A stretch of 34,434 nt of DNA from a virus. The stretch lies in IMG/VR virus record IMGVR_UViG_3300000117_006049, positions 1 through 34,434 of that record; one strand, given 5' to 3'. A model generated the notes under the pieces. The model saw nothing but the letters and a program-made list of their open reading frames with translations. It had not been told where the DNA came from and did not search any database. The position numbers and the translations under genes are program-made. Positions 1 through 34,434 of the stretch are shown piece after piece; position 1 is the stretch's first letter, and the number at the start of each line of letters is the position of its first letter.

Positions 1-1
1 T

Positions 2-304
2 ACTTACAATTTTGATTTTCAAAATCCAAGACACAAATACTTTATAGCAATAAATGCATTAGACGTAGCGTCTACTATATATGCTTTAGAGAATAGAAAT
101 ACTTTATATGAAGGAAACCCTATATTACCAAAAAAACCAGAACTTGAAGAATTAATATTACAAAAAGCTATAGTAGTTTATGCATTAAATTATGCAGGAA
201 TTTTTAGTACTAATCCAGATGAGGAATGGTATCTTAATGTAATGAATATAGCAGTAACTACAGCAGTGATAAACAACTTATATCAAATAAATAAATATGA
301 CTAA
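2..304 (+). CDS. C-terminal part of an unknown, possibly membrane, protein
   Basis: An open frame enters from the left edge and ends in TAA at 302-304; about 100 residues are visible and the start lies outside the window. It holds an N-A-L-D-V-A-S-T-I-Y-A-L segment, then E-G-N-P, and two later moderately hydrophobic stretches (around K-A-I-V-V-Y-A-L-N-Y-A and M-N-I-A-V-T-T-A-V). The D-x-x-S-T-x-x-A-L followed by E-x-NP pattern recalls small membrane proteins of the DUF5658 type, but this is recall only and no function is assigned. Its end overlaps the start of the cyclase gene by 8 bases, so the two are probably translated together. It is the only visible hint about the cyclase's operon. Confidence 0.7.
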   Translation, partial: TYNFDFQNPRHKYFIAINALDVASTIYALENRNTLYEGNPILPKKPELEELILQKAIVVYALNYAGIFSTNPDEEWYLNVMNIAVTTAVINNLYQINKYD

Positions 305-2087
305 ACTAATAAACCCAGTGATAATGGTAGGACTAGCAGGAATATTCTTGTGGAATCCCTATCCTTTTAAAATACTAGAACTAAAAAGTTTTGACTACTT
401 AATGTCAACACTACCACCAGTACAAAATGAGAATATACTTCTTGTCGACTTAGATGAAGAAATAATAAAAGCTTACAAAGGATATCCTCTTCCTAGAAGT
501 TTATTCGCAAGCATGATAAATAGAACTGCAGGAGTCCCAGGACTAACACTGCTAATGCCAGACCCAGATTTAAGGGGACAAGAAAATGATAAAAAACTAG
601 CGTATTCTTTATCCTCTAAACCAACTGTGTTAGCTTATGTAGCTTCAACACAAGCATTTGAGTCCGGGCCTCATGTAGGTACTGCTCAATTAGGAGAGGA
701 CCCACTACCATGGCTATTACAGTATCCAGGAATTTTAAGACAATTACCAATATTACAGCTCAACGCAAAAGGCGTAGGCTTAATAAACTCAAGTCCAGAG
801 GTAGACGGCGTCGTCAGGCGCATGCCCATAGTCGTAGAAAGTAATAATAAAATTTATCCTTCATTTGGCTTAGAAATGTTAAGAGTTGCGGTAGGCGACC
901 CAAGTTACCAAATTAAGACTAGTGAAATAGGAGTTGAGTGGTTAAGAATACCAAATTATCCAGTAGTAAATACAGACCCAAATGGTAGAATTTGGATTAA
1001 CTCTAATATAAAATTTCATAGACAAACTGCATCAGAATTTATGCAAGACCCTATAGGAGCTCCTTTTGTGATTTTTGGAGTTACAGCTGAAGGAGTTGTT
1101 AATCCTGTACCTACTGCTGGAGGAGCAAAGTATCCTCACGAAGTACAAGCAAATGTACTACACAATTTAATAGAAGGAAAGTCACTTAGTCAACCTTTAT
1201 GGGCTTTGTCTGCAGAGCTAGGAATATTACTTGCGTCTATGCTTTTAATACTTTTTGCAAGTCGAAGTGTATATTTCAGCGTGCCCATATTGGTTGCTTT
1301 ATTAGTTGGTCAAGGATACTTGGCAACTTATTTACTTAAATCTTCTTACTTGTTTGACGTTTCAGCCACAATTTTAATCGGATTTTTATTCTGGACTATT
1401 GTTACATTCCGTAATTTCATTACACAGTTTTTCTTGAGATTACAAATTAAACAACAATTTGGAACGTATGTTAGTCCGGACTTAGTAAAAAAATTACAGG
1501 ACGACCCAACATTACTGAGATTGGGTGGGGAGACAAAACGTATGACTTTTCTTTTTTCTGATATTCGAGGATTCACACCAATTTCAGAAAAATATCAAAA
1601 AAATCCTCAAGGACTTACTTTACTCATTAATCGTTTTCTCGATAACCAAACAGAAATTATACTAAAACATAAAGGTACTATTGATAAGTACATGGGGGAT
1701 TGCATTATGGCTTTCTGGAACGCCCCTCTCGATGTAGAGGAACAAGAAAGAAAAGCTACAGAATGTGCTATCGAAATGAGAATAGCCTTAGGAGAATTAA
1801 ATGATAAACTCGCAGAAGAAGGTCTGGACCAAATTAACACAGGGGCTGGAATCAACACAGGACCATGTGTTGTTGGAAATTTTGGGTCTAGTACTCGTTT
1901 TGACTATAGTGTACTTGGTGATGCCGTTAATCTAGCAGCAAGGTTAGAATCAAGCTGTAAGACCTATGATACGGATTTAATTATATCTGAGCACAGTTTA
2001 GTGGACGGATTTGATTATAAATTTTTAGATGAAGTAACGGTCAAAGGAAAGTCCGAGCCAGTTAAAATATATACCATCGAAAAATAA
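297..2087 (+). CDS. Membrane-bound class III adenylate/guanylate cyclase with CHASE2 sensor domain
   Basis: This 596-residue protein probably makes cAMP (or cGMP) from ATP (or GTP) at the inner membrane. A hydrophobic segment at about 7-20 is followed by an extracytoplasmic CHASE2 domain at about 30-290, with the typical G-V-G-L-I-N...D-G-V-V-R-R-M-P and Y-P-S-F-G-L-E segments. Three membrane helices follow at about 303-321, 326-345 and 353-372, then a cytoplasmic cyclase domain at about 410-596. Catalytic residues look complete: metal-binding D422 (FSDIRGFT) and D468 (YMGD), base-recognising K464 and D542, and N545 and R549 (DAVNLAARLE) for the transition state. K464 and D542 favour ATP. Bacterial relatives are usually somewhat longer. 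The gene overlaps its upstream neighbour by 8 bases and promoter P1 starts just after it, so it sits in a phage operon. The family call is firm; the role in infection is unknown. Confidence 0.93.
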   Translation: MTKLINPVIMVGLAGIFLWNPYPFKILELKSFDYLMSTLPPVQNENILLVDLDEEIIKAYKGYPLPRSLFASMINRTAGVPGLTLLMPDPDLRGQENDKKLAYSLSSKPTVLAYVASTQAFESGPHVGTAQLGEDPLPWLLQYPGILRQLPILQLNAKGVGLINSSPEVDGVVRRMPIVVESNNKIYPSFGLEMLRVAVGDPSYQIKTSEIGVEWLRIPNYPVVNTDPNGRIWINSNIKFHRQTASEFMQDPIGAPFVIFGVTAEGVVNPVPTAGGAKYPHEVQANVLHNLIEGKSLSQPLWALSAELGILLASMLLILFASRSVYFSVPILVALLVGQGYLATYLLKSSYLFDVSATILIGFLFWTIVTFRNFITQFFLRLQIKQQFGTYVSPDLVKKLQDDPTLLRLGGETKRMTFLFSDIRGFTPISEKYQKNPQGLTLLINRFLDNQTEIILKHKGTIDKYMGDCIMAFWNAPLDVEEQERKATECAIEMRIALGELNDKLAEEGLDQINTGAGINTGPCVVGNFGSSTRFDYSVLGDAVNLAARLESSCKTYDTDLIISEHSLVDGFDYKFLDEVTVKGKSEPVKIYTIEK

Positions 2088-2090
2088 GTC

Positions 2091-2119
2091 TTGACTTTCT
2101 TCTTCACTTTTGATATAAT
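2091..2119 (+). promoter_or_regulatory. Promoter P1 (sigma70-type)
   Basis: TTGACT at 2091-2096 and TATAAT at 2114-2119 are separated by 17 bases, a near-perfect sigma70 promoter. It lies in the short gap after the cyclase gene and would start the small-gene operon at 2165. Its TCTTGAC -35 context and CTTTTGATATAATT -10 context are shared with the promoters at 5668 and 28578. Confidence 0.85.
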
Positions 2120-2164
2120 TTCTTCATACGAAAAAATAATTTCGGGTGTTTAAGGGAGAAAATA

Positions 2165-2389
2165 ATGGACGTTAACGATGTGGCCGCAGAATTAGCTCAA
2201 CATGAGGCTGTGTGCGCAGAACGATGGAAAACCATATTTACTCGAATAGAGAAAATTGACGCTGACAGCGGAATTCGGTTTGATAGACAAGACCGAAGTA
2301 TTACTAGATTAGAAACTATACTTATAGGAGCTAGTAGTACAGGAATAGCTGCAGCAGGCGGCATTATTTGGCAATTATTGTCGATGTAA
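2165..2389 (+). CDS. Small membrane protein, holin or XhlA-like
   Basis: This 74-residue protein has a charged, helical N-terminal part (E-x-x-C-A-E-R-W-K-T-I-F-x-R-I-E-K) and one C-terminal membrane segment at about 52-72 rich in Ile, Ala and Gly. The layout matches the XhlA/haemolysin-like accessory lysis proteins of phages, which sit in the inner membrane and help holin and endolysin. The start is an ATG with a good ribosome site (AAGGGAG) seven bases upstream, directly behind promoter P1. No endolysin is visible nearby, so a lysis role is inferred from architecture alone; another small membrane protein is possible. Confidence 0.65.
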   Translation: MDVNDVAAELAQHEAVCAERWKTIFTRIEKIDADSGIRFDRQDRSITRLETILIGASSTGIAAAGGIIWQLLSM

Positions 2390-2399
2390 AGGAAAAATT

Positions 2400-2585
2400 A
2401 TGAAAATGGACTATACAAAGAAAGATATCAGTAAGAGCGCTTCTACTAAAGGAGTAGACCAAACATCTGAGAAAGAATCTTCTTCACCAATCTTTAAAAA
2501 AAGACAACATTGGTGTTTTAAAAAAGACGGAACGACACATAAATTTGACTCAAAGTCAGAGGCTGAAAAAGCATTAGAGGAGTAA
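2400..2585 (+). CDS. Small hydrophilic protein of unknown function
   Basis: This 61-residue protein starts at ATG with GGA upstream. The first half is Ser/Thr/Lys-rich and probably disordered. The second half (K-K-R-Q-H-W-C-F-K-K-D-G, then H-K-F-D-S-K-S-E-A-E-K-A-L) looks like a small folded unit in which a beta hairpin is followed by a helix, the pattern of 'query-type' strand-helix repeats. It lies eleven bases after the holin-like gene and just before the basic-protein cluster. I do not recognise it and assign no function. Confidence 0.6.
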   Translation: MKMDYTKKDISKSASTKGVDQTSEKESSSPIFKKRQHWCFKKDGTTHKFDSKSEAEKALEE

Positions 2586-2588
2586 ACT

Positions 2589-2687
2589 ATGCCAAAAGGT
2601 AAAGGAACTTACGGTTCTAAGGTCGGAAGACCAAAGAAAAAGAAAAGAGGAAAAAAGAAAAAGGGAATGAAACACCATGGCTGCTAG
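2589..2687 (+). CDS. 32-residue lysine-rich mini-protein
   Basis: ATG at 2589 opens a 32-residue frame ending in TAG at 2685-2687. It begins M-P-K-G-K-G-T-Y-G-S-K-V-G-R-P and continues as almost uninterrupted Lys/Arg/Gly, with no acidic residue. The M-P-K-G-x-G-T-Y-G-x-K-x-G-R-P start is a form I recall from many marine phages, which supports it as a real gene despite its size. It follows the previous stop by three bases and overlaps the next gene by 11 bases. The function is unknown; nucleic-acid binding is a reasonable guess from the charge. Confidence 0.65.
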   Translation: MPKGKGTYGSKVGRPKKKKRGKKKKGMKHHGC

Positions 2688-2865
2688 ACGCAGAACAAGA
2701 AAGAAGTCCTCAGCCAAAAAAAGAAATATACCCACAAATAAAAAACTATACGCAAGAATAAAAGCAAAAGTTAAAAGAAAGTTTGCAGTTTATCCTTCAG
2801 CATACGCAAATGCATCTCTTGTAAGACAATACAAGAAAGCAGGAGGTAAGTATAGACGTGGCTAA
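2677..2865 (+). CDS. Highly basic 62-residue protein
   Basis: About 23 of 62 residues are Lys or Arg and none is Asp or Glu. The C-terminal half contains K-V-K-R-K-F-A-V-Y-P-S-A-Y-A-N-A-S-L-V-R-Q-Y-K, a pattern I recall from small basic proteins of marine phages and some giant viruses. A role in binding or condensing DNA, or as an internal virion protein, fits the charge but is inferred. The gene overlaps both neighbours (11 bases upstream, 8 bases downstream), so the basic-protein group is tightly coupled in translation. Confidence 0.8.
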   Translation: MAARRRTRKKSSAKKRNIPTNKKLYARIKAKVKRKFAVYPSAYANASLVRQYKKAGGKYRRG

Positions 2866-3136
2866 AACTGGATTAAAAAAATGGTTTGGTCAAAAGTGGG
2901 TAAATATAGGAGCGCCTAAAAAGAAGGGGAAATATCAACCCTGTGGTCGTTCTAAAGCGAAGAAAAGTCGCAAAGGATATCCTAAGTGTGTACCAGCATC
3001 AAAAGCTGCACGCATGAGTAAGTCTCAAATACGGTCAGCCGTACGAAGAAAAAGAAAAGTCAAACAAGGAGTTGGAGGAAAACCAACTAATGTTCGTACT
3101 TTTGCAAAAAGAAAGGTAAGAAGAAGAAGAAAATAG
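2858..3136 (+). CDS. Highly basic 92-residue protein (DUF5872-like)
   Basis: The start is GTG at 2858, preceded by AGGAGGTAAG; it overlaps the previous gene by 8 bases. The protein has no acidic residue. It opens with G-L-K-K-W-F-x-Q-K-W-V-N-I-G, has Y-Q-P-C-G-R (Cys 29) and Y-P-K-C-V-P-A-S-K-A-A-R-M (Cys 44), then a long Lys/Arg tail ending in R-R-R-R-K. This is the layout of a family seen in tailed marine phages and giant viruses, which I recall as DUF5872. The two cysteines could bind metal or form a disulfide. No biochemical role is known to me; DNA or RNA binding is suggested by charge. Confidence 0.8.
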   Translation: MAKTGLKKWFGQKWVNIGAPKKKGKYQPCGRSKAKKSRKGYPKCVPASKAARMSKSQIRSAVRRKRKVKQGVGGKPTNVRTFAKRKVRRRRK

Positions 3137-3157
3137 GAGAAACTTATCGATAAAATA

Positions 3158-3262
3158 ATGGTCACTCACAAACAAATGTGGGGCACATTAAGCAAAATGT
3201 TTGAAGAAAATGGCAATAAAAAGAAAAAAGAAAAACGGAAAGCTAAAAAGAGCAGGAGTTAG
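3158..3262 (+). CDS. Possible 34-residue mini-protein
   Basis: ATG at 3158 opens a 34-residue frame (M-V-T-H-K-Q-M-W-G-T-L-S-K-M-F-E-E-N, then a Lys-rich tail) ending in TAG at 3260-3262. The first half would form an amphipathic helix and is not just A-rich translation, which argues for a real gene. An AGGAG lies about 19 bases upstream, rather far. It overlaps the next gene in another frame by 53 bases, and both frames give basic residues there, so the gene could be an accident of an A-rich stretch. Confidence 0.4.
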   Translation: MVTHKQMWGTLSKMFEENGNKKKKEKRKAKKSRS

Positions 3263-3509
3263 TGGGTACAACAAACCTAAGAGAACTCCCAAGCACCGTA
3301 AAAAATCACATATAGTTGTAGCGAAAGTTGGAAAGAAAACGAAGACTATTCGCTTTGGACAACAAGGAGCCAAGACTGCTGGTAAAAGAAAAGCTGGTGA
3401 GTCATCAAAAATGAGAAAGAAAAGAGCTTCTTTCAAAGCTAGACATCGTAGAAATATTAAAAAAGGTAAGATGTCAGCAGCATATTGGGCTAACAAGGTA
3501 AAATGGTAA
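3210..3509 (+). CDS. Basic 99-residue phage protein
   Basis: I chose ATG 3210 over an in-frame TTG at 3201 because M-A-I-K-R-K-K reads as a natural start. The protein is strongly basic with one acidic residue (the Glu of K-A-G-E-S-S-K). A conserved-looking core has V-A-K-V-G-K-K-T-K-T-I-R-F-G-Q-Q-G, then K-A-R-H-R-R-N-I-K-K-G-K-M-S-A-A-Y-W-A-N-K-V-K-W at the C-terminus. I recall the latter segment from small proteins in marine phages and algal viruses. It is the last and longest of the basic group; a virion-internal or nucleic-acid-binding role is inferred. The next gene starts within its stop codon (TAATG). Confidence 0.78.
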   Translation: MAIKRKKKNGKLKRAGVSGYNKPKRTPKHRKKSHIVVAKVGKKTKTIRFGQQGAKTAGKRKAGESSKMRKKRASFKARHRRNIKKGKMSAAYWANKVKW

Positions 3510-3643
3510 TGAAAAACTTTTTAATTAAAGTATGGAATATTATTAAAGGTACTGATAAAAACTGGGACGGACAAGTAGACATAAAAGATAAACTTATATC
3601 TGCTAAACAGAAAGTAAAAGTCACTACTGATAATTGTGGATAA
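3509..3643 (+). CDS. 44-residue protein with one EF-hand-like loop
   Basis: ATG 3509 overlaps the preceding stop (TAATG) and the frame ends in TAA at 3641-3643. Residues 16-27 read D-K-N-W-D-G-Q-V-D-I-K-D, which fits the EF-hand calcium loop: oxygen side chains at loop positions 1, 3, 5, 9 and 12, Gly at 6 and a hydrophobic residue at 8. Position 12 is Asp rather than the more usual Glu, as in dockerin-like and some bacterial loops. The segment before it (F-L-I-K-V-W-N-I-I-K) and after it (K-L-I-S-A-K-Q-K-V) would be the flanking helices. A single EF-hand would have to pair or act alone. The function is unknown. Confidence 0.65.
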   Translation: MKNFLIKVWNIIKGTDKNWDGQVDIKDKLISAKQKVKVTTDNCG

Positions 3644-3830
3644 CACCATGCCTAATCACAATGAACTAGTCAAAGACTTAGATTTATTGATACTTCTTGT
3701 TTCAAGTATACGAAACAAATATCAGGACAGGCTAGACTGGAGTAGAAGATTACAACATCTACTCCATATGCCTAAAACAGTTCACAATAAAGTGTTGCTA
3801 CAAAAACACTTAGAAAAAGAGGCAATATAG
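3636..3830 (+). CDS. Small helical protein of unknown function
   Basis: The frame can start at GTG 3636 (overlapping the EF-hand gene by 8 bases) or ATG 3648; neither has a clear ribosome site, and overlap of starts and stops in this operon slightly favours GTG. The protein of 60-64 residues has N-E-L-V-K-D-L-D-L-L-I-L-L-V-S-S-I-R and then charged helical sequence, with several His residues but no recognisable motif. It lies between the basic-protein group and a small structural-looking protein. Confidence 0.55.
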   Translation: MDNTMPNHNELVKDLDLLILLVSSIRNKYQDRLDWSRRLQHLLHMPKTVHNKVLLQKHLEKEAI

Positions 3831-3847
3831 CCTAAACGGAGAAATAA

Positions 3848-4111
3848 ATGAGCTTAAAATTATTAGGAGCCCAAGCAGCTTGCGGAACTAACGTAGGTGG
3901 AGCCTCTACTTTTAGTGGAGCACCAAATGTACGACTATTTAATTCTGGTACTACTATCAGATTAATTACTGTAGCAAATTCAGCAGATGCAACACTAGCC
4001 ACAGTATCCTTAGCAGGAGGAGAAGACATAGTTTTAAAGAAATCACCCGATGACCAAGTATTCGCTGCTCACGCAGAAATACTAGGTGTAGGTTGCATAA
4101 CTGAAAACTAA
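3848..4111 (+). CDS. Small beta-rich structural-type protein
   Basis: This 87-residue protein starts at ATG with ACGGAGAAATAA upstream. It is a run of short beta strands with Gly, Ser, Thr and Ala (V-R-L-F-N-S-G-T-T-I-R-L-I-T-V-A, then G-G-E-D-I-V-L-K-K-S-P-D-D). Similar small proteins recur near the packaging genes of marine phages and are thought to be virion components, but I cannot name a fold with confidence. Its beta-rich, neutral make-up contrasts sharply with the basic proteins just upstream. A head decoration or tail protein is the best guess. Confidence 0.65.
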   Translation: MSLKLLGAQAACGTNVGGASTFSGAPNVRLFNSGTTIRLITVANSADATLATVSLAGGEDIVLKKSPDDQVFAAHAEILGVGCITEN

Positions 4112-4113
4112 AA

Positions 4114-4347
4114 ATGAAAAGAGTTGATGTTAGAAAAGCATGGTTAGATGAAACTGCTATGACTACTACAAAATACCTTTCGAAACTTCATAACAAAACT
4201 AAAGTAGGTAACCCTATGACAGATGCAGAAAGAGACTTTGCAACTGTATCAGGTGCCTACTTATACTTACTGAATCTTTGCAATGAGCATGGACTTTTTG
4301 ACGAAGATGACCCTTTTGAACTATTTAACAACGAAACATTACATTGA
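4114..4347 (+). CDS. Unknown protein next to TerL, possible terminase small subunit
   Basis: This 77-residue protein lies directly before the large terminase gene, with its stop overlapping the TTG start of that gene. It is acidic at the C-terminus (E-D-D-P-F-E-L-F-N-N) and appears helical (A-E-R-D-F-A-T-V-S-G-A-Y-L-Y-L-L-N-L). The place and size would fit a small terminase subunit, which binds the packaging site, but there is no visible helix-turn-helix and it is shorter than most such subunits (usually over 100 residues). The assignment rests on position only. Confidence 0.6.
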   Translation: MKRVDVRKAWLDETAMTTTKYLSKLHNKTKVGNPMTDAERDFATVSGAYLYLLNLCNEHGLFDEDDPFELFNNETLH

Positions 4348-5645
4348 TTGAGATAAGCAGAACAGATATAGTCCCAGATTATCTTATGGACTATCCCCAA
4401 GACAGTAGATTTATAAAACTACCTATAGAAGGCTATATGGAACTATTAGGCATAGAACCAAATTCATCACAGACAGCAATCATCAATGCTATAAACTGTC
4501 CCAAATACCGTTTTGTTACTGCAGCCGTATCTAGAAGGCAAGGCAAAACATACATATCAAACATCATAGGACAACTAGTATGTTTAGTTCCAGGAGCTAA
4601 TGTACTACTTATGTCGCCCAACTATTCACTATCCCAAATATCATTCGACTTGCAAAGAAATTTGATAAAGCATTTTGACTTAGAAGTTACTAAAGATAAT
4701 GCAAAAGATAAAGTTATAGAACTATCTAATGGTTCTACAATTCGTATGGGTTCTATTAATCAAGTAGACTCAGTAGTTGGTAGAAGTTATGATTTAATTA
4801 TATTTGATGAAGCAGCACTAACAGATGGTAGAGATGCCTTCAACGTAGCACTGAGACCCACACTAGATAAAGAAAACTCTAAAGCAATCTTTATATCTAC
4901 TCCAAGGGGTAGAAATAATTATTTTGCAGAATTTTATTATAGAGGATTTAGCGATGAGTTTCCAGAATGGTGTGCTATAAAAGCTACTTACCATGAAAAC
5001 CCTCGTGTATCAGAAGCAGATATTGTAGAAGCAAGAAAAACTATGTCTGAAGCTGAATTTGCTCAAGAGTATATGGCAGATTTTAATGTATACGAAGGAC
5101 AAATATGGGCATTTAATCATGAAAAATGTATTATGAACTTAAAAGACTTTGATACTAGCAAGATGGACGTATTCGCAGGACTTGACGTAGGGTATAAAGA
5201 CCCTACAGCATTTTGTGTAATTGCATATGACTGGGACTCACAAAACTACTACTTAGTAGACGAATACTTAGATGCTGAAAAAACAACTGAACAACATGCA
5301 ATGCAGATACAAAAACTTATACACAAATGGGATATAGATTATATTTATATTGATTCTGCAGCGCAACAAACTAGATTTGACTTTGCACAAAACTATGACA
5401 TCACTACTATTAATGCAAAAAAATCAGTACTAGATGGAATAGGATTTGTTGGTGGAATTGTAGACAATGAAACATTACTTGTTGACCAACAATGCAAAGA
5501 ATCTCTCTCATGTTTAGACCAATACCAATGGGATCCCAACCCTAATTTAATGAGAGAGAAACCAAAACATGACGGGTCATCTCATATGGCAGATGCTATA
5601 CGATATGCCCTGTATACATTTGAAACCTCAATTACTACCTTTTAG
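4344..5645 (+). CDS. terL: Terminase large subunit (DNA packaging motor and nuclease)
   Basis: This 433-residue protein pumps phage DNA into the prohead using ATP and cuts the concatemer. The ATPase domain has a Walker A variant S-R-R-Q-G-K-T (63-69), Walker B L-I-I-F-D-E-A (151-157) and the coupling motif F-I-S-T-P-R-G (183-189). The RNase H-like nuclease domain has D281 (A-G-L-D-V-G-Y-K-D-P), D337 (I-Y-I-D-S-A) and D417 (H-M-A-D-A-I-R-Y-A), consistent with the three metal-binding acids. The start is TTG 4344, overlapping the previous stop; the next in-frame ATG (4386) lacks a ribosome site. The length is normal for the family. Promoter P2 follows directly. Confidence 0.96.
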   Translation: MIEISRTDIVPDYLMDYPQDSRFIKLPIEGYMELLGIEPNSSQTAIINAINCPKYRFVTAAVSRRQGKTYISNIIGQLVCLVPGANVLLMSPNYSLSQISFDLQRNLIKHFDLEVTKDNAKDKVIELSNGSTIRMGSINQVDSVVGRSYDLIIFDEAALTDGRDAFNVALRPTLDKENSKAIFISTPRGRNNYFAEFYYRGFSDEFPEWCAIKATYHENPRVSEADIVEARKTMSEAEFAQEYMADFNVYEGQIWAFNHEKCIMNLKDFDTSKMDVFAGLDVGYKDPTAFCVIAYDWDSQNYYLVDEYLDAEKTTEQHAMQIQKLIHKWDIDYIYIDSAAQQTRFDFAQNYDITTINAKKSVLDGIGFVGGIVDNETLLVDQQCKESLSCLDQYQWDPNPNLMREKPKHDGSSHMADAIRYALYTFETSITTF

Positions 5646-5667
5646 TTACACCTGTCAAAAACAGTTC

Positions 5668-5697
5668 TTGACAATATATGTGACTTTTTGGTATAAT
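5668..5697 (+). promoter_or_regulatory. Promoter P2 (sigma70-type)
   Basis: TTGACA at 5668-5673 and TATAAT at 5692-5697 are 18 bases apart. It sits in the only gap between terL and the HNH-portal-capsid genes and should drive the head and tail genes. A six-base inverted repeat, TGTCAA at 5653-5658 facing TTGACA at 5668-5673, overlaps the -35 box and could be an operator. Confidence 0.85.
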
Positions 5698-5716
5698 TCT
5701 AATTAAGAGTAGAAAT

Positions 5717-6088
5717 ATGGAACTAAAAAGAGATTTAGTTAAATACGTAAGAGATAAAGCCAAATCACAATATAATAAGAAAGACACTTGCTATATATGT
5801 GGAGCAGGCGAAAATTTAGATTTTCATCACTTTCATGGACTGACCGAACTTCTAGAAACTTGGTTAAAAAGAAACAAAATAACTATTACAAATGAACAAG
5901 AAATACTAGATATAAGAAAGCAGTTCATCGATGAAAATTATGTAGAAGTGTATAACGAATGTGTAACACTTTGCCATACTCATCATTTACGTTTGCATTC
6001 AATATATGGAAAAAGACCCAAATTGATAACAGCAAAGAAACAACAACGGTGGGTCGAGAAACAGAGAGACAAATATGGCATGGTATGA
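5717..6088 (+). CDS. HNH endonuclease
   Basis: This 123-residue protein has the zinc pairs C25-x2-C28 (C-Y-I-C-G) and C86-x2-H89 (L-C-H-T-H-H), the histidine pair H37-H38 (L-D-F-H-H-F-H) and H94, the usual make-up of an HNH nuclease. Phage HNH proteins encoded beside the terminase and portal genes, such as HK97 gp74, are known to assist terminase cleavage. That role is likely here given its place between terL and portal; a free-standing homing nuclease is the alternative. It is first in the P2 operon and overlaps the portal gene by 14 bases. Confidence 0.88.
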   Translation: MELKRDLVKYVRDKAKSQYNKKDTCYICGAGENLDFHHFHGLTELLETWLKRNKITITNEQEILDIRKQFIDENYVEVYNECVTLCHTHHLRLHSIYGKRPKLITAKKQQRWVEKQRDKYGMV

Positions 6089-7286
6089 TAGATTTTTAGG
6101 ACGAGATAGCAAGGAAAAACTTAATCCTTCGCAATACGTTATTTCTAGAAATGAAGGAATGACTGTTGACTCGCAAGAAAGAACCATTAACTATAAAAAT
6201 GCATATGAACAATTAGAGATAGTTAATAGAGCGGTTAATATGATTGTTGACGATGTTGCAGAAATACCTTTCACTGTTGGCGAGCCTGTAAAAGGTTTTT
6301 CAAGTGTTGTAAAAAATGTTCGTAAATCAAGAGTAAATTTACTACTTAATCACGAACCAAATCCTTTTCAGGATATAAACACTTTCAAAAGAAACTTAAT
6401 TATTGACTTATTAATAGATGGAAATATATTTATTTACTATGATGGAGCGCATCTTTATCATTTACCAGCAGAAAAAGTTAGAATATATACTGATAAAGAT
6501 ACTTACATAGAAAAATTTACTTATGATGGAAGCATAGACTATAGTGTAAATGAAATCATACATATAAAAGAAAACAGTTTCAAATCAATTTATAGAGGCG
6601 TACCAAGACTAAAACCTGCATTAAGAACTATGCAGTTATTGTCTAGTATGAGAAACTTCCAGGATAACTTCTTTAAAAATGGAGCAGTGCCAGGACTAGT
6701 ACTTAAAAGCCCTAATACTCTTTCAGAAAAAATTAAAGAAAGAATGCTACAAGCATGGGTTGCAAGATATAACCCAGCATCAGGCGGACGTAGACCACTA
6801 TTTTTAGATGGTGGATTAGAAGTAGAAAATTTAACAGAAATAAGTTTTAAAGATTTAGACTTCCAAGATGGAATCAAATCAAATGAAAGAATTATATTAG
6901 AAGCGATGGGAATACCACCAATTCTATTAGACGGAGGGAATAATGCAAACATTAGACCCAACCATAGACTTTACTATCTTGAAACTATCCTACCAATCGT
7001 AAGAAAGATGGGGTATGCACTAGAAAGATTTTTTGGTTTTCAAATTTCAGAGGACGTAACAGATATACCTGCTTTACAACCTGAATTAAGAGACCAAGCA
7101 GCTTACTATGCAACACTAGTTAATACTGGAATATTCAGTGCTAACGAAGCAAGAGAAGCCTTAGGTAAAGAACCAGTAGAAGGATTTGACGAGCCAAGAG
7201 TACCTGCAAATATAGCAGGCTCAGCAGCAAATCCCGAAGAAGGTGGTAGACCACCACAAGACGAGGAAAATATAAATGGCGAATAA
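6075..7286 (+). CDS. Portal protein (HK97 family)
   Basis: This 403-residue protein would form the twelve-subunit ring at the head vertex through which DNA passes. The sequence has the layout of the HK97-type portal family: an early R-A-V-N-M-I-V-D-D-V-A segment, L-L-I-D-G-N-I-F-I-Y in the middle, and the conserved helix region N-E-R-I-I-L-E-A-M-G-I-P-P-I-L-L-D-G (about 275-292) followed by the long helix leading to I-L-P-I-V-R-K-M. The C-terminal tail is Pro, Glu and Gly-rich and probably disordered. The length is typical. It overlaps HNH upstream and the small gene downstream by 11 bases. Confidence 0.93.
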   Translation: MAWYDRFLGRDSKEKLNPSQYVISRNEGMTVDSQERTINYKNAYEQLEIVNRAVNMIVDDVAEIPFTVGEPVKGFSSVVKNVRKSRVNLLLNHEPNPFQDINTFKRNLIIDLLIDGNIFIYYDGAHLYHLPAEKVRIYTDKDTYIEKFTYDGSIDYSVNEIIHIKENSFKSIYRGVPRLKPALRTMQLLSSMRNFQDNFFKNGAVPGLVLKSPNTLSEKIKERMLQAWVARYNPASGGRRPLFLDGGLEVENLTEISFKDLDFQDGIKSNERIILEAMGIPPILLDGGNNANIRPNHRLYYLETILPIVRKMGYALERFFGFQISEDVTDIPALQPELRDQAAYYATLVNTGIFSANEAREALGKEPVEGFDEPRVPANIAGSAANPEEGGRPPQDEENINGE

Positions 7287-7527
7287 AAAAGTCGTACTAA
7301 AACAATTAGCTGAGTACTTCAGCAAAAAAGGACATATGATGAGTGCTACAGAATACAAAGCAGCCACAGATACTCCAATGCGATTCATGATTGCAAAAAG
7401 ACCATTCGGTTCTTGGGGTAGAATGCAGCAGATGTGTAAAGTAAATCACGCAGAAATGTTTGAAGTAAAAGAAGCGCCTAAAGCCGCTAAGCCAGCCCCT
7501 AAAAAGGTTGATAAGACAGCAAAATAA
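7276..7527 (+). CDS. Small protein with one homing-endonuclease-associated repeat
   Basis: Residues 5-52 fit the short DNA-binding repeat found beside HNH homing endonucleases: a helix (V-V-L-K-Q-L-A-E-Y-F), a T-E-Y segment and the signature R-P-F-G-S-W-G-R-M. The remaining tail is Lys, Ala and Pro-rich (A-A-K-P-A-P-K-K). There is no nuclease centre in this protein. It sits between portal and the protease-capsid gene and overlaps both (11 bases upstream; TAATG downstream). A DNA-binding partner of the HNH protein or a domesticated remnant of a homing element is possible; a direct structural role cannot be excluded. Confidence 0.7.
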   Translation: MANKKVVLKQLAEYFSKKGHMMSATEYKAATDTPMRFMIAKRPFGSWGRMQQMCKVNHAEMFEVKEAPKAAKPAPKKVDKTAK

Positions 7528-9566
7528 TGAATAAACTATTTAACATAACATCTACTTTTAAAACATTAGGAGAAAACGATGATGGTGGGTTAGACATCAA
7601 AGGTTTTGCTAGTACTAATGGTAAAGACCGTGCAGGAGATATCGTTGAACACGATGCATGGCTTAAAGGCGGATTAGACAATTTTAAAAACAACCCTGTT
7701 ATATTATTTAACCATAACTATGACAGACCTATCGGTAGAGCTACTGGTATAGGTGTCGGCGACAAAGGATTAGAGCTTAATGCTAGAATCTCGAAGTCAG
7801 CTGGTGAAATTAAAGATTTAATTAAAGACGGTGTCCTTGGAGCTTTTTCTGTTGGTTTCAGAGTTAAGGACGCTGACTATATGACAGAAACCGACGGATA
7901 TAGGATAAAGGACGCAGAGCTTTTTGAAGTATCAGTAGTTACAGTTCCCTGTAACCAAGCTGCTACTTTTTCAGTTGCCAAATCATTTGACAACATGGAA
8001 GAATACAATAAGTTTAAGCAAACTTTTAGCAATCAGGCTAACTCAATTAATTCAGCAGATGCTGTTGAAGTCGAGCAGCCAAAAGGGGAATTATCCCAAG
8101 AAACGGAGAAATCTATGTCAAATGACAAAAATATAACTCCTGAGAGCTTTGACCTTGAAGCATTCGCAAAGAAAGTAGCAGAAGATACTGCGACTAAAAT
8201 TGCAATGCAACAAGCAGAACAAAAAGCTAAAGCACAGGCAGATGCAGATGAGAAATTAGCTGTAGAAACTGAGCAGAAGGCTGTTGAAGAAGCTAAGCAG
8301 GAAGAACAAAAACAAGTAGTAACATCAGTTATTACTGGAGCTGAAAAGCTTATGTCTGATGTTGAGACAAGAGTTAATGAAAAGCACGAAGACCTTGAAA
8401 GAGTAGTCAAAGAGCTAGAAGCTAACTTGGTTGAGAAGTCTGATGAAATCATGAAAATGAGAGAGTCAAAAAGAATATTCTCAGACAGACAAGGAAATGG
8501 CGACTGGAAAAAAGCGTTTGAGAATGACATTCTTGATGCAAAATTTGCTGGTTTAGCTACAGGTAAAGGTTGGAACTCTGACTACGCGAAAGACGTAATG
8601 CAGAAAGTTAATCAAATGTCAGGTGTTGATGTATCATCAGCTGATTTTGAGCAAGTTGTTTCAACAAACGTAGAAAGAGATATTCAGAATGAATTAGTAC
8701 TTGCACCGTTATTTAGAGAAATCCAAATGACTTCAGCAACTCAAATTCTTCCTATCTTACCAGATGCAGGTTATGCTGAATTTACAGCTAACCAAATCGC
8801 TTCAGGTTCTGCACCTCATGGTAACTTAGACCCAAGAGGCGATGCTTATGACCCTGCAAACGGTGCTGGTATAGTTATGGCTGAAAGAACGCTTTCAACT
8901 AAAAAACTTATTTCACAATCTTACTTAGGTAACGAAACTGAAGAGGATGCAATCATGCCAATCCTACCACTAATAAGAGAATCTATGGTTAGATCTCATG
9001 CTAGAGGTATTGAAAACGCAATCTTAGCTGGTGACGATGCAGACGGCGTATATGGTACTTCAGGTGCTACATTCGAAGGTCTACTTCACTTAGCAAGAAA
9101 CGATTCAGACTTAACTCAGTCAGCAACAGCTTTTGCTTCTGACTCACTAACAGCTTTACAGCTATTAGCAGCTAGAAAGAACATGGGCAAATATGGTTTA
9201 AATCCATCTGATGTTGTTTACATTGTATCACAAAGAGGATACTATGAGTTACTAGAAGATGCTGAATTCCAAGATGTTAACTTAGTTGGTGACATGGCTA
9301 CTAAAATCAGTGGCGAAATTGGTTCAGTATTCGGTTCTAAAGTAATCGTATGTGATGAGTTCGCAACTCCAGCAGTAAGTAAATTCCACGCTTGTGCAGT
9401 TTACGCTAGAAACTACGTAATGCCAAGACTCAGAGGTGTAACCATCGAGTCTGACTACGAAGTAGCTTCACAAAGAACAGTACTAGTTGCTTCACAAAGA
9501 CTTGGTTTCATTGATTTAATCGATGGCGCTACTTCTAAGTGGGCTCTACAGTACAAAGCTAGTTAA
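7527..9566 (+). CDS. Prohead protease-scaffold-major capsid protein fusion (HK97 fold)
   Basis: One 679-residue frame carries three modules. Residues about 10-150 are a prohead protease of the HK97 (U35) type, with candidate catalytic H63 (F-N-H-N-Y-D-R-P-I-G), S108 (G-A-F-S-V-G-F) and E134 (F-E-V-S-V-V-T-V-P). Residues about 155-315 are a charged coiled coil rich in Ala, Glu, Lys and Gln, as in the delta/scaffold domain. Residues about 320-679 are the capsid shell protein, with typical segments such as A-E-R-T-L-S-T-K-K-L, G-I-E-N-A-I-L-A-G-D and A-R-N-Y-V-M-P-R-L-R-G-V. Usually protease and capsid are separate genes, though fusions exist. After cleavage the protease and scaffold leave the head. 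An internal ribosome site at 8105 may yield protease-free capsid protein. Confidence 0.93.
   Translation: MNKLFNITSTFKTLGENDDGGLDIKGFASTNGKDRAGDIVEHDAWLKGGLDNFKNNPVILFNHNYDRPIGRATGIGVGDKGLELNARISKSAGEIKDLIKDGVLGAFSVGFRVKDADYMTETDGYRIKDAELFEVSVVTVPCNQAATFSVAKSFDNMEEYNKFKQTFSNQANSINSADAVEVEQPKGELSQETEKSMSNDKNITPESFDLEAFAKKVAEDTATKIAMQQAEQKAKAQADADEKLAVETEQKAVEEAKQEEQKQVVTSVITGAEKLMSDVETRVNEKHEDLERVVKELEANLVEKSDEIMKMRESKRIFSDRQGNGDWKKAFENDILDAKFAGLATGKGWNSDYAKDVMQKVNQMSGVDVSSADFEQVVSTNVERDIQNELVLAPLFREIQMTSATQILPILPDAGYAEFTANQIASGSAPHGNLDPRGDAYDPANGAGIVMAERTLSTKKLISQSYLGNETEEDAIMPILPLIRESMVRSHARGIENAILAGDDADGVYGTSGATFEGLLHLARNDSDLTQSATAFASDSLTALQLLAARKNMGKYGLNPSDVVYIVSQRGYYELLEDAEFQDVNLVGDMATKISGEIGSVFGSKVIVCDEFATPAVSKFHACAVYARNYVMPRLRGVTIESDYEVASQRTVLVASQRLGFIDLIDGATSKWALQYKAS
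8105..8117 (+). promoter_or_regulatory. Internal ribosome binding site and ATG inside protease-capsid gene
   Basis: GGAG at 8105-8108 lies six bases before ATG 8115-8117, which is Met197 in the frame of the fusion. Starting here would give a 483-residue scaffold-capsid protein without the protease. The spacing and strength match the best ribosome sites in this window (for example those before 3848 and 12199). Confidence 0.6.
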
Positions 9567-9587
9567 TAATAGCTTAATATGGTTTTC

Positions 9588-9615
9588 GGGAATGTACCTA
9601 ACATTCCCCCTTTTT
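9588..9615 (+). terminator. Rho-independent terminator after the capsid gene
   Basis: GGGAATGT (9588-9595) and ACATTCCC (9601-9608) form a perfect 8-bp stem with loop ACCTA, followed by CC and five T. It ends four bases before the next gene's ATG, so it probably acts as a partial terminator or protects the abundant capsid mRNA rather than stopping all tail-gene transcription. Confidence 0.85.
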
Positions 9616-9619
9616 AACT

Positions 9620-10216
9620 ATGGCAGATTTAATAACAGTACAAGAATTTAAAAACGTAGAGGGCATTACTGGTCAGAAAGAAGACCAACGCCTTGATATT
9701 ATTGTACCCCAAGTTAGTGACCTTGCCAAGAAGTATTGTGGTACTTCGTTTGTAGACTATTACTCTACAGATAAAACTGAATTTTTTAATATAAATGATA
9801 CTAATACAAGTATGATTATATTAAGTGAAAGTCCAGTTACTACTATAGATAGTGTTCATGAAAGAACAACTTATGCTGATAGTTACTCAGAATTAACAAC
9901 AGCAAAATATGAATACTATTTTGACCAAGCGTCAGACGCTATTATAAGAACAGACACTAGCGGAAATAGAAAAACATTTCCAACAGGCGTAGCAGCAATA
10001 AAAGTTGTTTACAATGCAGGGTACGCATCATGCCCTAAAGATTTAAAGTTAGCTTTATTTGATTTAGTTAACTATTATTTGAAAGATGAGCATAAAGAAA
10101 GAAGAACAATAGCAGGAGCGACATTGCAGAATCAAGGAACTTCAGGAGTCAGGAACAATACAGATTTTCCAGACCACATAAAAAGAATACTTGATTTATA
10201 TAGAGTTATAATTTAA
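9620..10216 (+). CDS. Head-tail connector protein (gp6-like)
   Basis: This 198-residue protein matches the head-tail connector family of HK97 gp6 type: an N-terminal helical part (L-D-I-I-V-P-Q-V-S-D-L-A-K-K-Y-C-G), a central insertion of beta strands, then V-V-Y-N-A-G-Y-A-S-C-P-K-D-L-K-L-A-L-F-D-L-V and a C-terminal helix. Such proteins form a ring below the portal. The position after the capsid gene is the usual one. The start ATG has no clear ribosome site and lies four bases after the terminator T-run, which suggests it is read mainly by readthrough. The next gene begins at its stop (TAATG). Confidence 0.8.
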   Translation: MADLITVQEFKNVEGITGQKEDQRLDIIVPQVSDLAKKYCGTSFVDYYSTDKTEFFNINDTNTSMIILSESPVTTIDSVHERTTYADSYSELTTAKYEYYFDQASDAIIRTDTSGNRKTFPTGVAAIKVVYNAGYASCPKDLKLALFDLVNYYLKDEHKERRTIAGATLQNQGTSGVRNNTDFPDHIKRILDLYRVII

Positions 10217-11688
10217 TGGCAATAAAATTCTGGGAAGAATTAATAAATGAAGCCCATATAGAAGCTCAAAATAAAAGAGATTTATATAACCAAACCTATG
10301 TTCATGAATTTGATTTAAATCCTGACTGGACTACAGCAGCTATACACGCTTTTGTAGCACAAGAAATGCCAGAAATTAGATTATCAGCAAATACTGTAAA
10401 AGAGTTCGTAGATTTTTTTCATACAAGAATATCACAAAGTAGAGTAAAAAAGAAGGTTACAGACAGAGATTTTAAAGCTGGTGCATATTACGCTGATTTA
10501 AAAGCAGATATGAGTGGGAGTAAAAGACAGCAAGGGGTAATACTAGAAGCTAGCTACTACCACTTAATTACTAATCCTGGAAATACAGGACTTAATAGAA
10601 TATCAGATGTAAGACTACAAACAGAAAAAAGAATTATGGCTAAACTAAAAGACTCATATGGCCATGATAGACAAAAACTAGGTAATAGAAATAAAAATTA
10701 CTTAGGAGACCATCTTCAATTTGCACATGGAGAAGGAAGAGGTACTCCTATTACTACAGTTAGTGGAATGTCCTTAGGACAAACAAGCTTAGATAAAATG
10801 AATTCAGCAACTACAGGAAATGAATTATTAAAAAGAGGAATAGAAAATGCAGGAGTAGTTCAAAAAGCTTCTGTTGAAGCTTTAAGAGACATGATTAAAA
10901 TGGAGTTTGAAGTAGATATGAAAATAGATGCAGATACTCAAGGAGACACTTCCACATATGATGATAGATTTATAGTCCACGGAGCAATGAAAATTCAAAG
11001 TGAAAATTTTGCTAGTAATTTTGATATGGCCGCAGACTCTTCATCAGGAGTAGGAAAAAAGTACATGACGGCAGTACGAAGAGCTCTTTTAAAAAAGTTT
11101 ACTTCAAGAGAAATATCACAAGGAGACTTTTTTAGTAGTCCTAAAGCTAAACATAGAATGAAGGCTCAAGCTACTAAACAAATGGTAACTTCAATGAGTA
11201 AAGTTTTAAAGAAAAACCCGCAATTTGTAGTACTAGGGCACGATAAATTATCAGATTTTAAAAAGAAACAACGAAAAAAAATAAAAACAAAAAATACTAA
11301 AGGAAAAACTGGAGTTAGACGTGGTACAAAAGCAAGAAAAACAACACCAAGTAAAGGATTAGCAAGTGTAAGAGCCAACCCAATAGCTTTAAAAGAATTA
11401 ATAAATGCAGCACTACCCGCAGAATTATTAAAGCAAATGCACCCACCAGCACTTAGAAATAGAACTGGAAGATTTAGACAAAGTGCAGAAGTAACAAATG
11501 TACTGGTTGGACCACGAGGTGGAGTAGAGGCAGAGTATACTTATATGAGAGACCCTTATGAAACTTTTGAACCAGGAGGAAATATGGGAAGTAGGGGTAG
11601 AGACCCTAGAAAGTTAATAGGTGGTTCTGTAAGAGAAATAGCAATGAGATTAACAGGTAATAGATTTATAAGAACAAGGAGAGTATAG
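10216..11688 (+). CDS. Neck or head-completion protein, long form
   Basis: This 490-residue protein lies where a head-closure or neck protein of about 100-170 residues is expected. The last 100 residues (A-L-R-N-R-T-G-R-F-R-Q-S-A, then Y-T-Y-M-R-D-P-Y-E-T-F-E-P-G-G and R-D-P-R-K-L-I-G-G-S-V-R-E-I-A) resemble a domain I recall from structural proteins of marine phages. A strongly basic linker lies at about 345-385, and the N-terminal 340 residues are mostly helical with no family I can name. The protein may combine a neck domain with a DNA-contacting or connector part. Its stop overlaps the next GTG start (TAGTG). Confidence 0.7.
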   Translation: MAIKFWEELINEAHIEAQNKRDLYNQTYVHEFDLNPDWTTAAIHAFVAQEMPEIRLSANTVKEFVDFFHTRISQSRVKKKVTDRDFKAGAYYADLKADMSGSKRQQGVILEASYYHLITNPGNTGLNRISDVRLQTEKRIMAKLKDSYGHDRQKLGNRNKNYLGDHLQFAHGEGRGTPITTVSGMSLGQTSLDKMNSATTGNELLKRGIENAGVVQKASVEALRDMIKMEFEVDMKIDADTQGDTSTYDDRFIVHGAMKIQSENFASNFDMAADSSSGVGKKYMTAVRRALLKKFTSREISQGDFFSSPKAKHRMKAQATKQMVTSMSKVLKKNPQFVVLGHDKLSDFKKKQRKKIKTKNTKGKTGVRRGTKARKTTPSKGLASVRANPIALKELINAALPAELLKQMHPPALRNRTGRFRQSAEVTNVLVGPRGGVEAEYTYMRDPYETFEPGGNMGSRGRDPRKLIGGSVREIAMRLTGNRFIRTRRV

Positions 11689-12137
11689 TGGCAACAAGAG
11701 ATTATACAACAAGAAGAAGTGCCATAGTAAATGCCTTCGTTACAAAACTAGAAGAAATAGATGGTACAGGTAACTTTTTAAGTTCAGTATCTAATGTTTC
11801 ACCCAGATTAAAATTTTGGGACGAGATTGAAGAGTTTCCGGCAATACATATTAATGCTGGAAGTGAAACAAGAGAATACTTAGGAGCAGGAGAAAAATTT
11901 AGATATTTAACTTTAACTTTTCGTTGCTATGTACAAGAAGACGATGCAGTAGAAGCATTAGAAAAACTAATGGAAGATGTTGAAACTGTGTTAGAAACCA
12001 ATAACCCAATAACGTATACTGATAAGTTGGGAGCAGTGCAAAGCACTATACAAACAACTATACTCAGTATTGACACGGACGAAGGAGTATTAGAACCTCT
12101 AGGAATAGGCGAGATAATATCCACAGTCCAATACTAG
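11688..12137 (+). CDS. Probable tail terminator protein
   Basis: This 149-residue protein begins at GTG 11688, overlapping the previous TAG. It has a helix at the N-terminus (S-A-I-V-N-A-F-V-T-K-L-E-E-I), a central F-P-A-I-H-I-N-A-G-S-E and R-Y-L-T-L-T-F-R-C-Y-V segment, and a helix E-A-L-E-K-L-M-E-D-V-E-T-V-L. This alpha-beta order and size match lambda gpU-type tail terminators, which cap the tail tube before joining to the head. Position before the tube gene supports this. It was assigned by layout, not by a strict motif. Confidence 0.72.
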   Translation: MATRDYTTRRSAIVNAFVTKLEEIDGTGNFLSSVSNVSPRLKFWDEIEEFPAIHINAGSETREYLGAGEKFRYLTLTFRCYVQEDDAVEALEKLMEDVETVLETNNPITYTDKLGAVQSTIQTTILSIDTDEGVLEPLGIGEIISTVQY

Positions 12138-12198
12138 AAAACAGCCGCGGCAAACTAAAGTTTAGCTAAAGCTCTTTTCACTACAAAGGAGAAATTAA

Positions 12199-13320
12199 AT
12201 GGCAGATACATTTTATTTTAGTCGAGATACTAAAGTTCATCTAACAGACTCAGCGAGTGCGGTGTATAATATACCAGTTTTAGATGGATTTAGCTTTTCT
12301 CAGGCGACAAACACAACAGAGGTAACACTCAATGAAATGACCAATGCTTCAGGTGTCAGTAGAAGAGCTAGACAAATGTTTACTGATTCTTATGCACCAG
12401 CAGAGTGGTCTTTCTCAACTTACATTAGACCTTTCGCTACTGGCGGAGGAGGTTCTGGTGGAGAACATGGCGGAAGTGCAGGTGATGAACATATGGTTGA
12501 AGAAGCCTTATGGAATGCATTAGCAGGTTCCGGAGCAGTAGGTGCTTCAGGTGCAGGATTTACAAGTAGTGCATCAGCAGGTACTATTGCTTTTACAAAC
12601 TCAAATAAAGCAGCTTTAGATACATTTACTCTTACATTTGAAATGGGTAGTGGAAAAACAAATCCAACTATTTATTCAATTAGTAACTGTGTTGTAAATG
12701 AAGTAACAGTTGATTTTGATATTGACGGAATAGCAACAGCAAACTGGTCTGGATTTGGTTCACTTATAAGTGAAACAGGTTCTATGCCAACAGCAACAAA
12801 ATTTGAAGGTACAGCAGCCGCAGACACTAATAACTTCATAAGAAACAGACTTACAGACTTAACTGTAACAGCTGCATCAGCAGGCGATATCGTTACTGCT
12901 TATAGCTTAACATTAACAGGTGGTAGTTTTACTATCTCTAATAATATGACATATCTAACTCCTGACACACTAGGGCTTGTTAACCAACCTCTAGGACATG
13001 TTACAGGAACAAGAAATGTTTCAGGTAGCTTTACTTGCTACTTAAATACTCCAGCATCTGGAGCTTCAAGTGCAGACTTATTTGAAGATATTATAGAGTC
13101 TACCAGCGTAGTAACAAACGACTTTAATTTAGTATTTGTTATCGGCGGAACAGGTAATACTCCTAGATTGACAGTAACTTTACCGACTTGTCATTTAGAA
13201 GTACCAACACACTCAATTGATGACTTAATTAGTTTAGAAACTAATTTCCACGCTCTACCTACATCGGTAGATGCAGTAGACGAAGTCACTATGGTAGCAG
13301 TTGGACCTACAGTAACTTAA
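12199..13320 (+). CDS. Major tail tube protein
   Basis: This 373-residue protein starts at ATG with a strong site (AAAGGAG) upstream. It is rich in Thr, Ser, Gly and Ala and beta-stranded, begins with a short strand then V-H-L-T-D-S-A-S, and contains two similar halves (the region of E-V-T-L-N-E-M-T-N-A-S and that of T-F-T-I-S-N-N-M-T-Y-L-T). The region W-S-F-S-T-Y-I-R-P-F is typical of tube proteins. It sits between the tail terminator and the chaperone frames, and a hairpin follows, as for an abundant product. It is longer than lambda gpV (246 residues), so an extra surface domain is likely. Confidence 0.82.
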   Translation: MADTFYFSRDTKVHLTDSASAVYNIPVLDGFSFSQATNTTEVTLNEMTNASGVSRRARQMFTDSYAPAEWSFSTYIRPFATGGGGSGGEHGGSAGDEHMVEEALWNALAGSGAVGASGAGFTSSASAGTIAFTNSNKAALDTFTLTFEMGSGKTNPTIYSISNCVVNEVTVDFDIDGIATANWSGFGSLISETGSMPTATKFEGTAAADTNNFIRNRLTDLTVTAASAGDIVTAYSLTLTGGSFTISNNMTYLTPDTLGLVNQPLGHVTGTRNVSGSFTCYLNTPASGASSADLFEDIIESTSVVTNDFNLVFVIGGTGNTPRLTVTLPTCHLEVPTHSIDDLISLETNFHALPTSVDAVDEVTMVAVGPTVT

Positions 13321-13335
13321 TTATTAGGTAAACTC

Positions 13336-13364
13336 GGGAGGGTTAAAGCCCTCCCACATTTTAA
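13336..13364 (+). terminator. Hairpin after the tail tube gene, weak terminator
   Basis: GGGAGGG (13336-13342) and CCCTCCC (13349-13355) form a perfect 7-bp GC stem around loop TTAAAG, followed by ACATTTT. The T-run is short and interrupted, so partial termination or mRNA 3'-end protection is more likely than a full stop. It parallels the hairpin after the capsid gene. Confidence 0.65.
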
Positions 13365-13378
13365 AGGAAAAAAGTATT

Positions 13379-13810
13379 ATGACGGAAGAACAGAACAAAA
13401 AAGTATCATTAGCGAGTCTATTGACTCCAAGCAAAACAGTCGGCATAGATTATCCAGGAATGAGTGGATTTAGTGTTGACTTATGTTATCTCGCAAGAGA
13501 AGAATTAATTAAATTAAGAAATCGTTGTCTATCACAAAAGTTTAATAGAAAAACTAGAGCTTTTGACGAACAGTTAGACGAAGATAAATTTTTAGTTGAG
13601 TATGTGAAAGCAGTAATCAAAGGGTGGAAAGGCTTAAAGTATTCTTACTTAGAAGAGCTTCTATTGGTGGATATTAGTAGCTTAGACCCTGAAGATGAAC
13701 TAGAATTTTCCCACGAAAATGCAGAAACTCTTATGAAGAATGCAGGGGATTTTGATTCTTGGGTCACAGAAGTCACTGGAGATTTAGAAAATTTTACGAA
13801 GCCCAAGTAG
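13379..13810 (+). CDS. Tail assembly chaperone, short form (lambda gpG-like)
   Basis: This 143-residue acidic protein lies between the tube and tape measure genes, the standard place for the tail assembly chaperone that coats the tape measure during tail building. It has K-T-V-G-I-D-Y-P-G-M and a C-terminal acidic region (S-L-D-P-E-D-E-L-E-F). Near its end, codons GAA-AAT-TTT carry a slippery heptamer, so a fraction of ribosomes shift -1 and make the longer form. The start ATG follows AAAGGAAAAAAG. Confidence 0.85.
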   Translation: MTEEQNKKVSLASLLTPSKTVGIDYPGMSGFSVDLCYLAREELIKLRNRCLSQKFNRKTRAFDEQLDEDKFLVEYVKAVIKGWKGLKYSYLEELLLVDISSLDPEDELEFSHENAETLMKNAGDFDSWVTEVTGDLENFTKPK

Positions 13811-13827
13811 AAGAAGTACTTAGGCTT
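13789..13827 (+). promoter_or_regulatory. Programmed -1 ribosomal frameshift signal
   Basis: The heptamer A-AAT-TTT at 13789-13795, in phase with the upstream chaperone frame, is a canonical X-XXY-YYZ slip site. Three bases later a stem-loop can form: AAGCC (13799-13803) with GGCTT (13823-13827) and AAGTA (13805-13809) with TACTT (13817-13821), one C-A mismatch and loop GAAGAAG. After slipping, the next codon is TAC at 13795. Confidence 0.85.
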
Positions 13828-14214
13828 TTAACAGACTACTATAAAGAAGGGCAGATACCTCTAGACACCTATTTTGAGTTGTGCGAACAACGAGGTGTAG
13901 ACCCTGTCCCTGAAGAAATGCCACCGACTATGGGAGACTTTCCCTATGAAGTTCAGGTGGCTTTTTTATTGCATGACCTTTTACCAGATAGATGGGACGG
14001 CATGAGTGGTTCTTACTTTGGTAAAGACCTATCAGCTCTAGGTACACTTTTAGACACTTGGGATATAGAAGATAAAAAAAGTGCTATATATTGGATTAAG
14101 CATATAGAAAGCAAAAACAGTGAAAAAATTAATGGTCGTTTAGAAAGAAAACGAAAAGCCGCAGAAAACAAGGCAAAAGGTCCGGGTATCAATTCTGCGA
14201 ATATAAAAAGATAA
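13795..14214 (+). CDS. Tail assembly chaperone, frameshift extension (lambda gpT-like)
   Basis: This frame is read after a -1 shift at 13789-13795 and adds 139 residues to the first 139 of the upstream protein, giving a product of about 278 residues. The extension begins Y-E-A-Q-V-E-E-V-L-R-L-L and contains D-L-L-P-D-R-W-D-G-M-S-G; it ends in a Lys/Arg-rich helix. In lambda the T part contacts the tail tube protein while G binds the tape measure. An in-frame ATG at 13759 exists, but it has no ribosome site and the overlap is better explained by slipping. It ends three bases before the tape measure ATG. Confidence 0.83.
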   Translation, partial: YEAQVEEVLRLLTDYYKEGQIPLDTYFELCEQRGVDPVPEEMPPTMGDFPYEVQVAFLLHDLLPDRWDGMSGSYFGKDLSALGTLLDTWDIEDKKSAIYWIKHIESKNSEKINGRLERKRKAAENKAKGPGINSANIKR

Positions 14215-14217
14215 ACA

Positions 14218-17200
14218 ATGTCAGATTTTAAAGTAGTAGGAAAGTTAGTAATTGACGACAAAGGTCAATTAAAAGTTCTTGGTAAGAAAGCTAAACAAGC
14301 CTCAAAAGAAGTAGACAAAGTAGGTACTTCAGCACACACAGCAGACCGTAGATTAAAAGGAGCCGCTCAGGCTTCTTCAGGCGGAACAAAAAACTTTTCA
14401 AAAATGGCACAAGGCATCAATGGAGGCCTTGTACCTGCGTACGCCACATTAGCTGCATCACTATTTGCTATTAGTGCTTTATTCAGAGGGTTAGAAGAAG
14501 CTGCTAATATTAAAAACCAAACAAAAGGTATGGAAATATTTGGAAATGCTACCGGTATTGCAATGAAAGGTATAGTAAGTGATTTAAGAGCAGCTACAGG
14601 TGGTATGCTTGATTTTCGTACTGCAGCACAACAAGCACAAATAGCAACAGCAGCTGGATTTAATGCCGACCAAATTAAAGAATTAGGTAGAGGAGCAAAA
14701 CTTGCTTCTGTAGCACTTGGACGAGATTTAACAGATTCATTTAATCGTTTATTACGAGGTGTAACAAAAGCAGAACCAGAACTACTAGATGAATTAGGTA
14801 TTATATTAAGAATAGATGATGCAACAAGAAAGTATGCACAAGCAAATGATTTAGTAGCTAGTAAACTTACTATTGCTCAAAGAAGGACTGCTGTTTTTGA
14901 AGAAGTAAGTAGACAGCTTGCAAATAACTTTGGTGCTTTTGAAGACGGAGCTGATAAAGCATTAAACTCTTTTTCTAAACTACAAGTTGCTTTTTCAGAT
15001 ATTATAAAAGGATTAACTGCTTTTATAGGACCTTTAGAATATGTAGCAGAATTTTTAGCTTCTAATACAGGAGCAGCAGCAACAATATTTGTAGGCTTTG
15101 CAGCTTCTATTGCAAAATCAGCTTTTCCAGCTTTAACAAATATAACACTCGCACTAGATAACTATGCTTTAAAATCAAGAGCAGCAGCAGATGCTTCAAT
15201 TATAAGTTTTAAAAAATCTGCAGCTGCTATGAAAGGTAATGCCGCAGATATGATTGCTACAGAGAAAGTTAGACAAACAAAAACTCAAGCAATACTTAAA
15301 AAATTAGGAGCTGCAGAAAGATTTAATGCTATAGAAAAAGTAAGTAATCAAAAACGGTCTATAGCTTTACTTATAGCAAACGAACAAAAAAGAGCTACTG
15401 CTTCTAAAAAACTTCACGCAGACGAATTAGCATATTTAATAACTATACATAGAGCTATGGAAGCTTCGCATGTAAAAATGACAACTCGAATGATAGCAGG
15501 ATTAAAAACAGTAGGCTCTGGAATAGCAGCAGGCATCGTTCTTCCTGCAACAATAGCCCAAGGAGCACTAGCAGGTGTCGGAATAGCAGCAACAAGACTA
15601 GCACCAATTTTCGCAGCTTTAGGTTCTATAATAAATGCTGCTTTCTTTATCTTTACAGCAGGATTTATACTTAAGTTTTTATATGAGTTAATTTTTGTAA
15701 CAAAAGAAGAAAAAGAAGAGAGACAAAAAATAAATGGAATATTAGAATCTACTGCTGAAAAATTAAAAGAAATTAATAGGATTGGAAATTCAATAGCAGA
15801 GAGGGTAGCTATGGGAGCTGCAGATAGTATTGAAGGATTAAATAATAAATTAAAAGCAACTTTTAATCTTCTAACTAGTATAGGGTCTATAGACGCGGTA
15901 GTAGAAATTACAGGCGGAAAGTATACGACAAAGAAACTAGACGGAGAAGGGTCAACAGGCGTAGCTTCAATTATAAGTCAGCAACTAGCTGCATTACAAA
16001 CTCAAGGTTCTCCAGAGCAAATGCAACAAGTACTTGATTTTATAAATGACAGTTATAGAACAAACAGCATTGACACCTATGACAAATTTGGTAAAAAATC
16101 TGGAAAAATTGATTATAATAAAAGTGCTGATACTTTGCAAAATGTTATCAATAAACTAGACCCTAACGAAGTAATACCTGAAGCCGAATTAAATAAGTTT
16201 GCAAAAGAGTTTGCAAAAGACTTAGAAGGAACTCCTGGGGGAAAAGCATTTAACTTAGCAAATATATTAAATACTATGTTTTTTGGAGACGGAACTGAAG
16301 GTTCTACTGGAATAGGAACCTCAGGAGGAAAATTAGTTGGTATAGAAAAAGCAGCAAAACAAGTTTTTGATAATTTAGCGGTAATAGGCGACGGATATAA
16401 GCCTACTTCATTTGACCAACTAAGTACAAGTCTAAAAGAACTTCAAATAGAGTTTGAAGCAGGAGGCGCCGCCTCAGGTAATTTCTTTGAAGAAGTAAAC
16501 AAAGGTTTAGGACTTAAAGATGAAAATAAGTTTACTAACAATGATGACGCTATAGAATTTATAAGAAACCAAGTAACAGCAGTAGAAAAAGTAATAAAAG
16601 AAACAGCTGATATTGCAAGAGAATCTGCAGCTATATCTGTTGAAAAAGCTTCTTTTGGAAAAAGAAAGGATTCATTCGCAACTCTTACAAAAGAAAAACT
16701 ACAAGAAAAACAATTCGCTTTAGATATAAGAAAAATAACAAACGATATAAACAACGAGCAAGCTTTTTTAACTTTAGCGCAAAGAGAAGGAGAAGAGATT
16801 GCAGAAAGAAAAAAAGTACAGTTAGAACAACAACTACAAATACTGAAAGCTCAATACAATGAATACGTTAGGTCAAATACTGTTGTAGGGGAACTACAGG
16901 ATAGTTTCCAAGATGGATTAGATGATATGTTCCTAAGTATAATAAATGGAACAGCAAAAGCAAAAGATGCATTAAAACAATTAGCAATAGTGGTAATACA
17001 AGAACTACAAAGAATAGCAGCAGCAAGATTAGCAGCCTCTCTTATATCCTCTATGGCATCGTTCCAGGGAGGACGAGAATATGATAGGTTAACTGATGGA
17101 GGTCAAGATTACTTTGACCCTGATTACGGAACTCCTGCATATGAAGGTCCAAGCAGATATGGAGGAGTATTTGGGAAGAAAGGATACGCTATGGGCGGAA

Positions 17201-17466
17201 TAACAGATGGACCTCAATCAGGCTACAATGTAACTATGCATGGTAGAGAAGCTATAGTTCCTCTTCCTAGTGGAGACAAGATACCTGTACAATTTACAGG
17301 AGGTACAGGACCAGTAAATTCAGTTATAAATGTAGTAGTAAATAATGAAGGAGATGTAGAGACTTCAGAACAAGAATCAACAGCACTAGGAGAAGCAATT
17401 CAAAGCGCAGTTACTAGAGAAATAGCAGACCAACAACGACCAGGCGGCTTACTTAGCCCAATTTAA
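14218..17466 (+). CDS. Tape measure protein
   Basis: This 1082-residue protein sets tail length and is packed inside the tail tube. It is mostly helical, rich in Ala, Lys and Glu, with hydrophobic segments at about 70-92, 283-306 and 432-493 that may enter the host membrane when DNA is injected. The C-terminal part has a lambda gpH-like stretch (I-I-N-G-T-A-K-A-K-D-A-L-K-Q-L-A) and ends with a Gly-rich region containing Y-A-M-G-G-I-T-D-G-P and M-H-G-R-E-A-I-V-P-L-P, typical of tape measure C-termini. At roughly 1.5 angstrom per residue it suggests a tail of about 160 nm. No peptidase motif was seen. Confidence 0.93.
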   Translation: MSDFKVVGKLVIDDKGQLKVLGKKAKQASKEVDKVGTSAHTADRRLKGAAQASSGGTKNFSKMAQGINGGLVPAYATLAASLFAISALFRGLEEAANIKNQTKGMEIFGNATGIAMKGIVSDLRAATGGMLDFRTAAQQAQIATAAGFNADQIKELGRGAKLASVALGRDLTDSFNRLLRGVTKAEPELLDELGIILRIDDATRKYAQANDLVASKLTIAQRRTAVFEEVSRQLANNFGAFEDGADKALNSFSKLQVAFSDIIKGLTAFIGPLEYVAEFLASNTGAAATIFVGFAASIAKSAFPALTNITLALDNYALKSRAAADASIISFKKSAAAMKGNAADMIATEKVRQTKTQAILKKLGAAERFNAIEKVSNQKRSIALLIANEQKRATASKKLHADELAYLITIHRAMEASHVKMTTRMIAGLKTVGSGIAAGIVLPATIAQGALAGVGIAATRLAPIFAALGSIINAAFFIFTAGFILKFLYELIFVTKEEKEERQKINGILESTAEKLKEINRIGNSIAERVAMGAADSIEGLNNKLKATFNLLTSIGSIDAVVEITGGKYTTKKLDGEGSTGVASIISQQLAALQTQGSPEQMQQVLDFINDSYRTNSIDTYDKFGKKSGKIDYNKSADTLQNVINKLDPNEVIPEAELNKFAKEFAKDLEGTPGGKAFNLANILNTMFFGDGTEGSTGIGTSGGKLVGIEKAAKQVFDNLAVIGDGYKPTSFDQLSTSLKELQIEFEAGGAASGNFFEEVNKGLGLKDENKFTNNDDAIEFIRNQVTAVEKVIKETADIARESAAISVEKASFGKRKDSFATLTKEKLQEKQFALDIRKITNDINNEQAFLTLAQREGEEIAERKKVQLEQQLQILKAQYNEYVRSNTVVGELQDSFQDGLDDMFLSIINGTAKAKDALKQLAIVVIQELQRIAAARLAASLISSMASFQGGREYDRLTDGGQDYFDPDYGTPAYEGPSRYGGVFGKKGYAMGGITDGPQSGYNVTMHGREAIVPLPSGDKIPVQFTGGTGPVNSVINVVVNNEGDVETSEQESTALGEAIQSAVTREIADQQRPGGLLSPI

Positions 17467-17471
17467 TAATT

Positions 17472-17855
17472 ATGGCAATAGGATTTAACACAACAGGAAC
17501 TTATGGAAGTAGACAAATTACTCCAGATAAAGGACTATCTTCAAAAGAAACACCAAGAGTATTAATGGTAACTTTTGGAGATGGCTATGAACAAAGATTA
17601 AGCAGCGGAATAAATCAACTAGAGCAAGAGTTTGGTGTAAGTTTTAAAACAAGACCGAAAGCAGAGATAGATGATATAATTGCTTTCTTTACCAGTACTA
17701 AAGGCGTGACTGCTTTTGATTATGTAGTTCCTGACAGTAATGCAGGAGGAGGAGAAACAACATATAAAGTAGTGGCAAGTGATTGGACAAAGTCTTATGC
17801 TTATGATAACTTTTATACAGCAAACGCAAAATTTAGAAGAGTATACGAAGCATGA
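17472..17855 (+). CDS. Minor tail protein (lambda gpM-like)
   Basis: This 127-residue protein joins the tape measure end to the tail tip. It has the family segments V-T-F-G-D-G-Y-E-Q-R, then W-x-V-S-F-type strands (F-G-V-S-F-K-T-R-P), F-F-T-S-T-K-G-V-T-A-F-D-Y and K-F-R-R-V-Y-E-A at the C-terminus. The length is close to lambda gpM (109 residues). It lies just after the tape measure and overlaps the L-like gene by 4 bases (ATGA), as in lambda-type tail modules. Confidence 0.88.
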   Translation: MAIGFNTTGTYGSRQITPDKGLSSKETPRVLMVTFGDGYEQRLSSGINQLEQEFGVSFKTRPKAEIDDIIAFFTSTKGVTAFDYVVPDSNAGGGETTYKVVASDWTKSYAYDNFYTANAKFRRVYEA

Positions 17856-19075
17856 CAAACCTTATGGTACAAGACTTACAGAAACAGAGTCCTGGTTCTG
17901 CTTTAATTGAATTATTTGAGTTAGCTATTGAAGGAGGAAGTACCTTGTATTTTCATGCAGGAGTAGAAGCCGATTTAAGTACTGTTCAATTTCGAGAAGA
18001 GGGAGGAACAATTAGAACTTATGTTGCTCTTCCTATGCAAGCAAAAGGCTTTTCAATAAATCCAAAAGGAACTAGCGCTAGACCGTCTGTAACCTTTGCG
18101 AATGCAACGTCAGTATTTAGTAATTCAATATCAGACTTTGATAGTATTTTAGGAAGCACACTAACCAGAAGAACAACTTTACAAAAATATTTAGTTGGAG
18201 AAAGTGGAGATGCAACTCCGCCTGTAGAGTTTCCAAAACAAATATATTTATTAGATAGAGTATCTGCAGCTAATGCGGGAGCAGTATCATATGAGTGTGC
18301 AACTCCTTATGATTTACAAGGAATAATATTACCAAAAAGACAAATTATTGCAAATGGTTGTCCTTGGATTTACCAAGGTGCAGACCATACTTTAAATGAA
18401 CATGAAAAAGTTGGAGCATGTACTTGGCAGAGAGAAAGTAAGTACAAACCAACTTATAAAAGTACACTTGATGGAGCAACTGAATACATATCTTTAGTAA
18501 ATTTAGATAATGAATATGTAGTTCCTAGTACAGGAGAGACAGGAGCTATAACTTTTTCTTCAACTGTAAGTAGTATTACAATAAATGGATATTACACAAC
18601 AAATACTACATTAGGGGGAACAGTAAGAAGATTAAATAAAAATGGAAGTATTGATACTTCAGTAGATGGAAATACAGTACCAAACTACTGGCAAGCAACA
18701 ATAACTAGTAGTAGTCCTGGTACTTTGAATGACGATAATCCCAAAGTAAATAGAGTGAGAGTATGGGATACTTATAGTAGCTCAACTACTTACTATGCAT
18801 ATACAGATGATAGATATAATGACTTTGTAAGACACACTTCAGGAGGCCTTACAAAACTATGGAAAGCAAAGAAAACATCTACAGGGCAAACTCCAGAATT
18901 TGGAGACTATTGGGAGCCAGGAGATGTATGTTCCAAAACTATGACAGCTTGTAAAATGAGATATGGATTTGACCCAATAAATGTAGGAACTGCTAGTTCA
19001 AGTGGAAAAGCAACTCCTGCTACAGAAGTAGTTTTACCTTTTGGAGGTTTTCCTGGTTCAAGACAATTCTCTTAA
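17852..19075 (+). CDS. Minor tail protein with iron-sulfur-type cysteines (lambda gpL-like), with inserted domain
   Basis: This 407-residue protein matches lambda gpL, a tail-tip protein that holds a 4Fe-4S cluster near the tape measure end. Candidate ligands are C170 (N-G-C-P-W-I-Y), C190 (G-A-C-T-W), C360 (D-V-C-S-K) and C367 (A-C-K-M-R-Y-G); C149 is a further cysteine. The end L-P-F-G-G-F-P-G is the usual family signature. Between C190 and C360 lie about 170 residues of Thr, Ser and Tyr-rich beta sequence ending in a W-K-A...Y-W-E segment, far longer than the gap in lambda gpL (232 residues overall). This insertion may be a surface carbohydrate-binding domain. Confidence 0.87.
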   Translation: MTNLMVQDLQKQSPGSALIELFELAIEGGSTLYFHAGVEADLSTVQFREEGGTIRTYVALPMQAKGFSINPKGTSARPSVTFANATSVFSNSISDFDSILGSTLTRRTTLQKYLVGESGDATPPVEFPKQIYLLDRVSAANAGAVSYECATPYDLQGIILPKRQIIANGCPWIYQGADHTLNEHEKVGACTWQRESKYKPTYKSTLDGATEYISLVNLDNEYVVPSTGETGAITFSSTVSSITINGYYTTNTTLGGTVRRLNKNGSIDTSVDGNTVPNYWQATITSSSPGTLNDDNPKVNRVRVWDTYSSSTTYYAYTDDRYNDFVRHTSGGLTKLWKAKKTSTGQTPEFGDYWEPGDVCSKTMTACKMRYGFDPINVGTASSSGKATPATEVVLPFGGFPGSRQFS

Positions 19076-19398
19076 TGAAATTTTTAGAGGATATGTACAA
19101 AGCAGCTAAAGATGCTGCTCCGAGGGAAATGTGCGGACTTGTGGTTCAGCAAAATGACACAGAAAAATGGATTTTGTGTAAAAATATTTCCGAAGACAAA
19201 GATGACTTTGAAATTGACCCAAAAGTTTTCGTTCAATATCAACTTACTTCAAAAATTTTATATGTAGTGCATAGTCATTACAGTCAAAAAAAATTAAAAC
19301 CAAGCGTTTATGATATTAATAATTGTAACGCAGTGAACATACCATACTTAATAGTTGGGTATCCACAAAAGAAACATATAATAGTACAACCAATATGA
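19075..19398 (+). CDS. Tail assembly JAMM-domain protein (lambda gpK N-terminal part)
   Basis: This 107-residue protein keeps the JAMM/Mov34 metallopeptidase signature: E18 (R-E-M-C-G-L), H66-S-H68, S77 and D80 (S-V-Y-D), spaced as in the family. In lambda, gpK joins this domain to an NlpC/P60 peptidase; here the second domain is missing, so the protein is short. It would be a zinc-dependent peptidase or a structural tail-assembly factor in the tail-tip module. The start ATG overlaps the preceding stop (TAATG), and the end overlaps the I-like gene by 4 bases. Confidence 0.85.
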   Translation: MKFLEDMYKAAKDAAPREMCGLVVQQNDTEKWILCKNISEDKDDFEIDPKVFVQYQLTSKILYVVHSHYSQKKLKPSVYDINNCNAVNIPYLIVGYPQKKHIIVQPI

Positions 19399-20153
19399 CA
19401 AGAACAATATACTTACAAGGAAAAATGGGAAAACTTTTTGGAGAAGTTTGGAATCTCAATGCTGCAACTGTTAGAGAATGTATGCATGGCATTGACTGTC
19501 AAAGAGAAGGAAAGTTAAAACAATATTTACTAGACTGTACAGAACAAGGAATAAACTTTACTGTTCAAAGAGGTGAAGAGTTTTTAGACTATGATAATTT
19601 GCAAATGAATTTAGGAAAAGATGATTTAATAATAACTCCTGTACCTGCAGGTTCTAAAAATAAACTACTTAAAGTTATTGTTGGTCTTGCTTTACTATAC
19701 GCAGGAGTTTTGTTAGCAGGAATGGCAATAGAGGCAGGTGGACTTGCGGGTTTTGGATTATTTGTAGCGGCAACTGGTGTAAGTATGGTAGGTTCTCTTT
19801 TATTAAACTCAGGAATTGCAGAATATATGGCACCTAAACAACCTGGAGACACAGGAGATGCTTTCTTGTTTGATGGACCGGTAAATACAACAAAACAAGG
19901 AGTTCCTGTACCTTTAGCATATGGGCAAATACTAGCAGGAGGAGGAACTATAAGTTTTGGTTTTACAGATACTGCAGTTAATTCACATAGAGGATTTACA
20001 TTTGGTTCAAGTACAGGAGGAACAACTTCAACTGGAACTCAAAGTCCTCCAAACTCAGGAGTCGCAAAGATAGCAGAAGCTTCTACTCCTAGTGGAGTGT
20101 CTTCACAAGTACCTTTAAACATTGATATGAAAATAGATACGGAGTACAAATAA
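19395..20153 (+). CDS. Tail assembly protein (lambda gpI-like)
   Basis: This 252-residue protein has an N-terminal ubiquitin-like part (about 1-90, with T-I-Y-L-Q-G-K-M-G-K-L-F-G and D-D-L-I-I-T-P-V-P-A-G-S), then two Gly/Ala-rich membrane-type segments at about 94-140, then the family signature F-L-F-D-G-P-V-N-T-T-K-Q-G-V-P-V-P-L-A-Y-G. Lambda gpI is needed for tail-tip assembly but is not found in the finished tail. It lies between K and J as expected. The stop overlaps the J start (TAATG). Confidence 0.88.
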   Translation: MTRTIYLQGKMGKLFGEVWNLNAATVRECMHGIDCQREGKLKQYLLDCTEQGINFTVQRGEEFLDYDNLQMNLGKDDLIITPVPAGSKNKLLKVIVGLALLYAGVLLAGMAIEAGGLAGFGLFVAATGVSMVGSLLLNSGIAEYMAPKQPGDTGDAFLFDGPVNTTKQGVPVPLAYGQILAGGGTISFGFTDTAVNSHRGFTFGSSTGGTTSTGTQSPPNSGVAKIAEASTPSGVSSQVPLNIDMKIDTEYK

Positions 20154-23100
20154 TGCCAGGACCAGGAGGAATAGGAAGTATGGAAGGTGGACCAAACTCA
20201 AATACTTACAATACATACGATAAAACAACTAGTACAGAAAAACAGAGTGCTGTAGTAGTAGACGCCATTTCAGAAGGCCCTATTTATGGCTTAGTAGATG
20301 GAGCTTCTTCAGTACTAGTTAATGGTGTACCTTTAATAGACAAAGACACTAGTAAATCTTATGGAGCAACTACAAGTAATGCAACTAGTTATACAGCAAG
20401 TAATAGGACTGTAAGTGATTCTACTTTATTTTTAAATAAAGCAACAAACGATGGAACATTCACTATACAAATAGCAGGAGCAAGAAAAGCAGGAACAGGA
20501 ATAGCTAGTACTACTGCAGGAAGAACCTTAATTACTACTAGTAGTAACTTTTTTGCTTTTGAAGATAAAACAAATTTAAGTTTGCCTCAAACTGTAAAAA
20601 TAATAGGAGCAGGACCTGAAGGTTCTGATTATTACGGAGTAATAACTCAAGTTATAAATGCAACTTCAGTTCAAGTTAGACCAGCTCCTTCGACAACAAC
20701 AAGTTCAAAAAATATATCAATTGACTTAGTAGCAAATATTGCTAGTATATCTGGAAATACTGCGATATTAGAAGGAAGCGGAACATTAGGAATAAATGCT
20801 AGTAGTGTTAATGCTCAGATATCTAGTCCAAGTTTTCAAACTGGAGTTAAAGCTCCTGTATGGAATTATGATGATTGTGGATTTGCTTTTAGGTCAGGAA
20901 CTAGAGACCAGCCATATTTATCTTTACCCGGCAATGTAGGAACTAATTCTATAACTGCAAATATTTCTCAAACTTTAAACTCTACTGATTTTAGTAATAT
21001 AACACATAATGGAAGTGCAGTGTTTACTTCTGGTTATGCAGCTAGTGGAGGTTGGACAAAGATAAGCGAACCAGATGCAGCTAGGTTAGTATTTAGTAGC
21101 GATGCTATGGGAGTTGCAGAAGCAGGAGAAGTAGATGCAATTAAAGTAAGTATAAAATTCCCTTCTGGATTAATAGCAGTAAAACCAGGAGATGGTCATG
21201 AAGAAAAAAGTTTTGCAGAATTTCAGATATTATTTGAATATTCTGTTACAGGAAACTTTGATGATACAGTGACTATAGTAAAAGCTGGACACTCTGATGC
21301 TCAATTACAAAGTAGATCAGCTTTGCCTGGTAGAAGTGCAGATAGTTTTGGAGGCAAAGCAGGAACTCATACTACAACAGGAACAATAAAAAAACAAACT
21401 AAAACTCCTTTTGTACAAACTTTTTCTTTTGATGTATCTCAACATCACCCGTTTAATAAATATAGAATAAAAATAGCAAAAGTTACTCCTACAAATGGAT
21501 TTAATGAAAGAAGATATTGGTATAACTCTACACAAGTTCAAGCAATTCAAAATATTATTACTGATAAATTATCGTATCCTTACACAGCTTATGGAGCAGT
21601 TGTTATAGGAGCAAAAGAATTTTCTACTCCACCTAGAAGAAGTTATGAGATAAGAGGGTTACAAGTAAAAGTACCTACTAACTATTTTGCAAGACATGAG
21701 TTATTAGAAGGAGCTAATGCTTCTTACACTAGAAAAGTTGCAAATAATATTACTGTTACAAATGAAAGTTCATATCAAGACTGGGACGGAAACTTTAGAG
21801 GAGATATTAAAACTTTTACAAATCCTACACATTCAAACTATGCTCCAGTATGGACAGATAATCCAGTATGGATTTTATTAGATATTCTAACTAATGATAG
21901 ATATGGATTAGGTAAGTTTGTAGACCCTGATGATAATTTTCAATACATAGATAAGTTTCAATTATTTCAATTAGCTAAATACTGTGATGAACTAGTACCT
22001 GATGGAAAAGGAGGTTTGGAACCAAGATTTACAGCAAACTTATATTTATCAAAACTAGAAGAAGCACAAAAAGTTATAAAAGATTTATTACTAATTTTTA
22101 GAGGATTATTAATATGGTTTGATGGAAAATTATCTCCTTCAGTAAATGCATATAAAAGTCCTATTTATACTTTTACAAAAGGTAATATAGTAGGTGGAGA
22201 TTTTAATTATCAGTCAAGTTCAACAAGATTTCGTTCTAATCAAATAAGAGTAACATGGAATAATCCAGAGGACATGTTTAAACAAGAAGTAGAAATTGTA
22301 GAAGATACTCAAAATATACTTGAAACTGGTAAGATAATTTCAAAAGATGTATCAGCAGTAGGTTGCACAAGTAGAGGACAAGCACATAGATATGGTAAGT
22401 GGCACATACTTACTGAAAAGATGGAAAAAGAAGTTGTAACTTTTTCAACCGGATTAAACGGGTCAGTACTAAGACCTGGAGATGTAATAGAAGTACAGGA
22501 TTCGGATTTAAGTTCTGTACAAAATTCAGGAAGAGTTTCTTCAACAGGCACTAGGTCAACAACTGTAGTTGCTTTAGATAGAGAAATCACTATTTCAGCA
22601 GGAAAAAGTTATATATTAAATTTAATATATCCTACTGGAGGAGCTTACTTATCTCAAGATAAAGCAACAATAAATTCAGTAGCTTATACTTTAGGAGATT
22701 TAGTACTACTAGATGAAAGCGGAGCATCAATAGATACTTTAGAAAAAGCTTCAAATGTTAAAGATGATTCAGGAGATTTAGTACAACTATATTGGTCAGA
22801 AGAAGTTAGAGTAGAAAGTAAAGTTGTAGGAGCTTATAATAATACTTCAAAGCAAATAACCGTTTCTAGTGCTTTTTCTGCAGTTCCTAATGCTGAAGTA
22901 ATTTGGTCATTAACTTCTCATATTACTGCTACAGGACAAGAAGAAGAAGATATTTCTCCAAAAGAATATATAGTAGTAAGTACAGAAGAAAAAGAAAAAA
23001 ATATAGTAAGTATAGCAGCAGTAGAGTATAGCAATAAAAAGTTTGAATTAATAGATAGAGGTTATGTTACAGAAATAGTACCTGAAGACTTAAAACCACC

Positions 23101-25924
23101 ATTAAGAACAGACATAGTACCTCCACCAGAGTCTTTATCTTTAAGAATAAGCCATAAAAATCAAGAAGGAGGAGATTTCAAATCTCATAGACAACGAGCT
23201 AATCTTTTAGTAAGTTGGCAGCCTCCATTACAAATAAAACTTAGCACTACAGCCACAGTAAATGGAAACGTTTCAAATAGTACTTCTGTAACTTTATCAG
23301 CAGCAAATAGTGCAATAAAAGTAGGTATGAGAGTAAGAGCTTCTACAATAGGAGATTTAGTTACTGTTTCTGCTATAGATGGTACTGCTTTGACTTTAAG
23401 TAGTGCTAAAAGTTTTAGTAATGGAGCAACTCTAAGTTTTAAACATGAAATACCAGAACCAAGTATAGCAGGCTATGAAGTAATAATTCATGGGCCAACT
23501 CCTTTTATCAACGGACGACCTCGTCTAAATGATTCATCAATTATTAGATTACCTTCGTCAGAAACTTCTGTAGTCTTAGAGAATATAGATGTAGGCACTC
23601 ATTTTATACATGTAAGAGCAGTAAATAATATTTCTAACTTTTCTAAATATGTTACAAAAAGAATTACTTTTAGACTTCAAAAACATATACAAGCATCAGA
23701 AGCTGCTAAAATTGATGGAATAGATAAAGGAGGCGTATTAGATGTTTCACTTGCTATTAATGGTAGTGGAGTTGTTACTTTATCAAATAGTACTTACAGT
23801 TTTACACATACTAATGGAATAGTACATAAAAATACTTCTACTAATACTTCTACTTATCAACAAGCTTTTAATGGTATGGGAGCAAGCGCAGAAGCTTATT
23901 TAGTTTTTGATGCCAGTGAAAGTGATACAGGAGACAGGTTCAAAGCTTTAGAAGTTCACGAAGATAGCACAGCTACTGATATTTCAGGCGCTAAGTTAAA
24001 TATTGATTATTGGAAAGAAGTTGGAGCATCAAACAATGGTCTTACAACAAAGTCAGGAACAGTAACTATAAGTGATTCAAACAATACAGTAACAGGTTCT
24101 AGCACTGCATTTACAACTGAGTTTGAAGAAGGAGATTTAATAGTAGTAGGGTCAGGAAGTACTGCTTTTTATTCAAAAATAGCTTTTATAGAATCAGACA
24201 CAGTATTAGAGCTAGAAGAAGTACCTACTAGAGAATTTAGTGGAGCAAGCATTTCTAAACCTACTTTTAGTCCTGATTTTACTCAAGACCAAATATTAGC
24301 AAAAATAACTACAAACTCATCAACAGTTTATACTATAAATGAACTATACGCTATAACAGCAGGAACTCAAGGAGCAGATGGGCAGCCAGGACAATCAAAT
24401 GCTATTGTATATGCATATCAAAGGTCTGCAACTGCACTAAGTAGTAATCCAGGTGCTGTAACTGTTTCTTTAACAGGAACAACTTCAGGAACAATAACAA
24501 CAGGAAGTTTAGCAAATGGTTGGTCAAAAACAATACCTTCAGGTACAAATCCACTATATATTTGTGCAGCAACAGCTGCAGGCACTGGTTCAACAGATAC
24601 CATTGCAGCAAATGAATGGTCAAGTCCAGTTATACTTGCAGAAAGTGGGGAAGACGGTGCTGCTGGCATAAATTCTGCGACAGTATTTTTATATCAAAAT
24701 AATAACACAGGAAATGCTCCTTCTAATTTACCTTCTGGTAATGTTACATATACATTTGCTGATGGTTCTATAGGAAGTTTTGGCACTAGTGCCAATGGTT
24801 GGACTATAGCTAATCCAGGTGTTACTAATTCAAATAACTACTTATGGGTAACACAAGCTACTGCGGCTGCAAATACTGCAACTGATGTTATAGCAGATTC
24901 AGAATGGGCAGCAATTAAGTTATTAGCACAAAAAGGAGATGACGGAGCAACAGGACCTCGTACAACAACATTTAGATTAAATCATACAGCATCAGCAAGC
25001 AGTCCTCCAACAGCTCCTACATCAAGTAATACAAATTCTTTTAATTTTAGCAATGGTACTCTAGGTACTATATTAAGTGGTTGGTCACATTCGACTCCAA
25101 CTTATGCAAGTGGAAACTCAAACAAGTACTGGTACGTAGATGTAACAGTAGTTGAAGCTACCTTTGGAGGTAGTCAGACTATATCTTTTGGAAGTACAAC
25201 ACAAGCAATCGGGTTTAGTGGACTTGTAACATTTAGTAGTGCTAATACTATATCAGACGGTACTAATACAAAAACTCCTATACAAGCAGGAGATGTAAAT
25301 GCAAATGTTACTTCAATAGATGGAGATGTAATACAAACAGGAACAATTAAAGCAGATAGATTAGCACTATCAGGAAATGGAGCTATAACAATAGGAAGCT
25401 TTACAAATGATTCAGGTTTTACAGATGATACTGTAGCAAACCAAAAAACAACAGCAGCCGCAGCAGCTACAGCAGCTAACAATGCAAATAAAACAAATGG
25501 TAGTGTTGGAGGTTTATCACTTACTGCTACTAAAATGCACTTAGGAACAGGTACATTTAATAATTCAAATACTGCATTTTACGTAGACAACAGCAGTAAT
25601 TTTTCTTTAGGAGATAAACTTTCATGGAATGGAACTAACTTAAGTATTAATGGTGGAGGTACTTTCTCAGGCGCTTTGAGTGCCGCAACAGGTACTTTCT
25701 CAGGCAGTTTAGTAGTTGGAGGAACTTCAACAACTGCTTCTACTATTGTAAGTGGAGCAGCTTCAGGAGCAACAGCAAACCAAGATTCTACTTCAACAAT
25801 AAGAAGTGTTGGAGCAGCAACATCAGGTACTATAGCAGCATGGACTATATCAGCAACTAAAATATCTAATTCAAAAATAGAAATAGATAATACAGAAGAA
25901 AGAATATTAATTAAGGATTCATAA
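20153..25924 (+). CDS. Central tail tip / host-specificity protein (lambda gpJ-like)
   Basis: This 1923-residue protein forms the central tail tip that meets the host receptor. The N-terminal 900 residues carry the gpJ core (V-V-D-A-I-S-E-G-P-I-Y-G-L-V-D-G at about 36-51; W-I-L-L-D-I-L-T-N-D-R-Y-G-L-G near 575). A fibronectin III-like part follows near residues 1000-1180. Three similar beta units of about 93 residues lie at about 1404-1690, each preceded by a collagen-like G-x-D-G-x-x-G hinge. The last 200 residues have short repeats (G-T-F-S-G-A-L-S, G-T-F-S-G-S-L-V) as in side-fibre shafts. Lambda gpJ has 1132 residues, so the C-terminal half is an added adhesive region. Confidence 0.92.
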   Translation: MPGPGGIGSMEGGPNSNTYNTYDKTTSTEKQSAVVVDAISEGPIYGLVDGASSVLVNGVPLIDKDTSKSYGATTSNATSYTASNRTVSDSTLFLNKATNDGTFTIQIAGARKAGTGIASTTAGRTLITTSSNFFAFEDKTNLSLPQTVKIIGAGPEGSDYYGVITQVINATSVQVRPAPSTTTSSKNISIDLVANIASISGNTAILEGSGTLGINASSVNAQISSPSFQTGVKAPVWNYDDCGFAFRSGTRDQPYLSLPGNVGTNSITANISQTLNSTDFSNITHNGSAVFTSGYAASGGWTKISEPDAARLVFSSDAMGVAEAGEVDAIKVSIKFPSGLIAVKPGDGHEEKSFAEFQILFEYSVTGNFDDTVTIVKAGHSDAQLQSRSALPGRSADSFGGKAGTHTTTGTIKKQTKTPFVQTFSFDVSQHHPFNKYRIKIAKVTPTNGFNERRYWYNSTQVQAIQNIITDKLSYPYTAYGAVVIGAKEFSTPPRRSYEIRGLQVKVPTNYFARHELLEGANASYTRKVANNITVTNESSYQDWDGNFRGDIKTFTNPTHSNYAPVWTDNPVWILLDILTNDRYGLGKFVDPDDNFQYIDKFQLFQLAKYCDELVPDGKGGLEPRFTANLYLSKLEEAQKVIKDLLLIFRGLLIWFDGKLSPSVNAYKSPIYTFTKGNIVGGDFNYQSSSTRFRSNQIRVTWNNPEDMFKQEVEIVEDTQNILETGKIISKDVSAVGCTSRGQAHRYGKWHILTEKMEKEVVTFSTGLNGSVLRPGDVIEVQDSDLSSVQNSGRVSSTGTRSTTVVALDREITISAGKSYILNLIYPTGGAYLSQDKATINSVAYTLGDLVLLDESGASIDTLEKASNVKDDSGDLVQLYWSEEVRVESKVVGAYNNTSKQITVSSAFSAVPNAEVIWSLTSHITATGQEEEDISPKEYIVVSTEEKEKNIVSIAAVEYSNKKFELIDRGYVTEIVPEDLKPPLRTDIVPPPESLSLRISHKNQEGGDFKSHRQRANLLVSWQPPLQIKLSTTATVNGNVSNSTSVTLSAANSAIKVGMRVRASTIGDLVTVSAIDGTALTLSSAKSFSNGATLSFKHEIPEPSIAGYEVIIHGPTPFINGRPRLNDSSIIRLPSSETSVVLENIDVGTHFIHVRAVNNISNFSKYVTKRITFRLQKHIQASEAAKIDGIDKGGVLDVSLAINGSGVVTLSNSTYSFTHTNGIVHKNTSTNTSTYQQAFNGMGASAEAYLVFDASESDTGDRFKALEVHEDSTATDISGAKLNIDYWKEVGASNNGLTTKSGTVTISDSNNTVTGSSTAFTTEFEEGDLIVVGSGSTAFYSKIAFIESDTVLELEEVPTREFSGASISKPTFSPDFTQDQILAKITTNSSTVYTINELYAITAGTQGADGQPGQSNAIVYAYQRSATALSSNPGAVTVSLTGTTSGTITTGSLANGWSKTIPSGTNPLYICAATAAGTGSTDTIAANEWSSPVILAESGEDGAAGINSATVFLYQNNNTGNAPSNLPSGNVTYTFADGSIGSFGTSANGWTIANPGVTNSNNYLWVTQATAAANTATDVIADSEWAAIKLLAQKGDDGATGPRTTTFRLNHTASASSPPTAPTSSNTNSFNFSNGTLGTILSGWSHSTPTYASGNSNKYWYVDVTVVEATFGGSQTISFGSTTQAIGFSGLVTFSSANTISDGTNTKTPIQAGDVNANVTSIDGDVIQTGTIKADRLALSGNGAITIGSFTNDSGFTDDTVANQKTTAAAAATAANNANKTNGSVGGLSLTATKMHLGTGTFNNSNTAFYVDNSSNFSLGDKLSWNGTNLSINGGGTFSGALSAATGTFSGSLVVGGTSTTASTIVSGAASGATANQDSTSTIRSVGAATSGTIAAWTISATKISNSKIEIDNTEERILIKDS
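24367..25210 (+). repeat. Three tandem beta-domain repeats in the J-like protein
   Basis: Units start near 24370, 24649 and 24931, each with a collagen-like G-A-D-G-Q-P-G, G-E-D-G-A-A-G or G-D-D-G-A-T-G hinge, then an aromatic strand, and a closing G-W segment (A-N-G-W-S, A-N-G-W-T, S-G-W-S). The repeats are about 93 residues apart and diverged at DNA level, so they are old duplications. Confidence 0.7.
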
Positions 25925-26835
25925 TGGCAAATAGAGTAATAATAGGAAAAAGAGGCAGCGACTATGGAGTGTTTGTATCTAAAGAAGGTGAAAATGTATT
26001 AACTTGTGCAGATAAACAACTTCTTTTTGACTCTAGAAAAAATAGAACAGGACAAATATACGCAGGAGCAAATAATTTAAGTTTTGTGTCAAGCTCTAAT
26101 GACCAAGAAGCTGTTGTAAGAGGAACAGCAAATTTATTTTTTTCTACTGGAGGAAACCTTACAGGTAAAAAAATAATTATAGATGGAACAACAGTAACTC
26201 TCAGTACAGCAACAACCTTTTTTGGGTCGACTTTTACTACTGCAGATAACATAAACACAGATATTAATGCTGCAAGTATATCAGGAGTAACAGCTTTTAG
26301 AAGCACTCTTTCTAGTACTGACCATAGGGTGGGGCTTAGAAAAACAACAGATGATATGGTAATAAGTTATCCTACTACTAACTCACTAGAGACAGCAATA
26401 GGTATAAGTGCAGGAACTTATGATTATCCAGAATTATCTTCTGCTGGAACCAATTATTTAACAGCTTCAGGAACAGTAAAACCAGGTTTAGGATATGTAC
26501 CTTTAATAACTTTAGTTGAAACAAATAGTGGAGGTTTTTCATTTGAAGATGATGGAGACGAAGAGTTTGTTGAGTCTGTAAGTAGAATTAGCTTATGGAA
26601 AACTACTGCTACTCATATGTTTCCTGCTGCAGCCGATGCAGATTTGCCCGGCGTAAATAATTATGGCGGAAGCTTTGATGCAGTACTAACACACGGTACT
26701 GATGTAGGCCCTCCTGTTAATATAGGTAGAGACTACTATTCAGACGATGAAGGAATGGAAATGACAAATGCAAGTTTTTTTGTATTAAGAATACCTTGTG
26801 GGTATGGGTATATGAATTCAACTTATTTCGGATAA
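25924..26835 (+). CDS. Tail fibre-type protein, paralogue 1
   Basis: This 303-residue protein starts M-A-N-R-V-I-I-G-K-R-G-S-D-Y-G-V-F-V-S and shares this N-terminal module of about 45 residues with the genes at 26839 and 27324. The rest is beta-rich, with G-L-G-Y-V-P-L-I-T-L-V, a motif common in phage fibre ends, and a C-terminal G-Y-G-Y-M-N-S. The N-terminus probably anchors the protein to the tail while the rest varies. It follows the J gene with a TAATG overlap. The shared module suggests recent copying of a fibre gene; the exact role is unknown. Confidence 0.72.
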   Translation: MANRVIIGKRGSDYGVFVSKEGENVLTCADKQLLFDSRKNRTGQIYAGANNLSFVSSSNDQEAVVRGTANLFFSTGGNLTGKKIIIDGTTVTLSTATTFFGSTFTTADNINTDINAASISGVTAFRSTLSSTDHRVGLRKTTDDMVISYPTTNSLETAIGISAGTYDYPELSSAGTNYLTASGTVKPGLGYVPLITLVETNSGGFSFEDDGDEEFVESVSRISLWKTTATHMFPAAADADLPGVNNYGGSFDAVLTHGTDVGPPVNIGRDYYSDDEGMEMTNASFFVLRIPCGYGYMNSTYFG

Positions 26836-26838
26836 ATT

Positions 26839-27324
26839 ATGGCAACAAATAGAGTAATAGTAGGTAAAAATGTAAATTCAAATCATGGGCACAGTACTTC
26901 TAGTCCTGGTTATGGTATTTATGTTTCTAGACCAGGAAAAAATGTTTTATCTTGTACAGCAGACGAACTAACTTTAAATACAGACAATGGGCAAGGAACT
27001 AATATAGGAAGAATTATAGGATTATTACAAGCACCTGCAATACCTCAACAAGGTGGAGGAACAGCAACTACAGTAAGTACAGCTGTCAACGCTAATACTA
27101 GTACTACTATTTCTGTGTCAAATATTAGTTTTGGCTTAGGACTGGGCTTTTTTAGTTTTGGAGGTTTTGCTCCTACTACATCAACTACTAGTACTACTAC
27201 TTCTGCTCTTTCTTTTACAGAAAGTACTTCAGCTTCTACTATAACTATAGAAAATAGAACTTCTGCGCAAATAACAGCAAGAACATTTATTATGCCTAGA
27301 TATTCAAGTTTGGCCTTTTTCTAA
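26839..27324 (+). CDS. Tail fibre-type protein, paralogue 2
   Basis: This 161-residue protein begins M-A-T-N-R-V-I-V-G-K and has Y-G-I-Y-V-S-R-P-G-K-N-V-L-S-C, matching its neighbours but with an insertion after the G-K (N-V-N-S-N-H-G-H-S-T-S-S). The middle is a low-complexity run of Thr, Ser and Gly/Phe, then T-I-T-I-E-N-R-T-S-A. It is shorter than paralogue 1 and lacks the G-Y-V-P unit, so it could be a cut-down fibre or an adaptor. It lies three bases after paralogue 1 and overlaps paralogue 3 by one base. Confidence 0.7.
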   Translation: MATNRVIVGKNVNSNHGHSTSSPGYGIYVSRPGKNVLSCTADELTLNTDNGQGTNIGRIIGLLQAPAIPQQGGGTATTVSTAVNANTSTTISVSNISFGLGLGFFSFGGFAPTTSTTSTTTSALSFTESTSASTITIENRTSAQITARTFIMPRYSSLAFF

Positions 27325-27950
27325 TGGCAAATAGAGTATTAGTAGGTAAAAGAGGAAGTGACTATGGATTATTTGTATCTACAAGTGGACAAGACGTTAC
27401 AACTTCTAGTAATGCTTTAGGGTTTGATTCTAGAGCTTCTGAAACTTTAATAGTACATAGTGTTTCAGAAGGCGTGTTAGTTCCACAAGTAACAAATACT
27501 TCAGGAACACAGTTAACTAGAACTAATACTTTTGTAAGTCCTAACGCAACGATTAGTCAGCATACAGCAACAATCACACATAATTTAGGATATGTACCAG
27601 CGTATGCAATTAGATGGAGTACTCATGATGATATGGATTCTAATGGAAAAGCAACTGTAACTTATCCTCCTTTTAGTTATTATGGAGAAGAACCACAAAG
27701 AACAGAAGAAGATGTATTTGACGAAGGAGACGAAATTACTTATCCTGGTACTTTCGCACAATCTGGGTTATCAATAACAGGAACAACAACAAACACAATA
27801 ACAATAAAAAATACAGCAGCAAGACAGGCAGAAAATTCAAACGGAATTAAAGTAGATAATACAGACACTCAAGTAAGAAATGAAGCTTTTTATTATTGGA
27901 GCTGCATAATTTTTACAGCAGAAAATTTTTTAAACGGAGACAGTTTATGA
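27324..27950 (+). CDS. Tail fibre-type protein, paralogue 3
   Basis: This 208-residue protein begins M-A-N-R-V-L-V-G-K-R-G-S-D-Y-G-L-F-V-S, very close to paralogue 1; the first 57 bases differ at only about seven positions. A fibre-tip-like unit follows: A-T-I-T-H-N-L-G-Y-V-P-A-Y-A-I-R-W-S. The sequence then ends in F-Y-Y-W-S-C-I-I-F-T-A. The H-N-L-G-Y-V-P motif is frequent in phage receptor-binding ends. Its stop overlaps the next start (ATGA). Confidence 0.72.
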   Translation: MANRVLVGKRGSDYGLFVSTSGQDVTTSSNALGFDSRASETLIVHSVSEGVLVPQVTNTSGTQLTRTNTFVSPNATISQHTATITHNLGYVPAYAIRWSTHDDMDSNGKATVTYPPFSYYGEEPQRTEEDVFDEGDEITYPGTFAQSGLSITGTTTNTITIKNTAARQAENSNGIKVDNTDTQVRNEAFYYWSCIIFTAENFLNGDSL

Positions 27951-28366
27951 TATACAATATATTTTACAAAAGTGATAAAGACATAGCTTGGTCTACAACA
28001 GCAGAGGTCACTGATGCAATTAAAACAGCACAAGCAGAACTAGGACTTTCACATGTAGCACTTGATATAGCAAATCACCCAGACGAAAACTTTTATATGA
28101 ATAGCGATGCTACTGCTTTAGTAGAAAAATCAGTATTTAACTGTGTATTTTCTACTTTAACCCCTGCAATTGATGAAGTAGTAAATGTTACAGGATTACC
28201 TGCAGGTACAGAGGTATTCAGAAATGGAGAGTCTATGGGAACAATGTCAGATACTACATTAACATTAACTACTCAAGAGCCAGGAGAGTATGCAATAAAA
28301 TTTAAAAAAGCATACTACAAAACTCATAGCGCAGTAAAAGTAATAGTAAAGAGGTACGGAGAATGA
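27947..28366 (+). CDS. Unknown protein in the tail fibre region
   Basis: I place the start at ATG 27947, because it overlaps the previous stop as ATGA and has GGAG about eight bases upstream; an in-frame ATG at 27896 lies inside the neighbour and lacks a ribosome site. The 139-residue protein begins M-I-Y-N-I-F-Y-K-S-D-K-D-I-A-W, then has N-H-P-D-E-N-F-Y-M-N and ends with a small Ig-like or PEGA-like beta part (L-P-A-G-T-E-V-F-R-N-G, then E-P-G-E-Y-A-I-K-F). It could be a fibre chaperone or small tail component. The end overlaps the next gene by 4 bases. Confidence 0.68.
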   Translation: MIYNIFYKSDKDIAWSTTAEVTDAIKTAQAELGLSHVALDIANHPDENFYMNSDATALVEKSVFNCVFSTLTPAIDEVVNVTGLPAGTEVFRNGESMGTMSDTTLTLTTQEPGEYAIKFKKAYYKTHSAVKVIVKRYGE

Positions 28367-28545
28367 ATATAAATTTAACTAAAGGGGATAACACAGCAGC
28401 AAAAAGAGCTCAATATTATACCATAATCAGAGAGCAACTAGACTTATTATACCACGATATAGATAATGGTAAGTTTGGAGCAGACGCAAAAACAGGAACA
28501 TTCTATTTAGCTAGAAAAGCAGTAAAGGATAAATACCCTTCTTAA
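28363..28545 (+). CDS. Small protein resembling tail fibre assembly factors
   Basis: This 60-residue protein overlaps its neighbour by ATGA. It holds the pattern I-I-R-E-Q-L-D-L-L-Y-H-D-I-D-N-G-K-F, then F-Y-L-A-R-K-A-V-K-D-K-Y-P, which I recall from short proteins encoded beside phage fibre genes (XkdW-like or fibre chaperone ends). An assembly-factor role is inferred from this resemblance and the location. Promoter P3 begins just after it, so it ends the P2-driven operon. Confidence 0.68.
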   Translation: MNINLTKGDNTAAKRAQYYTIIREQLDLLYHDIDNGKFGADAKTGTFYLARKAVKDKYPS

Positions 28546-28577
28546 CAAATCTACCATACCCCTCTAGAAAATAATTC

Positions 28578-28607
28578 TTGACAGCAGGTTAATTTTTTTG
28601 TTATAAT
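28578..28607 (+). promoter_or_regulatory. Promoter P3 (sigma70-type)
   Basis: TTGACA at 28578-28583 and TATAAT at 28602-28607 are 18 bases apart, with the same flanks as P2 (TTCTTGACA and a T-run before TATAATT). It lies in a 91-base gap and should drive the fibre genes from 28637 onward. A ribosome site (CGGAGG) follows at 28616-28621. Confidence 0.85.
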
Positions 28608-28636
28608 TAGAGCATCGGAGGTTCAAAAAACAAACT

Positions 28637-28969
28637 ATGAGTGCAGGAAAATATGATATAAAAGTCGATCAGGGCAGTGATTTTTCGTTACAGCTAACTG
28701 TTCAAGAAAGCGGAAGTGCAAAAAGCTTAAGTGGTTTTAGTGTGCGTGGACAAGTGCGTCCTACAAAAGATTCTTCTACACTAACAGCTACTTTTACGAC
28801 GGCGATTACAAATACAAGTGGCGGTATATTTACAGCTAGTTTACCATTTGGTACAACAACAAATATGGCAGTCGGGCAATATTTTTATGACATAGAACTA
28901 TATACAGGTTCAACTGTACAAAGACTTATAGAAGGTCTTCTAACAGTTTCTCCTGAAGTAACAAGATGA
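28637..28969 (+). CDS. Small tail adaptor or baseplate-type protein
   Basis: This 110-residue beta-rich protein begins with D-I-K-V-D-Q-G-S-D-F-S-L-Q-L-T-V, then G-F-S-V-R-G-Q-V-R-P, G-I-F-T-A-S-L-P, and V-G-Q-Y-F-Y-D-I-E-L. This order is shared with BppU-type N-terminal modules and short virion proteins of many phages, which connect fibres to the tail tip. It is the first gene after promoter P3. Its stop overlaps the next start (ATGA). Confidence 0.75.
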   Translation: MSAGKYDIKVDQGSDFSLQLTVQESGSAKSLSGFSVRGQVRPTKDSSTLTATFTTAITNTSGGIFTASLPFGTTTNMAVGQYFYDIELYTGSTVQRLIEGLLTVSPEVTR

Positions 28970-29367
28970 GTTTAGGCAGAACATCTACAACAACTGTAAT
29001 TGCTAGAGTTACTAAAAACAATGTAACAGAAGTTGTAGAAAATAAACAGATAACTATAAATACAGAAAACATAGATACAACCTTAGCAGTAGAGCAATAT
29101 TTTATTTCAGCAACAGCAATAGCTACATCAAATGAAACTCATAATGTTCTTACAGAAACAAATGTTCAATCTGCTATTGAACAGTTAGAATCTAATTTTG
29201 GTAGAGGAGCAGCAGACCCTACAGTAGAAACTCAACCATTTTTAGATAGTGGAGATTTGTTTTACAATACTAACACAAATCAATTGAAAGTTTATAGAAG
29301 TGGGAGCTGGCAACCCGTACTTCAAGCAGAAGGTGACATGGATACCTTAGACGGGAGCACATTTTAA
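28966..29367 (+). CDS. Small fibre-associated protein ending in D-G-S-T-F
   Basis: This 133-residue protein has a beta-rich N-terminal part, then T-N-V-Q-S-A-I-E-Q-L-E, then D-L-F-Y-N-T-N-T-N-Q-L-K-V-Y-R-S-G-S-W, and ends G-D-M-D-T-L-D-G-S-T-F. The last two segments are shared with the next gene, so the two are paralogues. The F-Y-x-x-x-x-N-Q-L-K-V-Y-R unit is the small beta hairpin common in fibre shafts. It is a likely component or connector of the tail fibres. Confidence 0.75.
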   Translation: MSLGRTSTTTVIARVTKNNVTEVVENKQITINTENIDTTLAVEQYFISATAIATSNETHNVLTETNVQSAIEQLESNFGRGAADPTVETQPFLDSGDLFYNTNTNQLKVYRSGSWQPVLQAEGDMDTLDGSTF

Positions 29368-29709
29368 ATGGCAACAACAATTACAGTAGTAGAAGATATT
29401 ACTCAAGTAAGTGTTAGTGCAGTTAATCCTACAGCATCATTTACTGCTGCAGGACTAGCTTTTACTCCTCATAACACAATCACAGGAACTAACGTACAAG
29501 ATGCACTAGAGCAATTAGCAGACCAGTACTTTAGAAGTAATGACGTACCAAATTCAGGTACAACAAATTTAGCAGAAGGAGACTTCTTCTACGACTTAAA
29601 CGACAACCAATTAAAGGTTTACAGAGAAACATCTAATAATGTATTCCAGTTCGTACCCTTAGCACAAGCAACAGGCGACATGGACACAGTAGATGCGGGG
29701 AGTTTCTAA
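29368..29709 (+). CDS. Small fibre-associated protein ending in D-A-G-S-F
   Basis: This 113-residue protein starts at the base after the previous stop. It has T-N-V-Q-D-A-L-E-Q-L-A, then D-F-F-Y-D-L-N-D-N-Q-L-K-V-Y-R, and ends G-D-M-D-T-V-D-A-G-S-F, matching the neighbour at 28966 while its N-terminus (M-A-T-T-I-T) is like that of the 716-residue fibre. It probably arose by duplication and may form mixed complexes with the neighbour. Confidence 0.75.
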   Translation: MATTITVVEDITQVSVSAVNPTASFTAAGLAFTPHNTITGTNVQDALEQLADQYFRSNDVPNSGTTNLAEGDFFYDLNDNQLKVYRETSNNVFQFVPLAQATGDMDTVDAGSF

Positions 29710-29728
29710 CTCCATTTAGAGAAAAAAT

Positions 29729-31879
29729 ATGGCAACAACAATTAAAATTAAAAGAAGTACTGGTACCAGTGCTCCCGGCAGTCTGAACGCAGGTGAATTA
29801 GCGTATACTGGTGGAGCGGGTACTAATAGTAATGGTGGTTCTAGACTATATGTAGGTAATCCTGCTGATAGTTCAGTATTGGTAATAGGTGGTAAATACT
29901 TTGCCGACCTAGCTGACCATGCTCCTGGAACATTAACAGCAAGTTCTGCACTTATTGTAGACAGTAATAGCAAATTAGATAACTTATTAGTTGACAACTT
30001 ACAACTTAATGGTAATACTATGACCTCAACAGGGGCTCTTACTATAACTACAAATGCTGGTTTAACTGTAAATCACAGTGGAACAGTAGATGTAAGTGCA
30101 CAGACAAATGCATTTTCAATAAAAGATAATGAAGCAGCTTCAGTAGACTTTACAGAGGGCTCAAATTCTTACATAAAATTAGTTACAACAAATTCAAGTG
30201 AAAAAGTAGTAATCGGCCAAGATACTACTTTTGCTGACGACGTATCACTACTATCTGATGCTGCAGTTCTTAACTTTGGAGCAGACAGTGAAGTAAACCT
30301 AACTCATGTTGCCGACACAGGTTTATTACTTAACTCTACTAATGTACTACAATTCAGAGATAGTGCATTATCTATAGGCTCAACAGCAGACGGACAACTA
30401 GACATAGTTGCAGATACTCAATTAGAAATAACAGCACCTACAGTAGAATTCAATACTGATGGTCAAGTTATAGCAGTCGGAGCAGACGGTGATGTAACAT
30501 TAACACACGTTGCTGATACAGGTTTAAGACTAAACTCAGCAATGGCACTACAATTCAGAGATAGTGCAATAGGTGTTAAATCAAGTGCAGACGGTCAATT
30601 AGATATTGATGCAGATGGAGAAGTAGAAATAACATCTCCTATAGTAGATATCAATGCTTCTACTTCAGTTAACATCAGCAATGATTTAAAACTAGATAGC
30701 GATTCAGCAGTCTTAGGATTTGGTGCAGATAATGACGTAACATTAACACACGTTGCTGATACAGCTCTTATGCTTAATAGCTCAATGGCTCTTAGATTTA
30801 GAGATTCAGCACTAAGCGTTTCGTCACCAAGTGATGGCACATTAGCAATCGCAGCAGACACAGAAGTTGATATTACAGCGACTACTATTGATATAAATGG
30901 TAATGCCGATATTAGTGGAAGTTTAGGTGTTGGTTCAACAACTGCTTCTACTTTAAAAGTTTCTGACTTAACAAACAATAGAGTTGTTATAGCTGGTACT
31001 TCAGGAGAAATTGAAGATGATGCTAACTTTACTTTTGATGGTACTACATTAGCGCTTACAGCGGCTATGGACATCACTGGTGACCTCGATGTTGACAATG
31101 TAAATGTTAACGCAAATACTGTTTCAACAACTAATTCAAATGGAGATTTAGTACTTTCTCCAAATGGAACAGGAACAGTTAAAGTACCAAGTGGTTACAA
31201 AGATAGAGCTGGATTTACAACAGATTCATTAGTATCAAAAGAATATGTAGACGCTGTTAAACAGTCTCTAGATATCAAAGATTCAGTAAGAGTAGCTTCT
31301 ACAGCTAACGTTGTAATCAGTAGTGCACTAGAAAATAATGATGCAATAGACGGCGTTACTTTAGCAACTGGCGATAGAGTTCTTTTAAAGAATCAGTCAA
31401 CAGCTTCTGAAAATGGTATCTATGTAGTAGCATCAAGTGGTGCAGCTTCTAGGTCAATAGACGCAAATACAAGTGCAGATGTTACTTCAGGTATGTTTGT
31501 ATTTGTTGAAGAAGGTACAGTTAACGGTGACCAAGGTTTCGTACTTACTACAAATGATACTATTAGTTTAAATAGTACTTCATTAACATTCACACAGTTC
31601 TCAGGTGCAGGTCAAATAACTGCTGGAACTGGTATGTCTAAATCAGGAAATACATTAAATGTAACTCTTGATGATATAACAATAGAAGACAACTCTGATT
31701 CAATAAGAATTAAAGGCATAACAACTACGGCTTTGGGAGACCTTCTGATAGGTAAAGCAGGCGATGCTGGTTATAAAAGATTAGCAGCTTCTTCAGGTGG
31801 CGCACATCAATTATTAAGATTAAACTCATCAGGAACAGATTTAGAGTACACCAACACATTAGACGGCGGTACATTTTAA
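29729..31879 (+). CDS. Repetitive tail fibre protein
   Basis: This 716-residue protein begins T-I-K-I-K-R-S-T-G-T-S-A-P, an N-terminal module also seen in the next gene. Residues about 175-395 hold three units, each with L-T-H-V-A-D-T, then R-F-R-D-S or Q-F-R-D-S-A and D-G-x-L-x-I. Residues about 500-630 form a widespread fibre domain (S-V-R-V-A-S-T-A-N, G-D-R-V-L-L-K-N-Q-S-T-A-S-E-N-G-I-Y-V-V, T-F-T-Q-F-S-G-A-G). It ends Y-T-N-T-L-D-G-G-T-F, like the two small proteins before it. It is a side or tip fibre likely to contact the host surface. The ribosome site is weak (TTTAGAGA). Confidence 0.85.
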   Translation: MATTIKIKRSTGTSAPGSLNAGELAYTGGAGTNSNGGSRLYVGNPADSSVLVIGGKYFADLADHAPGTLTASSALIVDSNSKLDNLLVDNLQLNGNTMTSTGALTITTNAGLTVNHSGTVDVSAQTNAFSIKDNEAASVDFTEGSNSYIKLVTTNSSEKVVIGQDTTFADDVSLLSDAAVLNFGADSEVNLTHVADTGLLLNSTNVLQFRDSALSIGSTADGQLDIVADTQLEITAPTVEFNTDGQVIAVGADGDVTLTHVADTGLRLNSAMALQFRDSAIGVKSSADGQLDIDADGEVEITSPIVDINASTSVNISNDLKLDSDSAVLGFGADNDVTLTHVADTALMLNSSMALRFRDSALSVSSPSDGTLAIAADTEVDITATTIDINGNADISGSLGVGSTTASTLKVSDLTNNRVVIAGTSGEIEDDANFTFDGTTLALTAAMDITGDLDVDNVNVNANTVSTTNSNGDLVLSPNGTGTVKVPSGYKDRAGFTTDSLVSKEYVDAVKQSLDIKDSVRVASTANVVISSALENNDAIDGVTLATGDRVLLKNQSTASENGIYVVASSGAASRSIDANTSADVTSGMFVFVEEGTVNGDQGFVLTTNDTISLNSTSLTFTQFSGAGQITAGTGMSKSGNTLNVTLDDITIEDNSDSIRIKGITTTALGDLLIGKAGDAGYKRLAASSGGAHQLLRLNSSGTDLEYTNTLDGGTF
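30262..30900 (+). repeat. Three internal repeats of the 716-residue fibre
   Basis: The L-T-H-V-A-D-T units begin near 30296, 30494 and 30737. Units two and three share an exact 28-base match (30494-30521 and 30737-30764), showing recent duplication or gene conversion, while unit one has diverged. Each unit is about 65-80 residues. Confidence 0.8.
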
Positions 31880-31912
31880 TTCCTAAATAGGACAAGATAA
31901 GGAGTCATATAT

Positions 31913-34434
31913 ATGGCACAGACCATTCAACTTAAGAGGTCAAATACCTCGGGCAATCAACCTACGACTAGTAATTTAGAGCTGGGTGAAATTGCAATCA
32001 ACACAAAAGACGGAAAAGTTTTCGTTCGTAAACACGTAGACGGTAGCGATTCAGCTGACGGTATACTTGCATATGGACCACAAGGTGTATTTATTCATGA
32101 AACTCAAACCTATGAAGTAAAAGTAATTACAAAGACTACTGCTCACCCTCAACATGGAAATGGAAGTTCAAGTGGTTATAGTATAGGAGGTTTAGAATCT
32201 CCTTACCTATTATTAATTCCAGGTAATACTTATAAGTTTGACCAAGCAGACTCCACAAACTCAGGACACCCTTTTAGATTCTATTTAGAAGCAGCAAAGA
32301 CAACAGCATATACTACAGGAGTTACCACTAATGGAACTCCAGGTTCTTCAGGCGCTTATACTCAAATCGTAGTTTCCGCTACAACTCCTCAAATACTTTT
32401 TTACCAATGTTCTTCTCATGGATTAATGGGTTCTGCAGCATACGTAACAAGTGATGCAATAGCAGCAAATGCAGTAACATCTACTCAAATTGCAGCAAAT
32501 GCAGTAGGCTCATCAGAAATAGCACAAAACTCAGTAACAGCAGTACAAATACCAGACGGCAGTATAACAGTTACACAAATGGGAGCAAACTCAGTAGACT
32601 CTAGCGAGCTCGTTGACGGTAGTATTGATACTAGTCATATTGGAGCTAGTCAAGTAACAACTGCAAAAATAGCAGATTCAAATGTAACAGTTGCAAAAAT
32701 GGCAGCAAACTCAGTTGATTCTGACCAGTATGTAGATGGTTCAATAGATACAGCACATATAGCAAACGCTCAAGTAACTTCAGCAAAAATAGCAGCAAAT
32801 ACGATTGCAACAGGCAATGTAGCAGACAACGCAATAGACGGAACTAAGATTGCATCAAATAGTATTCTTACTAGACATATAGACGATAACCAAATTGGTA
32901 TTGACCAACTAAATGTAACTGACGGTAGTAGTGGACAAGTATTAAAAACAGACGGCTCAGGTACTTTATCTTTCGGTACTGTATCTAGTGGTAGTGGTAG
33001 TACTGAAGATGTTTTCAAAACAATATCAGTTTCAGGACAAAGTGATGTTGTAGCAGACTCAGATACTGATACTCTTACTCTTGCTGCTGGCTCAGGAATG
33101 TCTATAACAACTGCAGCAGGTACTGATACAATTACTTTTACTTCAACTGCAACAGGACTATCAGCAAATGCTGTAACCGCTACACATATAGCAACAGGTG
33201 CAGTAGGAGCAAGTGAACTAGCTGCAACATCAGTAAGTGCAGGGTCTTATACAAACACAGATTTAACAGTAGATGCGGACGGTCGTATTACTGCAGCTTC
33301 AAACGGCACAGGAGGAGGCTCAGTTTCTGATAATGCAATTACAGCAGCAAAGATAGCAACTGGAGCAGTAGGCTCAAGTGAACTAGCATCAAGTGGAGTT
33401 TCAGCAGGTACTTATGGTTCTGCAACTGCATCTCCTCAGATAGTTGTTGATGTAGACGGTAGAGTTACATCTGCCTCGAACGTCACTATTAGTGGTTCTG
33501 GAGGAGGCGGAGGGGTCGGTCTTAATCAGACCATATCTCAGCATTCTGCGAGTGGAAATGGTTCAACTGTAGCTTTCAATACTTCTATAACAATAACCAA
33601 TGAAAATTTAACATGGATTTTTATTGATGGTGTATATCAGCAGAAAGGAAGTTATAGTACAAGTGGCAGCACAGTAACATTTAGTGCAGCACCTCCAAAT
33701 GGTTCAACAATAGAATTCATGGTACTAGAAAGTATTACTACTGGTGGAGCATTCGGGCATAATTCATTTAGTCCAAATGGTTCTACAACAAGTTTTACAC
33801 TAGGACAAACTCCAACAGGCGAAGGAGATGTAATAGCATTTATTGATGGTGTATATCAAAATCAAGATTCTTTCACACTAAGTGGCTCAGATATAGTATT
33901 TGGCACAGCACCTTCAGCAAATACAAAACTTATAGTTTATGTAGTTGGTGGTGTAGTTACAGGTAAAACTCAAGTAGTAAAAACCTTTAGTGGAGATACT
34001 CTAATTAGTGCAGGGTCACCTTATAACTGTGCATTAACAATTAGTCCAGGAGACGAACAAAATACAAATGTATTTATAGGTGGTGTATACCAACCTAAAT
34101 CAACATACTCAGTAAGTGGGTCTACACTTGTATTAGATGCAGCACCTCCAGCTGGAACAAACAACATAGAAGTTGTTATAAGCCAAGTTACAACTACAAC
34201 AGATGTAGGAGCTAACGCAGTTAATTCTGCAGCTATAGCAACAAACGCAGTCGGGTCGACAGAAATAGCACAAAATAGTATTCTTACTAAGCACATTGAT
34301 GACGCTCAGATTACAACAGACCAGTTAGCAGATAATTCTGTTACAACTGCAAAAATAGTAAATGGAACAATTACAACAGTAGATTTAGCAGATAACTCTA
34401 TTAATAGTGCAAAGATTGCTAGAAATAGTATTGC
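31913..34434 (+). CDS. Tail fibre with cupredoxin-like domain and tandem repeats (partial)
   Basis: An open frame starts at ATG 31913 with AAGGAG upstream and runs off the right edge after 840 codons. It begins T-I-Q-L-K-R-S-N-T-S-G, like the fibre before it. Residues about 65-180 look like a cupredoxin: G-H-P-F-R-F (H119), then Y-Q-C-S-S-H-G-L-M-G, giving C166, H169 and M172, the ligand set of a type 1 copper site. Residues about 180-300 and 760-840 are short repeats such as I-A-x-N-A-V, likely a beta-helix or triple-helical shaft. Three I-D-G-V-Y-Q or I-G-G-V-Y-Q units lie near residues 566, 639 and 719. The C-terminus is not visible. Confidence 0.85.
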   Translation, partial: MAQTIQLKRSNTSGNQPTTSNLELGEIAINTKDGKVFVRKHVDGSDSADGILAYGPQGVFIHETQTYEVKVITKTTAHPQHGNGSSSGYSIGGLESPYLLLIPGNTYKFDQADSTNSGHPFRFYLEAAKTTAYTTGVTTNGTPGSSGAYTQIVVSATTPQILFYQCSSHGLMGSAAYVTSDAIAANAVTSTQIAANAVGSSEIAQNSVTAVQIPDGSITVTQMGANSVDSSELVDGSIDTSHIGASQVTTAKIADSNVTVAKMAANSVDSDQYVDGSIDTAHIANAQVTSAKIAANTIATGNVADNAIDGTKIASNSILTRHIDDNQIGIDQLNVTDGSSGQVLKTDGSGTLSFGTVSSGSGSTEDVFKTISVSGQSDVVADSDTDTLTLAAGSGMSITTAAGTDTITFTSTATGLSANAVTATHIATGAVGASELAATSVSAGSYTNTDLTVDADGRITAASNGTGGGSVSDNAITAAKIATGAVGSSELASSGVSAGTYGSATASPQIVVDVDGRVTSASNVTISGSGGGGGVGLNQTISQHSASGNGSTVAFNTSITITNENLTWIFIDGVYQQKGSYSTSGSTVTFSAAPPNGSTIEFMVLESITTGGAFGHNSFSPNGSTTSFTLGQTPTGEGDVIAFIDGVYQNQDSFTLSGSDIVFGTAPSANTKLIVYVVGGVVTGKTQVVKTFSGDTLISAGSPYNCALTISPGDEQNTNVFIGGVYQPKSTYSVSGSTLVLDAAPPAGTNNIEVVISQVTTTTDVGANAVNSAAIATNAVGSTEIAQNSILTKHIDDAQITTDQLADNSVTTAKIVNGTITTVDLADNSINSAKIARNSI

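Follow-up and report, generated by a model that had tools for sequence, protein, structure and literature searches.

A CHASE2 class IIIb cyclase gene in T5-like marine siphoviruses and its association with the phage curli module

What use might a bacteriophage have for a membrane receptor that makes a cyclic nucleotide? The question is raised by a 34,434-nucleotide stretch of viral DNA (hereafter the window; IMG/VR record IMGVR_UViG_3300000117_006049 over its full length, without end repeats), at the left end of which a gene for a CHASE2 cyclase stands beside virion genes. Here, we describe the gene and its carrier phage, place the cyclase among its phage and bacterial relatives, and weigh the roles that have been or could be proposed for it.

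The cyclase gene and its carrier phage

The initial annotation of this locus described a complete phage-encoded CHASE2 membrane cyclase with four membrane segments, a description with which both the Pfam matches and the helices of an AlphaFold2 model agree. The open reading frame is free of internal stops, and its 596-residue product matches the Pfam models CHASE2 (residues 13–317, E = 6.6e-29) and Guanylate_cyc (residues 413–595, E = 4.8e-20) with scores well above the curated cut-offs. The model (mean pLDDT 89, pTM 0.68) places helices at approximately residues 5–19, 303–321, 325–348, and 356–388, with the first two flanking the CHASE2 fold and with the cyclase domain in the cytoplasm; the helix at 356–388 runs on into the cytoplasm as a signalling helix. 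Hydropathy alone misses the first helix. The predicted arrangement, CHASE2 between one helix and three later ones, is that of a CHASE2 receptor. The features of the window, all on the plus strand, are as follows.

2..304, plus: last 100 residues of a small secreted or membrane protein gene, open at its 5' end and sharing 8 nt with the start of the cyclase gene
297..2087, plus: CHASE2 class IIIb adenylate cyclase, 596 residues, intact (assigned from reading frame, Pfam, residues, dN/dS, and model)
309..353, plus: first membrane helix, residues 5–19 (model)
333..1247, plus: CHASE2 domain, predicted extracytoplasmic (HMM match at residues 13–317 and model)
1203..1460, plus: three membrane helices, residues 303–321, 325–348, and 356–388 (hydropathy and model)
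1533..2081, plus: class III cyclase domain, residues 413–595 (Pfam and structure comparison)
1560..1562, plus: first metal-binding Asp, D422, conserved without exception in the 75 phage and 75 bacterial copies compared
1686..1700, plus: K464 (ATP-type base recognition) to D468 (second metal Asp), from residue alignment
1908..1943, plus: S538 (in place of the base-recognising Asp) with N545 and R549 (transition-state pair), from residue alignment
2165..2389, plus: 74-residue protein with a coiled coil and a C-terminal membrane helix, directly 3' of the cyclase, holin-like by appearance only
4344..5645, plus: T5-type terminase large subunit, about 49% identical to those of T5-like phages
6075..7286, plus: portal protein, about 41% identical to those of T5-type phages
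7527..9566, plus: prohead protease (S78) and major capsid protein in a single 679-residue reading frame, 33–38% identical to those of T5-type phages

Comparison with close relatives gave dN/dS ratios of 0.04–0.07 for the cyclase domain and 0.11–0.22 for CHASE2, dS being high for the more distant pairs, and because of these ratios we regard 297–2087 as a maintained gene under purifying selection rather than a chance reading frame.

In canonical adenylate cyclases the second base-recognition position is Asp, whereas Ser or Thr at this position is the class IIIb pattern. The initial annotation stated that the metal, base-recognition, and transition-state residues were all present; this holds for D422 and D468 (both in 75/75 full-length phage copies), for K464 (in all 75 full-length phage copies aligned), and for N545 (74/75) and R549 (75/75), but not for the second base position, which is S538 rather than Asp. 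This Ser is kept in 74 of the 75 phage copies and aligns with a Thr in both CyaB and CyaC. Structure comparison matched the domain to Pseudomonas CyaB (3r5g), Spirulina CyaC (1wc1), and Synechocystis Cya2 (2w01), with which the phage protein shares the catalytic fold and residues but not the sensor domains. Judged by its metal, base, and transition-state residues, the phage protein thus belongs to class III, subclass IIIb. The position of K464 is Lys in the solved adenylate cyclases CyaB and CyaC, whereas Cya2, a guanylyl cyclase that makes cGMP, has Glu there, and ATP is therefore the likely substrate of the phage enzyme.

Downstream of the cyclase lie terminase, portal, protease-capsid, tail tube, tape measure, and tail J genes, which bears out the earlier statement that it adjoins virion genes; the overlap of its start with a small upstream gene, also stated there, amounts to the 8 nt shared with 2..304. 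By these genes the carrier is a marine T5-like siphovirus, for which no close isolate was found at the DNA level; no tRNA genes were found in a 75.5-kb relative. A chimeric join or prophage edge at about position 2087 could be excluded, since terminase follows the cyclase in 40/40 relatives with enough sequence (among the best 80 of at least 599 encoding stretches in IMG/VR, to which the counts of siphovirus relatives below also refer). The 74-residue protein lies just downstream of the cyclase in 76/80 siphovirus relatives. Beyond it, at 2677–3136, are two tiny, very basic reading frames that match different halves of the DUF5872 profile; one belongs to the family (4.4e-9), and the other scores below the threshold.

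The curli module and the descent of the phage cyclases

The window starts inside the gene preceding the cyclase and holds no curli or FecR gene. Among its relatives, all 27 siphovirus loci that extend 5.4 kb or more upstream (from the best 80 of at least 599) encode CsgF, CsgG, curlin, and FecR upstream of the cyclase. No contig was found that overlaps and extends the left end of this record, which probably truncates the same module here; the curli context was missed by the initial annotation because these genes would fall beyond that end. Homologues of the truncated gene at 2..304 are about 140–180 residues long and in many relatives separate FecR from the cyclase (e.g., L042:7627-8073; L numbers are our labels for related loci), and the 8-nt overlap with the cyclase recurs in relatives such as L007, L008, L029, and L042. 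The family is uncharacterised, with a signal-like N-terminus and a conserved E-x-N...P...K motif, and returned no Pfam match.

The same kind of module has been described in other marine phages. A curli (type VIII secretion) module that includes FecR and an adenylate cyclase was described from podo- and myoviruses in 2022 (PMC9599517), and curli genes have been reported in pelagimyophages (PMC7029224) and in the Methylophilales phage Melnitz, whose cultures were not seen to clump (PMC9004378). Both the Pelagibacter phage HTVC008M (AGE60353) and Melnitz carry annotated orthologues of the cyclase, 39% and 36% identical to the window protein, respectively, in the order CsgF-CsgG-curlin-FecR-curlin-cyclase. 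The supposition that no described phage carries such a receptor thus has to be abandoned, as these annotations exist and the cyclase is discussed as part of the curli module (PMC9599517). FecR and the cyclase both go unmentioned in the text of the Melnitz paper (PMC9004378). The gene is real and conserved, and its kind was already known. In HTVC008M, as in the siphoviruses, the orthologous cyclase comes last after csgF, csgG, curlin, and FecR and belongs to the same phage clade; the siphovirus loci differ in often adding the 140–180-residue gene between FecR and the cyclase, and their cyclases are about 37–39% identical to HTVC008M-type copies. Melnitz shares the gene order but is a T4-like myovirus of OM43. 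No Rfam match suggesting riboswitch control as in Melnitz was obtained in six loci.

In a careful tree, all phage cyclases form one clade (support 97/95), a test that the initial annotation had suggested, and the window protein falls among those of phage curli-FecR-cyclase modules. Within it, the siphovirus copies form a deep clade of their own (97/94; this group agrees with that in a larger, quicker tree) beside a second clade (100/99) that unites HTVC008M-like and Melnitz-like copies with related ones. Because the siphovirus clade is as deep as the myovirus one, its cyclase is not a recent copy from pelagimyophages. The pelagiphage module is known from myo- and podoviruses, whereas the window phage is a siphovirus; we found no earlier report of the module in siphoviruses in the literature under open licence, and this lineage appears to be previously unreported. 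The curli-cyclase module is thereby extended to a third phage type, the T5-like siphoviruses, a widespread uncultured group.

The sister group of the phage cyclases consists of two Caulobacteraceae curli-module cyclases (L084 and L289), with the other bacterial CHASE2 cyclases outside at 100/100. A bacterial curli operon can thus include both FecR and the cyclase: the Caulobacteraceae chromosomes keep the curlin-FecR-cyclase order, with FecR overlapping the cyclase, which is 44% identical to the window protein. The operon differs from the phage module in being cellular, in its GC content of 54–58%, and in a cyclase of 688 residues with a C-terminal extension, and it sits among ordinary chromosomal genes (TonB receptor and S9 peptidase; amidohydrolase and acyl-CoA dehydrogenase). 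Its position in the tree agrees with the alphaproteobacterial origin argued previously (PMC9599517). Separately, phage contigs turned up inside bacterial MAGs at two further loci, L086 and L087, and, on weaker evidence, at L109; the MAG labels around these three are Flavobacteriaceae, Synechococcus, and Sphingobacteriales.

FecR as candidate input and the possible roles of the cyclase

FecR is the steadiest partner of the phage cyclase. In 35 of 38 siphovirus loci (among the matches listed), a same-strand FecR gene is found no more than 2 kb upstream of the cyclase, and in six loci (L013, L017, L020, L075, L080, and L081) the FecR stop and the cyclase start share 4 nt. A hydrophobic N-terminus, consistent with export, is present in 79/83 phage FecRs. 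The pairing is also found in bacteria: FecR occupies the first upstream kilobase of 7/48 bacterial CHASE2 cyclases, compared with 1 in 432 other upstream kilobase bins, several of the seven loci being related rather than independent and curli being absent there. A Burkholderia biofilm operon likewise encodes a secreted FecR-domain protein beside a CHASE2 membrane sensor (PMC5192318); it differs in having a histidine kinase output, a FecR with LysM, no curli genes, and a non-phage setting. Its CHASE2 protein is a histidine kinase with a response regulator, whereas the output domain of the window protein is a cyclase. In Sinorhizobium meliloti, a CyaD1 construct lacking CHASE2 gave constitutive cAMP (PMC5498481). 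From the FecR linkage, the Burkholderia pair, and the behaviour of CyaD1 without CHASE2, we infer that CHASE2 reads FecR, which would give this domain a concrete candidate partner in phages, Caulobacteraceae, and other bacteria; the co-occurrence could instead reflect co-transfer.

The reading that we favour, and hold to be rather probable, is that the cyclase is the terminal cistron of the phage curli module, its CHASE2 domain reading the state of FecR and its class IIIb domain making cAMP. The module would run csgF, csgG, one or more curlins, fecR, accessory genes, and the cyclase last. Its product, a predicted homodimeric membrane receptor, would expose CHASE2 to the periplasm, where it may read the co-expressed FecR-domain protein and, through it, report curli export or envelope state; the membrane helices would pass the signal to the cyclase domain, which would convert ATP to cAMP. 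The cAMP would act on a host receptor, since a survey of 12 phage records, of which two are complete isolate genomes and several are fragments, revealed no recognisable cNMP-binding protein. Autoregulation through CRP was considered and rejected, as CRP-type sites (TGTGA-N6-TCACA-like) showed no excess (8 seen versus 16.7 expected).

The foremost alternative, which we consider possible but unlikely, is general host reprogramming, in which cAMP shifts CRP-type regulation or metabolism and the curli genes are merely neighbours in a co-inherited island. The intact active site and the need for host factors to read the cAMP speak for this, and many Alphaproteobacteria have CHASE2 cyclases without curli. 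However, the order and linkage of FecR and curli genes are kept across deep divergence, both among phage lineages that are unrelated and in Caulobacteraceae, and purifying selection on CHASE2 is unexpected for a plain source of cAMP. Less probable still is a timing or lysis sensor, in which the curli-pore proteins would form a gated pore and the cyclase would link the state of the envelope to the close of the infection cycle. The Melnitz authors proposed a CsgG/CsgF pore for lysis (PMC9004378), and the module lies just before the late genes, next to the small holin-like protein, but that protein is called so by appearance only, and the curlin subunits and FecR conserved beside the pore would be superfluous to a pore-only role.

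It is improbable that the protein makes or perturbs immune cyclic nucleotides, whether as a Pycsar-type cyclase or as an anti-defence decoy. The cyclase domain does score against PADLOC PycC models (best 6e-28), as would be expected of any class III cyclase, and the Lys and Ser base residues fit adenylate cyclases. At one Caulobacteraceae locus, 440 nt separate the orthologous cyclase from a downstream gene of the Pycsar effector family PycTM (L084:12461-13054, in a MAG), but the second Caulobacteraceae copy has no PycTM beside it, and searches of the window and of 18 further phage records revealed none. Finally, some published phage curli modules have no cyclase (PMC9599517), so that it is dispensable for phage curli, but that it is a non-functional passenger of the island is very hard to reconcile with the dN/dS of its catalytic domain and the invariance of its catalytic residues.

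Returning to the FecR-CHASE2 sensor, phage FecRs may hold a clue to its stimulus. A curlin-like motif lies within the last 16 residues of 58/83 module phage FecRs, compared with 0/1697 other windows of the same proteins and 0/19 bacterial FecRs (e.g., L042:6600-7709; LNIIQ...GQDNEITIQQ in myoviral copies). Because the motif was picked after viewing the sequences and the Pfam curlin model makes no call on this strand, we treat it as a lead only. Since phage FecRs end in such a strand, FecR could bind the nascent amyloid or its exporter and gate the cyclase, the pair forming a dedicated fibre-status sensor that bacteria reuse elsewhere, a proposal that we put forward tentatively and think doubtful as it stands. 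If true, the phage would have a cAMP readout of curli assembly, and bacteria would use the pair with other surface structures. The T5-like phage contig that supplies the FecR example above also carries NifU/IscU-like and IscA-like Fe-S assembly genes upstream of its curli module (L042:2988-3777).
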